A DNA stretch of 64,000 nucleotides from Saccharothrix sp. HUAS TT1 (GTDB lineage: Bacteria; Actinomycetota; Actinomycetes; Mycobacteriales; Pseudonocardiaceae). The stretch is taken from contig NZ_CP160453.1 of assembly GCF_040744945.1 (NCBI RefSeq), positions 6,882,001 to 6,946,000 of the forward strand, given 5' to 3'. Positions 1-64,000 of this stretch are shown piece after piece; position 1 is the stretch's first letter; each line of letters opens with the position of its first letter. The position numbers and the translations under genes are program-made. Below the pieces are notes generated by a model. That model saw only the letters and a program-made list of their open reading frames with translations, made no database searches and was not told the DNA's origin.

Positions 1-1558
1 CCGCGAACAACCGCGCCGCCCGCCCGGCGCGCTGCCCGCCGGGGACCTCGGCCCGGTCCTCGGCGAACCGGTCCAGGTGCCGGTGGGCGCGGGTGAGGGC
101 GGCGGCGAGCAGCGCGAGCAGCAGCGCGAGCAGCAGGACCGCCAGGCCGCCGAGCTTGTTCCAGATCACCGCGAGGACGAAGTCGGTGTCACCGGCGGGC
201 AGCGGACCCAGCACGGTGTCGGCGAGCCCGCGGCCCCACACGCCGCCGTCCGCCACGGCCGACATGGACTGCGCGATCTGGGACCGCTTGGCCGCGGCGT
301 CGTTGTCCAGCGAGTCGAGGCAGACCTCGTAGCCGTTCGGCGCCTCGGGCACGACGACCCCGGCGGGCGGCGCCTGGCAGGCGACGGACCAGTTGAACGT
401 CCACGGTTCGGCCCAGGCTTCCTGGCGGGTCTGCACGTGGTCGACCACCCGGAACACGACCAGGGCCACCGCCACCACCACCAGCAGCGACGCCACCAGC
501 GTGCGGCCGGCCTTGAGCGTGTCCCACCGACCGACGCCCGAGCCGACCTGGCCGCGCAGCAGGTGCAGCACGACGGTCCCGGCAGCGGCCAGCAGCGGGA
601 TGATCGGGCCGATGTCCCCCTTCCAGATCACCGCCGCGCCCACCACGCCGAGGATCAGGAAGGTGTAGCCCAGGTGCTTGTTGCGGCGGAACCACCGCGG
701 CAGCCGGGTCCGGCTCTCCCACAGCTCCTGCGGTGAGCGGGGCAGGGGCGGCGGAGCGACCTGGAACCCGATGGCGTACCGGGCGAGGACGACCGCGAGC
801 ACCCAGACGCACAGCACCTTGGCGTACTCGGCGGTGGCGACCTTCAAGAAGGTCAGGCCGTCGTCGCCGAGCGGGTCGAACTTCGGCGCGATGATCAGCA
901 CGAACACGGCGCCGATGCCCGTCAGGTAGCGCCACGTGGGCGTGAACCGGGTGAAGGGCCGCTTCGCCGCCCACCGCTCGACCCGGCGCCGCTCGAACCA
1001 CAGCAGGGCGAACGCGACGCCGAGCGGCACGAGGATGGAGAACCCCACCTCGGCCAGCGCGTCGAGGTCGAAGGTCCGGGCGAAGCCCGCCCCCGGGTCG
1101 GGCGAGACGCCCAGGCGCAGGGCCATGATGACGCCGACCTGCACCAGCGTGGCGGTGGCGAGCAGGACCGCGAGCACCGGACCGGCGACGATGTCCTCAC
1201 CCCGCCGGCCGTGCTCGGCCCGGAGCCGGCGCACCGCCACGACGCCCACCGCGTACAGCGGCGCGGAGCACGGCACGTACCAGGCCACGGTCAGGAACGT
1301 GCCGGAGCTCGCGCCGGCCAGCACCAGCAGCGGCGGCAGGGCGAGCGCCGCGTGCGGGCCGCGCAGCGCCTTGCGCCACCCCTCGTGGCGCACGGTGGGC
1401 GCGGCGCCGTCGGCGGCCAGCGCCACCGCGGGCCTGCTCACCAGGAACCGGAGGCAGTTCACCACCGCCAGCAGCAGACCCGAGAGCACGAGCGACCGGC
1501 CCCACGCCGCCGGTCCGCCGAGGAACAGCGCCAAGACCGCCACGACATCCTGCCCCAT
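1..1558 (-). CDS. SEDS-family (FtsW/RodA/SpoVE-like) membrane protein, 3' end cut by window
   Basis: 519 residues of a polytopic membrane protein are visible and the C-terminus lies beyond the left edge. SEDS proteins polymerise lipid II glycan chains in the membrane. The assignment rests on three conserved blocks: a GDDGLTFLKVATAEYAKV-like stretch matching the 'QPSE.AK' region, a WKGDIGPIIPLLAAAG block matching 'PDLGTA', and a late GRGL...LPAGDTDFVLAVIWNKLG block matching 'LPE.HTDFIF.VI.EELG'. The sequence is divergent and has a long N-terminal membrane half, so it is probably a paralogue rather than the division FtsW. The ATG start follows a GAGGAGG ribosome site about 11 bases upstream. 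It is transcribed away from the protease gene; the 421-base gap holds both promoters. Confidence 0.72.
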   Translation of the reverse strand, partial: MGQDVVAVLALFLGGPAAWGRSLVLSGLLLAVVNCLRFLVSRPAVALAADGAAPTVRHEGWRKALRGPHAALALPPLLVLAGASSGTFLTVAWYVPCSAPLYAVGVVAVRRLRAEHGRRGEDIVAGPVLAVLLATATLVQVGVIMALRLGVSPDPGAGFARTFDLDALAEVGFSILVPLGVAFALLWFERRRVERWAAKRPFTRFTPTWRYLTGIGAVFVLIIAPKFDPLGDDGLTFLKVATAEYAKVLCVWVLAVVLARYAIGFQVAPPPLPRSPQELWESRTRLPRWFRRNKHLGYTFLILGVVGAAVIWKGDIGPIIPLLAAAGTVVLHLLRGQVGSGVGRWDTLKAGRTLVASLLVVVAVALVVFRVVDHVQTRQEAWAEPWTFNWSVACQAPPAGVVVPEAPNGYEVCLDSLDNDAAAKRSQIAQSMSAVADGGVWGRGLADTVLGPLPAGDTDFVLAVIWNKLGGLAVLLLALLLALLAAALTRAHRHLDRFAEDRAEVPGGQRAGRAARLFA

Positions 1559-1979
1559 CCGCGCCCGTTCCTCCTCGTGGGTGATCCGGCGCGGACGTTC
1601 GCGCCGCCATCCGGCATTCGACTAGTCCGCTGATCGTCGTAGTCCGGAGCAGCGTTACCGCGGTGATCGAATCGTTTTCCGCAGCGGGGTGGACCCGGCC
1701 ACCGACTGAATATGAGGCCCATTCGGAAATGGGGCGGGTTCCGGAGGAGCGGACCGCGGACCCCGGTCCCGGACTGCGCCGAAGCCCGGGATCAGGGCCT
1801 GAGGGGATCAGGCTCGCCGTCGGAGTGGTGGCGTTCGACCGATGGCACGTTTTTCGAGCAGCGCGCCAATTGCGCATTCACCCCTCTCGTCCGGTGATTC
1901 CGACGAATGACTCCTGACCATCCGAGGCGGGCTGTGACAGGGTGTCGCGACGCAGCCCGTTCTGCAGGAGGAGAAAGCG
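1559..1979. other. Divergent intergenic region between SEDS gene and subtilase gene
   Basis: No convincing gene is visible. The right end supplies the subtilase leader, with a strong AGGAGGAGAAAGCG ribosome site directly before the TTG start. TAGTCCG occurs twice, at 1623-1629 and 1640-1646, near the SEDS side. I cannot assign either promoter with confidence. Local GC is lower than in the flanking genes, as expected for a promoter region. Confidence 0.5.
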
Positions 1980-3704
1980 TTGAGACTCAGACGATTAACC
2001 CGACCTGTGCTCGCGGTGACGAGCGCGGCGGCGCTGGTGGTCGCCGTCGTGCAGCCCGTGTCGGCCCAGCCTCGCGACACCGACTACACCGTGCTCGTGG
2101 AGGCGGGCGCCTCGCTCCACGCCGCCCGCGCCGCCGTCAGGGCCGCCGGCGGCCGGGTCACGGCCGAGAACGCGGCGGTCGGCACGTTGGCCGTGCAGGC
2201 GCCGGCGACGGGGTTCGTCCAGCGCGTCACCGCCGCCGACGCGGTCTTCGGCGCGGCGCCCGTGCGACCGATCGGCCAAGCCCCCCGCAGCGCGCGGGCC
2301 CGTGAGTGGCACGAGGTCGAGAACGAGCACGTCGGCGCGGCCACGCGGACCGCACCCCAGCCCCGGGCGCAGGCGCAGGCGGCCGGGCTCGACCCGCTCG
2401 ACGACGCCCTGTGGGGCCTGCGCCTGGTGCGCTCGGACATCGCGCGCGTGCGGCAGGCCGGTGACCGCCGCGTCTTCGTCGGCATCCTGGACACCGGGGT
2501 CGACGGCACGCACCCGGACATCGCGCCGAACTTCAACCGCGAGCTGTCCCGCAACTTCACCACCGACATCCCGAACGACTCCAACGGCGGCGAACTGGAC
2601 GGGCCGTGCGAGTTCCGCGGTTGCGTCGACCCCGCCGACCACGACGGCGAGGGCCACGGCACGCACGTCGCGGGCACCATCGGCGCCGCCGCCAACGGCT
2701 TCGGCGTGTCCGGCGTCGCCCCGAACGTGTCGCTGGTCAACATCCGCGCCGGCCAGGACTCCGGTTACTTCTTCCTGCGGTCCGTGGTGGACGCGCTGAC
2801 CTACGGCGCCGACGTCGGCCTCGACGTGATCAACATGTCGTTCTTCGTCGACCCCTGGTACATGAACTGCGCGGCGAGCCCCGCCGACAGCCCCGAGGCG
2901 CAGATCGCCCAGCGGACCACGATCGCCGCGATCCAGCGCGCGCTGAACTACGCGCACGGCAAGGGCGTGACGCTGATCGGCGCCGGCGGCAACAACCACG
3001 AGGACCTGGGCAACCCCCGGACCGACACGACCAGCCCGAACTACCCGCCGGGCAGCACCTACCCCCGGCCCGTCGACAACGCGTCGTGCCTCAACCTGCC
3101 GACCGAGGGCGACCACGTCATCTCGGTCTCCGCGCTCGGCCCGTCGACGGCCAAGGCCGACTACTCCAACTACGGCACCGAGCAGACCTTGCTGTCCGCG
3201 CCCGGCGGCTACTTCCGCGACGGCCTCGGCACGGACTGGTACCGCACGAACGAGAACCTGATCCGCTCGGCCTACCCGCGCAACGTGGCGTTGGCGGCGG
3301 GCGACATCGACGCGGACGGCGCCATCACGCCGACCGGACTGGCGGCCGGTGTCGCCAAGTACTGCGACGCCACCACCTGCGGCTTCTACCGCTACGCGCA
3401 GGGCACGTCGATGGCCGCACCGCACGCCACGGGCGTGGCCGCGCTGGTGGTCAGCCAGTTCGGCAAGCGGGACCGGGCGCACCCCGGCACGCTGACCATG
3501 TCGCCCGACAAGGTCGAGGCGGTGCTGCTCGGGACCGCCAACCCCAGGGCCTGCCCGGAACCGCGCACGGTCTCCTACGAGGACGTGGGCCGACCGGCCG
3601 AGTTCACCGCCACCTGCGCGGGTGACGCGACGTTCAACGGCTTCTACGGCCACGGCATCGTGGACGCCTACGGCGCCGTGACGCGCGGCGGCGACTTCCT
3701 CTGA
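1980..3704 (+). CDS. Secreted subtilisin-like serine protease (S8)
   Basis: 574-residue extracellular endopeptidase. An N-terminal signal peptide (MRLRRLTRPVLAVTSAAALV...VSAQ) is followed by a propeptide-like region to about residue 130, with a repeated AAVRAAGG pattern. The S8 catalytic domain then shows Asp171 in ILDTGVDG, His226 in GHGTHVAG and Ser477 in GTSMAAPHATG. The H-to-S spacing is longer than in simple subtilisins and includes a segment with paired cysteines (CEFRGC, CDATTC) that may form disulfides. The TTG start is chosen because a strong AGGAGGAG site lies 6-8 bases before it and it gives a complete signal peptide; a GTG ten codons later would shorten that signal. A hairpin follows the stop codon. 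Substrate is unknown. Confidence 0.93.
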   Translation: MRLRRLTRPVLAVTSAAALVVAVVQPVSAQPRDTDYTVLVEAGASLHAARAAVRAAGGRVTAENAAVGTLAVQAPATGFVQRVTAADAVFGAAPVRPIGQAPRSARAREWHEVENEHVGAATRTAPQPRAQAQAAGLDPLDDALWGLRLVRSDIARVRQAGDRRVFVGILDTGVDGTHPDIAPNFNRELSRNFTTDIPNDSNGGELDGPCEFRGCVDPADHDGEGHGTHVAGTIGAAANGFGVSGVAPNVSLVNIRAGQDSGYFFLRSVVDALTYGADVGLDVINMSFFVDPWYMNCAASPADSPEAQIAQRTTIAAIQRALNYAHGKGVTLIGAGGNNHEDLGNPRTDTTSPNYPPGSTYPRPVDNASCLNLPTEGDHVISVSALGPSTAKADYSNYGTEQTLLSAPGGYFRDGLGTDWYRTNENLIRSAYPRNVALAAGDIDADGAITPTGLAAGVAKYCDATTCGFYRYAQGTSMAAPHATGVAALVVSQFGKRDRAHPGTLTMSPDKVEAVLLGTANPRACPEPRTVSYEDVGRPAEFTATCAGDATFNGFYGHGIVDAYGAVTRGGDFL

Positions 3705-3710
3705 CCGGAC

Positions 3711-3744
3711 GGTGGGGCGGCCTCGACGGCGGGGGCGCCCCACC
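3711..3744 (+). terminator. Terminator hairpin after the subtilase gene
   Basis: GGTGGGGCG and CGCCCCACC are perfect nine-base arms separated by 16 bases, starting six bases after the stop codon. There is no T-tract, as is usual for actinomycete terminators. The position between the protease and the kdp leader fits termination. Confidence 0.6.
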
Positions 3745-3830
3745 CTCCGCTCGCGGTGTCACCGACGCGTGCGGCGTGAGACGCAGCTCTCACGGGAGTC
3801 AACGTCGTGTAAAGGACCCGACCGGAGGTG

Positions 3831-3846
3831 TCAGGAACGCATCAGG
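3831..3846 (+). promoter_or_regulatory. Candidate KdpE-type operator upstream of the kdp operon
   Basis: TCAGG occurs twice (3831-3835 and 3842-3846) with an exact 11-base period. This is the tandem-repeat geometry used by OmpR/PhoB-family regulators, to which KdpE belongs. It lies 85 bases before the first small ORF of the operon. The repeat is directly visible; its assignment to KdpE is inference, since no kdpDE pair is present in the window. Confidence 0.45.
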
Positions 3847-3930
3847 CAGCACGGATCACCCGTCCCGGGGGTGCAGCCTTCTCGACGTCATCACCCTGCG
3901 GGGTTCGTGAGTCGGGAAGGGAGCGCGCAC

Positions 3931-4014
3931 ATGGCCGACCTGGCCTACGCGTTGCTGCTGATCGGTGTGTTCGTGCTGCTGGCACTCGGGGTTCGCGGAC
4001 TGGAGCGGTTGTGA
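3931..4014 (+). CDS. Small membrane peptide heading the kdp operon (27 aa)
   Basis: A 27-residue peptide that is nearly all one hydrophobic helix (MADLAYALLLIGVFVLLALG) ending in basic residues (VRGLERL). ATG is preceded by GGGAAGGGAG eight bases upstream. The stop codon overlaps the GTG of kdpF in a GTGA junction, so the two are translationally coupled. Small single-helix peptides of this style occur before kdpF in other actinobacterial kdp operons, to my recollection without a name or known role. An accessory or assembly subunit of the KdpFABC complex is plausible but unproven. Confidence 0.72.
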   Translation: MADLAYALLLIGVFVLLALGVRGLERL

Positions 4015-4112
4015 GCGGCACCGGGGTGGTCGCCAACGCCGTCGGCGGCGTCCTGGCCCTCGCGCTCATCGCCTACCTGTTCGTCGTTCTGATCAGGCCG
4101 GAGAAGTTCTGA
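4011..4112 (+). CDS. kdpF: K+-transporting ATPase, small subunit KdpF
   Basis: 33-residue single-span membrane peptide ending in LIRPEKF, the hallmark C-terminus of KdpF. In characterised systems KdpF is a lipid-like stabiliser of the KdpFABC high-affinity potassium pump. The GTG start overlaps the stop of the upstream small ORF, and its own TGA shares a base with the kdpA ATG. It is therefore embedded in a tightly coupled operon and probably made in step with KdpA. Confidence 0.88.
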   Translation: MSGTGVVANAVGGVLALALIAYLFVVLIRPEKF

Positions 4113-5734
4113 TGTCGACCACGGTGGCCGGCCTGCTCCAGGTCGGCGTGCTGGTCGTCGCGCTGGCCGCGGTGCACCGGCCCTTCGGCGACCACCTGGC
4201 GCGGGTCTACACCGGCGACAGGCACCTCCGGGTCGAGCGGGCCGTCTACCGGCTCGTCCGGGTCGACCCCGACTCCGAGCAGCGGTGGGGCGCCTACGCG
4301 CGCGGTGTGATCGCGTTCTCCTTCGCGGGTGTGGTCCTGCTGTACGCGCTCCAACGCGTGCAATCGGTGCTGCCGTTCGACTTCGGCCGCGGGAACGTGC
4401 CGCCGGGCACGGCCTTCAACACCGCGGTCAGCTTCGTGACGAACACGAACTGGCAGTCCTACGTCCCCGAGGTGGTGATGGGGCACGCGGTCCAGGCGGT
4501 CGGGCTGACCGCGCAGAACTTCGTCTCGGCGGCCGTGGGCATGGCGGTCGCGGTGGCGCTGGTGCGCGGGTTCGTGCGGCAGCGGACCGACCTCGTCGGC
4601 AACTTCTGGGTCGACCTGGTGCGCGGGGTGGTCCGCGTCCTGCTGCCGGTGGCGTTCGTGTTCGCGATCGTCCTGGTCGCCACGGGCGTGGTGATGAGCC
4701 TGGAGTCCGGTGTGGACGTCGATGGGCAGACGGTGGCGACCGCCCCGGTGGCCTCGCAGGAGGCCATCAAGGAGCTGGGCACCAACGGTGGCGGTGTGCT
4801 CAACGCCAACTCCGCGCACCCGTTCGAGAACCCCAACGGCTGGTCCAACCTGGTCGAGGTCTTCCTGATCCTGGTCATCCCGGTGTCGCTGACGCGCACG
4901 TTCGGCACGCTGGTGGGCGACCGCAGGCAGGGTCACGTGCTGCTGGGCGTGATGGGCGCGCTGTGGGGCGCGGTGCTGGCCGTCGTCTGGGCGGCCGAGG
5001 CGAACGGGCTGCGACCGTTGGAGGGCAAGGAACTCCGGTTCGGCGTCCCGTCCTCGGCGCTGTTCGCCAACTCCACCACCGGGACGTCGACCGGTGCGGT
5101 GAACGCCGCGCACGACAGCTTCACCGGGCTCGGCGGTGGTGGGCTGATGCTGAACATGCTGTTCGGGGAGATGACGCCGGGCGGGGTCGGCAGCGGCCTG
5201 TACAGCATCCTGGTGATGGCGGTGATCGCGATGTTCCTGGCCGGGCTGATGGTCGGCCGCACGCCGGAGTACCTGGGCAAGAAGCTCGGCAGGCGTGAGG
5301 TGACCGCGGCGGCGGTGTCGGTCCTGGCCATGCCGGCGGTGATGCTGCTCGGCGCGGGAACCGCCGCGATCCTCCCCGTCACCCGGGACGCCTTGGACGA
5401 CCCCGGCGAGCACGGCCTGTCGGAAGTCCTCTACGCCTACGCCTCGGCGTCGAACAACAACGGCAGCGCCTTCGCCGGGCTCACGGTGACCGACGACTGG
5501 TTCCAGGCGTCCCTGGGCGTGTGCATGGCGCTGGGCCGGTTCGTCCCCATCATCGCGGTGCTGTGCCTGGCAGGCTCGCTGGCCGCGCAGAAGGCGGCGC
5601 CGGTCACCGCGGGCACGCTGCCCACGACCGGCCCGCTGTTCGCGACCCTGCTGGCGGGCGCGGTCGTGCTGGTCGCCGCGCTGACCTTCGTCCCCGCCCT
5701 CGCTCTCGGTCCCATCGCGGAGGCCCTGCTGTGA
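4112..5734 (+). CDS. kdpA: K+-transporting ATPase subunit A (channel-like subunit)
   Basis: 540-residue integral membrane subunit that binds and conducts K+ in the KdpFABC P-type pump. The selectivity-filter-type loops are readable: TNTNWQSY in the first repeat, ELGTNGGG followed by [14 protein letters not shown] in the second, [17 protein letters not shown] in the third and [12 protein letters not shown] in the fourth. Length is normal for the family (about 550). ATG overlaps the kdpF stop by one base, and its TGA overlaps the kdpB GTG. Expected function is high-affinity potassium uptake under K+ limitation or osmotic stress. Confidence 0.97.
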
Positions 5735-7794
5735 CCACCACGACCGAACACCCGCGAACTACCGAGCGGATTCGCGAACGCCCCGCGCGGGACCCCGGCC
5801 ACCGGGTCGGCGGCGGCGCGTTCACCCCCCGGCAGCTGATCAGGTCCCTGCCGGAGGCGCTGCGCAAGCTGGACCCGCGCCACCAGGTCCGCAACCCGGT
5901 CGTGTTCGTGGTCTGGGTCGGGTCGGTGCTGGTCACCGCGTTCGCGATCGCCGACCCGGACGTGTTCACCGTCGCGGTGGCGGTGTGGCTGTGGGCGACC
6001 GTGCTGTTCGCCAACCTGGCCGAGGCCGTGGCCGAGGGCCGGGGCCGGGCGCAGGCCGACTCGCTGCGCAGGACCAAGCAGGACGCCGTCGCCCGCCGGC
6101 TGACCGGGGACGGCGACGAGGAGCGCGTCCCGGGTACGGAACTCGCCGTCGGCGACCTCGTCGTGGTCGAGGCGGGCGAGGTCGTCCCGGGCGACGGTGA
6201 CGTGGTCGAGGGCATCGCCAGCGTGGACGAGTCGGCCGTCACCGGCGAGTCCGCGCCGGTCATCCGGGAGTCCGGCGGCGACCGGGCGGCCGTCACGGGC
6301 GGCACGACGGTGCTGTCCGACCGGGTCGTCGTGCGGATCACGACCGAGCCGGGCGCGTCCTTCGTCGACCGGATGATCGCGCTGGTGGAGGGCGCGCGGC
6401 GGCAGAAGACGCCGAACGAGGTCGCGCTGACGATCCTGCTGTCCACCTTGACGATCATCTTCCTGCTGGCCGTGGTGGCGTTGCAGCCGTTCGCGGCGCA
6501 CTCCGGCGGCGAGCAGTCGGTGGTCGTGCTGACCGCGCTGTTGGTGTGCCTGATCCCGACCACGATCGGGGCGCTCCTCAGCGCGATCGGGATCGCGGGC
6601 GTGGACCGGCTGGTGCGGCACAACGTCCTGGCCACCTCGGGCAAGGCGGTCGAGGCCGCCGGGGACGTCGACACGCTGCTGCTGGACAAGACCGGCACCA
6701 TCACGTGGGGCAACCGGCGGGCCACGGAGTTCATCCCGGTCGACGGCGTCGGCCTGGACGCCCTCGTGGACGCCGCCCGGCTGTCGAGCCTGGCCGACGA
6801 CACGCCCGAGGGCCGCAGCATCATCGAGCTGTGCGTGACCGGGAACGGCCGCTCGGCCGAACCCTCCGACGCGGAGCGGGCCGGCGAGTTCTTCCCGTTC
6901 AGCGCGCAGACCCGGATGAGCGGCGTCGACCTGGGCGGTCGGCGCGTCCGCAAGGGCGCCGCGAGCGGTTTCGACCTCGATGAGCAGACCCGGCGGGTGG
7001 TCGACGGGATCAGCGTGCGGGGCGGCACGCCCCTGGTCGTGGCGGACAACGGTGTCGTGCTCGGCGTGATCCGGCTGTCGGACGTGGTGAAGCCCGGTGT
7101 GCGGGAGCGGTTCGCCGAGCTGCGCGCGATGGGCATCCGCACGGTCATGGTCACCGGCGACAACCCGTTGACCGCCGGGGCGATCGCGGCCGAGGCCGGG
7201 GTGGACGACTACTTCGCCGAGGCCAGGCCCGAGGACAAGGTGGCCCTGATCCGCGCGGAGCAGGAAGGCGGCAAGCTGGTCGCGATGACCGGCGACGGCG
7301 CCAACGACGCCCCGGCGCTGGCGCAGGCCGACGTGGGCGTGGCGATGAACACCGGCGCCTCGGCCGCGAAGGAGGCCGGGAACATGGTCGACCTGGACTC
7401 GGACCCGACCAAGCTGATCGAGGTCGTGCGGATCGGCAAGCAGCTGCTCATCACGCGGGGCGCCTTGACGACCTTCAGCGTCGCCAACGACCTGGCGAAG
7501 TACTTCGCGATCCTGCCCGCCATGTTCGCCTCGGTCCACCCGCAGCTGGCCGGGCTGAACGTCATGCGCCTGGCCTCGCCGCAGTCGGCGGTCCTGTCCG
7601 CGGTGATCTTCAACGCGCTGATCATCGTCGTGCTGATCCCGCTGGCCCTGCGCGGGGTGCGCTGCAAGCCCTCCGGCGCCGCCGCGCTGCTGCGGCGCAA
7701 CCTGCTGGTCTACGGCCTCGGCGGCGTCGTGACGCCGTTCGCCGGGATCTGGCTGATCGACCTGCTCGTCCGCCTCGTTCCCGGGATCGGGTGA
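5731..7794 (+). CDS. kdpB: K+-transporting ATPase subunit B (P-type ATPase)
   Basis: 687-residue catalytic subunit hydrolysing ATP for the Kdp pump. The sequence shows the actuator motif TGES (VTGESAPV), the phosphorylation motif [10 protein letters not shown] with Asp319, a nucleotide-binding KGA, and the hinge motif [21 protein letters not shown]. The N-terminal soluble extension of about 45 residues is rich in Arg and Thr. GTG start, coupled to kdpA by a GTGA overlap; the stop overlaps the kdpC GTG in the same way. All motifs are intact, so the pump should be functional. Confidence 0.97.
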
Positions 7795-8333
7795 CCGCCG
7801 TGCTCAAGCAAGCCACCACGGGACTGCGCGTCCTGCTCGTCCTGACGGTCATCACCGGCGTGCTGTACCCGGCGGCGGTGTGGGGCGTGTCCCGGCTGCC
7901 CGGCCTGCGGGCCAACGCCGAGGCCGTGGGCACGACGCTGGTGGGCGTGCAGCGCGAGGGCGACCAGTGGTTCCGCACCCGGCCCTCGGTCGCCGACCTG
8001 CCCGCGTCGGGCGCGTCCAACAAGGGGGAGCGCAACGCCGACTACGACGCCGTGGTCGCCGGGAGGCGGGCGGATGTCGCCCGGCGCGAGGGCGTGGCCG
8101 AGCACCGAGTGCCCCAGGACGCCGTGACCGCCTCCGCCTCCGGCTTGGACCCGCACATCAGCGCCGCGTACGCCGAGCTCCAAGTGCCCCGCGTGGCCCG
8201 GGAGAACGGGCTGCCGGAGGACCGGGTCCGGCGGTTGGTCGCCGAGCACACCGACGGACGCGCCGCCGGTGTCCTGGGCGAGCCGGGTGTCAACGTCACC
8301 GCGCTCAACCGCGCGATCGAGGACGCCGGGTAG
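7791..8333 (+). CDS. kdpC: K+-transporting ATPase subunit C
   Basis: 180-residue subunit with one N-terminal membrane helix ([22 protein letters not shown]) and a periplasm-facing domain containing the family block NADYDAVV...[25 protein letters not shown] and the terminal [11 protein letters not shown]. KdpC stabilises ATP binding and assembly of the pump. It is the last gene of the operon. No kdpD/kdpE sensor pair follows, so the regulator must be encoded elsewhere. Confidence 0.95.
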
Positions 8334-8373
8334 GAGGCGCTGCGCCGGAGTTGCTGCGGGACACCGACGGCCA

Positions 8374-8390
8374 CCGGTCCCCCGGACCGG
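8374..8390 (+). terminator. Short hairpin after kdpC
   Basis: CCGGTCC and GGACCGG form a perfect seven-base stem with a three-base loop, 40 bases after the kdpC stop. It abuts the conserved upstream region of the next gene, so it may insulate the two transcription units. The stem is short; this is a weak terminator call. Confidence 0.4.
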
Positions 8391-8497
8391 AAAAGTGTTG
8401 ACGCCGATGCCCTCTGACCTGGGGTTCCCGTCGAAGCGACAGAACCGCGTCGACGGGTAACAAAACCCTTCGGGTACCGGGGGGCGCCGGCTAGGTT
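8391..8497 (+). promoter_or_regulatory. Conserved promoter/operator region of the M23 peptidase gene (copy 1)
   Basis: Ungapped alignment with 11840-11946, upstream of the S8-S1 protease, gives about 60% identity concentrated in blocks: AAAANTGTT, CCTCNGACCT, GGTAAC, CTTCGGG and CTAGNTT, all at identical spacing. TTCGGG (8469-8474) and TAGGTT (8492-8497) are 17 bases apart and may be the -35 and -10 elements. Upstream blocks look like activator sites. Function is inferred from conservation between two non-homologous secreted protease genes. Confidence 0.55.
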
Positions 8498-8546
8498 CGG
8501 CTCCTCGCAACTCCGCCCTCCCCTGCACACCCCCGGAGACCGATCC

Positions 8547-9773
8547 ATGACACGTCCCGCCCCCTGCCTTCGGCACGCCGCGATCGCCGTCGCCACCGCG
8601 GCGGCCATCGCGGTCCTCAGCCCCGCGACCGGCCACGCCGACCCGCTCGACGGGCTCGTCGAGAGCGTCACCGACACGCTGCTCGCCGAACGCGGCCCGG
8701 TCGTCGCCCAGCGGCGCGGCACGACCGAGCTGGACCACCACGCGGTCGTCGAACCCCGCCGCTCGACGGCCGACTGGTCCTTCGGCGCGGCCACCATCCC
8801 CGGTGACGCCGACGACCACGCCCCGGACGCCAGCCTGTACGTCGCCCACCGGGTCGCCGGCCGGTGGGAGGTCGGCGTCCTGGGCAGCGAGCGGTTCGTC
8901 GCGCTCGCCCGCCGGGCGCCCGCCTCGGTCGTCGGCGCCGAGGAGAAGACCCTCTTCGCGGACAACCACGCCGCCGCCCGCCCGACGGCCGGCGCCGCCG
9001 CCCCGTCCGCCGAGACCGGCCTCGCGCTGCCGGTCAACGCCTCCAGCAGCGTCGGCTGGGGCGGCGGCCCGCACGCCAACGACGGACAGGGTTCGCTGTA
9101 CAGCTCCCTGGACTTCGGCGGCTCCGGCACGGAGATCCGCACCGCCGCCGCGGGCCGGGTCTACCGGGCCTGCGTCGACGCGGGCTCCTCCGCGACGGCG
9201 CTGATCCTCGTCGTGCACGCCAACGGCTACACGACCGGCTACTACCACCTCAACCAGCGCAGCGGCTTCCCGGCCGACGGCACCTCGGTCGACCTGGGCT
9301 ACTACCTGGGCACCGCGGGCACCAACACCGCGTGCGGCGGCAGCGCCAACGGCGCCCACGTCCACTTCACCCTGCGCTCCGGCGACCGCGACAACCTGGC
9401 GTTCGAGTCGGTGGTGGGCAAGACCATCGGCGGTTGGACGTTCCACACCAACGGTTCCAACTACGACGGCTACGCCACGCACGGCGACCGGAAGTCGCAG
9501 GACGGCGGCAGCGTCTACAACTACGGCCGCTACAGCGGCTCCGGTCCCTACAGCGGCACGGTGAACGTCTCCAACGGCGCCAACGTCCGCTACAACACCA
9601 ACACCTCGACCAGCTCGGTCATGTACACCGCGCCCAGCGGCCGCGCCCTGGCCATCAGCTGCCGGACCACCGGCAGCGCCGTCAACGGCAGCACCGCGTG
9701 GTACCGCCTCACCGACGCCGACTACGTCGCCGCGGCACTGGTCACCACCAGCGCCACCGTGCCCACCTGCTGA
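8547..9773 (+). CDS. Secreted M23 (lysostaphin-type) metallopeptidase with C-terminal SH3-like domain
   Basis: 408-residue secreted protein, probably a zinc endopeptidase cleaving peptide cross-bridges of cell walls. A signal peptide (about 1-33, ending AHAD-like GHADP) precedes a long pro-region. The M23 domain at about 170-280 has the zinc ligands in HANDGQGSLYSSLDFGG (H...D) and HVHFTL (HxH). The last 75 residues (GTVNVSNGANVRYNTNTSTSS..., ending in a Cys pair) resemble a bacterial SH3 wall-binding domain. Context with other secreted proteases suggests predation or wall turnover. Start is the ATG before the signal peptide. The gene carries the same upstream control region as the S8-S1 protease and is followed by a strong hairpin. 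Confidence 0.88.
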   Translation: MTRPAPCLRHAAIAVATAAAIAVLSPATGHADPLDGLVESVTDTLLAERGPVVAQRRGTTELDHHAVVEPRRSTADWSFGAATIPGDADDHAPDASLYVAHRVAGRWEVGVLGSERFVALARRAPASVVGAEEKTLFADNHAAARPTAGAAAPSAETGLALPVNASSSVGWGGGPHANDGQGSLYSSLDFGGSGTEIRTAAAGRVYRACVDAGSSATALILVVHANGYTTGYYHLNQRSGFPADGTSVDLGYYLGTAGTNTACGGSANGAHVHFTLRSGDRDNLAFESVVGKTIGGWTFHTNGSNYDGYATHGDRKSQDGGSVYNYGRYSGSGPYSGTVNVSNGANVRYNTNTSTSSVMYTAPSGRALAISCRTTGSAVNGSTAWYRLTDADYVAAALVTTSATVPTC

Positions 9774-9788
9774 CCGGTCGGTCCCGGT

Positions 9789-9821
9789 CGAGGCGCCCGG
9801 CTGGTCGAGCCGGGCGCCTCG
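9789..9821. terminator. Bidirectional terminator between convergent genes
   Basis: CGAGGCGCCCGGCT and AGCCGGGCGCCTCG are perfect 14-base arms around a five-base loop. It sits between the M23 gene and the convergent HTH regulator gene, so it can terminate both. Confidence 0.8.
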
Positions 9822-9838
9822 GCCGTCGCGGACGGGGG

Positions 9839-10804
9839 TCAGACCAGGCCGCGCCGGGACGCCTGGACACCGGCCTGGAAGCGCGTCGTGGCGCCGAGTT
9901 CGTCCAGCAGCGCGGCCATCCGCCGGGTCATCGTCCGCTGGGTCAGGCCGAGCGAGCGCATGATCGCGGCGTCCTTCATGCCCACGGCGAGCAGCGTCAG
10001 CAGCTCCCGGTCCCGGTGGGCGCCGCGCAGCGCCGTGCCGATCGGGGTCGCCCGTTCCCACAGCAGGTCGAAGCAGGCGACCAGCGCGTCCAGCAGCGGG
10101 GAGCGGTGCACGAGGATGCGCACGCCGGTCTCCGACGCCTCGAAGCTGAGCGGGATCAACGCCGTGCGCCGGTCCGCGATCATCATCTTCATCCGCACGT
10201 CCGGCAGGGCCCGGGCGTCCTCGCCCGCCTCGACGTAGGCGGTGATCTCGGCCAGGCGGTTCGCGTCGTCCAGGACGGGCAGGTGGTAGAGCGTGCGGTA
10301 GGCCACCCCGCGCCGCAGCGCCTGCATCTCGGCGGCGTTGTGCTCCGGGGCGCCGCCCAGGTACGGCGGGCAGTCGATGAGCAGCACCTCCTCCCGCGCG
10401 GTGGACTGGAGCTGGGCGATGTGGTGGCGCACGGCGGGCCCGCCCTCGATCAGCTCGACCAGGTCGCCGGGTTCGCCGCGCGGCGCGTCCTCGTACTCCG
10501 CCGCGAGCCCGTGGGCCACCGCGCGCAGCCGGTCGAGATCCTGGGTCCGGCGCAGCGCCAGGGCGTCGAGGGCCACCTGCGGCGGCGCGGACACGTAGCG
10601 GGCCGGGCGGCCGGCGAGCTTGGTGACCAGGCCCGCCGCGCTCAGGGTGGCCAGCGCCCGGGAGACCCGCCCGGCGGGCAGGTCGAGCGCCGCGGCGAGC
10701 GCGCCCGCGTCGACCCGCGGTCGGCGCAGCAGCCGCAGGTAGACCGCGCCCTCGGTCGGTCCCAGCCCGACCGGTTCGAGGAACCCTGGGTCGACGGCGT
10801 CCAC
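9839..10804 (-). CDS. TrmB-like/LuxR-type dual HTH transcriptional regulator
   Basis: 321-residue cytoplasmic DNA-binding protein. The N-terminal 75 residues (GLGPTEGAVYLRLLRRPRVDAGALAAAL...) form a TrmB-type winged helix. A middle region (about 100-250) is like the phospholipase-D-like effector domain of TrmB-family proteins. The C-terminal 60 residues (LLTLLAVGMKDAAIMRSLGLTQRTMTRRMAALL) are a LuxR-like HTH. This architecture is common in actinomycetes. The gene diverges from the next HTH gene and lies between the two protease genes that share an upstream element, making it a candidate for their regulation; that link is inference. Confidence 0.78.
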   Translation of the reverse strand: MDAVDPGFLEPVGLGPTEGAVYLRLLRRPRVDAGALAAALDLPAGRVSRALATLSAAGLVTKLAGRPARYVSAPPQVALDALALRRTQDLDRLRAVAHGLAAEYEDAPRGEPGDLVELIEGGPAVRHHIAQLQSTAREEVLLIDCPPYLGGAPEHNAAEMQALRRGVAYRTLYHLPVLDDANRLAEITAYVEAGEDARALPDVRMKMMIADRRTALIPLSFEASETGVRILVHRSPLLDALVACFDLLWERATPIGTALRGAHRDRELLTLLAVGMKDAAIMRSLGLTQRTMTRRMAALLDELGATTRFQAGVQASRRGLV

Positions 10805-10921
10805 CCGCGCAGTCTAGGCGGCCAGGTGTGGCCACCGGCCAGTTCTGCCCTTTTCCGCAGGTGGGAGGCGGACTAGCTTCGGCCGTCAGGCGTCAGGCGG
10901 AAGAACGGCGGACGGACGACG

Positions 10922-11824
10922 ATGAACAGAGAAGTTCGGCAACTCCTGCGCACCGGCCCGTTCGAGGTGGCGCTCGACGCGGCCATCGAGGCTTCCGGGC
11001 TCACCCTGGACCGGCTGTGCAGCAGGCTGGCCGACCGAGGTGTGATCGTGAGCCGCACCTCCCTCTCGTACTGGCGGCACGGCCGCAGCCGACCCGAGCG
11101 CGCCGCGTCGCTGACCGCCCTGAGCCGGCTGGAGGAAATCCTCGGGCTGCCCGCGGCGTCGCTGGTCGTGCTGCTGGGCGCCCGCCGGCCGCGGGGCCGC
11201 ACACCGCGTCGCGCGCCCGGGACGCTCTCGCGGCGCGAGCTGTGGCCGTCGTGCGGGCCGCTGCTGAACGGCCTGGACGTGTCGTCCGACCGGCGGCTGG
11301 ACCTGCTGAGCGTCAACGACGCGGTGGTCGTGGACGAGCGCACCGGTGAGCGCCGGCAGCGCTGCCGGCTGGTGGTGCGCGCCGCGGCCGACCGCGTGGA
11401 CCGCCACCTGGTGTGCCACGAGATCGACGACCCCGCGTTCCCGGCGCCGAGGTTGACCGGGGTGGCGCACGCGCGGCGGGGCCGGGTGCGCCGGGACGAG
11501 GCGGGCCGGTCGCTGGTCGCGGAGTTCCTGTTCGACCGACCGCTCGACCGCGGCGAGCACACCGTGCTGGAGTACGAGCTGAGCCTGCCGGACGGGCTGC
11601 CGCTGGACCACTTCTACCGGCGGTTCAGCCGCCCGGTCGGCCTGTACACGGTGCAGCTGCGGTTCGCGGGCCGGCCGCCGGGACTGGTGCGCCGCTACGA
11701 CAAGGCCGGCCTGCGCGGCCCGGAGCGCCACGTCGAAGACCTCTGGCTGGGCGCGGCGGGCACCACGGCGCTGGTGGTCCCGGCGGTGCGACCGGGCACC
11801 GTCGGCGTCCGGTGGGAGTGGTGA
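10922..11824 (+). CDS. XRE-like HTH protein with uncharacterised C-terminal beta domain
   Basis: 300-residue protein. Residues 1-85 read as a Cro/XRE-like helix-turn-helix (LTLDRLCSRLADRGVIVSRTSLSYWRHGRSRPER followed by LTALSRLEEILGLP). A basic linker (ARRPRGRTPRRAPG) leads to a beta-rich region of about 180 residues containing NDAVVVDE, LVVRAAADRVDR and YELSLPDGLPLDHFYRRFSRPVGLYTVQLRF. I do not recognise that domain. ATG at 10922 follows a purine-rich stretch. It is directly upstream of the S8-S1 protease gene and divergent from the TrmB-like regulator, so a local regulatory role is plausible. Confidence 0.7.
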   Translation: MNREVRQLLRTGPFEVALDAAIEASGLTLDRLCSRLADRGVIVSRTSLSYWRHGRSRPERAASLTALSRLEEILGLPAASLVVLLGARRPRGRTPRRAPGTLSRRELWPSCGPLLNGLDVSSDRRLDLLSVNDAVVVDERTGERRQRCRLVVRAAADRVDRHLVCHEIDDPAFPAPRLTGVAHARRGRVRRDEAGRSLVAEFLFDRPLDRGEHTVLEYELSLPDGLPLDHFYRRFSRPVGLYTVQLRFAGRPPGLVRRYDKAGLRGPERHVEDLWLGAAGTTALVVPAVRPGTVGVRWEW

Positions 11825-11839
11825 GGGGGAACCGGTCGT

Positions 11840-11946
11840 AAAACTGTTCCGCGAAACCCCCTCCGACCTGCGCTTTCCTCGTGGAGGAGATCGCCGGACG
11901 GACCGGTAACGCAGCACTTCGGGCAGTGGTCGCCGCCGACTAGTTT
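11840..11946 (+). promoter_or_regulatory. Conserved promoter/operator region of the S8-S1 protease gene (copy 2)
   Basis: Partner of 8391-8497. AAAACTGTT, CTCCGACCTG, GGTAAC, CTTCGGG and CTAGTTT occur at the same relative positions as in copy 1. TTCGGG (11918-11923) and TAGTTT (11941-11946) are 17 bases apart. The start codon lies 54 bases downstream, against 49 in copy 1. Confidence 0.55.
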
Positions 11947-12000
11947 CCGGTTTCCACGCTCCGGGCCGACACCGGTCCGGAGCCGGAGAAGGAGTGATCA

Positions 12001-14817
12001 ATGCCCTGCACATCCCGATCGCTGCCTGCCGCGGTCGCCGCGCTGGTGGTGTTGGCCCTCGCGGCGCTCGCACCGCCCGCGTGGGCGGCCGAGCCGGAGG
12101 GCGAGGTCCGCGTCGCGGCGAAGAACCCCGTTCCCGGTGTGTACGTCGTCAAGCTGAAGGACCGCCCGGACGTCGGCGCCACCGCGAGGTCCCTGAACAG
12201 CCGCTACGGCGGCACCACGACGCACGTGCTGGAAAAGGTCATGCGCGGCTTCGTGGTGGAGGACCTGACCGAGCGGCAGGCCCGCCGCCTGGCGGCCGCC
12301 CCCGAGGTCGACTCGGTGGTCCAGTCGGGCACCGCCCGCGCCGCCGACGTCCAGGACAACCCGCCCAACTGGGGCCTGGACCGCGTCGACCAGCGCGACC
12401 TGCCGCTGAACCGGAAGTACGACTACCCGGCCGGCGCGGGCGCCGGGGCGAACATCTACGTCGTCGACACCGGCATCCGGTACACGCACCAGGAGTTCGA
12501 GGGCCGCGCGAAGTTCGCCGCCGACTTCGTCGTCCCCCCGACCAACGGCAACGACTGCGACTCCGCCAAGCAGGGCCACGGCACCCACGTGGCGGGCATC
12601 GCCGCGGGCAAGACCCGCGGCGTGGCCAAGAAGGCGGCGCTGTGGTCGGTGCGCATCCTGGGCTGCCAGTCCACCGGCAAGGACAGCGACATCGTCGTGG
12701 CCGCCGAGTGGATCGCCAAGAACGCGGTCAAGCCGGCCGTGGTGAACATGAGCGTGTACGCCGACGACCCGTCGGTGGGCGTCGAGGCGATCCGGGGCGC
12801 GATCGCCTCCGGCGTGCAGTGGTCCCTGATCACGGGCAACAACGGCGGCAACTCGTGCGACTACGGGCCGGGCAGCCGGGTCGAGACCGGGGTGCGGGTG
12901 GCGAACTCGACCAGCTCCGACCAGCGCGCGGGCGACTCGAACGACGGACCGTGCACGGACCTGTTCGCGCCGGGGTCCTCCATCGACTCCTCGGTCAACA
13001 CCTCCGACACCTCCTACGGCCAGAAGTCGGGCACGTCCATGGCGGCGCCGCACGTGGCGGGCGCGATGGCGCTGCGGCTGGGCGAGCAGCCGTCCGCCAC
13101 GCCGGAGGCCCTGAAGAAGTGGGTGGTCGACAACGCCACCACGGGCAAGATGACCAACATCCGCTCCGGCACGCCGAACCGCCTCCTGCACGTGCCGGTC
13201 GCGGCGCAGCCCGTCAACGACTTCTCGATCGCGTCCACCCCGTCGTCGGTGAGCGTGGACCCGGGCGCCTCGGCGGTCACCACGATCTCCACGGCGGTCA
13301 CCCGCGGATCGGCGCAGAACGTGGCGCTGTCGGCCACCGGCCTGCCGGCGGGCGTCACGGCCGCGTTCGAGCCGTCGTCGGTCACGGCAGGCGGCTCGGC
13401 GGAGCTGACGCTCACCGCGGCGGCGAACGCGAGCCCGGGCAGTTACCGCGTCACCGTGACCGGCAAGGGCGCCGACGCCACGCGGAGCACCGAGGTGGCG
13501 CTGACCGTCAACGGGGAGGTTCCCGACGACTTCGCCCTCACCACCACCCCGTCGAGCGGGACCGTGGCGGTGGGCTCCTCGGTGTCGACCACGGTGGGCG
13601 CGTCCGCGGTCACCGGTGAGACCGGCGCCGCCGTCATCGGCGGCACGCCCGCCACGGTCGCGAAGTACCCGTTCATCATCTCCCAGCACCGGACCGGCGG
13701 CGCCCGTCCGGCCGAGCAGTCGTGCACCGGCTCGGTGGTGGCCAAGCGCGCGGTGCTGATCGCCGCGCACTGCAAGTTCTCCCAGGGTGACCCGAAGTAC
13801 CTGGTGTACGGTCGCGACGACCTCGCGGACACCGGCGCCGGCGCCCGCGTCGAGATCGAGGAGTACCGCGTCCACCCGAGCTACAACCCCAACGACGGCT
13901 GGCGCACCGGTTTCGACGTCGCGGTGATCTTCACCAAGACCGACATCCCCACCCCCGCGGGCATGGCCTACCCGGCCGTCGCCCGCTCCGGCGACTCCCT
14001 GCCGCTGGGCACCCGGGGCGTCGCGATCGGCTACGGCAAGACCGACTCCCAGGACGCCCAGCGCAACAGCAGGCTGTGGGAGACCGTCCTGCCCACCGTG
14101 GACGACCAGAACTGCCGCAACATCAACGGTCAGTTCGACGCCCGCTACATGTTCTGCGACGGTTACGGGACCGGGGAAACCGGGCTGTGCCAAGGGGATT
14201 CGGGGGGACCGTACTACCACAACGGCAAGGTCTGGGGCGTTTTCTCGTGGCTGCGCACCGACTGCGCCTCCTACAACGCCCACGGCAAGCTGTGGGGCGT
14301 CATGGGCGACTGGGTCCACGAACAGCTCGGGGGCACCCCGCCGACCGGTGACATCGCACTGTCCGCCACCGGTTTGCCCACCGGTGCCACGGCGGCCTTC
14401 AGCCCGTCTTCGATCGGTGTCGGGGGCAGCGCCACCCTCACCATCAGCACCTCGGCGTCCACCCCGATCGGTGAACACCGCATCACGGTCAGCGGAACGC
14501 GCGGCACCGTCACCCGGCAGACCACGTACACCCTGACCGTCACCGGCGGCAGCGCCACCCTGTCCATCGCCGACCCCGGCACTCAGACCAGCGTCCGGGG
14601 CAAGCCGGTCACCCTGCAGGTGAGGGCCACGGGCGGCAGCGGAGGTTATCGCTTCACCGCAACCGGCCTGCCCGCCGGCCTGACCGTCAACGCGGCCACC
14701 GGGCTGATCAGCGGCACCCCTACCACGTGGGCGAACTACCGCCCGACGGTGACCGTGACCGACAGCTCCGGGGGTCGGGCGCAGGTGTCGTTCTACTGGT
14801 TCGTGTTCCCCAACTAG
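12001..14817 (+). CDS. Secreted S8 protease with a nested S1 trypsin domain and Ig-like repeats
   Basis: 938-residue two-protease polypeptide. In order: signal peptide (1-29), I9-type propeptide (about 44-115), and a proteinase-K-like S8 domain with Asp156 (VVDTGI), His193 (GHGTHVAG) and Ser346 (SGTSMAAPH). A beta-sandwich repeat follows at 407-503. A second copy starts at 510 but is interrupted at about 543 by a complete chymotrypsin-fold domain: VIGG at 545, His590 in AAHC, Asp639, and Ser734 in CQGDSGGP. The repeat then resumes at 784-849 with DIALSATGLPTG, which matches the second half of repeat 1. An Ig-like domain (850-938) ends the protein. Both triads are intact. A strong terminator follows. 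Probably an extracellular degradative enzyme; the nested layout is unusual. Confidence 0.92.
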   Translation: MPCTSRSLPAAVAALVVLALAALAPPAWAAEPEGEVRVAAKNPVPGVYVVKLKDRPDVGATARSLNSRYGGTTTHVLEKVMRGFVVEDLTERQARRLAAAPEVDSVVQSGTARAADVQDNPPNWGLDRVDQRDLPLNRKYDYPAGAGAGANIYVVDTGIRYTHQEFEGRAKFAADFVVPPTNGNDCDSAKQGHGTHVAGIAAGKTRGVAKKAALWSVRILGCQSTGKDSDIVVAAEWIAKNAVKPAVVNMSVYADDPSVGVEAIRGAIASGVQWSLITGNNGGNSCDYGPGSRVETGVRVANSTSSDQRAGDSNDGPCTDLFAPGSSIDSSVNTSDTSYGQKSGTSMAAPHVAGAMALRLGEQPSATPEALKKWVVDNATTGKMTNIRSGTPNRLLHVPVAAQPVNDFSIASTPSSVSVDPGASAVTTISTAVTRGSAQNVALSATGLPAGVTAAFEPSSVTAGGSAELTLTAAANASPGSYRVTVTGKGADATRSTEVALTVNGEVPDDFALTTTPSSGTVAVGSSVSTTVGASAVTGETGAAVIGGTPATVAKYPFIISQHRTGGARPAEQSCTGSVVAKRAVLIAAHCKFSQGDPKYLVYGRDDLADTGAGARVEIEEYRVHPSYNPNDGWRTGFDVAVIFTKTDIPTPAGMAYPAVARSGDSLPLGTRGVAIGYGKTDSQDAQRNSRLWETVLPTVDDQNCRNINGQFDARYMFCDGYGTGETGLCQGDSGGPYYHNGKVWGVFSWLRTDCASYNAHGKLWGVMGDWVHEQLGGTPPTGDIALSATGLPTGATAAFSPSSIGVGGSATLTISTSASTPIGEHRITVSGTRGTVTRQTTYTLTVTGGSATLSIADPGTQTSVRGKPVTLQVRATGGSGGYRFTATGLPAGLTVNAATGLISGTPTTWANYRPTVTVTDSSGGRAQVSFYWFVFPN

Positions 14818-15146
14818 GGTCGCTCGGCGTAGCGGGTGGTCGGGCTGGTTGAGGCAGCGTTCGGCCACGTCGCGCTGATCGGCGGTCGCCCGCCCCGTGG
14901 GCACAGGGCCACGGGGCGGGCGATCAGGTCCGTGCTTTCGGGACAGGTGAACCCGATGCGCCCGGCCTGCCTTGTCGACTCGGTGGGCACGGACAACGCC
15001 GGAGCAGGCCGGTTCGGGCAACCACCAGCACGGTGAACGGCTCGACGGCGATGTGCCTGCCGAAATTCCGTGGATGTTGTAGAACTGCCCGTGCCGATGT
15101 AGGGCGTGGAGCAGGTGCTGTTTCGGATGAGGGCAGGTAGAAGGTC
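14818..15146. other. Intergenic region after the S8-S1 protease gene
   Basis: Contains the terminator hairpin at 14886-14923. The remaining bases up to the GTG at 15147 show no credible gene. AGGTAGAAGG just before 15147 is the likely ribosome site of the next gene. Confidence 0.5.
14886..14923 (+). terminator. Terminator hairpin after the S8-S1 protease gene
   Basis: Arms TCGCCCGCCCCGTGG and CCACGGGGCGGGCGA pair perfectly over 15 bases with an eight-base loop, about 70 bases after the stop codon. Confidence 0.8.
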
Positions 15147-15830
15147 GTGGTGGCAGGAGAGAGCGGTGACCCGGAGGTGCGTCCGTGGCGGTCCGACGCG
15201 GTGTGGACGTCGGTGGCCACCGAACTGCGGGGTCATCTGGAACGTGGGCTCGGCGGTCTGCTCACCGAGGACGTGGTGCGGTTCGCCACCGCACGGGCTC
15301 TGGTAGCAGCAGGTGTGGACGCGGCGATGTTGCGGGTTGAGGCGCCGCACCCGGCGCTGAAGGGCTCGCGGATCGACCTGGTGGTCGGACGGCCCTCGCC
15401 CGTGGCGCTGATCGAGTTGAAGTTCCCTCGGGAGCCGAACGAGGTGAACGCGGCGTGGACCATGGCCTTGGGCGAAGTCCTGAAGGACTTCTACCGGCTG
15501 GCCGCCTACCCCGGCGGGATCGACCGGATCTTCGTCTACGTCGAGGGAACCCGCCTGCGCAGGTACATGGCCGGTGCCGCGCAGCGCTACGGAGTCGACC
15601 TGGACACCGACACGGTCGCACTCACCCCTGCCTCCACCGCCGGACTACCCGCCACAGCCCTCGGGATCATCGGCCCCGACCTGGCCCGCCACCACGTCAC
15701 GGCGACCCGCCTCTCAGTCATCCCCATCGACGACACCTTGCGCCTGGCCGTCTACCACGTCCACCCGCTCACCACCGCGCCGCAGACCCTGCCGAGTTCC
15801 CCCGCCACGAAGGAGGGTGCGAGCCGCTAG
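15147..15830 (+). CDS. Hypothetical protein with PD-(D/E)XK nuclease-like core
   Basis: 227 residues, cytoplasmic, no signal peptide. The middle contains GSRIDLVVGRPSPVALIELKFPR (about residues 70-95). The Asp, then ExK after a hydrophobic strand, match the D-...-ExK active-site pattern of restriction-like nucleases. An N-terminal helix pair (LERGLGGLLTEDVVRFATARALVAAG) precedes it and a variable C-terminal part follows. GTG start with AGGTAGAAGG upstream. No methyltransferase or helicase partner is nearby. It could be a stand-alone DNA-cleaving or DNA-repair protein, or a non-catalytic homologue; I cannot name the family. Confidence 0.6.
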   Translation: MVAGESGDPEVRPWRSDAVWTSVATELRGHLERGLGGLLTEDVVRFATARALVAAGVDAAMLRVEAPHPALKGSRIDLVVGRPSPVALIELKFPREPNEVNAAWTMALGEVLKDFYRLAAYPGGIDRIFVYVEGTRLRRYMAGAAQRYGVDLDTDTVALTPASTAGLPATALGIIGPDLARHHVTATRLSVIPIDDTLRLAVYHVHPLTTAPQTLPSSPATKEGASR

Positions 15831-16333
15831 GTCCTCGGCTTGGCCGCGGCCTCGGTCGGATACGTCGAAAGGAGCTTCCCGGGCACCGCCTCGACCGCAG
15901 GACTCCGCCGGCGGAGCGTGGTGGGCGTGGCACGTTGGAGTCACACGGTGGGAGGTTGGTGGGTGAGGGCGCGTCGGTGGTTGCCTGCGCTCGTGTCATC
16001 CGTAGTGGTCCGGTGTCGCTGTTGGCACCGCCGACGACCCAGCCTCCGACGTCCCGTTCCGGTGCCCAGCCGACTGGCTGAGCCGGGCGCCGAAGCGGGT
16101 GCGAGCCGTGCGGATGAGGTGTTGTCAGAACGACGAAGGCGCTGGCCACGGCTGGAGCGACCAGTTCTCCGCCTCGCCGGCCACGCGGTGCTGATCGGCG
16201 CGGCTCTGTGGCGCACTGATCACCGGCCCGCAGACGATGGTCCGTCCACGAGCCGGTGACTTGCCGTTCTCGGTCACGCTGGATCGGAGCCGAGGGCCAC
16301 GTCAAACCGGCCTGGCGATCCGTCGGGCGCCGA
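15831..16333. other. Intergenic stretch without recognisable gene
   Basis: About 500 bases between the nuclease-like gene and the 3' end of a leftward secreted-protein gene. Short open frames exist on both strands, but none has a credible start, ribosome site or recognisable domain. It may be remnant DNA; I see no terminal repeats or transposase motifs. Confidence 0.4.
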
Positions 16334-16804
16334 TCAGCCGTAGCTGACGTAGCAGTTCACGCCGTCCGACTCCCTGTAGCAGTGCGCGTTCTCGTGATCC
16401 TGGATCTTCGTGTAGACGTTCGCACCGAGCCGCCGCCACGATCCGTGCATGTTCAGCCAGTACGCCTCGTGCTGGAGCGTGAACGCGTCGGTGTCGTTCC
16501 ACACCGTCCAGCTGTAGGTCCTGCCGTTCATGCTGGCCGTACGGCAGTTGCCACCCGGGCTCACGTGGTTCCAGGTGTTCCCACCGCCCCAGTTCCAGAT
16601 CGCGCAGTTGCCCCCGTACCCGGCGTTGTAGTTGCGGATGTCCTTCGCGATGACCAGGTTCTGGATGCTGTCGTGCCGGATCACGTCTCCGCCGACCACC
16701 AAGACCTGCTGCTCCTCCGAGACCGGCGCGGCGACCGCGACGGACGTGCTCGCCAAGCTCAGGAGCACACCCAGAGCAGCGGCGAATACGACACGTGCCC
16801 TCAT
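16334..16804 (-). CDS. Small secreted cysteine-containing protein of unknown function
   Basis: 156 residues with a clear signal peptide (MRARVVFAAALGVLLSLASTSVAVA, cleavage near APVSEE). The mature part is rich in Asn, Gly and Trp, with four cysteines (GGNCAIW, GGNCRTA, HCYRE, NCYVS) that probably form two disulfides, and aromatic motifs such as SWTVWNDTDAFTLQHEAYW. ATG has a GGAGGGCA site immediately upstream. Frames extending further upstream are antisense to the next gene and were rejected. I do not recognise the family; a secreted lectin- or inhibitor-like fold is possible. Confidence 0.75.
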   Translation of the reverse strand: MRARVVFAAALGVLLSLASTSVAVAAPVSEEQQVLVVGGDVIRHDSIQNLVIAKDIRNYNAGYGGNCAIWNWGGGNTWNHVSPGGNCRTASMNGRTYSWTVWNDTDAFTLQHEAYWLNMHGSWRRLGANVYTKIQDHENAHCYRESDGVNCYVSYG

Positions 16805-17038
16805 TGCCCTCCGTTCATGGATATGTGAAAAATGGCGGGATCGAGCCGGGAACTTCGGCTCACGACCAGTGTGGCTCCACGGTTCGGCGTCACACCATTG
16901 GCGGTTCCGCCATGCAGGAACCGCCACGCCGATGGGTGCTCTCACGAGCGTTCCACTTGACGAACGCGACTCCAGCGACGAAGCGTGCTGCCCTGTGCGC
17001 CGTCGGCGGTTGTCGGGGTGGTCTGGTAGATAGGGGGC

Positions 17039-17470
17039 ATGTTCCGCGACTTCAACTTCAAGCTGCTGGTCATCGACAAGCTCATGTACCAGGACAAGGT
17101 GATCCAGCCCAGCTTCCGGATCGCCGACGTCCTGCACGCCAAGGGCGCCACCGGCGACCTGTGGAAGTACCTGTACGAGCAGGACCTGCTGTACACCGTC
17201 CTCGAAGAAGCCCGCCAGTACTTCACCGACTTGGAGATCACCACCGAGCAACTGGCCACTGTGGATGAACTGACCACCGACGGCGGCTTGGAGGTCTACC
17301 ACCAGTGCGCCCCGTTCTGGGACGGGGAGGACGACCTCTTCGACGTCACCTCACTGGACGACCTCGCCCTGCTGCCGAACCTCCGCGTGATCCACGGCGG
17401 CGACGAGGCCATGATGGCCGCTCCCGGTGCCGAGGACATCCTCAAGGCCCGAGGGATCGCAGTCGGATGA
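17039..17470 (+). CDS. Conserved hypothetical protein (DUF6892-like)
   Basis: 143-residue acidic cytoplasmic protein beginning MFRDFNFKLLVIDKLMYQDKVIQPSF. It has alternating helices and ends in a short leucine-rich stretch (LDDLALLPNLRVIHGGDEA). The opening resembles the DUF6892 family of small bacterial proteins; this is from memory and moderately sure. ATG with a GGGGG-rich ribosome site. It diverges from the secreted protein at 16334-16804 across a 234-base promoter region. No function can be assigned. Confidence 0.62.
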   Translation: MFRDFNFKLLVIDKLMYQDKVIQPSFRIADVLHAKGATGDLWKYLYEQDLLYTVLEEARQYFTDLEITTEQLATVDELTTDGGLEVYHQCAPFWDGEDDLFDVTSLDDLALLPNLRVIHGGDEAMMAAPGAEDILKARGIAVG

Positions 17471-17499
17471 AGTGATGCGGGGAGCCTGAGTTCGGGGCG

Positions 17500-17742
17500 T
17501 CAGGTCAGCAGTGCCAGGCGGTCGACGAGCCGGTCCAGCACGTCCTCCGGCCACGGGAACATCGGCGAGACCGGGGAGAGGTCGGCCAGGCTGTGCAGTC
17601 CGATCCAGAGCGACGTGGCGTCGGCGAACGGGTTGGTGCCGGCCGACCGTCCGGCGTCCGCGCAGCTCTGCACCGCGCGCACGAGCACGTCGAACACGTC
17701 GAGACCGATGGCCGCCGCGTCCTCAGCGGCACCGTCGCCACC
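17500..17742 (-). pseudogene. Remnant of a TetR-family regulator (C-terminal part)
   Basis: An open stretch of about 80 codons reads DVFDVLVRAVQSC...NPFADATSLWIGLHSLADL...FPWPEDVLDRLVDRLALL, the usual C-terminal ligand-domain ending of TetR regulators. An in-frame TGA at 17743-17745 precedes it and the N-terminal DNA-binding helix-turn-helix is missing. The upstream part abuts the broken SnoaL-like gene on the other strand. The arrangement looks like a divergent regulator/enzyme pair that lost its middle. Confidence 0.6.
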
Positions 17743-17798
17743 TCAGCCCCGCCCCCGTCCAGTTCGCCACCTCGGCTTTCGACGGGCGCGAGCATCGC

Positions 17799-18118
17799 GG
17801 CAACCACGGGACCCGGGTCGTTGGCGAGTGGGCCGCCGCCTGGAACACCAACTCGCCCGAGCGCATGGCAGCCCTGTTCACCGACACGGGCCGTTCCGCA
17901 CCGGCGACCGCGTCGCCGGTGCGGCGGGAGTTCTCCGGCACCGACATCGGCTCCTTCGCCGAGCACCTCCCGCCGGCAAGTCGTTCACCGTCCCGGTCCT
18001 GTCCCACTTCGAGATGAAGGGCGACAAGGTCCAGCGCTGCGAGGACTACTGCAACGTCGCAGACCTCCTTCGCCAGGTCGGCCTGCCCGCGGGGGTCTGG
18101 ACCCCGTCCACCACGTGA
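17799..18118 (+). pseudogene. Frameshifted SnoaL-like (NTF2-fold) gene
   Basis: Two pieces of one protein lie in different frames. The first reads TRVVGEWAAAWNTNSPERMAALFTDTG near 17811. The second reads SHFEMKGDKVQRCEDY and NVADLLRQVGLPAGVWTPS near 18000-18118. Both match the start and end of SnoaL-like/limonene-epoxide-hydrolase-fold proteins, and at least one frameshift separates them. It sits next to the truncated TetR gene, so both partners of a former pair are decayed. Confidence 0.6.
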
Positions 18119-18148
18119 GCGCCCTAAGGTGTCCCGCTGGAGGTCCCG

Positions 18149-18589
18149 TTGACAGAGATGTCCCCCGTCGAGGTCTGGCAGACCATCGACTTCTGGGCCG
18201 GTGTCCCCTGGCCGGCGTCCCGCGCCGACGCCCAGCGGATGGCGGTCGACCACCTCGGCTGGGCGATCGAGGTCGAGGACGGGCTGGGGTACCTGGTCAA
18301 CCCGGCCTTCACACCACCGGAGGTGTCCATGTCCGGCATCGACACCGTGTCGTTCGTGCGCTTCCTGGTCACGGACGTGGTCGCGAAGGAGACGCCGGCG
18401 ACGAGGGCCCTCCTCGGCGACCTCTTCACGCTGGCGGTGCGCGAAGGGGCGGCCCGACTGGGACCTCCGTCCATCAGGCGCGACCGCGGGCACACCGACG
18501 CGACCTGGGAGATGGGGCCTGCCCAGGTCACCATCACGCTGTCGTCGCGAGCGGTGGCGGTCCGGTTCCGCACCCCGGAAGGCCGGTGA
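18149..18589 (+). CDS. DUF6301-like protein
   Basis: 146-residue cytoplasmic protein starting MTEMSPVEVWQTIDFWAGVPWPASRADAQRMAVDHLGW, a pattern I associate with the actinobacterial DUF6301 family. It is encoded directly before, and overlaps by GTGA with, a TY-Chap-type gene. I start it at the TTG at 18149, read as Met; an ATG lies four codons later. Such pairs often occur near polymorphic-toxin or type VII secretion loci as immunity or chaperone components, but no toxin is visible here. Function unknown. Confidence 0.6.
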   Translation: MTEMSPVEVWQTIDFWAGVPWPASRADAQRMAVDHLGWAIEVEDGLGYLVNPAFTPPEVSMSGIDTVSFVRFLVTDVVAKETPATRALLGDLFTLAVREGAARLGPPSIRRDRGHTDATWEMGPAQVTITLSSRAVAVRFRTPEGR

Positions 18590-19059
18590 TCGAGGTGACC
18601 GGGGTGTCCGACTGGGAGGCGTTCGGCGACGGTCTCACCGAGGCGTTGCGGGAAGTGTCCGACCGGGTCTTCCTGGTCGTCTTCTCGCGGGCCGACCCAC
18701 GGGTGTTCGTGCAGTTCGCCGGCGGCGAGCACGAGCTGCACGCGGAGGCGGCGGGGTCGCCGGGCGCGGATTCCAGCCGCATGGCCTCGGCCGGGTGGAC
18801 ACCGCCGACCGGAATCGACCCGCCGAACTGGACCTGTTCCTCGCCGCTGCCCGCGTTGACGGTGGAGTACGCCGCGATGGCGGCACGCTGCGTGGTGGCG
18901 TTGCGCGATGTCCACGGGCTCCGCAGTCCCGATGAGCTGGTGCACAAGGCGTGGCGCGAGGCGGAATGGCCGTCCAGCCCGGTCCCGCCCGCTGAACGGG
19001 ACCGGGGTGAGGACCCGCTGGTGGTGCCGTGGCTAAATCTCCCGTCCGCACAGGGGTGA
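18586..19059 (+). CDS. TY-Chap (YbjN/CesT-like chaperone) domain protein
   Basis: 157 residues. The layout SDWEAFGDGLTEALREV...VFLVVF...VFVQFAGGEHELHAEAAGS...GWTPP...PNW...EYAAMAARCVVALRDVHGL.SPDELVHKAW matches the TY-Chap fold of type III secretion chaperone and YbjN-like proteins. These bind peptides or partner proteins. GTG start overlapping the stop of the DUF6301-like gene (GTGA), so the two are probably made as a pair. In actinobacteria such proteins accompany toxin-immunity systems; that role here is inferred only. Confidence 0.68.
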   Translation: MIEVTGVSDWEAFGDGLTEALREVSDRVFLVVFSRADPRVFVQFAGGEHELHAEAAGSPGADSSRMASAGWTPPTGIDPPNWTCSSPLPALTVEYAAMAARCVVALRDVHGLRSPDELVHKAWREAEWPSSPVPPAERDRGEDPLVVPWLNLPSAQG

Positions 19060-19102
19060 CAGCCGGCTGCGCCTGGTCTCCGTCAGGCTCGTCGGACGGA
19101 TT

Positions 19103-19120
19103 CGCTACGCAGCCGTAGCG
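19103..19120. promoter_or_regulatory. TetR-type operator overlapping the nitroreductase promoter
   Basis: CGCTACG and CGTAGCG form a perfect inverted repeat around a four-base centre. TATTCT at 19121-19126 directly follows and can serve as the -10 element, so binding would block transcription. The repeat most likely binds the TetR protein encoded as the second gene of the operon. Confidence 0.65.
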
Positions 19121-19132
19121 TATTCTTGGCGC

Positions 19133-19639
19133 ATGTTGCGCAGCAGCCGTCCCGCGGTCGAGCGGATGCGTCCGCCCAAAGCCCCCTACCTGGTCATCAA
19201 CCGCATGGTGCGGGCGCTGTTGTCCTCGCCGCGCCGATCGGCGCGAGTGGGGCGGCACCTTCTGCTGCTGCACCTGGTCGGACGCAGGTCGGGGCGGTTG
19301 TTGGAGTTCCCGGTGGCCTACCGCGAGCTGGAGGACGGCCGCCTGCTGGTGTTGACCAGTTCACCGTGGCGGGCGAACCTGCGCGATCGTGGCGAGGCGG
19401 AGGTGACGCTGCTGGGGCACCGCCGCCGGGCCGGTGCGGAGTTGGTGGAGGACCCCGACGCCGTGGCCGAGGTGTACCGGCGGTTGATCGAGCAGGTGGG
19501 GCACCGGCGGGCGGGGCGGCGCATGGGCATCCGCATCAACGTCGACCGCGTCCCCACTCAGGAGGAACTGGCGCACGCCGCGCGGCGCGACGGGCTGTCG
19601 CTGGTCTACCTCGACCCGGGGCCGGACGCCCGGTCGTGA
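19133..19639 (+). CDS. Deazaflavin (F420)-dependent nitroreductase family protein
   Basis: 168-residue split-barrel protein of the Ddn/nitroreductase F420 family. The typical block is HLLLLHLVGRRSGRLLEFPVAY...LLVLTSSPWRANLRDRGEAEVTLLGHRRRAGAELVEDPDAVAEVYRRL. The family uses reduced F420 to reduce quinones or nitro compounds. No Shine-Dalgarno sequence precedes the ATG, and the putative -10 box ends only six bases upstream, so the mRNA is probably leaderless. Its stop overlaps the GTG of the following TetR gene, indicating an autoregulated two-gene operon. Confidence 0.8.
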   Translation: MLRSSRPAVERMRPPKAPYLVINRMVRALLSSPRRSARVGRHLLLLHLVGRRSGRLLEFPVAYRELEDGRLLVLTSSPWRANLRDRGEAEVTLLGHRRRAGAELVEDPDAVAEVYRRLIEQVGHRRAGRRMGIRINVDRVPTQEELAHAARRDGLSLVYLDPGPDARS

Positions 19640-20214
19640 CACCGCGCACCGACCCGAGGGTGGTGCGCAGCCGCGCCGCCGTCCTGCGCGCCACCCTGGC
19701 GCTGGTCGCCGAACGCGGCATCTCCGCCACCACCGTGGAAGCGGTCGCCGAGCGCTCCGGCGTGGCCAAGACCACCATCTACCGCCAGTGGCCGGACCGC
19801 GCCGCCCTGGTGGTCGCCGCGTTCGACACCACCCTCACCCCACCCGCCGACCCCGACACCGGCAACCTCCGCGACGACCTCGTGCACCTGCTCACCGGCC
19901 TGGCCCACGCCCTGACCACCGGCCCCGCCGCGAGCCTCATGCCCGCGCTCATCGACGCCGCCGGACGCGACGCCGCCTTCGCCGCCCTGCACCGCCGTGA
20001 AGCGGACCGGCGCCACCGCGTCGTCCTCGACGCCATCGCCCGCGGCATCGACCGCGGTGAGCTACCGGCCGACACCGACCCCGCCGACGTGCTCGACCTC
20101 CTCGCCGGTCCCCTGTTCCACCGCCGCCTGATCTCCACCGCGGACCTCACCGCCGACTTCGCGCGCCGCGTCGTCGACCTCGTGCTCCGCGCCCACACCA
20201 CGCCGCACCCGTGA
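19636..20214 (+). CDS. TetR/AcrR-family transcriptional repressor
   Basis: 192 residues. The N-terminal HTH (AVLRATLALVAERGISATTVEAVAERSGVAKTTIYRQWPDRAALVVAAF) is typical TetR, followed by an all-helical ligand domain with the DPADVLDLLAGPLFHRRLISTADL ending common in this group. GTG start overlaps the nitroreductase stop (GTGA). It likely represses its own operon through the inverted repeat at 19103-19120. Converges on the amidase gene across 16 bases. Confidence 0.9.
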   Translation: MTPRTDPRVVRSRAAVLRATLALVAERGISATTVEAVAERSGVAKTTIYRQWPDRAALVVAAFDTTLTPPADPDTGNLRDDLVHLLTGLAHALTTGPAASLMPALIDAAGRDAAFAALHRREADRRHRVVLDAIARGIDRGELPADTDPADVLDLLAGPLFHRRLISTADLTADFARRVVDLVLRAHTTPHP

Positions 20215-20230
20215 CCATCGCCGATGTCGT

Positions 20231-21664
20231 TCAGGGCCGCATCAGCAGGCGTTCGACGTCCAGGGCGGCGGCCAGCAGCCGGTCGTCCTGGTTCCGCGGC
20301 GCCGACAGGAGCAGACCGACACCGGGGACGTCCACGGGCGACGGGGGTGGCAGGGGCAGGGACACGCCGGGCATCCCGAGGTAGCTCAGCAACATGGTGG
20401 TGCGCAGCGTGCGTCGGTTGGTGGCGTCGTAGAGGGCGTCGTCGGCCAGCAACGGCGCCAGTGCGGGAGGGGTGTGGCGCACTGCGGGGCAAGCCAGCAG
20501 CGCGTCGCCGAGCTGCCGACGCAGCTGTCGGCGCAGTCCGGCCATCTCCCGGTAGACCGGCCCGACGTCGCGCGCGGCGTCGGCGAACCCGGCCAGCCTG
20601 CGCAGCACGGCCGGGTCGACCCCGCTGTCGTCGTGCGGTGGGCGGCGCAGGAGGTGGCCGTGCAGCGCCAGGGCTTCGGCCTCCACGATCGTGCCGTGCC
20701 GGTCCATCAGCTCCTGCGCCCGGTCGAGGACCGGCACGTGGTGCTGCTCGATCCGCGCTCCACGATCGGCCAGTCTCGCGAGGGCTTGGTGGAAGCGGTC
20801 CCGGACCTCGGGGGCGCAGTCCTGCAGCAGTTCGCCGGTGGGGACGAGCAGCAGGGGTTGTCGGGGTGGTGCGGGGTGCGGGGCGCGGGGGCCGGTGAGG
20901 ATGCGATCGGTGGCCAGGACGTCGCGCATCGAGGTGGCGAGGATCCCGACGCTGTCCAGGGTTGGCGCCAGCGGGAGCATCCCGGCGGTCGGGTAGCGCC
21001 TGTCGGAGGCTTTGAAGCCGATGACGCCGCAGAACGCGGCGGGCACGCGGATCGAGCCGGAGGTGTCGGTGCCGATCGCGATCGGCACGACGCCGGTGGC
21101 CACCGCCACCGCGGAGCCGGAGGAGGAACCGCCCGGCACGAGCGGTTCGGCGCGGTCGTGCGGGTTGGCGGGGGTGCCGAAGGCGGGGTTGGTCCCGAGG
21201 CCGCCGAAGGCGAACTCCGACAGGTTGGTCTTGCCCACGCACACCGCGCCCGCCGCCGTGAGCAGCCCGACCACGGCCGCGTCGGCCGTCGCGGCGGGGT
21301 TCGCGGACCGGGTGCGGGACCCGGCGGTGGTGACGGCGCCCTCGACGTCGAACAGGTCCTTGTAGGCGACGGGGACGCCGTCCAGCGGTCCGCGTGGCGC
21401 GGCGGCGCGGTGCCGTTCCCGGCTCGCCCGCGCCTGGGCGGCGGCGCGGGCGTCGGTGACGGTGGTGAACACGCCGCGGGCGCGCGGGTCACGGGCTCGC
21501 GCGACGGCGCGCGCGGCCACGTCGGAGGCGTCCAGCCCGCCCTCGGCGATCGAGGCGCCGAGGCCGATCCCGTCGACGCCGGCCGCCTGGTCGCGCACCG
21601 CGCGGGAGCCGACCGGGCCGGTGGTCGCGGCGGCGTGGGCAGGGATGTCCGGGCGGGCGTTCAC
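20231..21664 (-). CDS. Amidase (amidase-signature family)
   Basis: 477-residue hydrolase of the amidase-signature superfamily, which cleaves amide bonds with a Ser-cisSer-Lys triad. Lys is in PVAYKDLFDVEGAVTTAGS, and the Ser-rich signature is PGGSSSGSAVAVATGVVPIAIGTDTSGSIR. The protein could act on small amides, carbamates or allophanate-like substrates; substrate cannot be read from sequence. GTG start overlaps the stop of the transporter gene (GTGA). It is the last gene of a leftward operon with an MFS transporter, flavin reductase and DUF1989 protein under LacI-type control, suggesting uptake and breakdown of an amide-containing nitrogen source. Confidence 0.88.
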   Translation of the reverse strand: MNARPDIPAHAAATTGPVGSRAVRDQAAGVDGIGLGASIAEGGLDASDVAARAVARARDPRARGVFTTVTDARAAAQARASRERHRAAAPRGPLDGVPVAYKDLFDVEGAVTTAGSRTRSANPAATADAAVVGLLTAAGAVCVGKTNLSEFAFGGLGTNPAFGTPANPHDRAEPLVPGGSSSGSAVAVATGVVPIAIGTDTSGSIRVPAAFCGVIGFKASDRRYPTAGMLPLAPTLDSVGILATSMRDVLATDRILTGPRAPHPAPPRQPLLLVPTGELLQDCAPEVRDRFHQALARLADRGARIEQHHVPVLDRAQELMDRHGTIVEAEALALHGHLLRRPPHDDSGVDPAVLRRLAGFADAARDVGPVYREMAGLRRQLRRQLGDALLACPAVRHTPPALAPLLADDALYDATNRRTLRTTMLLSYLGMPGVSLPLPPPSPVDVPGVGLLLSAPRNQDDRLLAAALDVERLLMRP

Positions 21665-23004
21665 GACCGGGCCTGACGGGTGGGCGATGCGGCGGAGGTC
21701 TCGCTGAGGGGACGGCCGCGGGTCTCCTCGCCGAGGGCGACGGTGACCAGCAGGCCGGCGACGTTGACCGCGCACAGCAACCACATCACCGCGCCGACGC
21801 CGGAGTCGGCCAGCAGCACGGGCAGCAGGAACGTGGTGGTCGCCGCGCCGATCCGGCTGATGGCCACGACCGCGCCGGTCGCGGTGGCGCGCACGCTGGT
21901 CGGGAACAGCTCGCTGGGGTAGATGATCTCGATGAAGTTGCAGGCGCCGGAGGTGACCGCGTACACCGCCAGGGCCAGGAACAGGATCTCCGCCGGGGCG
22001 GTCGGGGCCAGGGCCAGGAACGCGAAGGCGGCGGCCATCACGACGAAGGTCCAGTTCAGCAGGGGCTTGCGTCCGACGCGGTCGACCAGGAGCAGGCCGG
22101 GGACCCCGCCGAGCAGGAACATCGCGCTGATGATCAGTTCGGCGGCGTAGCCGGTGGAGGCGCCCAGGCCCAGCTCGGCGAGGATGTCGGGGCCGAAGGT
22201 GTAGATGGCGAACAGCGGGATGACGTGCGCGGTGTAGAACACGCCGATGAACACGACCCGGCGCAGGTAGACGCCGCGGAAGACGTCGGAGTAGCGGGTC
22301 CGGGCGGGCGGTTCGGGGATGTCGGCGGCGCTCGCGCCCGGCCCCCAGACCTCGCGGCAGATCGCGGTGGCCTCCTCGACCCTGCCCTTGCTGAGCAGCC
22401 AGCGCGGGGACTCCGGGGCGCCCAGCCGCATCATCAGCGTCGCCAGGCCGAACACCGCGGGTGAGGCGAGCATCCAGCGCCAGGCGTCGTCGCCGAGACC
22501 GGACAGCGCCCAGCCCGCGGCGGCAGCGGCTGCGGCGCCCGCGGCCCACACCACGAACAGCGCCCCCAGCAGGCGGCCTCGGTGCTTGGCGGGCACGAAC
22601 TCGGCCAGCAGCGAACTGGCGATCGGGTAGTCGGCCCCGATGGCGATGCCGAGCACGAACCGCAGCAGCACCATCTGCCACACCTCGTCCGCGAACGCCG
22701 ACAGCACCGACACCAGCGACAGGACCAGCAGGTCGACCACGTACATGACCTGCCGCCCGACCCGGTCGGTGAGGTAGCCGAACACCGCGCCGCCGACGAA
22801 GATGCCCACCAGCGCGGCGGCGCCCACCAGGCCGACCTCGGCGCCGTCCAGGCCCAGCGCGGGTTTCATGGTGACCAGCGCGATGCCGACGATGGTCAGC
22901 GCGAACCCGTCCAGGAACGGCCCGCCCGCGGAGTAGAGGGTCAACTTCTTGTGGAAGCCGTTGAGGGGTGTGTCGTCTATGAGGGAGGTCCGGGTCGCGG
23001 GCAT
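21661..23004 (-). CDS. MFS transporter (metabolite:H+ symporter type)
   Basis: 447 residues with twelve predicted membrane helices. The major-facilitator signature appears twice: GYLTDRVGRQVMYVVDLL after helix 2 and LLLVDRVGRKPLLNW in the second half. The cytoplasmic central loop contains LLSKGRVEEATAICREVWG. The N-terminus (SLIDDTPLNGFHKKLTLYSAGGPFLDGFALTIVGIAL) resembles the sugar/aromatic-acid symporter branch. Its likely job is import of the substrate for the amidase. ATG start with a 75-base gap from the flavin reductase stop. Confidence 0.88.
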   Translation of the reverse strand: MPATRTSLIDDTPLNGFHKKLTLYSAGGPFLDGFALTIVGIALVTMKPALGLDGAEVGLVGAAALVGIFVGGAVFGYLTDRVGRQVMYVVDLLVLSLVSVLSAFADEVWQMVLLRFVLGIAIGADYPIASSLLAEFVPAKHRGRLLGALFVVWAAGAAAAAAAGWALSGLGDDAWRWMLASPAVFGLATLMMRLGAPESPRWLLSKGRVEEATAICREVWGPGASAADIPEPPARTRYSDVFRGVYLRRVVFIGVFYTAHVIPLFAIYTFGPDILAELGLGASTGYAAELIISAMFLLGGVPGLLLVDRVGRKPLLNWTFVVMAAAFAFLALAPTAPAEILFLALAVYAVTSGACNFIEIIYPSELFPTSVRATATGAVVAISRIGAATTTFLLPVLLADSGVGAVMWLLCAVNVAGLLVTVALGEETRGRPLSETSAASPTRQARS

Positions 23005-23079
23005 GGCGGATCGCCTCTCGGGCTTCGGGTTCGGGATGCGCGGAGACCGGCCACAGGAACCGGCGTGCAGGTGCGCGGG

Positions 23080-23691
23080 TCAGGGCGCGGTGAGGGGCAG
23101 GGCGAACGTGGCGCGCACGTCGGTGAACCGCGACGCGACGCGGCCCAGCGGGCGCAGGCCGCCCAGGTCGATGCGCCCCGGCGCGCGGAGCAGGTCGGGG
23201 GCCACGTGGACGGCGACGACCTCGCCGATGACGACGGTGTCGCTGCCGGGGCGCAGCAGTTGCCGCAGGCGGCACTCCATGCCGATCGCGGACTCGGCCA
23301 CGCGCGGTGGCCGCACCCGCGTGGACGGCACGGGGGTGAGGCCGGCGATCTCGAACTCGTCGGTGTCGGCCGCGTGTTCCAGGCTGGTGCGGTGCATCCG
23401 GTCGGCCACGTCGACCGACACGGAGTTGACCACGAACTCGCCGCTGTCGCGGATGTTGACCAGCGTGTCCTTCACCCGGCCGTTCGGACCGTCCTCGATC
23501 GTCAGCGACAGCATCGGCGGCGTGTTCGACACCACGGTGTAGAAGCTGAACGGCGCCAGGTTGAGCACCCCGTCCCGGCCGACGGTGGAGGTCCAGGCGA
23601 TCGGGCGCGGGGTCACCGTCGCGGTGAGCAGCCCGAAGACCTCCGCTGCCGGCATCGTCGCGGGGTCGAACGCCACCGCCTCGGCGTTCAC
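23080..23691 (-). CDS. Flavin reductase-like FMN-binding split-barrel protein
   Basis: 203 residues of the DIM6/NTAB-type flavin reductase family. Key blocks are AAEVFGLLTATVTPRPIAWTSTVGRDGVLNLAPFSFYTVVSNTPPMLSLTIE and GKVKDTLVNI-like NGRVKDTLVNIRDSGEFVVNSV. The family reduces FMN or FAD for a partner monooxygenase or acts as an oxidoreductase itself. GTG start overlapping the upstream DUF1989 stop (GTGA). No partner monooxygenase is in the operon, so its role in this catabolic unit is unclear. Confidence 0.8.
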   Translation of the reverse strand: MNAEAVAFDPATMPAAEVFGLLTATVTPRPIAWTSTVGRDGVLNLAPFSFYTVVSNTPPMLSLTIEDGPNGRVKDTLVNIRDSGEFVVNSVSVDVADRMHRTSLEHAADTDEFEIAGLTPVPSTRVRPPRVAESAIGMECRLRQLLRPGSDTVVIGEVVAVHVAPDLLRAPGRIDLGGLRPLGRVASRFTDVRATFALPLTAP

Positions 23692-24302
23692 GGCGCCCCC
23701 GCCCCGCGCGGGGCGTGCAGCCGCACCTCGACGTCGCGTGGTCGCAGCAGGTCCCCGTTCACCGGCACGAGGTCCTGCGGGCACGCCGACAGCACCACGA
23801 CGAGGTCGACCAGGGCGCGCAGCACGACCGCGTCGCCGGGACGGCTCACCGGCGCGGCGAACCGCAACTCGCCGTCGGCGTCCCACGGCACGTTCATGAA
23901 CAGGTTGAGCGGGTGGGGCACGTGGTCGGGGGCCGGCACGCCCGCCGCGGCGAGGGCCTTGGCGTAGTTGTCCGCGCAGTTCGCGTGCCCGGGATGCCCC
24001 AGCAGCTCGTAGCGGCGCGGGTCGCACGCCGGGATCAGGGTGTCGTGCACCCCGGGCGAGGTGTCGGCCTCGACGGTCAGCACCGGCCGCCGCAGGTCGT
24101 CGCAGAACGCGTCCCCGACCCGCACCGCGAACCGGCCCAGCACGCCGCGCGAGTGCGCCAACGACAGCGGGCGCCGGGGCTCGTCCGCCGTCAACGCCCA
24201 GGTGTCCACCACCTGGCTGCCGTGGGTGTTGACGACCTCCACCGCACCGCCGCGCGGCACCTCGAACGCCGCCGCCGTCCCCGCTTCGACAATCCGGTTC
24301 AC
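23688..24302 (-). CDS. DUF1989 / urea-carboxylase-associated family protein
   Basis: 204 residues. Typical blocks are GTAAAFEVPRGGAVEVVNTHGSQVVDTWAL, SLAHSRG, TLIPACDPRRYELLGHPGHANCADNY and HPLNLFMNVPWDADGELRF, with conserved Cys and His likely binding a metal. Members associated with urea carboxylase include subunits of carboxyguanidine deiminase in guanidine breakdown. Here only one DUF1989 protein and no biotin carboxylase are seen. GTG at 24302 is preceded by GGAGGACTC, so a longer N-terminus was rejected. First gene of the operon, directly behind the LacI operators. Confidence 0.82.
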   Translation of the reverse strand: MNRIVEAGTAAAFEVPRGGAVEVVNTHGSQVVDTWALTADEPRRPLSLAHSRGVLGRFAVRVGDAFCDDLRRPVLTVEADTSPGVHDTLIPACDPRRYELLGHPGHANCADNYAKALAAAGVPAPDHVPHPLNLFMNVPWDADGELRFAAPVSRPGDAVVLRALVDLVVVLSACPQDLVPVNGDLLRPRDVEVRLHAPRGAGAP

Positions 24303-24346
24303 GAGTCCTCCGAAGGGCCTGTGGTCCTGTCCGGGCCGGTCACGGC

Positions 24347-24364
24347 TGCGCAACCGGTTGCGCA
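24347..24364. promoter_or_regulatory. LacI-family operator 1 (perfect palindrome)
   Basis: TGCGCAACCGGTTGCGCA is an 18-base perfect palindrome with the central CG typical of LacI-family sites. It lies between the divergent DUF1989 operon and the lacI-type gene, 45 bases from the DUF1989 start. Confidence 0.88.
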
Positions 24365-24371
24365 ACGACCG

Positions 24372-24389
24372 TACGCAACCGGTTGCGCA
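24372..24389. promoter_or_regulatory. LacI-family operator 2
   Basis: TACGCAACCGGTTGCGCA differs from operator 1 at one position. The centres are 25 bases apart. It precedes the ATG of the regulator by 17 bases, so the regulator very probably represses both itself and the amidase operon. Confidence 0.88.
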
Positions 24390-24406
24390 GGGGTCAAGGG
24401 ACTGGG

Positions 24407-25462
24407 ATGATCGACAGCGTGGACAAGCCCGACGGACGCGCCGCGGAGCCCCGACGACCCACGATGAGGTCGATCGCGCACCAGGCCGGCGTCAACGTCT
24501 CGACGGTGAGCCGCGCGCTGCGCGCCGCGCCCGGACAGGAGGCGGTGGGGGTCGGCGCGGACGTCGTGGCCCGCATCCACCGGATCGCCGACGAACTCGG
24601 CTACCGCCCCGACCCGCACGCGGCCAGCCTGCGGTCACGGCGCACCAACGTCGTCGGCGTCCTGGTGCCGCGCCTGTCCGACGTCGTGCTGGCCACCATC
24701 TTCGAGGGCGTCGACGCCCACTGCACCGAGCACGGCTACCAGGCCGTGGTCGCCAACACCGGCGACGACCCCGCCGAGCACGCGCGCCGGCTGGACCTGA
24801 TGCGCACCCGCAGGGTGGACGGCCTCATCCTCGCCGACACCCGCCTGACCGACCCGCCCGTCGACCCCGGACTGCCGTTCGTGCTGGTCAACCGCCGCCG
24901 CCCCGGTCAGCTGTCGGTCACCTGCGACGACGAGGCGGGCGGGGAGCTGGTCGGCGACCACTTCGCCGACCTCGGCCACCGCCACGTCGGCATCGTCGGC
25001 GGTCACCCCTGGGCAGGCACCGCCGTCGACCGCGCGCACGGCTGTCGCGCCGCACTGGCCCGACGCGGCGTCGAGGTGCCCGACAGCCACCTGCTGCACA
25101 CCGGCTTCGACACCCGCGGCGGCCGGGAGGCCACCGAACGCCTCCTGCGCGCCACGCCGCGCCCGACCGCCATCTTCGCGGTCAACGACTACGCCGCCGT
25201 CGGCGTCATGGGCGCCCTGCGGGACGCCGGGCTCACACCCGGGCGCGACGTCGCGGTCGCCGGCTACAACGACATCGACGTCGCTTCCGAACTGCTCATC
25301 CCGCTCACCACCGTGGACAGCTCCCCCCTCGACATGGGCCGCCACGCCGCCCGGACGCTGCTGGCGCTCCTGCGCGGCGAGGACGTCTCCCCCGTGCTGC
25401 TCCCACCGCGCCTGAGGATTCGTTCCTCCACATCGGACTCGGCCGCGGGGCGTGGCCGGTAG
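24407..25462 (+). CDS. LacI-family transcriptional repressor
   Basis: 351 residues. The N-terminal HTH (TMRSIAHQAGVNVSTVSRALRA) with hinge IADELGYRPDPHAASLRSRRTNVVGVLVP is followed by a periplasmic-binding-protein-like effector domain (FVLVNRR, GHRHVGIVGG, PTAIFAVNDYAAVGVMGALRDAG). ATG at 24407 is chosen because the earlier in-frame TTG lies inside operator 2. It is divergent from the DUF1989-flavin reductase-MFS-amidase operon, its obvious target. Effector is probably the transported substrate or a breakdown product. Confidence 0.93.
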   Translation: MIDSVDKPDGRAAEPRRPTMRSIAHQAGVNVSTVSRALRAAPGQEAVGVGADVVARIHRIADELGYRPDPHAASLRSRRTNVVGVLVPRLSDVVLATIFEGVDAHCTEHGYQAVVANTGDDPAEHARRLDLMRTRRVDGLILADTRLTDPPVDPGLPFVLVNRRRPGQLSVTCDDEAGGELVGDHFADLGHRHVGIVGGHPWAGTAVDRAHGCRAALARRGVEVPDSHLLHTGFDTRGGREATERLLRATPRPTAIFAVNDYAAVGVMGALRDAGLTPGRDVAVAGYNDIDVASELLIPLTTVDSSPLDMGRHAARTLLALLRGEDVSPVLLPPRLRIRSSTSDSAAGRGR

Positions 25463-25469
25463 ACCGGGG

Positions 25470-26366
25470 TCAGCGGCCGGCGGGAGGAGTGGCGAACACC
25501 AGGCCCTGGCTCGGGGGCGACGAGAAGCCGCGCACGTCCCGGGTCACGACCTTGACCCGGTGCTGGCTGTCGGGAGCCAGGCCGGTGATCGTCGCCTGCT
25601 TCCCGGTGGCGAACGCGACCTTCACCCCGTCGAGGTAGACCTCGTAACCCCACGTGTCGAACCACCACGGGACCGCGTGCCAGGCCAGCGACGCGCTGGT
25701 GGGCGTCACCCCCGTCACCCGCAGCTGGGACGGCCGCACCGGGTGCTCGATGATGCTCGACTCGGAGGTCAGCGTGCCCAGCGAGCCCTGCGCCGGGTCG
25801 GGCGCGCAGGTGGCGGTCACCGTTCCCAGCGGCGTGCCGTCGGCCCGCTCGGGGCGCAGCGACAGGTTGAGTTCGCCGAGGTGGATGGCGTAGTCGCCGG
25901 GCCGCGCGAAGGACAGTCCCGGTAGACCTCCCGCCGCGGTCAGGGGCAGCCCGTCACCGGACGGCGTGACCCACGTCGGGGCGAACGTCAGCACCGCCGC
26001 GCTCTCCAGCGTGACGGGCCCGACGAAGCCCACCGCGAGCGTCGCCGTGCTGTCGCCGTCCAACCGCACCCCGCCGCGCGCCGCCAACCCGGTCCGCTCG
26101 GCGCCGAGCGACAGGTCCACGTCGATGAACGCGGGCTCGGAGTACGGGACGTCGCCGTTCGCCATCCCCTCTTCCGGCAGCACGAGGGTGACGCCGGCCC
26201 GCACCACCAGCTCCGGCCCGGACTCGACCGCGCACGTGTAGTCCAGCTCCGACCTCACCGGTGTCGCCGACGCGGTGTGCGCGCTCCCCGCCAACGCCCC
26301 GGTGCAGAACAACGCCACGACCGCCGCGCCGACCACGGCGCGCCGGGACTTCGCCACTCGTCGCAT
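25470..26366 (-). CDS. Secreted DUF6801-like protein with C-terminal fibronectin type III domain
   Basis: 298 residues. A signal peptide (about 1-35, AVVGAAVVALFCTGALAGSAHTASA) precedes a beta-rich domain of about 165 residues starting LDYTCAVESGPELVVRAGVTLVLPEE and ending in VTATCAPD. Its two cysteines bracket the domain, as in actinobacterial DUF6801 surface proteins. The last 85 residues (RPSQLRVTGVTPTSASLAWHAV...YEVYLDGVKVAFATGKQATITGLAPDSQHRVKVVTRD) are a fibronectin type III module. Likely a surface or matrix protein with a binding role. Converges on the lacI gene across seven bases. Confidence 0.78.
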   Translation of the reverse strand: MRRVAKSRRAVVGAAVVALFCTGALAGSAHTASATPVRSELDYTCAVESGPELVVRAGVTLVLPEEGMANGDVPYSEPAFIDVDLSLGAERTGLAARGGVRLDGDSTATLAVGFVGPVTLESAAVLTFAPTWVTPSGDGLPLTAAGGLPGLSFARPGDYAIHLGELNLSLRPERADGTPLGTVTATCAPDPAQGSLGTLTSESSIIEHPVRPSQLRVTGVTPTSASLAWHAVPWWFDTWGYEVYLDGVKVAFATGKQATITGLAPDSQHRVKVVTRDVRGFSSPPSQGLVFATPPAGR

Positions 26367-26701
26367 GATGCCCCCTCGTGCCGTGGTGGCGCTCCCACCG
26401 CACCGCCGACGGTCCCGGGTCGATCGTCCTCGTCCCCCACCCGGCCCACCAGCCCTTCACCGAACCGGCACGCCGACGCCACCGAAGCGCACGGCGGGTA
26501 GGGGTCTCCCCGGCCCGGTGCGCGAAAGTCGTTCGCCGACCCCTGCCGGGCGCTGCTACCGTCGGGGCGACCGCTGACTGTGGAGGAAGCCATGGTTGCC
26601 CGGAACACCACACCGGGCCACCGCACCGAGGCCGTTCGACGGCCCGGGGCCGCCCGGTGACATCGCCTTCAAGAGCCGATGCACCGCAAGGAGTCTTTCG
26701 C
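26367..26701. other. Divergent intergenic region with a possible 22-codon leader ORF
   Basis: Contains promoters for the secreted DUF6801-like gene and the methyltransferase gene. A short frame at 26592-26660 (+) starts ATG after a GTGGAGG site and encodes MVARNTTPGHRTEAVRRPG followed by three residues. It could be a leader peptide for the methyltransferase, but there is no repeat or rare-codon run to support attenuation. No other gene is visible. Confidence 0.35.
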
Positions 26702-27457
26702 ATGTCCGGAATTCCCCCGTCCACCTGGTACGTGGACTTCTTCACCGAACTGCCCAACGAGTTCTGGCGGCGCGCCGTGCCGCCGGAGGTCACCGTCGCG
26801 GAGATCGACTTCGTCGAGGAACGCCTGGGTCTCGCGCCGGGCTCACGGGTCCTGGACGTGCCGTGCGGCAGCGGGCGGCACAGCCTGGAACTCGCCCGGC
26901 GCGGGCACCGGGCGACCGGGGTCGACCTGTCCGCCGAGGCGATCGGGCACGCCCGCCGCGCCGCCGCCGGTCTCGACGTCGAGTTCGTCCACGCCGACAT
27001 GCGGGACATCCCGCAGGGCAACGGGTTCGACGCCGTGGTGTGCCTGGGCAACAGCTTCGGCTACCTCGAACTCGACGGCCTGCGGGAGTTCGCCGCCGCG
27101 CTGGGCGGCGCCGTCCGCCCCGGCGGCGGCCTGGTGGTCGACTTCGCCTCGGCGGCCGAGTCGGTCCTGCCCGGCTACCGGGCCGAACCTCGGACCATGC
27201 GGACCGGCGACATCACCGTCCTCGCCACCAGCGAGTACGACGTCGCCGGGAGCCGGATGCTGAGCCACTACCGGTTCACCCGCGGCGAGGAAGAGCTCGA
27301 CACGACCGCGATCCACCACGTGTACACGGTGGCTCAGATCGTCGACCTGTTGTCCGGCAACGGGTTCACCGACATCGGGCTGTTCGCCGGCCCGGACGGC
27401 GAACCGTACGGGATCGGGAGCGGCCGACTCCTGCTCACCGCGCGCCGGACGTCCTGA
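26702..27457 (+). CDS. Class I SAM-dependent methyltransferase
   Basis: 251 residues with a Rossmann SAM-binding motif RVLDVPCGSGRHSLELARRGHRATGVDLS near residues 45-75, acidic motif VEFVHADMRDIP and motif VVCLGNSFGYLE. The N-terminus (PSTWYVDFFTELPNEFWRRAVPPEVTVAEIDFV) resembles small-molecule methyltransferases of the UbiE/Methyltransf_25 group. AAGGAG lies nine bases before the ATG. Substrate unknown; neighbours give no pathway link. A bidirectional hairpin separates it from the convergent sugar dehydrogenase gene. Confidence 0.85.
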   Translation: MSGIPPSTWYVDFFTELPNEFWRRAVPPEVTVAEIDFVEERLGLAPGSRVLDVPCGSGRHSLELARRGHRATGVDLSAEAIGHARRAAAGLDVEFVHADMRDIPQGNGFDAVVCLGNSFGYLELDGLREFAAALGGAVRPGGGLVVDFASAAESVLPGYRAEPRTMRTGDITVLATSEYDVAGSRMLSHYRFTRGEEELDTTAIHHVYTVAQIVDLLSGNGFTDIGLFAGPDGEPYGIGSGRLLLTARRTS

Positions 27458-27464
27458 GCCGGGG

Positions 27465-27495
27465 GCTCCGGCCGGAACACCGTTCCGGCCGGAGC
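27465..27495. terminator. Bidirectional terminator between convergent genes
   Basis: GCTCCGGCCGGAAC and GTTCCGGCCGGAGC are perfect 14-base arms around a three-base loop, placed between the methyltransferase and sugar dehydrogenase stops. Confidence 0.85.
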
Positions 27496-27517
27496 GCACC
27501 CGGCGGTCGTCGCACGC

Positions 27518-28753
27518 TCAGCGGTTCGACACCCCGTCGCCGGAGGCCGGCTGGACCCGCTCGAACCGCACCCGGTTCAGGTACCCCGGGAGGTCGCTGA
27601 GCGAGTACAGCTCGCCGTGCACGTCGGTGGCGATCGCGCTCGGCTGGGTGGGGAGGTTGCCGATCGTGGCGGTCTCGTAGCCGCCGTCGAACTTGGGGCG
27701 CACGGCGAACACGCGGGTCGAGCAGTAGTCGCTCGCGATGTAGGTGCCCCACGCCTCCGGGGTCCGGGAACCCCGGTACACCACGCCGCCGGTCACCGAG
27801 CAGTTGTCGTTGTAGTGGTCGTACTCGAAGACCGGGTCGGTGTACCGACCGCCCGCCCGGCACTGCTGCGGGTCGAACACCGGGGTGCCCTCGCGGCAGG
27901 ACCAGCCCAGGTTGGCCCCGCCCTGCCACGGGCGGATGTGGTTGATCTCCTCGACCAGGCCCTGGCCGACGTCGCCGATCCACAGCGAGCCGTCGACCGG
28001 GTCGACGGAGAACCGCCACGGGTTGCGCAGCCCGTAGAGCCAGATCTCCGGCCGCGCGCCCGCCGCGCGGACGAACGGGTTGGAGGAGGGCACGCAGTAG
28101 GGCTTCGCCCCGCAGGTGCGGTTGACGTCGATCCGCACGATCTTCCCGAGCAGGGTGCCGAGGTCCTGGCCGGACTTGAACGGGTCGTACGCGCCGCCAC
28201 CGTCGCCGAGGGACCAGTAGAGGTAGCCGTCGCGGCCGAACGCCACCTGTCCGCCGTTGTGGTTGCCGTACTCGGCGTGCTCCTGGGTGAGCAGCACCTG
28301 AACCCGCGCCGGGGCGTTGATGGGCACCCGCGCCAGGGTCAGCTCACCGGCCGGCAGGCTCGTGTACGCCACGTAGAGGACGCCGGTCCGGGCGAAGTCC
28401 GGCGCGGGCGTGATGCCGAGGAGGCCGCGCTCGTTGTCCGACGCGTCGATCCGCTCGGTCAGGTCGAGCACCGGTTCGGCGGCCAGGCCCGTGCGGGGGT
28501 GGTAGGCGCGGACCGTGCCCTCCTTCTCCGCGATCAGCATCCGACCGTCCGGCAGCCCGGTGATCGCGATCGGGCGCCGCAAACCGTTCGCCACCTGTTC
28601 GGACGCCACGGTCAGCTCCGTGAGCGGCACCGAGCGGGTGCGGGGCGTGCCGGTCGCGGTGCTGCCGCTCACCGGGGGTGACAGGAACGCGGACAGGGCC
28701 AGGACGAGCAGGCCGGCGAGCAAGGGGATCGAGCGACTACGCCGTCGCAACAT
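27518..28753 (-). CDS. Secreted PQQ-dependent glucose/sorbosone dehydrogenase-like protein
   Basis: 411 residues with signal peptide (MLRRRSRSIPLLAGLLVLALSAFL...). It has a six-bladed beta-propeller of the soluble glucose/sorbosone dehydrogenase family: RPIAITGLPDGRMLIAEKEGTVR, ERGLLGITPAPDF, GNHNGGQVAFGRDGYLYWSLGDGGG, LLGKIVRID and YGLRNPWRFSVDP. The family oxidises sugars at the cell surface, sometimes with PQQ; some actinomycete members act on carbohydrate polymers. Cys pairs (TCGAKPYC, CREGTPVFDPQQC) suggest disulfides. ATG follows GAGGAGCC. A CebR-like box lies 37-50 bases upstream, implying carbohydrate-responsive repression. Confidence 0.88.
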   Translation of the reverse strand: MLRRRSRSIPLLAGLLVLALSAFLSPPVSGSTATGTPRTRSVPLTELTVASEQVANGLRRPIAITGLPDGRMLIAEKEGTVRAYHPRTGLAAEPVLDLTERIDASDNERGLLGITPAPDFARTGVLYVAYTSLPAGELTLARVPINAPARVQVLLTQEHAEYGNHNGGQVAFGRDGYLYWSLGDGGGAYDPFKSGQDLGTLLGKIVRIDVNRTCGAKPYCVPSSNPFVRAAGARPEIWLYGLRNPWRFSVDPVDGSLWIGDVGQGLVEEINHIRPWQGGANLGWSCREGTPVFDPQQCRAGGRYTDPVFEYDHYNDNCSVTGGVVYRGSRTPEAWGTYIASDYCSTRVFAVRPKFDGGYETATIGNLPTQPSAIATDVHGELYSLSDLPGYLNRVRFERVQPASGDGVSNR

Positions 28754-28789
28754 GGTTCGGCTCCTCGAAGCAGGGAGGTGGTCACGTTC

Positions 28790-28803
28790 TGGGAGCGCTC
28801 CCG
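28790..28803. promoter_or_regulatory. CebR-like operator upstream of sugar dehydrogenase gene
   Basis: TGGGAGCGCTCCCG matches the known CebR cellulose-utilisation box TGGGAGCGCTCCCA at 13 of 14 positions. It precedes the leftward sugar dehydrogenase gene. A related site occurs upstream of the pectate lyase gene at 60570-60583. Confidence 0.7.
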
Positions 28804-28924
28804 AACGTACCGTGACTCCCCGCCCGCAGCCAGCCTCCGTCCTGACCCCTTCCCCGAGGCCCGCATCAACTCGCGGCCGAGCGGGTAGTCCGTGCCTGCA
28901 CTGCCCTGGACATTGGAGGCTCGG

Positions 28925-29350
28925 ATGCAACCGTTCCCGTTCACCCCGTGGGCCTGGCGCGACCCGTCGTGGCTGACCGACCGGGACCGAGCGGCGGAGG
29001 ACGTCGAGCGGGAGGGCGCGGCGGGCGCCCGGCCGGACACCGGTGTGATCGGCTACCACGTCGAAGCCACCGACGGCGGCATCGGCAAGGTCGACGAGGA
29101 CGACGCCGAGGTGCCCGCGGACTGCCTCATGGTCGACACCGGTCCGTGGATCTTCGGCCGCAAGGTCGTCCTGCCCGTGGGCACCGTGCACCGCGTCGAC
29201 CACGAGGAGCGCAAGGTCTACGTCGACCGCACCAAGGAGCAGATCAAGAACGCGCCCGAGTACGACCCGGGCGCCCCCGACCGCGACGACTACCGGCGTC
29301 GGACCGGCGACTACTACACCGAGACCTACCGCATCCCGCCGATGATGTAG
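28925..29350 (+). CDS. PRC-barrel domain protein
   Basis: 141 residues. The central part (GVIGYHVEATDGGIGKVDEDDAEVPADCLMVDTGPWIFGRKVVLPVGTVHRVDHEERKVYVDRTKEQI) is a PRC-barrel, a small beta fold found in RNA-processing and photosynthetic proteins and in stress-related soil-bacterial proteins. The tail is rich in Asp, Tyr and Arg. ATG at 28925 with GGAGG upstream was preferred over an earlier ATG. Soluble, no signal peptide. Function in actinomycetes is unknown. Confidence 0.82.
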   Translation: MQPFPFTPWAWRDPSWLTDRDRAAEDVEREGAAGARPDTGVIGYHVEATDGGIGKVDEDDAEVPADCLMVDTGPWIFGRKVVLPVGTVHRVDHEERKVYVDRTKEQIKNAPEYDPGAPDRDDYRRRTGDYYTETYRIPPMM

Positions 29351-29398
29351 CCGGAGCACGTGCCACGGTCCACCGCGAAGCGGACGGACCGATCCCGA

Positions 29399-29429
29399 CC
29401 GGGGTCGCGGCAACGCACCGCGACTCCGG
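29399..29429. terminator. Possible terminator between PRC-barrel gene and the cluster's exporter genes
   Basis: CCGGGGTCGCGG and CCGCGACTCCGG pair over 12 bases with one mismatch around a seven-base loop. It is placed between the convergent PRC-barrel and ABC permease genes. Confidence 0.5.
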
Positions 29430-29483
29430 TCGCTCCGTTCAGCGGCACCGGAGCACCGCCGACCGCTCCGGCGGCACGGGGCG

Positions 29484-30629
29484 CTAGATCGTCGTCAGCG
29501 CCCGCCGTTGGAACACCACCAGCGCGACGCCGAGCGCCACCACCGCCATGCCCGCCAGCACCGCGACCTCGACCAGCACCGACCCCAGCCCCGCCGACGG
29601 GCGGGACAGGGTGAGCAGCGCGTCCATCGCCCACGAGTGCGGGAACAGGTAGCCGATCGTGGTCAGCGCTTCGCCGGCCACCTCGCGCGGCCACAGGCAG
29701 CCGCCCAGCATGCCCAGCACGATGCCCACCGGGGGGCCGATGGCCGGGGCCTGCTGCGGCGAGCGCACCAGGGCGCCGACCAGCATCGCGGCGCCCGTGG
29801 CGATCAGGCAGAACAGCGCCACGACCACCGCCACGCCCAGCGGGTCGCCCCACCGCACGTCGAACAGGAACCGGCTCGCCACGATGATCAGCAGGGACTG
29901 CGCGACCGCCACCCCGAACCGGCTCACCGCCTCGCCCAGCAGCACCCGGCTCCGCCGCACCGGTGCGGCCAGGGAGCGGCGGACCATGCCGATGCGGCGG
30001 CTCTCGACCAGCGCGGCGGCGACGGCCATCGAGTTGATGAACGTGAACAGCAGCAGGTTCGCGGGCGCGGTGTAGGCGAAGCCGGTCGGCTTGGCGGAGT
30101 CCTCGCCACCCGTCGAGGCGACGGTGACCGCCACCGACTCCTCCCGCGCCGTGCGCACGTACGCCTCGGCCTGCTCCGGCGACGCGCCCGCCGCCCGCGC
30201 CGCGCGGGTCGCCTCCAGGACCGCAGCCACCTTGCCGACCGCCACGTCGATCTTGCTGCGCGCGGCCATGCCGCTGCCGCTGGTCTGGGTCATGACCAGT
30301 TCGAGTTCGGTGTCGCCCGGCGCCACGACCAGTCCCGCGGCCAGCTCACCCTGGCGGACGCCGTCGCGGACCTCCTCCTCGTCCTCCGCGCGCCGCACCT
30401 CCAGCGCCTCGTCGGACTCCAGCTCGGCGACCACGGCCGCCGACACCGGGTCGGAGGTGTCGGCGACCACGGCCACCGGCAGCTTCGCGTCCGACGAGCC
30501 CCCCATGGCCATGCCGACGAACACGATCGTCACGAACGGCATGACGACGATGAAGAACATGCCGACCTTGTCGCGCAGCTGGCGCTTCAGGTTGGCCAGC
30601 ACCAGCGCGGTGACGGGGCGGGGCCTCAC
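29484..30629 (-). CDS. ABC-2 type transporter permease
   Basis: 381 residues. One N-terminal membrane helix (VGMFFIVVMPFVTIVFVGMAMG), a long extracytoplasmic loop of about 170 residues, then five C-terminal helices typical of ABC-2 exporters (LLLFTFINSMAVAAALVESRRIGMVRRSLAAPVRRSRVLLGEAVSRF is the conserved cytoplasmic segment). GTG start overlaps the stop of the preceding permease gene (GTGA), so the two probably form a heterodimer with the ATPase at 31850. Last gene of the leftward polyketide operon; expected role is export of, or self-resistance to, the cluster product. Confidence 0.85.
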   Translation of the reverse strand: MRPRPVTALVLANLKRQLRDKVGMFFIVVMPFVTIVFVGMAMGGSSDAKLPVAVVADTSDPVSAAVVAELESDEALEVRRAEDEEEVRDGVRQGELAAGLVVAPGDTELELVMTQTSGSGMAARSKIDVAVGKVAAVLEATRAARAAGASPEQAEAYVRTAREESVAVTVASTGGEDSAKPTGFAYTAPANLLLFTFINSMAVAAALVESRRIGMVRRSLAAPVRRSRVLLGEAVSRFGVAVAQSLLIIVASRFLFDVRWGDPLGVAVVVALFCLIATGAAMLVGALVRSPQQAPAIGPPVGIVLGMLGGCLWPREVAGEALTTIGYLFPHSWAMDALLTLSRPSAGLGSVLVEVAVLAGMAVVALGVALVVFQRRALTTI

Positions 30630-31819
30630 GCGAACCTCCCCTTGCGGAAGCCGAGCAGCGCCAGCGCGCCGGCGACGACGCCGATGCCGGTGACCACGGC
30701 GATCGGCACGAGCACGGCGGACGGCCCGGCGCCGGTGCCCGCCAGCTCCGACAGCCCTGCCGACACCCACCCGTTGGGCGTGATCAGCGAGACGCCGCGC
30801 AGCCACTCGGGCAGGTTGTAGACGGGCACGATGCTGCCGCCCAGGAACGCGAACACGAACGCCACGCCGAGCGTGTAGCCGTCGGCCTGCGCGTCGGTCT
30901 TCGCGCGGCTGGCCACCAGCATCACGATCGCGGTCGCCGCGAACACGTGCGCCAGCAGCAGCGGGAACACCCCGGCCGGGTCGCCCCAGCTCGCGCCGAA
31001 GATCAGCACCGAGGACAGCCAGGTCGCGCACATGCTGACCAGCGCCAGCCCGAACCCGACCGCGCTCTTGCCCACCAGCGCCGTCCACAGCGGCACCGGC
31101 GCGGCGCGCATCCGGTCGAGCGTGCCGTTCTGCCGCTCGGTGAGCAGGCTGCGGGCCGTGGTGCCGACGACGAAGAACGCGAACATCACCGCCATGCCCG
31201 AGCCGTAGTGCACGGCCAGGTCCACCCGACCGCCCGCGACCGGGTCGCCGACCAGCGACAGCGGCGGCCCGGCCGCGCCGTTCTCCTCCACGAAGAGCTG
31301 CACCCGGTCGGCGGGCACGCCCGCCTCCAGCGAGGCGCGCACGGCCAGCGTCCTGGCCTCGACCAGCGCCGAGATCCGGTCGACCATGCTGCGCGCCACC
31401 ACACCCGCCAGCGGCGACTCGGGCGACTCCAGGACGGACACCTGCCCGCCGCGGCCCGCGCCGACGCCCTCGCTGAACCCGGCGGGGAACACCAGGGCCG
31501 CACCCGCCTCGCCGCCGTCGACCGCGGTGCGCGCCGCGCCCTCGTCCGGGTACTGGCGGAAGGTCAGCACGCCCTTCAGCTCGTCGGTGTTCAGCGCCTC
31601 GCGCTGCACGCTGGCCGGGAACTCGCCGCCGTCGAGGTCGACCACGCCGATGGTCGCCTTGAGCGGCGGGTCGTCGTCACCGCCCAGCGCCAGCCCGAAC
31701 AGGGTCGCGAGCAGGATCGGCGCGACGAGCGCGATCAGCGGCGCGGTGCCGTCCCGCAGCCGCGACCGCAACTCGTGCCCGCCCACGACCAGCAGGGCAC
31801 GCAAGGTGCTCTTCCCCAA
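30626..31819 (-). CDS. ABC-2 type transporter permease
   Basis: 397 residues with the same layout as its neighbour: N-terminal helix (TAPLIALVAPILLATLFGLALGG), large external loop, and a C-terminal five-helix ABC-2 domain with the segment FFVVGTTARSLLTERQNGTLDRMRAAPVPLWTALVGKSAVGF. The start is uncertain: TTG at 31819 gives MGKSTLRALLVVGGHELRSRLRDG, and no in-frame ATG is near. It follows the ATPase gene by 30 bases. Two non-identical permeases suggest a heteromeric exporter. Confidence 0.83.
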   Translation of the reverse strand: MGKSTLRALLVVGGHELRSRLRDGTAPLIALVAPILLATLFGLALGGDDDPPLKATIGVVDLDGGEFPASVQREALNTDELKGVLTFRQYPDEGAARTAVDGGEAGAALVFPAGFSEGVGAGRGGQVSVLESPESPLAGVVARSMVDRISALVEARTLAVRASLEAGVPADRVQLFVEENGAAGPPLSLVGDPVAGGRVDLAVHYGSGMAVMFAFFVVGTTARSLLTERQNGTLDRMRAAPVPLWTALVGKSAVGFGLALVSMCATWLSSVLIFGASWGDPAGVFPLLLAHVFAATAIVMLVASRAKTDAQADGYTLGVAFVFAFLGGSIVPVYNLPEWLRGVSLITPNGWVSAGLSELAGTGAGPSAVLVPIAVVTGIGVVAGALALLGFRKGRFA

Positions 31820-31849
31820 GGTTCTCGCCCATCCCTAGCTCGGTCCGCG

Positions 31850-32788
31850 TCAGTCGCGCAGGGTGCTGCCGGTGAGGTGCAGGAACGCCGCCTCCAGGTC
31901 GGGCTCGACCACCTCGACACCGGTCACCGCGCCCGCGTCGCCGACGGCGGTCAGCAGCGCGGGCAGCAGGTGCCGCCCGCCGGCGACGAGCAGCCGGATC
32001 GACGCCGACCCGGTGACCACCGCCTCGGACACGCCCTCCACGGCCCGCAGCTTCTCGGCCGCCGCGGTGACGTCGCCGTCCACCGTCAGCTCCACGCGGT
32101 CCGTGCCGCCCAGTTCGGCGACCAGCTCGCGCTTGGTCCCGTCGGCGACCACGCGGCCCCGGTCGATGATCCCGACCCGCGTGCACACCCGCTCCACCTC
32201 CTCCATGTAGTGGGAGGTGTAGAGCAGGCTCATGCCCTCGCCGACCAGCGCCTCGACCCGGTCCAGGATGGCGACGCGGCTCTGCGGGTCCACGCCGACC
32301 GTCGGTTCGTCGAGGATGAGCAGGCTCGGCCGGTGCAGCAGGGCCACGGCGATGTTGGTGCGCCGCTTCATGCCGCCGGAGTAGGTGTCCACCTTGTCGT
32401 CGCCGCGACCGGTCAGGCCGACCAGGTCCAGCACCTCGCCGATGCGCGAGGCCAGCTCGCGGCGCGGCAGGCCGTGGAGCCTGCCGAAGTAGCGCAGGTT
32501 CTCCCGGGCGGTCAGCTCCGGGTACAGCGCGATCTCCTGCGGCACGTACCCGATGAGCCGCTTGGCGGCCACCGGGTCCGCGTCGACGTCGATGCCGCCG
32601 ACCCGCACCGAGCCCTGGTCCGGGCGCAGCAGCCCGACGAGCATGGAGATGGTCGTGGTCTTGCCGGCCCCGTTGGGGCCGAGCAACCCGTACGCCTCCC
32701 CCTCGTCGATGTGGAAGCCGACCTGGTCGACCACGGTCTTGTCGCCGTAGCGCTTGACCAGGCCCTCGCACACCAGCGCAGGCGTCAT
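31850..32788 (-). CDS. ABC exporter ATP-binding protein (DrrA-type)
   Basis: 312 residues. Walker A is GPNGAGKTT, the ABC signature TYSGGMKRR, Walker [14 protein letters not shown] and the switch His in [13 protein letters not shown]. The C-terminal 75 residues ([22 protein letters not shown]...[16 protein letters not shown]) form the accessory domain of daunorubicin-resistance-type ATPases (DUF4162-like). With the two downstream permeases it forms a drug-export ABC transporter for the biosynthetic cluster. ATG start, 13 bases after the beta-helix gene. Confidence 0.92.
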
Positions 32789-32801
32789 GTCGTCCTCTCG
32801 A

Positions 32802-33830
32802 TCAAGGTCCGCACCCGTCGATCCGCTCCGGCTGGGAGGAGCCCACCACGTTGTTGCGGAAGCGCTGGTTGCCGGGGTCGGTGCCGATCTGCACGTCGAA
32901 CGGGCTGTTGCCGGTGATGGTGTTCCACTCGAAGCAGTTGTCCACCGAGTCGGAGCCGCCCCAGTCCGCCGACGAGGCCAGGACCAGCGCGGCGCCCATG
33001 ACCGACGGGCCACCGGGTTCGTTGCCGTGCACCCGGTTGCCGACGACCGAGACGCGCTGGACGCCGATGGCGGCGATGCCGACGCCGGAGATCGGCGGAC
33101 CGGCGAACCCCAGCACGCCGGGCTCGTCGCCACCGGAGGCCAGGGTGTTGCCGGTGATGTCGTTGTCCGCGACGAGCACGTCGGCGACGCCGCCGGGGAG
33201 CTCGCCCTCGTACGTCTGGTGCAGCAGCAGCACGCCCGCCGCGTTGCCGTGGCTGCGGTTGCGCAGCACCCGCGCGCGGCTGGAGTTGTCGATGAACACG
33301 CCGAAGGCGTTGGCGGTGCTCTCGCTGTCGGCGATCAGCGCGTCGGCGGCCGGGCAGAACGCCAGCGCGATGCCGCCGTACTGGCTGCCCTCGGCACGGC
33401 AGCGCAACACCTCCACCTCGGCCGACTCGCGCACGTACAGGCCCCACACCGCGTTGTCGACCGACTCGACGTCGACGAGCCGCAGGTTGGTCGCGGTGTG
33501 CGCGTAGACGCCCGCGCCGGAGAAGCCGCGCACGGTCAGGCCCTCGACGGTCACACCGGAGACGTCGTGCGCGGTGATGCCGCTGACCACGTCGGCGGGC
33601 GCGTCGTGCAGCGCCGGCACGGCGCTGGGCGTGACGGCGCCGGGCACGATCACCGTGCGGCCCGCGCCCGCGCCGACGAGCGTGACGTCCGGGCGGGCGA
33701 TCACCAGGTTGCCCTCGTAGGAGCCCTCGGCCAGGCGCAGCACCGCGCCCGGAGCGCAGGCGTCGAGCGCTTCCTGGACGGAATCCCCCGGTTGAATGCG
33801 GACTTCGGCCGGGGCCTCGGTCACGGGCAT
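32802..33830 (-). CDS. Right-handed parallel beta-helix repeat protein inside the polyketide operon
   Basis: 342 residues without signal peptide. It opens like periplasmic NosD/pectin-lyase-fold proteins (IQPGDSVQEALDACAPGAVLRLAEGSYEGNLVIARPDVTLVGAGAGRTVI) and then shows successive helix coils (GVTVEGLTVRGFSGAGVYAHTATNLRLVDVESVDNAVWGLYV, ADALIADSESTANAFGVFIDNSSRARVLRNRSHGN). Because it appears cytoplasmic and sits between the AcpS-like gene and the exporter ATPase, it may be a tailoring enzyme (isomerase, cyclase or epimerase) acting on the product; that is inference. ATG overlaps the AcpS stop by ten bases. Confidence 0.78.
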   Translation of the reverse strand: MPVTEAPAEVRIQPGDSVQEALDACAPGAVLRLAEGSYEGNLVIARPDVTLVGAGAGRTVIVPGAVTPSAVPALHDAPADVVSGITAHDVSGVTVEGLTVRGFSGAGVYAHTATNLRLVDVESVDNAVWGLYVRESAEVEVLRCRAEGSQYGGIALAFCPAADALIADSESTANAFGVFIDNSSRARVLRNRSHGNAAGVLLLHQTYEGELPGGVADVLVADNDITGNTLASGGDEPGVLGFAGPPISGVGIAAIGVQRVSVVGNRVHGNEPGGPSVMGAALVLASSADWGGSDSVDNCFEWNTITGNSPFDVQIGTDPGNQRFRNNVVGSSQPERIDGCGP

Positions 33831-34336
33831 CGCAGCGCTCCTCTCGACGTGGTGGTCAGTATGGCAAGGGCGACGATCAGGTCGCCGCGGAAGCCCCAGC
33901 GGGCCATGCCGACGACGGCCGCGTCGTCACCGGGCTCAGCGGACCGCTCGGTGAGCCGCGCCAGGGCGGCCGAGCCGCTGGCCCCGAACACGGTGTAGGC
34001 GCAGCGCTCGGTCATCGACACCCGGGTGGCCGCCTCGACCTCGGGCACGGCGGCGGCCAGCAGCGGGTCGGTCCACTCCGCACCGGGCGGCGGCGCCTCG
34101 CCGCGCGCTTCGAAGTCGTGCCAGGAGAACCCGGGCGGACGGCCGCCGATGGCCTTCACCAGGCATTCCTTGACCGCGACCGTGGCCGCGGTGGCGAGGC
34201 CGGGGTCGGCGTGCAGGTCGTGCTCGGTGGGCGAGGCGACGTGCCGGGTGTAGGCGGGTCCGCTGTAGGACATGGCGCGGGTGACCCGGGCGACGTCCAC
34301 CACGTCCACCCCGAACAGCATCAGCGGCGCCGTCAC
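33821..34336 (-). CDS. AcpS-type 4'-phosphopantetheinyl transferase (first of two)
   Basis: 171 residues. The metal-binding motif LMLFGVDVVDVARV near the N-terminus (Asp of the G-x-D pattern) and KECLVKAI (Glu/Lys) near residue 60 match holo-ACP synthases. These attach phosphopantetheine from CoA to a serine of the ACP. The usual VSxSH motif reads VSMTERCAYTVF, so the His is replaced. GTG start overlaps the hydrolase stop (GTGA). It probably activates the ACP encoded at 44084-44389. The C-terminus extends about 35 residues beyond standard AcpS. Confidence 0.75.
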   Translation of the reverse strand: MTAPLMLFGVDVVDVARVTRAMSYSGPAYTRHVASPTEHDLHADPGLATAATVAVKECLVKAIGGRPPGFSWHDFEARGEAPPPGAEWTDPLLAAAVPEVEAATRVSMTERCAYTVFGASGSAALARLTERSAEPGDDAAVVGMARWGFRGDLIVALAILTTTSRGALRCP

Positions 34337-35106
34337 CCGGTGACCCCGTCGAGGAACCGCAGCAGCTCGGCGGTGTAGACCTCGCCGCGCTCGATCATCG
34401 GGATGTGCCCGCAGTCCTCGACGGTGACGAACTCGGTGTTCGCGTGCCTCGGCACCAGGTCGAGCCACGGTTCGATCGGCGTCATGCGGTCGTGGCGGCC
34501 CCAGATGTACAGCGACGGGCAGGTGACCTTGTCCATCGCCGGGTCGACCTGGTAGGTCCTGGTGGCGCGGATGCTGCGGGCCATCGCGACCATCGCCGAG
34601 CCCTGGCGCAGCAGCTGCGCGGTCGACTCCACCTGCTCGTCGGTGAACAGCGGTTCGCCGTGGAAGAGGGCGGCCAGCATGCGGTCGCGGAACTGCTCGC
34701 CCTGCAACCGCACGTCGCCCCGCCGGTCCATGTTCAGGCCCACGTCGGGGTCGGCGCTCAGGCCGGGCGCGCCGCTGACCGCGATGGCCCTCACCCGGTC
34801 CGGGAAGCGGCCCGCGAGGTCGATGGCGACCAGGCCGCCCAGCGAGTTGGCGCAGATCACGACCTCCTCCGCGCCGGCCGCGTCCACGGCCTCCATCAGG
34901 GCGTCGCCGAGGCGTTCGATGGAACCCGCGATCTTCGCGTCCACCCCGCAGATCGGCTCCTCGGTGCGCAGCACCGGCCACCCGGCGTCGGCGAGGGCGG
35001 CGAACGGGTGGTCCCAGATCCAGCCGCCCGCGAACAGGGCGGACATGAAGGCCACCAGCGGTCGCCCGCCCGGTGCGGGCCGGTGGTCGGCGGTGAAGAC
35101 CGTCAT
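34333..35106 (-). CDS. Alpha/beta hydrolase
   Basis: 257 residues with alpha/beta hydrolase fold: nucleophile Ser in ICANSLGGLVAIDL (ANSLG elbow instead of GxSxG), acid Asp in IWGRHDRMTPIEPW and His in VEDCGHIPMIERG. It resembles pimeloyl-ACP-esterase-like and hydroxynitrile-lyase-like enzymes. In the cluster it could release the chain as a thioesterase, or cleave an ester; no dedicated thioesterase is seen elsewhere. AGGAG before the ATG. Its stop overlaps the AcpS-like GTG. Confidence 0.82.
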   Translation of the reverse strand: MTVFTADHRPAPGGRPLVAFMSALFAGGWIWDHPFAALADAGWPVLRTEEPICGVDAKIAGSIERLGDALMEAVDAAGAEEVVICANSLGGLVAIDLAGRFPDRVRAIAVSGAPGLSADPDVGLNMDRRGDVRLQGEQFRDRMLAALFHGEPLFTDEQVESTAQLLRQGSAMVAMARSIRATRTYQVDPAMDKVTCPSLYIWGRHDRMTPIEPWLDLVPRHANTEFVTVEDCGHIPMIERGEVYTAELLRFLDGVTG

Positions 35107-35125
35107 CGGGCAACTCCTGGCGTCA

Positions 35126-35974
35126 TCAGAACAGGGGGTCGGGGGTCGGGGTGGCGCCGCACGCGCAGGTCCGGCCCGCGCCCGCGTCGACCACCTCCTC
35201 GCAGTCGGGGCAGCGCAGGTGGAAGCTCTCCCGCTCCAGCACCCACACGCTGGTGTAAGCCCCGGTGCACAGGCCGCTGCGGAAGAACTTCCGCAGGGAC
35301 CGCTGGTGCGGCCGGGCGTGCACGGCGCGGACCGACTCGGGGCGGTCGAAGGCGCTGATCGTGTACTTGCGGGTGCCGATCTCGAACGTGCCCACGCCGA
35401 GGAAGCCCTTCGAGGCGCGCAGCGACTTGACCACCTCGGTGCTGAGCAGGTCGACGTCCGCGCCCTCGACGTCGTCGCGGACGTCCAGGTAGGTGAACGT
35501 GAGCACCCGCGGGTAGTCGGTCCTGCCCGTCGTCGTGCGCGCGCTGATGCCGTACTCCTGCACCTCGTCGCGGGCGGGGAGGAAGCGCGGCGTGTGGCCG
35601 AGCGACGAGGCCAGCGCGACCCGGTCGAAGTGGCGGCGCACGCGCACCGCGCCGTCCACGAGGGTCAGCACGTCCGCGCCGGCCACCGCCGCCGCGCCGC
35701 CCGTGCCCGGCATCCCCAGGTAGGGGGCGCGGTGCGTGGCGGTCAGGGTCCAGGTCAGCACGACGGTGTCGCCCGCGTCGGCGGCCGGCGCGAAGTCGAG
35801 CGCCAGGTCCGGGAACCGGGTCAGCACGGCCTCGACGTGCGCGACGAGGTCCGCGCCCGCCACCGGCTCCGGGGTGTCCGGGTCGGCGAACCCCGCCACC
35901 GCGTCCGCGATGGCGGCGGCGTCGCGCTCGCGCCAGGCCGCGGCCCACCGCGCGGCGGTCTCGATCAGGTCCAT
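35126..35974 (-). CDS. SnoaL-like / ABM-like fusion with C-terminal zinc ribbon
   Basis: 282 residues. The first 130 (ETAARWAAAWRERDAAAIADAVAGFADP...LDFAPAADAGDTVVLTWTLTATHRAPYLGMPGTGG) are an NTF2/SnoaL-like domain, the fold of polyketide aldol cyclases. The next 110 (YPRVLTFTYLDVRDDVEGADVD...FLGVGTFEIGTRKYTISAFDRPESVRAVHARPHQRSLRKFF) look like a ferredoxin-like ABM monooxygenase/cyclase domain. The end has CPDC and a later CAC, a probable zinc-ribbon. A combined cyclase or tailoring oxygenase is suggested. ATG overlaps the preceding PPTase-like stop by ten bases. The three-part architecture is not one I recognise. Confidence 0.68.
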   Translation of the reverse strand: MDLIETAARWAAAWRERDAAAIADAVAGFADPDTPEPVAGADLVAHVEAVLTRFPDLALDFAPAADAGDTVVLTWTLTATHRAPYLGMPGTGGAAAVAGADVLTLVDGAVRVRRHFDRVALASSLGHTPRFLPARDEVQEYGISARTTTGRTDYPRVLTFTYLDVRDDVEGADVDLLSTEVVKSLRASKGFLGVGTFEIGTRKYTISAFDRPESVRAVHARPHQRSLRKFFRSGLCTGAYTSVWVLERESFHLRCPDCEEVVDAGAGRTCACGATPTPDPLF

Positions 35975-36408
35975 GCGGTCACCGCTTCCAGGTCGTGGTC
36001 CTCGGGCAGCCGGGCCGAGGTCAGCGCCACCGCGAACGCCAGGTCGGCGGTGTGGCTCACGGAGACCCGGATGCGGGTGCCCGCCGCCTCCCTGCCGTCC
36101 AGCACGCCGATCAGGCGCACGCCCGGCGGGTGGCCGTGCAGGCAGGCCGCCGTGCGGCTGCACAGGGGCGCGGGCAGGGGCAGCACCTCCACCGCGCCCA
36201 GGTGCTCCGCGGTCACGGGCTCACCCAGCAGGCGCAGCACGGCGTACTTGGCCGCCAGCCTGCCCGCCCAGTGCTGGAGGGTGCGCCCGGCGCCGGACCG
36301 CAGCCGTTCCGGGCGGGTGAACACGGCCTCCAGCGGCATCGGGTCGACCAGCTGCCACGGCGCGGTCAGCTCGCCGAAGGCGATGGCGGCGCTACCCCAC
36401 CCGGTCAT
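35965..36408 (-). CDS. AcpS-like protein, degenerate (second of two)
   Basis: 147 residues. It matches the AcpS fold in LQHWAGRLAAKYAVLRLLG and RIRVSVSHTADLAFAVALTS. The N-terminal G-x-D metal motif is missing, and the normally invariant KExxxK reads KYAVLR, so both Mg2+ ligands are absent. This is probably an inactive homologue or a structural partner of the other AcpS-like protein, or has a new role. ATG overlaps the acyltransferase stop (ATGA). Confidence 0.68.
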   Translation of the reverse strand: MTGWGSAAIAFGELTAPWQLVDPMPLEAVFTRPERLRSGAGRTLQHWAGRLAAKYAVLRLLGEPVTAEHLGAVEVLPLPAPLCSRTAACLHGHPPGVRLIGVLDGREAAGTRIRVSVSHTADLAFAVALTSARLPEDHDLEAVTAWT

Positions 36409-37319
36409 GCCGCGGGCTCCGGGCGGCGCAGCCGGCGCACGGCGGCCGGGTCGGCCATGCTGACGCAGCGCGCGCCGACGCCGCGCAGCAACCCGGCGAG
36501 CACCTTGCTGTCGCCGACCTCGACCAGGGTCTCCGCGTCGGCGAGCACGCGCATCGTGGCGGTCCAGCGCACCCGCGCGGTGAGCTGCGCGATCAGCGCG
36601 TCCACGACGGTCGGCAGGTCGGTGGTCGGCTCCGCGGTCGCGTTCGGGACCACCGGGACGCGGGGCGGGCGCATCGGTGTCGCGCGCACCGCCTCGGCCC
36701 AGCCGTCCAGCGCGCCCGCCATCAGCGGCGAGTGGAACGCGTTGCTCACCTTGAGCGCCACCAGCTTGCGGGCGCCGGCGGCCCCGGCCAGCGCGGCGAG
36801 CCGCTCGACGGCGGCGGTCGCCCCGGAGACCACGGTGTGGTCCGGCGCGTTCTCCAGGCCGACGACCAGCGGCTCACCCGGCCGGGCCGCCTCGGCGGCC
36901 AGCTCCTCCACCCGCTCCGGCGGCAGGCCCAGCACGGCGGTCATGCCGCCGGTGTCGGGCAGGTCGGCCATCAGCCGGGCCCGGGTGGCGACCAGGCGCA
37001 GCGCGGCGTCGGCGTCCAGCACGCCCGCCGCGCACAGCGCGCTGATCTCGCCGACGCTGTGCCCGGCGACGACGTCCGGCTCCACGCCGCTCTCCCGCAG
37101 GACCGCGAGCGCGGCGAGGTTGCACGCGGTCACGGCGGGCTGCGCGTGCAGGGTGTCGACGAGCTTGTCCAGCGGCCCGCGGGAGCACAGCTCGGACACC
37201 GGCTCGGGCAGCAGCTCGTCGGCGCGCGCGACCACCGCCGCGCCCACCGGGTCGCGGCGCAGCCAGCCGCCCATGCCGACCCGGACCGTGCCCTGACCGG
37301 GGAACACGAAGCCGATCAC
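36405..37319 (-). CDS. Malonyl-CoA:ACP acyltransferase (FabD-like)
   Basis: 304 residues. The nucleophile motif is GHSVGEISALCAAG, with VFPGQGTVRVGMG at the N-terminus, and the NAFHSPLM motif supports malonyl specificity. It loads extender units onto the cluster ACP. Type II aromatic clusters usually borrow this enzyme from fatty acid synthase, so a dedicated copy is notable. GTG start with GGAGG upstream was chosen over longer frames. Stop overlaps the AcpS-like gene start. Confidence 0.9.
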   Translation of the reverse strand: MIGFVFPGQGTVRVGMGGWLRRDPVGAAVVARADELLPEPVSELCSRGPLDKLVDTLHAQPAVTACNLAALAVLRESGVEPDVVAGHSVGEISALCAAGVLDADAALRLVATRARLMADLPDTGGMTAVLGLPPERVEELAAEAARPGEPLVVGLENAPDHTVVSGATAAVERLAALAGAAGARKLVALKVSNAFHSPLMAGALDGWAEAVRATPMRPPRVPVVPNATAEPTTDLPTVVDALIAQLTARVRWTATMRVLADAETLVEVGDSKVLAGLLRGVGARCVSMADPAAVRRLRRPEPAA

Positions 37320-37369
37320 CTGCGAACCTCCAGTCTCCTGCGCTGCCCCTGCCGACGAGCCGGCGCCGA

Positions 37370-38251
37370 TCAGAGCCTGCGCCGCCGGGTGGGCACCGCC
37401 GCGGCCTTCTCGGTGCCCAGGAAGCCCAGCAGCAGCTTGGTGACGATCTCCGGCTGGTCCAGCGGGATCCAGTGGCTGGCGTCCTCGACGCGCTCGTAGC
37501 GCCACGAGCCCTTGACGAACTTCACCGAGCCCTTCATGCCCTCTTCGAGCAGCGCCTTGTCCCCGGTGGACCAGATGCCGAGGGTGGGCGCGAGCACGGG
37601 CGGGAAGTTGCTCTCCACGCGCAGCTCGGCCTCGGGCGAGCGGTTGGCGCGGTACCAGTTCAGCGCCGCGGTGAGCGCGCCCGGCTTGGCCAGCTCGCGC
37701 GGGTAGCGCTGGTGGTCGCCCTCGCCGCCCATGATCTCCTTGAACAGCCGCCACCCGTTGCGCCGCAGCAGCTGTTCGCTCACGCCGGGGAACTGGTAGA
37801 AGAGCATGTACCAGCTGGCCTTGCGCTGCTCGATCGACGGCGTGCCGAACACGCCGGGGTGGCCGACCGACAGCACGGCGAGGTGGTCGACGCGGCGCGG
37901 CATCAGGAAGGCGTACATCCACGCGATAGCGGCGCCCCAGTCGTGCCCGACGATGTGCGCCTTGGGGATGCCGAGGTGCTGCGTCAGGGCGACGACGTCG
38001 TTGACGATCGTGCGCATGTCGTACGCCTCGACCTCCTGCGGCTTGCCCGACTCGCCGAAACCGCGCAGGTCGGGCGCGATGACGCGGAAGCCCGCCTCCA
38101 CCAGGGGGTCGATCTGGTGCCGCCACAGGTAGTGGGAGTCGGGGAAGCCGTGCAGCAGCACGACCGGGTCGCCCTCGCCCTTGTCCACGTACGCGATGTC
38201 GACGCCGTTGACGTGCGCCGACCCGGTCAGCAGGGTGTCCTTGACGCTCAT
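37370..38251 (-). CDS. Alpha/beta hydrolase, epoxide hydrolase-like
   Basis: 293 residues. The pattern HGFPDSHYLWRHQIDPLVEAGFRVIAPDLRGFGESGKP, nucleophile Asp in IVGHDWGAAIAWMYAF, and His in EDASHWIPLDQPE fits the epoxide hydrolase/haloalkane dehalogenase branch with a cap domain. In the cluster it may open an epoxide installed by one of the two FAD monooxygenases. ATG overlaps the stop of the FAD enzyme gene (ATGA). Confidence 0.88.
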   Translation of the reverse strand: MSVKDTLLTGSAHVNGVDIAYVDKGEGDPVVLLHGFPDSHYLWRHQIDPLVEAGFRVIAPDLRGFGESGKPQEVEAYDMRTIVNDVVALTQHLGIPKAHIVGHDWGAAIAWMYAFLMPRRVDHLAVLSVGHPGVFGTPSIEQRKASWYMLFYQFPGVSEQLLRRNGWRLFKEIMGGEGDHQRYPRELAKPGALTAALNWYRANRSPEAELRVESNFPPVLAPTLGIWSTGDKALLEEGMKGSVKFVKGSWRYERVEDASHWIPLDQPEIVTKLLLGFLGTEKAAAVPTRRRRL

Positions 38252-39498
38252 GCCCTCTCCCTGAACAGCCTCTCGGCGAAGAACTCGCTGAACCCGAACT
38301 CCGGCACGTCCTCCGGAGGCACCATGTTGAGCAGGCCGGTCACCGACGCGGCGAAGTTCTCGGCCATCAGCTCGCGCGCCCGGCGGCGGCGCTCGGCGGC
38401 GACGGGCCCGAACTCGCAGTGCAGCTTGGCGATGATGCCCGCGCCGAAGTGCAGCCGGTCCATCCGGAACTTGCGCTCGGCCAGGTACCCCGCGAAGGCG
38501 GCGGGCGACCAGTCGTCGCCGCCGGTCAGCACCTCGCACACGGCGCGGGTGTCGCGCAGGCTGCACGACAGGCCGGTGCCGAGCACGGTGTCGGCGTTGC
38601 CCGCCTCGTCCCCGACGAGCACCACGCCGTCCAGGACGACCGGCTGCTCGGGGAACATCGCCACCGACGGCCACAGCTTGAGCGGCCCGATCGACTTCGC
38701 GGCGGCGTACACGGCCTTGCCGCGGTCGGGCAGGGACGCCAGCTCGAAGTCCGCGATGAACCGCCGCTCGCCACCCGGTCCCTGGTAGAGCTTCCGGTTG
38801 GCGGTCGGGAAGTTGATGTAGAGCCGGGCGTTGCCGTCGCCCTGCGGGAACACCATGAACATCTTCTCGTCCTCGGTGCCCATCGCCTGCACGTCCATCG
38901 GCCAGTCGTCCAGGCCGGTGACCCGCAGCCCGCCGCCCCAGTGGTGCACCGAGGTCGCCATGGACACGCCGACCTGGCGGCCGACCGTGCAGCCGCGGCC
39001 GGTGGCGCCGATGACCATGCGCGGCTTGGCCAGGTGCTCCTGCCCGGCACGCGTCCAGCGGACCTCCGGACTGGTCCCGGCGGTGACCTGGACCCGCTGC
39101 GCGCCCATCACCACGGTCGCGCCGTTGTCCTCGGCCTGCTCGGCCATCAACGCGCAGACCTCGTGGTGCGGGAACGACATGGGGCCGCCGACACCGGGCA
39201 CGAACCGCGTCATGTCCACGGTCTCCGCCTCGGCCGGGTCGACCGTCTCGTCCCACTGCGTCCACTCGCGGATCTCCCACGCGCCGCCGAGGCCGAACGC
39301 GTCCTCCACGCCCAGCGTCTGCGCCTCCCGCAGGCCCCACGGCGCGATCCACTCGCCGCGCACGATGTCCTGGTAGGTCTCCTGCTTCTCCAGCAGCACC
39401 ACGGACAGGCCGTTCAGCGCGAGGTTGGCCGCGGCGGACGCGCCCGCGATACCGCCGCCCACCACGACGACGTCGATCCCGGTGTGCTCGACGGTCAT
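38248..39498 (-). CDS. FAD-dependent oxidoreductase/monooxygenase
   Basis: 416 residues. Dinucleotide-binding motif VVVVGGGIAGASAAANLALNGLSVVLLEK at the N-terminus, a middle ATGRGCTVGRQVG segment (in place of the DG motif) and C-terminal VVLVGDEAGNADTVLGTGLSCSLRDTRAV, the GD motif of group A flavin monooxygenases. A hydroxylase or epoxidase acting on the polyketide is likely. It forms ATGA overlaps with the upstream nitroreductase gene and the downstream hydrolase gene, so it is tightly coupled in the operon. Confidence 0.85.
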   Translation of the reverse strand: MTVEHTGIDVVVVGGGIAGASAAANLALNGLSVVLLEKQETYQDIVRGEWIAPWGLREAQTLGVEDAFGLGGAWEIREWTQWDETVDPAEAETVDMTRFVPGVGGPMSFPHHEVCALMAEQAEDNGATVVMGAQRVQVTAGTSPEVRWTRAGQEHLAKPRMVIGATGRGCTVGRQVGVSMATSVHHWGGGLRVTGLDDWPMDVQAMGTEDEKMFMVFPQGDGNARLYINFPTANRKLYQGPGGERRFIADFELASLPDRGKAVYAAAKSIGPLKLWPSVAMFPEQPVVLDGVVLVGDEAGNADTVLGTGLSCSLRDTRAVCEVLTGGDDWSPAAFAGYLAERKFRMDRLHFGAGIIAKLHCEFGPVAAERRRRARELMAENFAASVTGLLNMVPPEDVPEFGFSEFFAERLFRERA

Positions 39499-40223
39499 GC
39501 CTGCCACCTCTCCCAGGACGTGCGTTCCTTCGCCGGAACCCGCTTGGCGGGGCGGAAATCGGTGCCGATCGTGTAGGCGACCGGCACCAGGCAGACCTGG
39601 GTGACCCCGGCGGGGATGCCGAGCAGTTCGCCCACCTGCCGCTCGAACGGCAGGTGCATGCACGTGATCGTGCTGCCGAGGCCGCGGCTGCGCAGGGCCA
39701 ACTGGAACGACCACACCGCGGGGAAGATCGAGCCGTAGAAGTTGCTGGCCCGCATGGCCCCGATCCGCACGCCCTCCTGCCAGGTGCCGAGGTTGCGGGT
39801 GCCGGTCGAGCCGAGCCACTCGGCGTCGATCGCGCCGATGTCCGGCGGCCGGCCGAGCACGCACGGGATCACCAGCGCGGGCACCCGGGCGATGGTCTCG
39901 GCCAGGGTGGCGGCGGAGGCGTTGTTCTTCCTGGCCTGCGGGCTGTTGCGGCGACGCCCGGACCGCGTCCACACCTCTTTCTGGTGGAACTGCCAGGAGA
40001 TGTCGAACAGCTCCGCCAGCTGGTCCTTCACCGCCTGCTCGGTGATCACCACCCAGCGCCAGTTCTGCTGGTCGTTCGCGGTCGGCGCCTGGACGGCGAC
40101 CTCCAGCGCCTCCTCGATCACCGCGCGCGGCACGGGCCGGTCGAGGTCGAGCCGGCGGCGCACCGACCGGGTGGTGGTGAGCAGCCGGTCGGTCTCCAGC
40201 ACGTCGAAGGGCTCGCCGGTCAT
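39495..40223 (-). CDS. Nitroreductase-family FMN oxidoreductase
   Basis: 242 residues. Family blocks TTTRSVRRRLDLDRPVPRAVIEEALEVAVQAPTANDQQNWRWVVI and GIPAGVTQVCLVPVAYTIGTDFRPAKR are clear. The middle contains NFYGSIFPAVWSFQLALRSRGLGSTITCMHLPFE. Members reduce quinones, nitro groups or enoyl double bonds. In a reducing polyketide cluster without an enoyl reductase it could remove a double bond or adjust oxidation state; this is speculative. ATG overlaps the KS-CLF stop. Confidence 0.87.
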   Translation of the reverse strand: MTGEPFDVLETDRLLTTTRSVRRRLDLDRPVPRAVIEEALEVAVQAPTANDQQNWRWVVITEQAVKDQLAELFDISWQFHQKEVWTRSGRRRNSPQARKNNASAATLAETIARVPALVIPCVLGRPPDIGAIDAEWLGSTGTRNLGTWQEGVRIGAMRASNFYGSIFPAVWSFQLALRSRGLGSTITCMHLPFERQVGELLGIPAGVTQVCLVPVAYTIGTDFRPAKRVPAKERTSWERWQA

Positions 40224-42481
40224 ACCGCACCCAGCAGGGTTCCGCCGCGCACCGAGCCGGGCGCGGCGCTGAGCACCAGGGCCTTGGCCAGCGCGGCCGG
40301 CAGCTCGGGCTTGGTGACGTAGGACTCGACCGCGCCGGCGCGGGGGCTGGTGAGCCCCGGGATGGCCGGTGCGACGCCGTCGCGCAGGGCGAGGGCGGCC
40401 AGCGCCAGGTTCAGCGCGCCGGTGGCCGCGCCCGCGTCGCCGGTCAGGCCCGCGGTGGCGGTGAGCCGGGCGGACGGGACGGCGTCGAGCACCGCGCCCG
40501 CCTCCGCCTCGTCGGTCGCGCCGCCGGTGGCCGCGCCGATCACCAGGTCGACGCCCTCGGTGGGCAGCGCGGCGAGGGCGCGCTCCACCAGGGACCGCTC
40601 GTCGCCCGCTCCCGCGCCCGCGTGGGCGCTGCCCAGCACCCGCGCGTACGGGATCGCGCCCCGGGCGGCGGCGTGCGCGGCGGACTCGACGACCATGGCC
40701 ACCGAAGCGGACGCGGGCGCCTCGCCCGAGTTCCGGTCGTAGGGGTTCACCTGCGCGCCGTCGCCGGACCTCGGCGCCTCGTCGGCCGCGACCAGGACCA
40801 CCACGTCGGCCTTGCCCGCGCGGATGGTCTCCACCGCGCAGTCCAGCGCGATGGACGCCGACGCGTTGCCGTTGCAGATGGTGGTGGTCGGGCCGCGCAG
40901 GCCCAGGGTCTGGCAGACCGCACCGCCGGTGGCGTTGAGCACCACGTTGGAGAAGCTGAGCACGGCGGGCTTGTTCGGGTTCGCCAGCACGCTCTCGTCG
41001 AACCCGTCGGTGCTCTCCACCGAGCCCGCCGCGGTGGCGAAGATGACGCCCACGTTGTCCAGGGCGGCGCGGGGCAGCTTCAGCCCGGCGTCCTCCCAGG
41101 CCAGCCGCGAGGCGGCGATCGCCATGCGGGACAGGTTGTTCATGTGCCGCCACAGCGAGCGCGGCGCGAACGTGCGGCCCTCCAGGGAAGGCTCCGCGCC
41201 GACCGCGGTGCGGCCGTTGGCGACCGCCTCGGCGACCTCGGCGATGCCGGTGCCCAGGCCGGTGACCGGTCCGAGGCCGGTGAGGACGACCTCGGTGGCG
41301 GGCAGCTCGTCGTACTCGCGCGGGCCGCCGGGGCGGCGCAGCACGAGCGAGGCGTTGTTGCCGCCGAACGCGTAGTTGTTGGACACCACGACGTCCATGG
41401 GCAGCGCACGCGCGGTGTTCGGCACGAAGTCCAGGGTGGACTCCGCGATCGCCTCTTCGGTGAACCCGATGGTGGGCGGCGCGGTCGCGGTGCGCAGGGC
41501 CAGCACGCTGGCCACCGCCTCGACCGCGCCCGCCGCGCCCAGCGTGTGCCCGATGAAGCTCTTGATGCTGCTGGTCGGCACCTGCGGCGCCCGCTCGCCG
41601 AACACGGCGCGCATGACCTTCTTCTCCATGGCGTCGTTGGCGGGCGTGCCGGTGCCGTGCCCGTTGACGTAGTCCACGGCGTCGGTGTCCAGGCCGGCGT
41701 CGGCCAGCGCCCGGCGCATGGCCGTGGCGCCGCCGCGGCCGGTCGGGTCCGGCGCGGTGGCGTGGTAGGCGTCGGCGGACAGGCCGTAGCCCGCGACCTC
41801 GGCCAGCGGCTCCGCGCCCCGGGCCAGCGCGTGGTCCAGCGCCTCCACGACCAGGAACGCGGCGCCCTCGCCCAGGTTCAGGCCGTCCGAGCGGCTGTAG
41901 GGGCCGCACGGGCGGGCGCTGAGGGCCTGCAGGCCCGCGAACCCCGCGTAGGTGCCGAACAGCAGGGGGTCGACACCGCCGGCGAGCACCACGTCCGCGT
42001 CCCCGGTGAGGATCTTGTCCTTGGCCAGGCCGACCGCGTTGCCGCCCGCCGCGCACGCGGTCGAGACCAGGATGCGCGGGCCGGTCATGCCCAGCTTGCG
42101 GGCGACGACGTCGCCGGTGGCGTGCATGGGCTGGTAGCCGCCCGCCGCGGTCGGGGTGGCCTGGCACTTGCCGAGGACCAACCCGAACCGCTCGCCGGGC
42201 GTGGCCGCGCCCAGCCCCGCCTGGGCGACCGCCTGCCGGGCCGCGACGAGGGCGAGCCGGGCAGTGCGGTCCAGCCCGGTGTCCTCGGCCGGCAGCTGCG
42301 CGTCGATCCACTCGTCGGGCACCTGGCCCGCGAACCTGGCCTCGAACGCGCCGAACCGCTCGTCCTCCACGGCGGTGATGCCGCCCCCGCCCGCGGTGAG
42401 CCGGCCCCAGAACTCCTCCGGGTCCCGGCCGACCGCGCAGATCACCCCGACCCCGGTGATGACCACTGGCCGCAGCGCCAT
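40220..42481 (-). CDS. Single-chain ketosynthase-chain length factor (KS-CLF) fusion
   Basis: 753 residues holding two tandem ketosynthase folds. The first (1-395) has the full triad Cys143 (VSTACAAGGNA), His275 (NGHGTGT) and His312 (FIGHTLGAAGA). A linker near 390-405 leads to the second (about 405-753), starting VVLTGLGPVTGLGTG. Aligned base-for-base with FabF-type KS, its active Cys is Asn539 (ICNGNASAS) and the GH..GAAG His is Asp682 (GDAGAATG). The second half is therefore catalytically dead, like a chain length factor. In known type II systems KS and CLF are separate subunits. GAGGAGG precedes the ATG. Stop overlaps the nitroreductase gene. Expected role: condensation of malonyl units on the cluster ACP. 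Confidence 0.9.
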   Translation of the reverse strand: MALRPVVITGVGVICAVGRDPEEFWGRLTAGGGGITAVEDERFGAFEARFAGQVPDEWIDAQLPAEDTGLDRTARLALVAARQAVAQAGLGAATPGERFGLVLGKCQATPTAAGGYQPMHATGDVVARKLGMTGPRILVSTACAAGGNAVGLAKDKILTGDADVVLAGGVDPLLFGTYAGFAGLQALSARPCGPYSRSDGLNLGEGAAFLVVEALDHALARGAEPLAEVAGYGLSADAYHATAPDPTGRGGATAMRRALADAGLDTDAVDYVNGHGTGTPANDAMEKKVMRAVFGERAPQVPTSSIKSFIGHTLGAAGAVEAVASVLALRTATAPPTIGFTEEAIAESTLDFVPNTARALPMDVVVSNNYAFGGNNASLVLRRPGGPREYDELPATEVVLTGLGPVTGLGTGIAEVAEAVANGRTAVGAEPSLEGRTFAPRSLWRHMNNLSRMAIAASRLAWEDAGLKLPRAALDNVGVIFATAAGSVESTDGFDESVLANPNKPAVLSFSNVVLNATGGAVCQTLGLRGPTTTICNGNASASIALDCAVETIRAGKADVVVLVAADEAPRSGDGAQVNPYDRNSGEAPASASVAMVVESAAHAAARGAIPYARVLGSAHAGAGAGDERSLVERALAALPTEGVDLVIGAATGGATDEAEAGAVLDAVPSARLTATAGLTGDAGAATGALNLALAALALRDGVAPAIPGLTSPRAGAVESYVTKPELPAALAKALVLSAAPGSVRGGTLLGAV

Positions 42482-42526
42482 GCTTGCTCCTCCTCGCGAC
42501 CCCGGGCGAGCGCCCGGGTGACCAGA

Positions 42527-43600
42527 TCAGATGATCGGGGTGCTCCAGCTCTTGGGCGTGACGTACGGGCTGGTCAGCGTGACGACCTCGGTGTCGCCGA
42601 CGGTGACCGTGAGCCCGGCGGCGGCCAGGTCCGGCGGCAGCCGCAGCAGGCCGAGGGAGGACTTCAGCCCGACGCTGTGGACGGCGTGCACGACCTCGCC
42701 GATCCGCTCCCCGCCCACGGTGACCGGCGTGCCCGGAGCGGGCACCTCGGCGCCGCCGGAGAAGCCGACCGTGCGGCGCTCGGCCGTTCCCTCGAAGGCG
42801 GCGACCACGGCGTCACGCCCGATGAACTCGTCCTTGGTGATGTCCACGAGCCAGCCCGCGCCCATCTCCAGCACGTCGACCCCCTCGCCCGCCTCGTGGC
42901 GCACGACCGGCTGCCGCACCTCCAGCATCGCCAGCTCCACGGCCTCCTGGCCAGCGGGCACGGCGTGCTCCAGGGCCTTGGTCCACAGCCGCTCGGCCGA
43001 CTCGCGCGGCACCAGCACCTTGTAGCCGTACTCGCCCGTCACACCGGTGCGGGCGAACAGGATGTCCACGCCGTCCCACTGGCTGTCCACGACGGACTCG
43101 AACGGCAGCGCGGCCAGCTCACCGTCGATCAGCCGGCCGACCACGCCCCACGCGTACGGGCCCTCCAGGCCGAAGAGGGCGTGCTCGGCGGTGCGGTCGG
43201 TGATCTCCACGCCGGGCTCGGCGTGCGCGCGCAGGTGCTCCAGCAGCCGGGTGCCGGCGCCGGTGGAGGACTCCAGCAGCAGGCCGTCCTCGCGGCCCCA
43301 GACCACGACCTGGTCCACGACGGCGCCGTCCTCGGCGAGCACCAGGCTCGTCATGCAGCGCTCGGCGGTCAGGTACTCCACGTCGCGCGCCAGCACCTTC
43401 TGCGCGAAGTCGGTCGCGCCGCTGCCGGAGAGCTCGATGATCCGCTCGCCGGACAGGTCCAGCAGGGCGGCCCGCTCCCGGATCGCCTCGTACTCGGCGT
43501 CGAGCGTGCTGAACCGCAGCGCGACCTCGGCGTCCAGGACGGTGCCGTACTCGGCGCCGTCGGGGTGCGCGGTCTTGACCGGCGACGTCAAGGGTTCCAT
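42527..43600 (-). CDS. GcvT-like (THF-dependent aminomethyltransferase family) protein
   Basis: 357 residues of the glycine-cleavage T-protein/YgfZ superfamily: LDLSGERIIELSGSGATDFAQKVLARDVEYL, TGVTGEYGYKVLVPRESAERLWTKAL, KDEFIGRDAVVAAFEG and the C-terminal barrel ending YVTPKSWSTPII. The superfamily transfers one-carbon groups with tetrahydrofolate, or demethylates. No other glycine-cleavage genes are near, so a biosynthetic role in the polyketide pathway is likely: adding or removing a C1 unit, or a recruited scaffold. Lies eight bases after the dehydratase stop, with a weak ribosome site. Confidence 0.82.
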   Translation of the reverse strand: MEPLTSPVKTAHPDGAEYGTVLDAEVALRFSTLDAEYEAIRERAALLDLSGERIIELSGSGATDFAQKVLARDVEYLTAERCMTSLVLAEDGAVVDQVVVWGREDGLLLESSTGAGTRLLEHLRAHAEPGVEITDRTAEHALFGLEGPYAWGVVGRLIDGELAALPFESVVDSQWDGVDILFARTGVTGEYGYKVLVPRESAERLWTKALEHAVPAGQEAVELAMLEVRQPVVRHEAGEGVDVLEMGAGWLVDITKDEFIGRDAVVAAFEGTAERRTVGFSGGAEVPAPGTPVTVGGERIGEVVHAVHSVGLKSSLGLLRLPPDLAAAGLTVTVGDTEVVTLTSPYVTPKSWSTPII

Positions 43601-43607
43601 TGTCGTG

Positions 43608-44087
43608 TCAAACCTTTCCGGTAGGGCTGGTGGCTGCCGGGTCGGCGATGGTGATGGTGCCCTCGGCGGCGACCTGGCCGTCGACCCTGGCGCTCACCTT
43701 GAACTCGCTGAAGCCCCGGCCTCCCGCCGTGCGGTCGGCGGTGAGGACGAGCCGGTCCCCCGGCACGACGGGGCGGCGGAACCTCATCGACCGCACGCCC
43801 GCGAGGTAGCCGATCGGCCCCGCGCCGGCGAGGGCGAACACCACGCCGGCCAGCTGGGCCATCGCCTCGACGACGATGACGCCCGGCAGCACGGCCGCGG
43901 TCGGGAAGTGCCCCTGGAACCACATCTCCGTGGCCGCGACGTTCTTGATCCCGACCGCGCCGACGCCCGGCTCGACCTTCTCGACCCGGTCGATCAGCAG
44001 GAAGGGCCAGCGGTGCGGCAGGACTTCCCGGAGCTGGTCGTTGGTCAGCGACGTCCCCGCCCGCACGGGCTCCTGGGTCGTCGTCAT
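43608..44087 (-). CDS. 3-hydroxyacyl-ACP dehydratase (FabZ-like)
   Basis: 159-residue hotdog-fold dehydratase. The opening LPHRWPFLLIDRVEKVEPG, catalytic His in FQGHFPTAAVLPGVI and catalytic acidic residue in VEAMAQLAG are all conserved. It converts 3-hydroxyacyl-ACP to enoyl-ACP. With the neighbouring KR and no enoyl reductase it should leave conjugated double bonds in the chain. ATG overlaps the ACP stop (ATGA). Confidence 0.93.
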   Translation of the reverse strand: MTTTQEPVRAGTSLTNDQLREVLPHRWPFLLIDRVEKVEPGVGAVGIKNVAATEMWFQGHFPTAAVLPGVIVVEAMAQLAGVVFALAGAGPIGYLAGVRSMRFRRPVVPGDRLVLTADRTAGGRGFSEFKVSARVDGQVAAEGTITIADPAATSPTGKV

Positions 44088-44389
44088 GCCGAACCGGTCG
44101 GCGCCTGCTCGGCCAGGGCCGGGTTCACGTGGTCGGCCAGGCGCGACACCGAGCCGAACACCGACATGTCGCTGTCGTAGAGGGCGACGCCGAACTCGGC
44201 CTCGATCGCCACGTACAGCTCCAGCACGTCGAGGCTGTCCAGTTCGAGCCCGCGGCCGAACAGCGGCTGGTCGTCGGTGATCCACGCGGGCTCGATCGGC
44301 AGGTCGAGCCGGGAGACGATCATCTTCTTGATCTGGGCGCACGTGTCGTGCCGGGCGGCCGCCGTGGCGCGCAGTTCGTCGAGGGTCAC
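44084..44389 (-). CDS. Acyl carrier protein
   Basis: 101 residues. The phosphopantetheine-attachment Ser is in GLELDSLDVLELYVAIEAEFGV, followed by the helix III region (MSVFGSVSRLADHV). It is slightly longer than FabC-type ACPs owing to N- and C-terminal extensions. GTG start with GGAAGGACAA upstream. It carries the growing chain for the KS-CLF, KR and DH encoded around it, and should be activated by the AcpS-type protein at 33821-34336. Confidence 0.92.
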   Translation of the reverse strand: MTLDELRATAAARHDTCAQIKKMIVSRLDLPIEPAWITDDQPLFGRGLELDSLDVLELYVAIEAEFGVALYDSDMSVFGSVSRLADHVNPALAEQAPTGSA

Positions 44390-44442
44390 GCTTGTCCTTC
44401 CGTCCGCTGGGTGCTCCGGCCCCGGGTGTTCCGGCGCGGGGG

Positions 44443-45189
44443 TCAGCCGAGCCCGCCGCCGTTGGCGACGAACGTCTCGCTGGTGATGTAGGACGCCTTG
44501 TCGGAGGCCAGGAACGTGACCAGGTTCGCGATCTCCTCGGGTCGGCCCATGCGGCCGAGCCGGATGCGCGAGGCGTAGCCGTCGCGCAGCTTCGCGGGGA
44601 TGACCTTGGTCATGTCGGTCTCGACGAACCCCGGCGCCACCACGTTGACGCGGATGCCGTGCGGCGCGGCCTCGTAGGACAGCGCCTTGGTGAACGCGAT
44701 GATCGCGCCCTTGGACGCGACGTAGTTCGTCTGGCCGGGGAAGCCGCCGTCCAGGCCGCTCGCGGAGCTGAGGGTGACGATCGCGCCGCGCCTCTGGTGC
44801 TGCATGATGCGCATCGCCTCGCGGCAGGCCAGGAACGTGCCGTGCACGTTGATGTCCATCGTCTCGCGGAACGTGGCGCTGCTCATCGCGACCAGGTGCC
44901 GGTCCCGGGTCACACCCGCGCTGGTGACCAGCACGTCGAGCCTGCCGTGCTCGGAGCGCACGGAGCGGAACAGCTCGCGCACCGAGTCCTCGTCGGTCAC
45001 GTCGGCCCGCACCGCGCTCGCGCTGCCGCCGTCCTGCTCGACCTGCGCGACCAGTTCCTTGGCCTGCTCCTCCGAGCGCGAGTAGTTGACCACGACGTGC
45101 ACGCCGTGGGCCGCCAGGTCGACCACGACGGCCCGCCCGATCCCGCGCGACCCGCCGGTGACCACGGCGACCGATCCTTCGGCGAACAT
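44443..45189 (-). CDS. 3-oxoacyl-ACP reductase (FabG-like KR)
   Basis: 248-residue short-chain dehydrogenase. NAD(P)-binding TGGSRGIG, catalytic Ser in IVTLSSASGLDG, YxxxK as NYVASKG and the terminal GG preceding the short tail are FabG-like. It reduces beta-keto groups on the ACP-bound chain. First gene of the long leftward operon; GGGAGGCGCC precedes the ATG. It diverges from the FAD monooxygenase gene across about 140 bases. Confidence 0.94.
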   Translation of the reverse strand: MFAEGSVAVVTGGSRGIGRAVVVDLAAHGVHVVVNYSRSEEQAKELVAQVEQDGGSASAVRADVTDEDSVRELFRSVRSEHGRLDVLVTSAGVTRDRHLVAMSSATFRETMDINVHGTFLACREAMRIMQHQRRGAIVTLSSASGLDGGFPGQTNYVASKGAIIAFTKALSYEAAPHGIRVNVVAPGFVETDMTKVIPAKLRDGYASRIRLGRMGRPEEIANLVTFLASDKASYITSETFVANGGGLG

Positions 45190-45331
45190 GGCGCCTCCCC
45201 ACGTTGTCCAAGGCTTGCCCGCTGCGCACGCCGTCGTTCGCCGCAACGCTACTGACCTGCGACTTCAGTGCTCTATCACTTCGATATCCGCCTCCTTGAC
45301 GTCCCCGCGGCGGTGTCGCAGGCTCATGCGC

Positions 45332-46942
45332 ATGGCTGACTTCGAGGTCGACGTCCTGATCGTCGGTGGTGGTCCGGTCGGCCTCGCCGCGTCGATCGAG
45401 TGCTCCCGGCACGGGCTGACGTCGTTGCTGGTGGAGCGGCACGCCGGGACGTCGATCTTCCCCAAGGCGCGCCTGGTGTCCACCCGCACGATGGAGCTGG
45501 TCCGGGCGTGGGGGCTGGCGCGGGAGGTGGAGCGCGTCGGCCTGCCGCGCGAGGACAGCCTGGCCGTCGGCGTCGGCTCCTCGCTGACCGCGGAGGACTT
45601 CCACCGCGAGGTCGCCCCCGTCGCCGAGGACGCGCCGCACAGCCCCACGTACACCTACATCTGCGCGCAGGACAAGTTCGAGGTGGTCCTGCGGGACCTG
45701 GCCGAGGGCCTGCCCGGCGCCGACGTCAGGTTCTCCACCACGCTCACGTCCCTGGAGCAGGACGGGTCCGGTGTGGACGCGGTCGTCGAATCGGCGTCCG
45801 GCCGTGCGACCGTCCGCGCCCGCTACGCCATCGCGGCCGACGGCGGGCGCAGCACCGTGCGCGACCGGCTCGGCATCGGCGTCGAGGGCCCGCCGCCGCT
45901 CGGGCACATGATCAGCATCATGTTCGACGCCGACCTGGTGCCGCTGCTGACCGACCGGATGTGCGCGCTGTACTTCATCCGCAGCGCGATCCCCTGCGCG
46001 GTGGAGGCGGTGGACAACCAGCGGCGCTGGATCATCCAGACCGGCTACGACCCGGACGAGGGCGGCAGCGAAGCCGACTTCACGCCCGAGTTCTGCGTGC
46101 GGGTGGTGCGCGAGGCCGTCGGCGTGCCGGACCTGGACGTCGAGCTGGTCGGCGTGATGCCGTGGCTGCAGCAGGCGGTGACCGCGACGAGCTTCCGCTC
46201 GGGCCGGGTGTTCCTGGCGGGCGACTCGGCGCACGTGTCGACGCCGCAGGGCGGGTTCGGGATGAACTGCGGCATCCAGGACGCGCACAACCTGGTGTGG
46301 AAGCTGGCGGCGGTGCTGGCGGGCACGGCCGGCGAGGCCCTGCTCGACACCTACGACGCCGAGCGCCACCCGATCGGTGAGCGCACCGTCGGCGAGAGCC
46401 TGGCCAACGCCTTCATCACGTTCCGGATGATGGAGGGCGAGCTGTCCATGAAGGAGGCCATCGCGCAGCAGGCGGGTCGGCGCAGCTGCGAGGGCCTGGT
46501 CCTCGGCTTCCACTACGACTCGACCGCCGTCGTGCCGGACGGCACCGACGCCCCGGCGGTCGAGGACCCCTACCGGACGTACGTCCCCACCGCGCGACCG
46601 GGTCACCGCGCGCCGCACCTGCCGCTGACCCGGGGCGTGGAGACGTTGTCCACTTTGGACTTCTTCGGCACGGGGCTCGTCCTGCTCACCCCGGCGGGCA
46701 GCGGTTGGGCGCAGGTGGCGAAGGAGGTCGGCGCCCGGACCGGCGCGCCGATCACGGCGGTCGAGGTCTCGGCCGACGGCTCGACCGCGGTGGTGTCGCC
46801 CACGTGGGCCTCGGTCTACGGCGTGGGGACGGCGGGCGCGGTGCTGGTGCGCCCGGACGGCCACGTGGCCTGGCGCAGCACGGCTGCCGCGTCGGCGGAG
46901 GCGCTGTCGGCGGCGGTCGACACCGTTCTCGCACGTGGTTGA
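45332..46942 (+). CDS. Group A FAD-dependent aromatic/polyketide monooxygenase
   Basis: 536 residues. N-terminal FAD motif DVLIVGGGPVGLAASIECSRHGL, middle DG motif AIAADGGRSTVRDRLGI, GD motif VFLAGDSAHVSTPQGGFGMNCGIQDAHNLVWKL and a C-terminal thioredoxin-like domain, as in PgaE/MtmOIV/RdmE-type polyketide oxygenases. It probably hydroxylates, epoxidises or performs a Baeyer-Villiger step on the cluster product. Two ATGs exist at 45326 and 45332; the second is chosen for its better distance to the AGG upstream. Divergent from the KR-led operon and convergent with the SARP gene. Confidence 0.9.
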   Translation: MADFEVDVLIVGGGPVGLAASIECSRHGLTSLLVERHAGTSIFPKARLVSTRTMELVRAWGLAREVERVGLPREDSLAVGVGSSLTAEDFHREVAPVAEDAPHSPTYTYICAQDKFEVVLRDLAEGLPGADVRFSTTLTSLEQDGSGVDAVVESASGRATVRARYAIAADGGRSTVRDRLGIGVEGPPPLGHMISIMFDADLVPLLTDRMCALYFIRSAIPCAVEAVDNQRRWIIQTGYDPDEGGSEADFTPEFCVRVVREAVGVPDLDVELVGVMPWLQQAVTATSFRSGRVFLAGDSAHVSTPQGGFGMNCGIQDAHNLVWKLAAVLAGTAGEALLDTYDAERHPIGERTVGESLANAFITFRMMEGELSMKEAIAQQAGRRSCEGLVLGFHYDSTAVVPDGTDAPAVEDPYRTYVPTARPGHRAPHLPLTRGVETLSTLDFFGTGLVLLTPAGSGWAQVAKEVGARTGAPITAVEVSADGSTAVVSPTWASVYGVGTAGAVLVRPDGHVAWRSTAAASAEALSAAVDTVLARG

Positions 46943-47029
46943 CCGGCCCACCGCGACGTGCGCCGGTCGGGTGGGCAACGGGGTCACGCGGACAGCCGCG
47001 TCGCGCACCGGTCGAGCGGGGCGCACCGG

Positions 47030-48508
47030 TCAAGCGGGCACGCCGGTCAGCCACCGGCGGTCGGGGCGGTGCGGTGCGGCCCGGACGCCCGCCGCCGCGC
47101 GGCGCAGCGGCAGCGGGAAGCCGTCCGCCGAGCCGACGATCCTGCTCGCCTCGCCGCGCTCCTCGGCCACCCAGTCGTGCCCGAGCAGCATGGTCAGCAG
47201 CTCCCACGACTCCTCGGGCCTCAGCGGTTCCACGAACGCCCGGTGCGCGCCCTGACGGGCCACCAGCTCGTCCATCGGGTGCCGGCTGGTGACGATGACC
47301 CTGGTGTGCGCACCGCTGGGCAGCAGCGGCCGGACCTGCGCGTAGTCCACCGCGCCGTCCAGCACCACCAGAACGCGCTTGTGCGACACCGCGCCGCGGT
47401 ACAGCGCGACCTTCTCACCCGGGTCGTCCGGGATGGACGCCGCGGGCACGCCGAGCGCCCGCAGGAACCGGTCCAGCAGCACGGCCGGCGGCACCGGGCG
47501 GTCGAAGTCGTCCACCAGGTCGGCGTGCAGCTGCCCGTCCGGGAACCGGTCCAGGCGGCGGTGCGCCCAGCGCAGCGCCAGCGCCGTCTTGCCCACCTCG
47601 CCGGGGCTCGACAGCACGACCACGCCGGGCACGTCCGGATCGGCCGCGAGGGCGGCGTCCAGCTCGGCCAGCTCGGTCGACCGACCGGCGAACGGCAGCA
47701 CCTGGCGCGGCAGCTGGGACGGCGCCACCACCACCTGCGCCTCGGCACGGGCCGGCGCGAGCAGCGCCGGCGCGTCGCGCAGGACCTGCTCGTGCAGCTC
47801 CCGCAGCTCCGGACCGGGCTCCAGGCCGATCTGCTCGACCAGCACCCGCCGCGCGTCCTGGTAGGTGCGCAGCGCGTCGGCCCGCCGACCCGACCGGTAC
47901 TGGGCCAGCATCAGCTGCGCCCGCGCCCGCTCGCGCAGCGGGTGCTCCGCCACCACGGCGGCCAGGTCCTTGCCGACCCGGTGGTGCAGCCCGAGCCGCA
48001 GCTCCAGCTCGGCGCACGCCTCCACCGCGTCCAACCGCGCGGACTGCAGCGACACCGCTTCCGCGCGCAGACCGGGCAGGTCCTCGAACGGCACGCCCCG
48101 CCACAACCCCAGCGCCTCGCGGTACAGCGCCGCCGCGCCCGCCACGTCACCACTCGCCGCGCGCGGTCGAGCCCGGCCGACCAGCGCGTTGAACCGCAAC
48201 CAGTCCACCGCGCCCTCGTCCAGCCGCGCCACGTAGCCGGGGCTCGCGGTGTCGATGGCGCGACCCGACTCGCCGAGGGCCCGCCGCAGCCGCGACACGC
48301 AGATCGCGATCTGGCCGCGCGCGCTGGCCGGCGGGTCGCCGTGCCACACCGCCTCGATGAGCCGGTCCACGCTGACCACGCGGTTGGCGTCGAACACCAG
48401 CCGCGCCAGCACCGCGCGCTCGCGGGGGCCGCCCACCCGCTTCTCCGCGCCGGCGCGCAGGACCCGGATCGGGCCCAGCACGCCGAACTCGGTCGGAGCG
48501 GCGGTCAA
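47030..48508 (-). CDS. SARP/AfsR-type regulator with NB-ARC-like ATPase domain
   Basis: 492 residues. Winged-helix OmpR-like DNA-binding domain (1-95, LARLVFDANRVVSVDRLIEAVWHGDPPASARGQIAICVSRLRRAL), bacterial transcriptional activation domain (about 100-250, with VSLQSARLDAVEACAELEL) and an NTPase domain whose P-loop is SSPGEVGKTALALRWAHRRL. The protein ends soon after the NTPase, so it lacks the TPR tail of full AfsR proteins. TTG start overlapping the glycosyltransferase stop (TTGA). A pathway-specific activator is likely; SARPs bind direct heptamer repeats, compatible with the TTAGGGG repeats in this region. Confidence 0.88.
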   Translation of the reverse strand: MTAAPTEFGVLGPIRVLRAGAEKRVGGPRERAVLARLVFDANRVVSVDRLIEAVWHGDPPASARGQIAICVSRLRRALGESGRAIDTASPGYVARLDEGAVDWLRFNALVGRARPRAASGDVAGAAALYREALGLWRGVPFEDLPGLRAEAVSLQSARLDAVEACAELELRLGLHHRVGKDLAAVVAEHPLRERARAQLMLAQYRSGRRADALRTYQDARRVLVEQIGLEPGPELRELHEQVLRDAPALLAPARAEAQVVVAPSQLPRQVLPFAGRSTELAELDAALAADPDVPGVVVLSSPGEVGKTALALRWAHRRLDRFPDGQLHADLVDDFDRPVPPAVLLDRFLRALGVPAASIPDDPGEKVALYRGAVSHKRVLVVLDGAVDYAQVRPLLPSGAHTRVIVTSRHPMDELVARQGAHRAFVEPLRPEESWELLTMLLGHDWVAEERGEASRIVGSADGFPLPLRRAAAGVRAAPHRPDRRWLTGVPA

Positions 48509-49725
48509 CGCGACCGCGCCAGGTGCTTCTCGACCTCGTCGGCGGCGCGCGCCGTGCCGCCCGCCTCCGCGACGGCCTTGCGCATCAGCTCCGACCGGAC
48601 CGCGGTCTCCTCGTCGCCCAGCACCGACTTGATCGCCTCGACCAGCGCCTCGGGCGTGAGGTCGGCCGGGTCGAGCACGGCGCCCAGGCCCAGGTCGCGG
48701 ACCCGCCACCCGGTGGGCCGGTCGAGCGCGGAACCCGGCACGCACACCATCGGCGTGCCCGATCGCAGCGCCTCCATCACGGTGCCCATGCCGGCGTGGG
48801 TGACGCAGAGCGCCGCGTGCTCCAGCACCGCCACGTGCGGCACGAAGTCGTGCACCTCGACGTTGGGCGGCAGGTCGCCGAGCGAGGCGCGGTCCACCCC
48901 GCCGCCGGTGGTCATCACCGCGTGCCACGGCCGGCCGCGGAACGCCTCGACGCACGTGCGGAAGAAGCCCTCGTCCTCGTTGAACACCGCGCCGAGCGAC
49001 ACCAGCACCACGGGCAGGTCGTCGGCGGGCGGCGTCCACGTGCCGAGGAAGCCGCGGTCGCCGACGCACGGCCCGACGAACGCGAACCGCTCGTCGAAGG
49101 TCTCACCCGCGTACTGGAACTCGCGCGGCACGGTGACCAGGCTCAGCGGCGGCACCTCGAACCACACCTCGTGCGGCGCGGCGGCGACCCCGTAGCGGGC
49201 GCAGAGCGCGCCGATGCGCGCCATCGTGGCGCCGACCCACTCGGGCATCTCCTTCGGCCGCTCCGCCGCGGGCCGCTCGGCGGCGTCGGACTCGGGGTTG
49301 TACATGGCGTTGAGGAACGAGAAGTGCTCGTTGGACGCGAACACCGGGATCACCTGCGCGGCGGGGAGTTCCCAGAGCCGGGCCAGCACCCGGGCCGCGT
49401 AGAGCACCGAGGTGTCGTAGACCAGGCAGTCCGGCCGGTCGCCGTCGAGCTCGGCCGTCGCGGTGGCGAGCATGGCCTCGCTCTCGTCGAGCAGCACGCC
49501 CATCAGGTAGCCGGGATCGTTGGCCACGAGGGCGAAGTCGGCGTCGCGGTACCGGGACGGGTAGGTCACGGCGGTGGCGCCGGCCTCGGTGACGATCTCC
49601 GCCATGCTCGGCGCGGTCAGGTAGGTGACCCGGTGCCCGCGCGCGGCCAGTTCGGTGACCACCGCGAGGTTCGGGATGATGTGCCCGTGATCCGGGTGGC
49701 ACATGAACAGGAAATGCCGCGACAT
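48505..49725 (-). CDS. Macrolide-type glycosyltransferase (GT1)
   Basis: 406 residues, GT-B fold. N-terminus HFLFMCHPDHGHIIPNLAVVTELAARGHRVTYLTAP matches the MGT/OleD group (HGH for acceptor activation). The C-terminal donor site includes VPHVAVLEHAALCVTHAGMGTVMEALRSGTPMVCVPGSALDRPTGWRVRDLGLG. It should attach the TDP-C-methyl amino sugar made by the adjacent enzymes to the polyketide. It is the only glycosyltransferase in the window. ATG with GAGGACGACAA upstream. TTAGGGG-type repeats lie 85-105 bases upstream. Confidence 0.92.
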   Translation of the reverse strand: MSRHFLFMCHPDHGHIIPNLAVVTELAARGHRVTYLTAPSMAEIVTEAGATAVTYPSRYRDADFALVANDPGYLMGVLLDESEAMLATATAELDGDRPDCLVYDTSVLYAARVLARLWELPAAQVIPVFASNEHFSFLNAMYNPESDAAERPAAERPKEMPEWVGATMARIGALCARYGVAAAPHEVWFEVPPLSLVTVPREFQYAGETFDERFAFVGPCVGDRGFLGTWTPPADDLPVVLVSLGAVFNEDEGFFRTCVEAFRGRPWHAVMTTGGGVDRASLGDLPPNVEVHDFVPHVAVLEHAALCVTHAGMGTVMEALRSGTPMVCVPGSALDRPTGWRVRDLGLGAVLDPADLTPEALVEAIKSVLGDEETAVRSELMRKAVAEAGGTARAADEVEKHLARSR

Positions 49726-49809
49726 TTGTCGTCCTCGCCCCGATGGATGTGCTGATATCCGGCGACCACGCCGGGAGCGTGGCCACCGTAGAGCGCTCGG
49801 AAGCGGCCT

Positions 49810-49830
49810 GGACACCCCTAAGCCCCCTAT
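49810..49830 (-). promoter_or_regulatory. TTAGGGG-type repeat upstream of the glycosyltransferase gene
   Basis: On the minus strand ATAGGGG is followed by TTAGGGGTGTCC. The same 12-mer TTAGGGGTGTCC occurs in the plus strand at 53206-53217, near the epimerase promoter. Candidate binding site of a cluster regulator. Confidence 0.45.
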
Positions 49831-49911
49831 CCCCGCCGCCCCTCGGCGCTCACGCGAACGGACCAGTGGCCGTTCCTCCCCGCGGCCCGCGCCGACCGCC
49901 CTGACCTGCAG

Positions 49912-49931
49912 GTTAGGGGTTACCCCCTAAC
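49912..49931. promoter_or_regulatory. Palindromic TTAGGGG element upstream of the sugar aminotransferase gene
   Basis: GTTAGGGGTTACCCCCTAAC is a perfect inverted repeat (eight-base arms, four-base centre), 54 bases before the aminotransferase ATG. It shares the TTAGGGG core with the sites at 49810-49830 and 53184-53212. Confidence 0.6.
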
Positions 49932-49984
49932 CGGGGGCCGGACCTAGGCTGGTCGGGAAGCCGACCACCGCGAAAGGGCTGCCG

Positions 49985-51094
49985 ATGGCCACGCTCGTCT
50001 GGGACTACTCGCGCGAATACGAATCGGAGCGCAAGGACATACTCGACGCGGTCGAGACGGTGTTCTCCTCCGGCAGGCTCGTCCTCGGGCCGAGCGTGTC
50101 GTCCTTCGAGGCGGAGTTCGCCGCCTACCACGGCGTCGCCCACTGCGTCGGCGTGGACAACGGCACGAACGCGATCCGCCTGGCCCTCCAGGCGCTCGGC
50201 GTCGGCCGCGGCGACGAGGTGGTCACGGTGTCCAACACCGCCGCGCCGACCGTGCTGGCGATCGACGCCGTCGGCGCCACGCCGGTGTTCGTCGACGTGG
50301 ACCCGGACACCTACCTGATGGACGTCGCGCAGGTGGCTTCGGTGATCACACCGCGCACGAAGGCCCTGCTGCCCGTGCACCTGTACGGCCAGTGCGTGGA
50401 CATGGAACCGCTGCGGGAGCTGGCGCAGCGGCACGGCTTGCTGGTCGTGGAGGACTGCGCCCAGGCGCACGGCGCGCGCCACCACGGCCGAGTGGCCGGG
50501 TCGATGGGCGACGCCGCCGCGTTCTCCTTCTACCCCACCAAGGTGCTCGGCGCCTACGGCGACGGCGGCGCGACGATCACCAACGACCCGGCGGTGGACG
50601 CGAACCTGCGCCGCCACCGCTACTACGGCATGGAGAAGACCTACTACGTCGTGGAGACACCCGGCCACAACTGCCGGCTGGACGAGGTCCAGGCGGAGAT
50701 CCTGCGCCGCAAGCTCGTCCGCCTGGACGACTACGTCGCGGCGAGGCAGGCGGTGGCCGCGCGGTACGCGGAGGCGCTGGCGGACACCGACCTGGTGCTG
50801 CCCACGACCGCGCCGGGCAACACGCACGTGCACTACGTCCACGTGGTGCGCCACCCCCGGCGCGACGACATCCTGGAACGCTTGAAGGCGCACGACATCC
50901 ACCTGAACATCAGCTACCCGTGGCCGGTGCACACCATGACCGGTTTCGCGCACCTGGGCTACGCCCGGGGCAGCCTGCCGGTGACCGAGCGGGTGGCCGA
51001 CGAGATCTTCTCGCTGCCGATGTACCCGTCGCTGCCCCAGGACACGCAGGAGCAGGTGGTGGACGCGCTCAAGCAGGTGCTGGCGACGCTCTGA
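49985..51094 (+). CDS. DegT/DnrJ/EryC1-type sugar aminotransferase (EvaB-like)
   Basis: 369 residues. PLP-dependent fold with cofactor Lys in [16 protein letters not shown] and blocks [36 protein letters not shown] and [10 protein letters not shown]. It closely resembles the 3-aminotransferases of TDP-deoxysugar pathways. Together with the 2,3-dehydratase, C-methyltransferase, epimerase and ketoreductase next door it completes an EvaA-E set, so it most likely installs the 3-amino group of a vancosamine-type sugar. ATG 10 bases after GAAAGGGC. Regulated through the palindrome at 49912-49931, by inference. Confidence 0.9.
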
Positions 51095-51106
51095 CCGGGC
51101 CGGGAG

Positions 51107-51122
51107 CGGGCGGTGACGCCCG
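51107..51122. terminator. Short hairpin between convergent sugar genes
   Basis: CGGGCG and CGCCCG form a six-base stem with a GTGA loop, with further CGGGCC/GGGCCCG pairing possible outside. It is placed between the aminotransferase and 2,3-dehydratase stops. Confidence 0.4.
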
Positions 51123-51139
51123 TCCCCACCGGGCCCGCC

Positions 51140-52534
51140 TCACCCGCGCGGGACGAGGCTGCGCAGGCACAGCAGCAGGCTGCGGGCCTGGATGTTGACG
51201 TAGAAGCTGTGCCTGAGCAGCTCCTCGTACTGGTGCAGGGTCAGCCACCGGTACTCGGGGTCGTCCGGCGCGACCTCGGCGTCGGTCTCCACGACCAGGT
51301 AGCGGTTGCGCGCGCCGAGGAACCGGCCGCCCTCCTCGGACAGCACGGCGTCGAAGCGGATCCTGGTCGAGCCGAGCACGTCGTCCAGGAACCGGGGTCG
51401 CACCGGCAGGTGGTCGTGCGCCTCCGGCACGCACTGCACGGTGGGCGCCAGCTCGGTCACGTCGGCGTAGCCCGCCTCGGTGCGCGCGTGGGTGAGCACG
51501 TGCAGCACTCCCCCGATCTCCTTGACCAGGAACGCGATCACGCCCGTGCCGACCGGTTCGATCATCGGCTGGGACCAGCTGCCGACCTCGCGCCCGCCCG
51601 CCCGCACGTCCACGCCCACGACGGTGAAGAACCCGCCGCCGCGGTGCGCGATGACGCCGTCCTCGCGGGTCCAGTCCGACAGCCCGGCCAGCGGGCCGAG
51701 GGCGACCCGGAGGTCGGTGCGCGTGCGCACCTCGGTGATCCAGCTCAGCACGTCCCCGATGGTGTGCACGCCGGGCGTGGCCGGGTCGGCGGACCGGACC
51801 AGGGCCTCGCTGAACGGGTCGGCCGCCGCGCGGGCCAGGGCCGCGCCGCCGCCGGGCAGGCAGGCCAGCACCGTGCGGGCGTCCATGTTCACCAGGTCCG
51901 GCACGGTCATCAGGTCGGCGATCTCGCCGAGGGTGAACCAGCGGAACCCCTCGCGCACCTCGACCTCGCCGTCGACCTCGACCACCATGTTGCGGTTGCG
52001 CTTGCGGTAGAACCACGCGCCCTGCTCGGACTGCCGGATGTCCACCAGGACGTGGTGGCCGGAGGTGTCGCGGAAGTGCTCCAGGTACGGGATGGGCTTG
52101 CCCTGGTGCACGCGGGTGTAGTTGCTGCGGGTGGCCTGCACGGTCGGCGACAGCTGCAGGCCGTTGGGGTTGCCCGGCTCGTGCTTGGCCTGCATGAGGC
52201 AGTGCAGCACGCCGTCGACCTCGCGGACCAGGATCCCCAGGATGCCGATCTCCGGCTGGTTGATGATCGGTTGGGACCACCGCGGCACGGGCGCGCCGGG
52301 CAGTTCGACGGCCAGCGACTCGACGCTGAAGAACCGGCCGGTGTGGTGGCGCAGGTTGCCGGTGCCCGGTTCGGTGAGCCAGCCCGCGAGGCCGTCCAGC
52401 GGCGCGCGCTCGACGTGCATCCAGCTGCGCTCGGCGGTGCGGGCGAGCCAGGCGTGCACGGCGTCGGCGTCGCGGGCGGCGAGCATCGACTCGGCCAGGC
52501 GCACCTGGGTGGGACGACGGGTGGGCGCGGTCAC
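51140..52534 (-). CDS. NDP-hexose 2,3-dehydratase (EvaA-like)
   Basis: 464 residues built of two homologous halves, as in this family. Half 1 contains GRFFSVESLAV...RWSQPIINQPEIGILGILVREVDGVLHCLMQAKHEPGN, and half 2 GGGFFTVVGVDV...SWSQPMIEPVGTGVIAFLVKEIGGVLHVLTHARTEAG. The enzyme removes the 2-hydroxyl of TDP-4-keto-6-deoxyglucose, the first committed step to 2,6-dideoxysugars. GTG start with GGGGAGCA upstream. Nineteen bases follow the epimerase stop, so it is in the same operon. Confidence 0.94.
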   Translation of the reverse strand: MTAPTRRPTQVRLAESMLAARDADAVHAWLARTAERSWMHVERAPLDGLAGWLTEPGTGNLRHHTGRFFSVESLAVELPGAPVPRWSQPIINQPEIGILGILVREVDGVLHCLMQAKHEPGNPNGLQLSPTVQATRSNYTRVHQGKPIPYLEHFRDTSGHHVLVDIRQSEQGAWFYRKRNRNMVVEVDGEVEVREGFRWFTLGEIADLMTVPDLVNMDARTVLACLPGGGAALARAAADPFSEALVRSADPATPGVHTIGDVLSWITEVRTRTDLRVALGPLAGLSDWTREDGVIAHRGGGFFTVVGVDVRAGGREVGSWSQPMIEPVGTGVIAFLVKEIGGVLHVLTHARTEAGYADVTELAPTVQCVPEAHDHLPVRPRFLDDVLGSTRIRFDAVLSEEGGRFLGARNRYLVVETDAEVAPDDPEYRWLTLHQYEELLRHSFYVNIQARSLLLCLRSLVPRG

Positions 52535-52553
52535 CTGGTGTGCTCCCCTCGGC

Positions 52554-53120
52554 TCAGGCGGTGTGTGCCGGCAGCAGTCCGGTGCTCCGCGCGAGGGCCA
52601 GGCCCGGCGCGGCGCGGTCGCGTTCGGACAGCACGGCGTCGGCCGGCACCGGCAGCGCCAGGTCCGGGTCCAGGAGGGACACCGCCAGCTCGTCGGCGGG
52701 CTCGTAGGCACGCGACAGCAGGTAGTGCACGGTGGAGTGGTCGTCCAGCGCGAGGAACGCGTGGCCGAGGCCCGGTGGGAGGTAGACGGCGCGGAAGCCG
52801 TCGCCCGACAGCTCGACGGAGTCCCACTCGCCGAAGGTCGGCGAGCCGACCCGCAGGTCCACCACGATGTCCAGCACGCGCCCGCGCGAGCAGGTCACGT
52901 ACTTCGCGCAACCCGGCGCCGTGCGGGCGTAGTGCACGCCGCGGGCGACCCCTCGGCGGGACACGCTGGCGCTGGCCTGGGCCACGGCGAACAGCGGCGC
53001 GCCGACCGCCTCGGCGAACACCTCGTGCTGGAACGGGGAGACGAACAGGCCGCGGTCGTCCGGGAACACCTCGGGCTCGAACTCCCAAGCCCCACCGACC
53101 GAGAGTGCGCGGGCTTTCAT
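52554..53120 (-). CDS. dTDP-4-keto-6-deoxyhexose 3,5- or 5-epimerase (EvaD-like)
   Basis: 188-residue RmlC-type cupin. Blocks EVFPDDRGLFVSPFQHEVFAEAVG, SRRGVARGVHYARTAPGCAKYVTCSRGRVLDIVVDLRVGSPTFGEW and AVYLPPGLGHAFLALDD place it with deoxysugar epimerases. In the vancosamine pathway the equivalent step inverts C5 to give the L-sugar. The active-site His is in GVHY. ATG start. The TTAGGGG repeats at 53184-53212 lie 64-92 bases upstream and mark its promoter. Confidence 0.92.
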   Translation of the reverse strand: MKARALSVGGAWEFEPEVFPDDRGLFVSPFQHEVFAEAVGAPLFAVAQASASVSRRGVARGVHYARTAPGCAKYVTCSRGRVLDIVVDLRVGSPTFGEWDSVELSGDGFRAVYLPPGLGHAFLALDDHSTVHYLLSRAYEPADELAVSLLDPDLALPVPADAVLSERDRAAPGLALARSTGLLPAHTA

Positions 53121-53183
53121 CGACGACCTCCGTCTCAGGGCGGTGATCAGCGTGCAGCGGCCCGGACCACGCGGTCAACCAGC

Positions 53184-53212
53184 TTAGGGGAACCCCTACC
53201 GGAGGTTAGGGG
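53184..53212. promoter_or_regulatory. Direct TTAGGGG repeats (22-base period) upstream of the epimerase gene
   Basis: TTAGGGG occurs at 53184-53190 and 53206-53212, exactly two helical turns apart, the spacing used by SARP activators. CCCCTA between them also makes TAGGGGAACCCCTA palindromic. The second copy overlaps the 3' end of the ketoreductase gene, so an internal promoter for epimerase and 2,3-dehydratase is likely. Confidence 0.6.
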
Positions 53213-54173
53213 TGTCCGCCCGAGATCCGTCCACTGAGGACTGGACCAGGTGGGCGACGGTCCTCGACACCGCGTCGGCCAGCGGAACGCGGGCCCGCCA
53301 CCCGGTGGCCAGGGTGAGGGCGGCCGGGTCGGCGACGAGGCTGCGGAAGTCCGACGCGGTGGCGTGCGGCGGTGGCGGCACCGACCGCACCGGCACGGCC
53401 GGGCGGCCGGTGTGCTCCGCGACGGTGGCGGCGACGAGCTCGAACAACGCGCGCACCGCGACCCCGGCGCCCGAGCCGACGAGCCACGCCCGCCCGGCCA
53501 GCCGGTCGGGGTGCGCCACGGCCGCCGCGAACGCCTCGGCGACGTCCTCGACGAACACCAGGTCGCGTTCCATGTCCCCCGCACCCCACACGGTCAGCGG
53601 CTCGCCGGCCAGCGCGCGCCGCGCCATCGCGGTCACCACGCCCCGGTCCGGGGAGCCGGTGGAGGGGCCGAACACGGTGGGCAGCCTCAAGGAGCAGCCG
53701 CCCGCGTCGAGCACCAGCCGTTCGGCGGCGCACTTCTGCCGGTCGTACTCCGACTCGGGGCGGTCGGTCTCGGCGCCGTCGATCCGCTCCGGCGCGCCCG
53801 GCCCCACCTGCGAGGTGGAGCCGGCGAACACGACGGTCCCCCGGGCCGCGGCCACCGCGTCGGCGACGACGCCGACGTTGACCCGGGCGGCGTCGGCCGC
53901 GCCGCCGTCGGCGACCCGCCAGGTGCCGCCGCCGGTGAACAGCACCAGCGGCAGCACCACGTCCGCGCCCGCGACCGCGGCGGCCACCGCGCCGGGCTCG
54001 GCCAGGTCGGCGGCGACGACCTCGGCCGGGAACGGCGGCACGCCGGGGTCGCGTGCCACCACCCGCACCCGCGCGCCCCGCGCCGCCAGCCGCGCGGACA
54101 CCGCGGAACCCACGAACCCCGAGCCGCCGAGCACCACGACGCGCGTGCCGGCCAGTTCCCGCGGCACGCTCAC
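53196..54173 (-). CDS. NDP-hexose 4-ketoreductase (EvaE-like, NAD-epimerase fold)
   Basis: 325-residue extended short-chain dehydrogenase. N-terminal GGSGFVGSAVSARLAARG binds NAD(P)H and YDRQK carries the catalytic Tyr/Lys. Blocks RLPTVFGPSTGSPDRGVVTAMARRALAGEPLTVWGAGDMERDLVFVEDVAEAF match sugar ketoreductases and epimerases. It is expected to reduce the 4-keto group as the last step to the TDP-amino sugar. GTG start overlaps the C-methyltransferase stop (GTGA). The stereochemical result cannot be read from sequence. Confidence 0.9.
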   Translation of the reverse strand: MSVPRELAGTRVVVLGGSGFVGSAVSARLAARGARVRVVARDPGVPPFPAEVVAADLAEPGAVAAAVAGADVVLPLVLFTGGGTWRVADGGAADAARVNVGVVADAVAAARGTVVFAGSTSQVGPGAPERIDGAETDRPESEYDRQKCAAERLVLDAGGCSLRLPTVFGPSTGSPDRGVVTAMARRALAGEPLTVWGAGDMERDLVFVEDVAEAFAAAVAHPDRLAGRAWLVGSGAGVAVRALFELVAATVAEHTGRPAVPVRSVPPPPHATASDFRSLVADPAALTLATGWRARVPLADAVSRTVAHLVQSSVDGSRADTPNLR

Positions 54174-55396
54174 ACCACGTGGACGTCGGGCACGTACAGG
54201 ATCCACTTGCCGCCCGCCTCGCGGAACGCCTCCTCCTTGGCCATGATCTCCGCGGCGTGGTTCCAGGCGAACAGCAGCGCGTAGCCGGGGTAGGGGTCGG
54301 CGAACGCGGCCGGCGGGCGCACCGGGATGCCCGAGCCCGGCGCCAGCCTGTGCTGCTTGACGGGCGTGGTGTCGCTGATGAACTCGACCAGGTCCGGTCC
54401 GATGCCGCAGAGGTTGGTGACGGTGGCGCTCTTGGCCGTCGCGCCGTAGCCGACGACCCGCTCCCCCTTGGCCTTCAGGTCCTCCAGCAGCGCCCGGAGG
54501 TCGGTGCGGATCACGCGGATCCGGTCGCCGAACCCGTCGAGGACGGCGCGGTCGTGCAGGCCGCGCGCCTCCTCCTCGGCGAGCAGGGCGGCGACGGCCG
54601 CGGAGCGGGTGCGCGCGCCGGGCAGCGCCAGGGTGTAGCGGACCTCGCCGCCGTGCACCGGCAGGCGTTCGACGTCGACCAGCTCCAGGCCGTGCCGGCG
54701 GGCCATGGCGTCCACGGAGGTGGCGCTGAACAGGAAGAAGTGCTCGTCGTAGATCTGGTCGAACGAGGTCTGCTCAATGATGTCGCCGAGGTAGGGGTCC
54801 TCGAACACGAACGCCCCGCCGGGCTTGAGCAGCGCCACGACGCCGCGCAGGATCGATTCCACGTAGGGGATGTGGCAGAACGTGTTCGCGGCGTACACGA
54901 GGTCGGCCGGGCCGTCCTGCTCGCGGATGGACAGCGCGGTGGACTCCTCGAAGAAGTCCTTGCGGACCCGCACGCCCGCCTCAGCGGCCAGGTCGGCGAC
55001 CGCGCCGGACGGTTCGACGCCCAGGTGCCGCACACCCGCCTCCGCGACGGTGCGCAACATGGTGCCGTCGTTGCAGCCCAGCTCGACCACGAGCGGGTCC
55101 TCGCCCGCCAGCTCGGTGCTCAGGAACCGCTCGGCCAGGGCGCGGAAGTGCTCGCGCATCACCGCGGACCCCTGGGACAGGTAGGGGTAGTCCTGGTGGA
55201 ACATCTTCTCCCGGGGCACCTCCTCCATCAGCTGCACCATCGCGCAGTCCGCGCACGCGCCCACGGCGAGGCGGTAGGTGAACTCGACGGAGGTGTCCTC
55301 GGGCAGCCGGAACGCGTCGGACAGCGGCTGCTCGCCGAGGTCGACGAACTCGGTGACCGTCCCGGCGCAGACGCGGCAGGTGGATCGGTTGGGCAT
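54170..55396 (-). CDS. NDP-hexose C-3 methyltransferase (EvaC/TylCIII-like)
   Basis: 408 residues. The N-terminal zinc-binding domain has CRVCAGTV...CADC. The SAM domain shows VVELGCNDGTMLRTVAEAGVRHLGVEPSG, and catalytic-type residues lie in EHFFLFSATSVDAMARRHGLELVDVERLPVHGGEVRY. The C-terminal Rossmann-like domain includes VVGYGATAKSATVTNLCGIG. All three parts are typical of deoxysugar C-methyltransferases. It adds the branching C3 methyl of vancosamine-type sugars. ATG at 55396. The LAL regulator gene ends 32 bases upstream of it. Confidence 0.94.
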   Translation of the reverse strand: MPNRSTCRVCAGTVTEFVDLGEQPLSDAFRLPEDTSVEFTYRLAVGACADCAMVQLMEEVPREKMFHQDYPYLSQGSAVMREHFRALAERFLSTELAGEDPLVVELGCNDGTMLRTVAEAGVRHLGVEPSGAVADLAAEAGVRVRKDFFEESTALSIREQDGPADLVYAANTFCHIPYVESILRGVVALLKPGGAFVFEDPYLGDIIEQTSFDQIYDEHFFLFSATSVDAMARRHGLELVDVERLPVHGGEVRYTLALPGARTRSAAVAALLAEEEARGLHDRAVLDGFGDRIRVIRTDLRALLEDLKAKGERVVGYGATAKSATVTNLCGIGPDLVEFISDTTPVKQHRLAPGSGIPVRPPAAFADPYPGYALLFAWNHAAEIMAKEEAFREAGGKWILYVPDVHVV

Positions 55397-55428
55397 GGCG
55401 GGCCCTTTCTGCTCGGGTGGCACGCGGG

Positions 55429-58152
55429 TCAGCCCCGGGCTTCGACGGCCCGCGGGCCGGCGCCCGCCCGCTGGGACAGGCGGTGCGGCAGGTCCGCCCG
55501 ACTGCGCATGCCCAGCTTGCGGTAGACCCTGGTGAGGTGCTGCTCGACGGTGCTGACGGTGATGTAGAGGATGCCGCTGATCTCGCGGTTCGTGTGGCCC
55601 TTCGCGGCGAGTTCGGCCACGCGCAGCTCGGAGTCGCTGAGGACCGGTCGCCCGTCGCCGGTGTCGCCGTCCTCCCAGTCGACCGGGATGGGCAGGGCGC
55701 CGGAGTAGGACGCCTTGGTCTCGGCCGCCGCGACCCGGGACAGCTCGCGCGCCTCGCCGTGCTCCCCCAGGGTGTCGAGGGCTTCGCTGAGGTCGGACAG
55801 GGCGCGGGCCAGCTCGACCCGGTCGCCCGCCCGCCGCAGGTGCCGCACGGCCTCGCGCAGCAGCCCGGGCCGCTCGGCGGGCTCGCCCGCCGCGGCGAGG
55901 ACCCGCAGCGCCGCGCCGCGGGTGCGGCGGTCGCCCGCCGGCAGCTGCATCTGCTCGTGGATCAGCTCGCGGGCCGCCTCCGGGCGGCCGAGGGTGAGGT
56001 TGGCCTGGGCGAGGCCGCAGCGCCACGGCGCGAGCACCGGCAGGTCGATGCCCCACTCGCGCATCCGGGTGCCGCAGTTCTGGAAGTCGCTGATGGCGGC
56101 GAGCACCCGCCCGGCGGCGAGGTTGCCGTTGCCGCGGGCGTGCAGGTAGCGCAGGCCGGCGGCGGTGGCGAACATGGCGTCGGGCACGCGCAGCCGCATC
56201 ACGTCGGCGACCACGCGGTGCCGACCGAGCGCGATGTTGGCCTCCAGCAGCACGGCCAGCGGGTAGCCGATGGACAGGCCCCAGCCCTGGTGCGGCAGCA
56301 GGGCGAGCGCGGTCTCGGCGCGCGCGGCGGCCACCACCACCTCCCCGCGGCGCAGGGCGATGTCGGCCCGGACGACCTCCAGGACCGACTGCCAGGTCAC
56401 CGCGCCGCCGCGGGTGGCCTCGGCGGCGAGCCGGTCGCACCACTGCTCGGCCCGGTCGGGGTGGCCGCTGTGCACCAGGATCAGCAGGGCGGTGAGCACG
56501 ACCTCCAGCGACATGTCGCCGAGCCGGCAGCTCCGCAGGATGTGCTCGGCGCTGGCGATGGCGTCGGGGTGGAACTCGTCGGTCCAGAAGGTGCCGACGG
56601 CCTGCGCCGCGGCCACCCACGGGTCCGCGTCGGCCACCACGTCGGTGGCCACGGCGGCGGCCGGGCCGAGGCCGTGGAACCACTGGCAGACGATCCGCAG
56701 CTCGGCCGCGCTCTGCGCGTCCAGCACGCCGGGGTTCTCCTCCAGCACGGCGAGCGCCCGCACGGCCGTGGCCTCGTCCCCGATCCACAGCGCGTGCTGC
56801 ACGACGATCATGGCGTCCCGGCCGCGCAGCCCGCCCGCCCACATCGCCTCGTGCAGGGGTGCCATGTGCACGACGGCGGCGGCCGGGTTGACCCGCCACA
56901 GCGCTCGGACCAGGACGCTGGTGAGGCCCAGCCGCTCGTCCCGCTCGACCACGGGCAGCGCCGGTTCCAGGTAGCGCACGGCCGCCGCCACGTCGTCGCC
57001 CATGAGCGCCTGCTCGGCGGCGATGCGCAGCACGGCGACCGGCCAGCCCGGTGCGACCCGGTCGGCGGCCACGAGGTGGTCGGCCACCACGGCCGCCGCC
57101 GCGCCGCGCTGGTAGAGCAGTTCGGCGGCGCGGGAGTGCAGCCGCACCCGTTCGGCGCCCGGCGTGCTGTCCAGGACCGCCGACGCCGCGCCGGGGTGGC
57201 GGAAGTCGCCGTCGAGCAGCAGGCCGGCGGCGGTGAGCACGTCGACCGCCTGCTCCACGGCCTCGGGCGTGGTGCCGGCCAGCCGGCCGAGCAGGACCGG
57301 CGTGCGTTCCTCGCCGAGCACGGCGATGGCGCGCGCGACCTCCAGCAGCCCGGCTTCCCAGCGGTGCAGGCACTCCAGCACCGCGCGCTTGAGCGCGGGG
57401 CCGACCTGGTCGGGGCCGGTCTCGTGGCCGGCCTCCAGGTCCTCGATCAGGGCGCGGACCAGCATCGGGTTGCCGCCGCTGAGGCCGTGCCAGGCGGGCG
57501 CGAGCGCGTCGGGGTCGGGCACCCGGCCGCGCAGCAGGTCGGCGATCCCGCCCGTCGACAGCGGTGCGAGCCGGATGTGGTGGTGCGGCCCGCGGGTCAG
57601 CTCGGCGTGGAACAGCGGCAGCGTCGGCTGCGGCTGCTGCCACTCGGCGAGCACGACGACCACCCGGCCGGTCCTCATCCGCCGCCGCAGGTAGAGGATG
57701 AATTGCAGCGAGGAGTTGTCGGCGAATTGCACGTCGTCCACGCACAACACGACCGGGCGTTCCCGCGACAGTTCGAGAAGGATTTGACACAATTCATGCA
57801 CGGGGCGCACATGAGAATTGTGGGTGCGCTGCACGTCCGCGCCGGAGTCGTCCACGGTCGCGGCGATCGGCGTGATGAGGTGGGAAACGCGGTCCGCTAT
57901 TTCCGGCGGCAGTCCGGCGCCGTCGAACAGCTGGTCGATGACCCCGGCCTGCAGGGGACGTTCGGCAGGCGCGCCGGTCGCGGTCAGCAACAGCGCCCCG
58001 GAGGCGGCGGCGTGCCGCTGGAACCGCTGCAGCAATTCGGTCTTCCCGCTGGCCAAACCGCCGCTGACCAGGGCGAGCCCGCCTGTCCCTGCCGAGCACT
58101 CGGCGAGCAGGCCGGCCAGTTCGGCGAGCGCATCACCATGGTCCGTCGGCAC
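55429..58152 (-). CDS. LAL-type (large ATP-binding LuxR family) transcriptional regulator
   Basis: 907 residues. N-terminal ATPase with Walker A GGLASGKTELLQRF and Walker B VVLCVDDVQFADN. A long helical, TPR-like middle and a C-terminal LuxR HTH (SELRVAELAAKGHTNREISGILYITVSTVEQHLTRVYRKLGMRSRADL) follow. LAL proteins are pathway-specific activators of macrolide and other clusters. GTG at 58152 (or TTG at 58155) is preferred because GGAGGG lies 10-13 bases upstream and the ATPase motif follows promptly; longer N-termini are possible. It ends just before the C-methyltransferase gene and is likely a second cluster regulator beside the SARP. Confidence 0.88.
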   Translation of the reverse strand: MPTDHGDALAELAGLLAECSAGTGGLALVSGGLASGKTELLQRFQRHAAASGALLLTATGAPAERPLQAGVIDQLFDGAGLPPEIADRVSHLITPIAATVDDSGADVQRTHNSHVRPVHELCQILLELSRERPVVLCVDDVQFADNSSLQFILYLRRRMRTGRVVVVLAEWQQPQPTLPLFHAELTRGPHHHIRLAPLSTGGIADLLRGRVPDPDALAPAWHGLSGGNPMLVRALIEDLEAGHETGPDQVGPALKRAVLECLHRWEAGLLEVARAIAVLGEERTPVLLGRLAGTTPEAVEQAVDVLTAAGLLLDGDFRHPGAASAVLDSTPGAERVRLHSRAAELLYQRGAAAAVVADHLVAADRVAPGWPVAVLRIAAEQALMGDDVAAAVRYLEPALPVVERDERLGLTSVLVRALWRVNPAAAVVHMAPLHEAMWAGGLRGRDAMIVVQHALWIGDEATAVRALAVLEENPGVLDAQSAAELRIVCQWFHGLGPAAAVATDVVADADPWVAAAQAVGTFWTDEFHPDAIASAEHILRSCRLGDMSLEVVLTALLILVHSGHPDRAEQWCDRLAAEATRGGAVTWQSVLEVVRADIALRRGEVVVAAARAETALALLPHQGWGLSIGYPLAVLLEANIALGRHRVVADVMRLRVPDAMFATAAGLRYLHARGNGNLAAGRVLAAISDFQNCGTRMREWGIDLPVLAPWRCGLAQANLTLGRPEAARELIHEQMQLPAGDRRTRGAALRVLAAAGEPAERPGLLREAVRHLRRAGDRVELARALSDLSEALDTLGEHGEARELSRVAAAETKASYSGALPIPVDWEDGDTGDGRPVLSDSELRVAELAAKGHTNREISGILYITVSTVEQHLTRVYRKLGMRSRADLPHRLSQRAGAGPRAVEARG

Positions 58153-58204
58153 CAAGCGTCCAGTTCCCTCCAGCGCAGCGATCGGCCGTCTTTTCGCTAC
58201 AGCA

Positions 58205-58218
58205 CGTCCCGTGGGACG
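58205..58218. promoter_or_regulatory. Palindrome in the LAL regulator promoter
   Basis: CGTCCC-GT-GGGACG is a perfect six-base-arm inverted repeat about 55 bases before the proposed start codon. Possible operator or hairpin. Confidence 0.35.
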
Positions 58219-58848
58219 CTTTATAGCACGGCTTCTCGACTTGTCCAGCGCCTTCAACGCCACTTCTTGAGAACGGTGGACGAACAGGTTCCCGGTGTGT
58301 CGCGAACCCTTCGTAATCACGCAATCCCGGATCCGATCCACCGCGTCTCGACAGCGGCGAACGGGTCAACCGGTACGGCCGAATCGCGGCCTGCCGGGCC
58401 GGGGCGCGCGGCGCGGAACGCGTCCCATAGCACGGTTCGGGCAGCGCATCACCGCATTTGTCGTATCCGTGTCGCAACCGTAGCCGCGCCCCCCGGGGCG
58501 GCTACGGGACACCGAGACGCCGCACGTCGGACCCCGCCCGGCGACGCCCGGGGTCCAGGGCCGCAGCCAAGATCCACAACCGGTCTCCCCCACGACCGAC
58601 GGCGGTTCTCCGAGCCGGTGAGGCAAATGACACGGGCGACCGGTGCGCCACTTGATCGGGGAATCGCCTCCGCACGCTCAAAACGGACATAACTCCGGGG
58701 TGCGCGACTCCGACGTGGACGCTCGAACCGACCATTTCCCGCACACCCGCCGAGCCTTCTCCGCAAGCAACTCTTTCCGGGCCACCAAGCCACCGGGCCA
58801 CCGGGCTTGACGGGGCGTTCCACCGCCACTGCCCGGACAACGCCGAAA

Positions 58849-58885
58849 CCGCGGCTACCGGGCGGGTGTCGCCCGGTAGCCGCGG
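58849..58885 (-). terminator. Terminator hairpin after the pectate lyase gene
   Basis: CCGCGGCTACCGGGC and GCCCGGTAGCCGCGG are perfect 15-base arms around a seven-base loop, 37 bases beyond the stop of the leftward pectate lyase gene. Confidence 0.85.
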
Positions 58886-58921
58886 CCCGGTCCGACCGCA
58901 CCCGGGTAGAGGCCCCCGCGA

Positions 58922-60478
58922 CTAGCAGGCGCCGTCGGACACCTTCAGGCCCGTGTTGGCGCCCGCGGTGCGGCCGACGACGCTCGGCACGCAGTTGGCC
59001 TGGTCGAGCCGGAAGCTGTAGGGGACGTTCACGGTGGTGGTGGACTTGACGTCGGGACCGGCGGGGTTGGTGTCGCTGCCGGGGCTGGACCACGTCACGT
59101 TGTCGAAGATGTTCCCGCTGACGTGCCAGTAGCCGGCCTCGCTGGTGTAGAAGGTGCCGAGGACGTCCTTGGAGTTCTTGAAGTAGTTGTTGTCCACCTT
59201 GGCCCTGGCTCCGGCCCGGGAGTTGATGCCGGACTCGTTGAGGCTCACGTAGTGGTTGTTGTACATGTGGCCGATGCCGCCACGCAGCAGGGGCGTCCGG
59301 GAGTCGATGTTCTCGTACAGGTTGTGGTGGTAGGTGACGAAGCCGTTCGAGCGGTCGCTCTCGCTCGACCCGACCAGCCCGCCCCGGCCTGAGTTGCGCA
59401 GGGTGCTGTAGGACAGCGTCACGTACTGGGTGTCGTCCTTCATGTCGAACAGGCCGTCGTAGCCCTCCGACTCGCCGCCCGACGCGAGCAGCGTGGTGTG
59501 GTCGACCCAGACGTTGCGGACGTTGCTCTCCATGCCGATGGCGTCGCCGCCGTTGGACGTGGGCGAGCCGGACTTCTTGACGTTCCGGACGGTCACGTTC
59601 CGGATGATGATGTTGCGCGACTCGCGGATGTGGATGCCGAGCTGGTCGAAGACGGCGCCGCTGCCGACGCCGATGATCGTGACGTTGCTGATCTGCTTGA
59701 GCTCGATCACGCCGGAGGCGGTCGAGCAGCTGTCACCGGAGACCTTGGCCGTGTTGCCGTGGTTGATGGTGCCCTCGACCTCGATGACGATCGGCGTGCT
59801 GCTGCTGGCCCGGCCGCACAGGGCCTGGTGGATCTGCGTTCCCGTGGTGGCGCGGACCGTGGCCCCGCCCTGACCACCCGTGGTCCCGCCGTTCTGGGAC
59901 GCGTAGCCGGTCGCGACACCGGCAGGCGGATTCGACGTGGTGGTCGTGGTGGTGGTGCTGGTGGTGGTCGATGTCGACGTGGTGGTGGAGGTCGAGGTCG
60001 ACGTGGAAGTCGACGTGGAGGTCGTGGTCGAGGTGCCGGTGGGCTGCCCGGTGCAGGCCACGCCGTTGAGCGTGAAGGAGGTGGGCACGGGGTTGGAGCC
60101 CGTCCAGGAGCCGTTGAAGCCCGCCGCGACCGACGCGCCGGTGGCCAGCGAGCCGTTCCAGGACGCGTTGCGCACCGTCACCTCGCCGCCGGACTGGGAG
60201 AACTCCCCGCCCCACAGCTGCGTCACCTTCTGACCGGCCGCGAACGACCACTTCAACGTCCAGCCCGACACCGCGTCGCCCAGGTTGGTCACCGTGACGT
60301 TGGCGCCGAAACCACCGTCCCACTGGTTGGTGACGCCGTAGTCCACCCGACACCCGACCGCCGCATTGGCACTGGACCCCGCCGCGATCACCAAGCCCCC
60401 GGCCAATGCCGCCACGGACACGGCCGCGGCAACACTCGCGGTCCGATTTCTCGCGCGCTCACCAATGCGCATGCTCAT
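58922..60478 (-). CDS. Secreted pectate lyase (PL1) with N-terminal CBM2
   Basis: 518 residues. Signal peptide (about 1-40, SVAALAGGLVIAAGSSANA) and a family 2 carbohydrate-binding module (about 41-144: CRVDYGVTNQWDGGFGANVTVTNLGDAVSGWTLKWSF, with exposed Trp residues and bracketing Cys). A Ser/Thr linker (about 145-185) of alternating T and S follows, then a PL1 beta-helix (VWVDHTTL, GLFDMKDDTQYVTLSYSTL, SNGFVTYHHNLYENIDSRTPLLRGG with catalytic Arg). It cleaves polygalacturonan by beta-elimination while bound to cellulose or other polysaccharide. ATG has GGAGG six bases upstream. A CebR-like box lies about 92 bases before it. Confidence 0.95.
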   Translation of the reverse strand: MSMRIGERARNRTASVAAAVSVAALAGGLVIAAGSSANAAVGCRVDYGVTNQWDGGFGANVTVTNLGDAVSGWTLKWSFAAGQKVTQLWGGEFSQSGGEVTVRNASWNGSLATGASVAAGFNGSWTGSNPVPTSFTLNGVACTGQPTGTSTTTSTSTSTSTSTSTTTSTSTTTSTTTTTTTSNPPAGVATGYASQNGGTTGGQGGATVRATTGTQIHQALCGRASSSTPIVIEVEGTINHGNTAKVSGDSCSTASGVIELKQISNVTIIGVGSGAVFDQLGIHIRESRNIIIRNVTVRNVKKSGSPTSNGGDAIGMESNVRNVWVDHTTLLASGGESEGYDGLFDMKDDTQYVTLSYSTLRNSGRGGLVGSSESDRSNGFVTYHHNLYENIDSRTPLLRGGIGHMYNNHYVSLNESGINSRAGARAKVDNNYFKNSKDVLGTFYTSEAGYWHVSGNIFDNVTWSSPGSDTNPAGPDVKSTTTVNVPYSFRLDQANCVPSVVGRTAGANTGLKVSDGAC

Positions 60479-60569
60479 GCGTCGCCTCCTTGCGCCGGCA
60501 CTCGTGGACAGCGATCCCCAAGGACACCGAACAACGACCGAACGGCGGGATCGGCGTGATCATCACGTC

Positions 60570-60583
60570 TGGGAACGCTCCCA
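60570..60583. promoter_or_regulatory. CebR-like operator upstream of pectate lyase gene
   Basis: TGGGAACGCTCCCA matches the CebR box TGGGAGCGCTCCCA at 13 of 14 positions. It suggests that the pectate lyase and the sugar dehydrogenase at 27518-28753 answer to the same LacI-family carbohydrate repressor, encoded elsewhere. Confidence 0.72.
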
Positions 60584-60697
60584 GGAGCATTGCGCAACTT
60601 TGCGCACCGAGCAACAAAATTCACATTGATGAACATCCCCAACCGCCTGGCACGCGGCCACCGCCCTGTCCACGACCGACGTCTTCGCGACGGAGTC

Positions 60698-60713
60698 GTT
60701 CATGTTCATGAAC
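60698..60713. promoter_or_regulatory. Inverted repeat in the pectate lyase upstream region
   Basis: GTTCATG-TT-CATGAAC is a perfect seven-base-arm palindrome, 220 bases upstream of the lyase ATG. A second regulator such as a GntR- or TetR-type protein could bind here. Function unproven. Confidence 0.4.
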
Positions 60714-61033
60714 CACCGCCCCCCACGGGTACGCTGCGCGAACGGAAGCCTCCGAACACCGGCGGTCGCTGTTCAACGTTGCACCCATCGAACACCACAT
60801 CACCATCAGGTAGTGACATTTTCGCATCATAGTGAACGCAACAATGAAAATCCACCTCACAGTAATCGGCGATTTACGTACTTTTTACGAAGCATAATCC
60901 CCGCAAGCCGGAAGCATGCAAATACGGGCAACACCGGCGGCCAGCCAACTGGAATCAGAAGACGCCTACGAGATATGGCCATCCTCCGGTCGACTACTGG
61001 CCATGGCGCGGGGACGTAGTGGCCACTCGAGAC

Positions 61034-61840
61034 TCAAGGCATCAACAGATACTCGACGGCGGAGCGAACGTGCCACCCGGCTGCGTCAAGCGCTTCACGG
61101 GCTCGATCCTCATCCACACCCGCGAGGTCGGTGACGATCGTCATGGCCCTGCGGCGGAGCTTGTCGTTGGTGGCACGGAGTTCGATCATGTAATTCTCGC
61201 GAACCGCGCCGAGCAGGACGTGGGCCGCCGTGGTGATGCGGTTCAGTGCGAGCTTCTGCGCCGTGCCCGCCTTGAGACGTGTGGAGCCGGTCAGCAGTTC
61301 AGGACCGGTATCCAGGAGTACGGGTAGATCGACTTCTGCGAGCAGGGGCGCGTCTGAATTGTTGGCGATGCCGCAGGTACGGATACCGCGGGCAGCCCGT
61401 ACGGTCGCCAGGACGAACGGGGTCGAGCCGCTGGCCGCCACCGCGATCACCAGGTCGCCCGGACCGAGGTCAGCCACGGCAGCCGGACCTGCTTGCCTGT
61501 CGTCCTCACGGGCGGTGACCACTGCGGGGTCTTGGAGCAACGAACTGGCGATGTGGGCGCGGAAGCGCCCCGGCGGGGCTCCGAAGGTGGGGCCTAGCTC
61601 GGCGACCTCTTGAAGTACCAGGTGGCCGCTGGTACCGCCGCCGACAAAGGCGACGGTGCCGCCCGTCGCGCAGGTCCGCGCCATCTCCTCTGCCACTGCG
61701 GCGAGGGCGGGTCGAGCTCGTGCGACCGCCTGGGTCACCACCGGTTCCTCGTCGTCCATCAGCGCCAGCACCGCGTTCGCGTCGAGGGCTCCCAGTCCGA
61801 CGGAGCGGGGGTGGCGGTGTTCGGTGTTGGGCGGGGTCAC
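61034..61840 (-). CDS. murQ: N-acetylmuramic acid 6-phosphate etherase-like protein (MurQ family)
   Basis: 268 residues with SIS fold. Typical blocks are TEHRHPRSVGLGALD at the N-terminus, VAFVGGGTSGHLVLQEVAELGPTFGAPP, VIAVAASGSTPFVLATVRAARG and the signature GPELLTGSTRLKAGTAQKLALNRITT, ending in a UBA-like helix pair. MurQ cleaves the lactyl ether of MurNAc-6-phosphate in cell-wall recycling. It is shorter than the usual 300 residues and GAGTSGRLG reads GGGTSGHLV, so specificity could differ. GTG start with AGCAGGTGG upstream. Substrate uptake and kinase genes are not in view. Confidence 0.85.
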   Translation of the reverse strand: MTPPNTEHRHPRSVGLGALDANAVLALMDDEEPVVTQAVARARPALAAVAEEMARTCATGGTVAFVGGGTSGHLVLQEVAELGPTFGAPPGRFRAHIASSLLQDPAVVTAREDDRQAGPAAVADLGPGDLVIAVAASGSTPFVLATVRAARGIRTCGIANNSDAPLLAEVDLPVLLDTGPELLTGSTRLKAGTAQKLALNRITTAAHVLLGAVRENYMIELRATNDKLRRRAMTIVTDLAGVDEDRAREALDAAGWHVRSAVEYLLMP

Positions 61841-61886
61841 GCCACCTGCTTACCACTCCACCGGTGGCGTAACCCCGCCCGGACCC

Positions 61887-62018
61887 TCATCCACCTCCGA
61901 GCATTTCGATCACCCGCAGTACCAGGTTCGCGGCGTTGATGGTTGTCGGCAGGACGATGAGCAGCACGTCTCGCAGCCGCTGGGGCTTCCGGTTCTCCTT
62001 CTTCCGCTGCTTTGCCAC
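61887..62018 (-). CDS. Small single-span membrane protein (43 aa)
   Basis: A very basic N-terminus (VAKQRKKENRKPQRL) followed by one hydrophobic helix (DVLLIVLPTTINAANLVLRVIEML) and a Gly tail. GTG is preceded by GGAGGAG with ideal spacing, which strongly supports translation. It lies in line between the 457-residue unknown protein and the murQ-like gene, so the three may be co-transcribed. Function unknown; a membrane anchor or regulatory peptide. Confidence 0.6.
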   Translation of the reverse strand: MAKQRKKENRKPQRLRDVLLIVLPTTINAANLVLRVIEMLGGG

Positions 62019-62080
62019 GGCTCCTCCAGCACTCGGCGTTCGCTGCTTGCACTCGAACAACCGTTCCCGGATGGAAGGGC

Positions 62081-63454
62081 TCAGCCGCCCAGCAGCCCGG
62101 GCATGAGGTGCACCTGCTCGGCCAGCGTCGGCGCCCATGCGGGATGCTCGACGTCCGGCAGGTCTGGTTGGGGCGCGCTGCGGCTGCGGATGCCCTCCGC
62201 CAACGCCGTCAACCGCAGGGCCAGGGGTTCGTCGTGCTCTGGGGCGACCAGTTCGTCCACCAGGTCCTGGAGCCGGCCCGCAGCGAGTTGCACGTGACTG
62301 CGCTGACCGCGGAAGAGGTCGAGCCGAAGTTCCGTGAGCGTCCGCACCGCCTTCCGCTCCAACCGGGCCAGGTCGGCGGCGGGGCCGAGCCTAGGCCGTC
62401 GGCGGAACTCGGGGTGGAAGACGTCGATCGTCAGGCGATCCCGCGCGCCGTTCCCGTGCAGAGGCAGGCGTCCGGCCCACACTCCCGACGCCAACAGGCG
62501 CAGAGGACCGATCGCCACGGGGAAAGGCGTGTCGGGCTCGTAAACCCGCGCCCACAGTTCGCTCGTTCGAGCCGCTCGCGGACCGGTCAGCACCTCTGCC
62601 TCGATGGTGGTGCCCACCACGCGCCAGAACACGTTGTGCTCAACCTCGCGCACCGACTGCGCGGGGACCTGGAGCAGGTCCACGGTGGCCTTCCTCCACT
62701 CTCCGCCCTCGTGCGCGTCCGCCTGATGAGGATTCGAGCCCCGAATTTCCAGCTTGTTCAAATGTGCGCGGTCGCCTTCCCCGATGAGTCTTTCGTTGAC
62801 GCGGGACAGAGCCTGGCGCAGTCGTGCGGCCTCCGGCTCGACCGGGTCGAGTACAGCCGACGCGGACCGGAAAATCTCCCGGACCTCCGAGGCGGCAGTG
62901 GTGTGAACCACCGGTGCGTCGTCCCGCAGCATCCGCTCCACCAGTCCGGTGAGAGGTTCGAGGATGCCGTCGAACGTTCGCCGGGCCGCGTCCTCGCCCT
63001 CGGCCAGCAGGTCCGCGCAGATCAGCGAGAGGTGACCGATCTCCGCGTCGAGCAGCACTTCGTCATAGGGGGTCGGCGCCCAAGCCGCCAGCCACCGGGT
63101 GATCGCCAGTCGGGAGGCCGGGACGTGCAGGTGGCCCGGCTCCCAATCCGGAGTGGCGACCAGGCGCGGTCTCGGGTCCTCAATCGAGGACGCGGCAGAC
63201 CTGGCGGTCAACACCGCCTCGGCGATGTCCCAGCCGTACACCGGTGCCACCCAACCCAGGTCGTCCTCGTCGACGACCGCTTCGATCTCTGCGTGCGGTG
63301 GCTGGTCGGGGGCGAAGGGGTCCACGCTGAGCAGTCCACCCGCCACTACCAGGGATGCAGCCCAAGGCGCGGACCCGTGCGGAGTGCCGATGTGGACGGT
63401 GCCGATGCGGTCGACCGACACCGGGACGCTGGGCTGCTGGTGCGTCTCGGTCAT
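62081..63454 (-). CDS. Hypothetical protein, unrecognised
   Basis: 457 residues, cytoplasmic, no signal peptide or membrane helix. The N-terminal third is acidic and strand-rich (VHIGTPHGSAPWAASLVVAGGLLSVDPFAPDQ). The middle has long helices (VREIFRSASAVLDPVEPEAARLRQALSRVNERL) and a later strand-rich part contains FWRVVGTTIEAEVLTG. I see no catalytic motif. ATG overlaps the stop of the upstream partial gene (ATGA), so the two proteins are made together and may interact. Confidence 0.65.
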   Translation of the reverse strand: MTETHQQPSVPVSVDRIGTVHIGTPHGSAPWAASLVVAGGLLSVDPFAPDQPPHAEIEAVVDEDDLGWVAPVYGWDIAEAVLTARSAASSIEDPRPRLVATPDWEPGHLHVPASRLAITRWLAAWAPTPYDEVLLDAEIGHLSLICADLLAEGEDAARRTFDGILEPLTGLVERMLRDDAPVVHTTAASEVREIFRSASAVLDPVEPEAARLRQALSRVNERLIGEGDRAHLNKLEIRGSNPHQADAHEGGEWRKATVDLLQVPAQSVREVEHNVFWRVVGTTIEAEVLTGPRAARTSELWARVYEPDTPFPVAIGPLRLLASGVWAGRLPLHGNGARDRLTIDVFHPEFRRRPRLGPAADLARLERKAVRTLTELRLDLFRGQRSHVQLAAGRLQDLVDELVAPEHDEPLALRLTALAEGIRSRSAPQPDLPDVEHPAWAPTLAEQVHLMPGLLGG

Positions 63455-64000
63455 GACTCCTCCTGGGAGTTGTCCTGCACGAATCGCCGGAGCGCTTCGA
63501 AGTCCGGGTGCCGCGACGGCTGTCGTGGACAGGTGCGCCGGTGCCACTCGACCAACTCGGTCCAGTCCCGGCTCAACGTGGTCGGCGAGGCGGGGCTGAT
63601 CAACCTCGTCAGGAACGGATCGATGTCCACCGGGGGCGGTCGCTGAGCGTCGGCCTCCCTCGCATCGTGGATGAGGCAGGCCGCATTCTCCAGTTCGCCG
63701 TTCGGCTCAAGTGGTGCCTGAACGGTTGGGGAGTGCACGACCGTTGCGACTCGCGCGTCCTCCACCAGCAGTGTGGAGAAGGCAGAGACGAACGTGATGG
63801 ACAAACTCAGCTTCGGGTCTTCGGATACACCGCGCAACTGGTTGCCGAACAGCCTCACCCACAGCTTGGAGAGCCATGCGGGTTCCACGCTCATCAGCAG
63901 ATCGTCGAGCGAGGCAGGAATTCGATTATTGTGGGCGTTCCACACCAGGCGTTGTGCCTTGAACAAGACACTCTCGACAAATGGGTAGTCCGACACGTCG
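63451..64000 (-). CDS. Hypothetical protein, 5' end at or beyond window edge
   Basis: At least 181 residues. The frame is open to the window edge; a GTG at 63996 could be the start, or the gene may begin further right. Visible sequence (YPFVESVLFKAQRLVWNAHNNRIPASLDDLLMSVEPAWLSKLWVRLFGNQLRG...) is helical with no known motif. Base composition is a little less GC-rich near the right edge. The stop overlaps the ATG of the 457-residue protein. Function unknown. Confidence 0.6.
   Translation of the reverse strand, partial: DVSDYPFVESVLFKAQRLVWNAHNNRIPASLDDLLMSVEPAWLSKLWVRLFGNQLRGVSEDPKLSLSITFVSAFSTLLVEDARVATVVHSPTVQAPLEPNGELENAACLIHDAREADAQRPPPVDIDPFLTRLISPASPTTLSRDWTELVEWHRRTCPRQPSRHPDFEALRRFVQDNSQEES

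Follow-up and report, generated by a model that had tools for sequence, protein, structure and literature searches.

A gene in the 8.7 Mb genome of Saccharothrix sp. HUAS TT1 encodes a serine protease of the S8 family behind which a second serine protease, of the S1 family, appears to lie inside an Ig-like repeat. Two protease folds are carried on one secreted chain, and activation of the zymogen would be expected to sever its host domain. This raises the question of whether the S1 protease is truly nested, how such an arrangement came about and what would become of the protein once it is cut. These points were addressed in the window, i.e. the whole stretch of 64,000 nucleotides that was analysed, and among relatives of the encoded protein.

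Architecture of the protein

The order of domains is S8, R1 (a complete repeat), R2N (the opening third of another copy), S1, R2C (the last two thirds of that repeat) and He_PIG (Table 1). Pfam recognised Peptidase_S8 over residues 148-384 (E 1.6e-31, 110.1 bits against a cut-off of 21.8), Trypsin over residues 545-760 (E 2.4e-31, 109.7 bits against 20.6) and He_PIG, also over its cut-off (E 5.5e-14), together with a weak match to Inhibitor_I9 (13.1 bits against 21.2, E 0.17). A sequence-only reading of this DNA had claimed two complete serine protease triads of different folds, and both were found intact and invariant in an alignment of 27 sequences. Two of its labels need qualification. The lead protease is subtilisin-type in this protein and in some relatives, where it is an S8 domain, but in other relatives it is an S53 domain. 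The label 'trypsin' is right for the fold, the S1 domain having the chymotrypsin fold of S1A proteases, but probably not for the specificity, to judge from the pocket residues described below.

Among named proteins, the nearest relatives come from Saccharothrix and Actinosynnema. Another S8-S1 protease, P0006, is called a 'transposase' by one source, apparently a misannotation. Upstream of the protease gene lies a TrmB/MarR-like winged-helix regulator (window 9839-10804, minus strand), and next to the gene is a 300-residue ORF (10922-11824, plus strand) in which Pfam finds nothing at E 0.01.

Table 1. Features of the double protease gene, in window coordinates.
Feature	Residues	Window positions	Strand	Basis
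Whole gene, secreted double protease, 938 aa		12001-14817	+	ORF and Pfam
Probable signal peptide	1-29	12001-12087	+	Hydrophobic N-terminus, read from sequence only
I9-like propeptide stretch	71-111	12211-12333	+	Pfam Inhibitor_I9, below cut-off
S8 (proteinase K-like) domain	120-397	12358-13191	+	D156, H193, S346; Pfam; aqualysin-1
R1, complete beta-sandwich repeat	407-503	13219-13509	+	HMM, AlphaFold strands
R2N, first part of interrupted repeat (strands 1-3)	510-~541	13528-13623	+	HMM, AlphaFold; end approximate
Expected activation site	A544/V545	13630-13635	+	VIGG start, GDSGG Asp; cleavage inferred
S1 protease	545-774	13633-14322	+	H590, D639, S734
R2C, last part of interrupted repeat (strands 4-8)	782-847	14344-14541	+	HMM, AlphaFold
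He_PIG Ig-like domain	857-933	14569-14799	+	Pfam

Interruption of the second repeat

With the S1 domain removed, R1 and R2 share 46 of 97 residues (47%) and are aligned with one gap of three residues, which falls at the seam. The first repeat had been described as running unbroken over residues 407-503 and the second as broken by the S1 protease. Both descriptions held, since R1 is complete and R2 stops at about residue 541 and resumes at 782-784. The arrangement is that of an A1-B-A2 insertion, in that the host sequence is split here and is continuous in an uninterrupted homologue.

A total of 62 rows were fusions of S8 or S53 with S1, of which 55 had S1 nested in the repeat (32 with an S8 and 23 with an S53 lead), one (P0026) had it nested in a PKD domain and six were open. 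The nested counts exclude loci that duplicate the query or proteins already listed, the fragments P0023, P0144, P0146 and P0171 and the animal or distant matches P0121-P0130. The 55 nested rows correspond to 48 distinct proteins in the HMM test and, with another key, to 47 in the cysteine test described below. For the test HMM, 61 proteins, all S1-less, supplied 270 repeat copies, 200 of which went into the model. The HMM detected the upstream half of the repeat in 48/48 distinct nested homologues and the downstream half likewise in 48/48, figures that confirm position and not frequency, as the rows had been labelled nested beforehand with a related HMM. The N-terminal half ended at HMM positions 26-34 in 45 of the 48, the C-terminal half began at position 32 in 28 and within 23-34 in all, and the break thus lies near position 31/32. 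When the flanks were joined with the linkers left in, 12/48 scored as a single full-length domain and the rest stayed separate halves in HMMER. Five open type-I fusions and P0026 lacked the N-terminal half, and in L021 the repeat that follows S1 is whole. Chance likeness between repeats rich in Ser, Thr and Ala was rejected on the grounds that an HMM free of S1 proteins places the halves at nearly fixed positions, and an assembly artefact because the identical order occurs in many separate genomes.

The structure of residues 401-938 was predicted with AlphaFold2 from an alignment of 33 sequences (mean pLDDT 81.8, pTM 0.47). In the numbering of the model the strands of R1 are 7-13, 16-19, 24-35, 40-46, 52-57, 66-73, 80-89 and 94-103. 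The same series recurs in R2, with three strands before S1 (112-116, 119-123 and 127-135) and five after it (385-390, 397-401, 410-416, 424-434 and 437-448). On R1 the break maps between strands 3 and 4, in the connecting loop. Block pLDDT values are 80, 85 and 58 for R2N, the last block taking in the linker, fall to 58 and 44 over the end of R2N and the linker, and are 74-92 for R2C. The structure check suggested with the sequence-only reading was therefore answered in part, the strand series being recovered and the arrangement of the domains not being fixed at this pTM, which is consistent with loosely joined domains. Packing of R2N against R2C in one sandwich is what we infer from the model. 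The rows returned by Foldseek and VIA-align were filled by S1 chains, the top Foldseek row being VesB of Vibrio cholerae (4lk4).

The earlier claim that the S1 protease is nested in an accessory repeat agrees with the 55 of 62 fusion rows, the independent HMM, the uninterrupted homologues described next and the AlphaFold strands. From these comparisons, nesting of S1 within the second repeat is strongly supported by sequence, and its position in the strand 3-4 loop of the Ig-like repeat is well supported.

Relatives with an empty site, a possibly decaying nest or a putative second host

A search for homologues with an unbroken second repeat, which had been proposed as a check, found five. P0077 (Kitasatospora) is S53-R-R-He_PIG, without S1 and with an unbroken R2. 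In global alignments it is identical to nested P0015 at 568/849 positions (67%, length difference 251) and to nested P0024 at 571/849 (67%, length difference 255); the insertion site was read from HMM coordinates because the aligner split the gap (longest pieces 168 and 120). P0199 is a second S53-led empty-site protein. P0168, P0178 and P0185 are S8-R-R proteins in which S1 is absent; judged by eye, they end in a domain similar to the C-terminal one of nested P0022. In the S53 tree, which is poorly resolved, P0077 and P0199 fall among nested proteins. P0144 (Dactylosporangium, 435 aa) has an S1 remnant with 41 matching residues between both retained halves of the repeat and is possibly a decaying nest.

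In P0026 (745 aa) PKD positions 1-42 precede S1 and positions 42-91 follow it, which would put S1 inside a PKD domain. The putative PKD nest is represented by this single protein. In its sisters P0028, P0030, P0031 and P0033 (99/92 in the S1 tree) S1 is followed by a PKD domain that is intact. A locus search with the P0026 stretch gave two loci, both open fusions, P0026's own locus not being among them. The AlphaFold model of P0026 was set aside (pLDDT 56). Of the other open fusions, P0027 lacks a host domain, its chain ending with S1, and L021 (same order) is a separate fusion in which S8 is joined to S1-R-R with both repeats whole. By eye, L021 apparently retains the propeptide region of standalone S1 and not the signal peptide.

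Distribution, lineages and exchange

By source name, repeat-nested proteins occur in Saccharothrix, Actinosynnema, Actinokineospora, Kribbella, Longispora, Catellatospora, Dactylosporangium, Allocatelliglobosispora, Amycolatopsis, Kutzneria, Labedaea, Fodinicola, Streptomyces and Hamadaea. The S53-led nested protein of Streptomyces flaveolus, P0161, carries the source name MycH5. Distribution of the architecture is patchy. A query of R2N-S1-R2C matched 4/17 listed genomes of the window's genus and 17/249 genomes of the family (E <= 1e-60), and a query of the S1 domain, with standalone relatives counted, matched 15/298 genomes of the order (E <= 1e-30) and 2/394 of the class (E <= 1e-45).

The careful S1 tree, from which 9 of 102 rows were omitted (7 in the follow-up topology tests), contains lineage I (39 rows, split 100/98), which also holds open fusions and the standalone S1-PKD proteins of L071 and L072, lineage II (24 rows, 100/100) and a third set made up of other standalone proteins and L021 (30 rows, 95/85). 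With two generic S1 proteins as root, lineage I groups with the standalone set (95/92). A single clade made up of the nested S1 rows alone was rejected (AU p 0.008, for a group named after a quick tree had been inspected). Three other groupings were not rejected, namely lineages I and II as one clade (p 0.138), lineage II joined to the standalone set (p 0.227) and a clade of the nested rows within lineage I (p 0.088). Multiple entry of nested S1 lineages into the repeat is consequently not demonstrated, as the groupings with p 0.138 and p 0.088 survive.

Clearer than the number of entries is exchange. In the S8 tree lineage-II P0038, P0040 and P0134 group with lineage-I P0019 (100/98), and lineage-II P0041, P0042, P0140 and P0142 with lineage-I P0021 (94/90). 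These groupings conflict with the S1 tree and indicate that lead proteases and the two S1 lineages have been exchanged; each lineage is found with both S8 and S53 leads.

Neighbouring S8 and S1 genes

An S8 gene lies alongside on the same strand in 17 of the 31 standalone S1 loci that were fetched with 1.5 kb flanks (some listed matches had no locus), although the 17 belong to a few related groups and are not independent. At L018 the S8 gene alongside is on the opposite strand. The same script found no S8 neighbour at any of five generic S1 loci, two of them overlapping, from the window's own genome. At L075-L078, where secreted proteases are encoded in tightly packed gene groups, the stop-to-stop frames overlap or are at most 40 bases apart, the groups being S8/S1 (L075, L077), S8/S1/S8 (L076) and S1/S8/S8 (L078). 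Both partner proteases end in PKD domains at L075 and L078. The S8-PKD-PKD proteins beside standalone S1-PKD at L071 and L072 fall, on a long branch, within a 40-row clade of the S8 tree (100/100), the other 38 S8 domains of which are all fused. The frequency of S8 neighbours suggests fusion of adjacent genes, and the simplest path would run from adjacent S8 and S1 genes through one fused gene to S1 lodged in the repeat.

Predicted specificity, proposed activation and the possible fate of the repeat

Alignment to trypsins places Gly where trypsin has its specificity-determining Asp189, Leu at the neighbouring position and Leu in place of Gly216, at positions that we take to be 189, 190 and 216 in trypsin numbering. 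With such residues small P1 residues are expected, and the pocket looks elastase-like rather than trypsin-like. S1A proteases need for activity a new N-terminus that pairs with the Asp of GDSG. That Asp is retained (D733), and so a new N-terminus should be required here also. The residue before VIGG in the 48 distinct nested proteins is G in 19, A in 18, S in nine and D and N in one each; a small residue, as found in 46/48, would suit a broad S8 enzyme, the activator suggested in the sequence-only reading, and equally S53 or the predicted elastase-like pocket of S1. On sequence grounds it is plausible that a cut before V545 activates S1.

Our preferred reading, to which we give a probability of roughly 55%, is of a secreted enzyme with two proteases, of which S1 is an elastase-like zymogen housed in the strand 3-4 loop and activated by a cut, with the halves of R2 serving as tether. 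The lead protease would mature itself, and then it, or S1 that is already active, would cleave after A544, whereupon V545 would pair with D733 and S1 become active. The same cut would split R2, leaving R2N on the S8 chain and R2C on the S1 chain. As strands of one sandwich the halves would remain paired and would hold both proteases together without a disulfide. A broad S8 protease and an S1 protease for small residues could then attack the same substrate, to which the R and He_PIG domains would bind. The preferred reading also takes the protein to have arisen by fusion of adjacent genes and lodging of S1 in the repeat.

A variant of this reading, the odds of which overlap with it, has S1 activate itself without S8, the lead protease only digesting substrate. 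The small residue before the cut suits S1's own pocket, with its Gly and Leu at 189 and 190 and Leu at 216, and the lead may be S53 rather than S8. Set against this is the S8 gene next to standalone S1 in 17/31 loci, which suggests partnership, though not activation as such. We regard self-activation as possible without favouring it.

Cysteine is absent from residues 398-544 and 775-938, and the six S1 cysteines (575, 591, 705, 719, 730 and 755) are presumably those of the three usual disulfide pairs, their positions being suitable; a disulfide is therefore unlikely to hold the parts together. The four S8-S1-PKD open fusions P0028, P0030, P0031 and P0033 all have two extra cysteines, one 7-8 residues ahead of the cut and the other at S1 position 10, which, as they are close relatives, may reflect one evolutionary event. 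This pair was found in 0/47 distinct repeat-nested proteins and is absent from P0026 too; lone extra cysteines among the 47 are those of P0160 (S1 position 12) and P0012 (110 residues before the cut). A tentative extension of the preferred reading is that the strand 3-4 loop is an exchangeable protease slot, the split host replacing a disulfide, with the guest also lodged in PKD in P0026. The states of such a slot would be empty, or filled by S1 of lineage I or II, behind a lead of S8 or S53.

P0027 and L021 have neither a nest nor the Cys pair, and a tether is accordingly not universal. They count towards the idea that nesting serves no purpose, S1 having entered a permissive loop, with the halves of R2 separating or being digested and S1 being freed with a tail of R2C and He_PIG. 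The retention of repeat halves in P0144 after most of S1 has gone, and the patchy presence of the architecture, in 4/17 listed genomes of the genus, point the same way. However, both halves are kept in all 48 distinct nested homologues at a nearly constant breakpoint, and the pLDDT of R2C and of the first two R2N blocks also speaks against it, so that a purposeless nest is rated unlikely. That two whole repeats once flanked S1 and each eroded by half, leaving remnants that need not fold together, is improbable, for although complete repeats after S1 are normal in standalone relatives, S1 is directly flanked by two complete repeats in 0/62 fusion rows, the halves abut at a single HMM position almost without overlap or gap, and R2 of P0077 is uninterrupted at the same place.

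Comparison with known systems

The best solved relative of the S8 domain is the proteinase K-like aqualysin-1 (E 1.8e-74), which has the same catalytic domain and triad, but the present protein differs from proteinase K-like subtilases in having another protease, unrelated to S8, in the accessory tail. Compared with the S1A trypsin of Streptomyces erythraeus (4m7g), the S1 domain lacks Asp189 and is embedded in another domain. VesB is likewise an S1 protease with an Ig-fold neighbour, though there the Ig domain follows S1 and is not known to be interrupted. In chymotrypsinogen and the coagulation proteases the parts stay joined by a disulfide after the activation cut, a role that here would fall to the split sandwich. 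If the halves do stay paired, this would be a new way of keeping a cleaved protease tethered.

PA domain inserts occur in subtilases, as mentioned in a 2008 survey of prokaryotic serine proteases (PMC2605481); they place an accessory domain within a protease, whereas here a protease lies within an accessory domain. The S8-S1 architecture is absent from Table 3 of that survey. Literature searches gave no title matching a nested protease architecture, and none was found in the accessible portions of PMC2605481, PMC13114784 and PMC5753285; a term search of the main text of PMC13114784, a survey of A1-B-A2 insertions, gave 0 mentions of trypsin, protease or immunoglobulin. The proteins described here offer a natural series for the origin of a domain insertion, from adjacent genes through an open fusion with a Cys pair to the repeat nest, the PKD nest and the emptied site. 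One domain interrupts another both here and in the A1-B-A2 survey, where the insert is the smaller partner in 77.0% of events (PMC13114784), but in the present protein the guest, at 230 residues against 97, is more than twice the size of its host.
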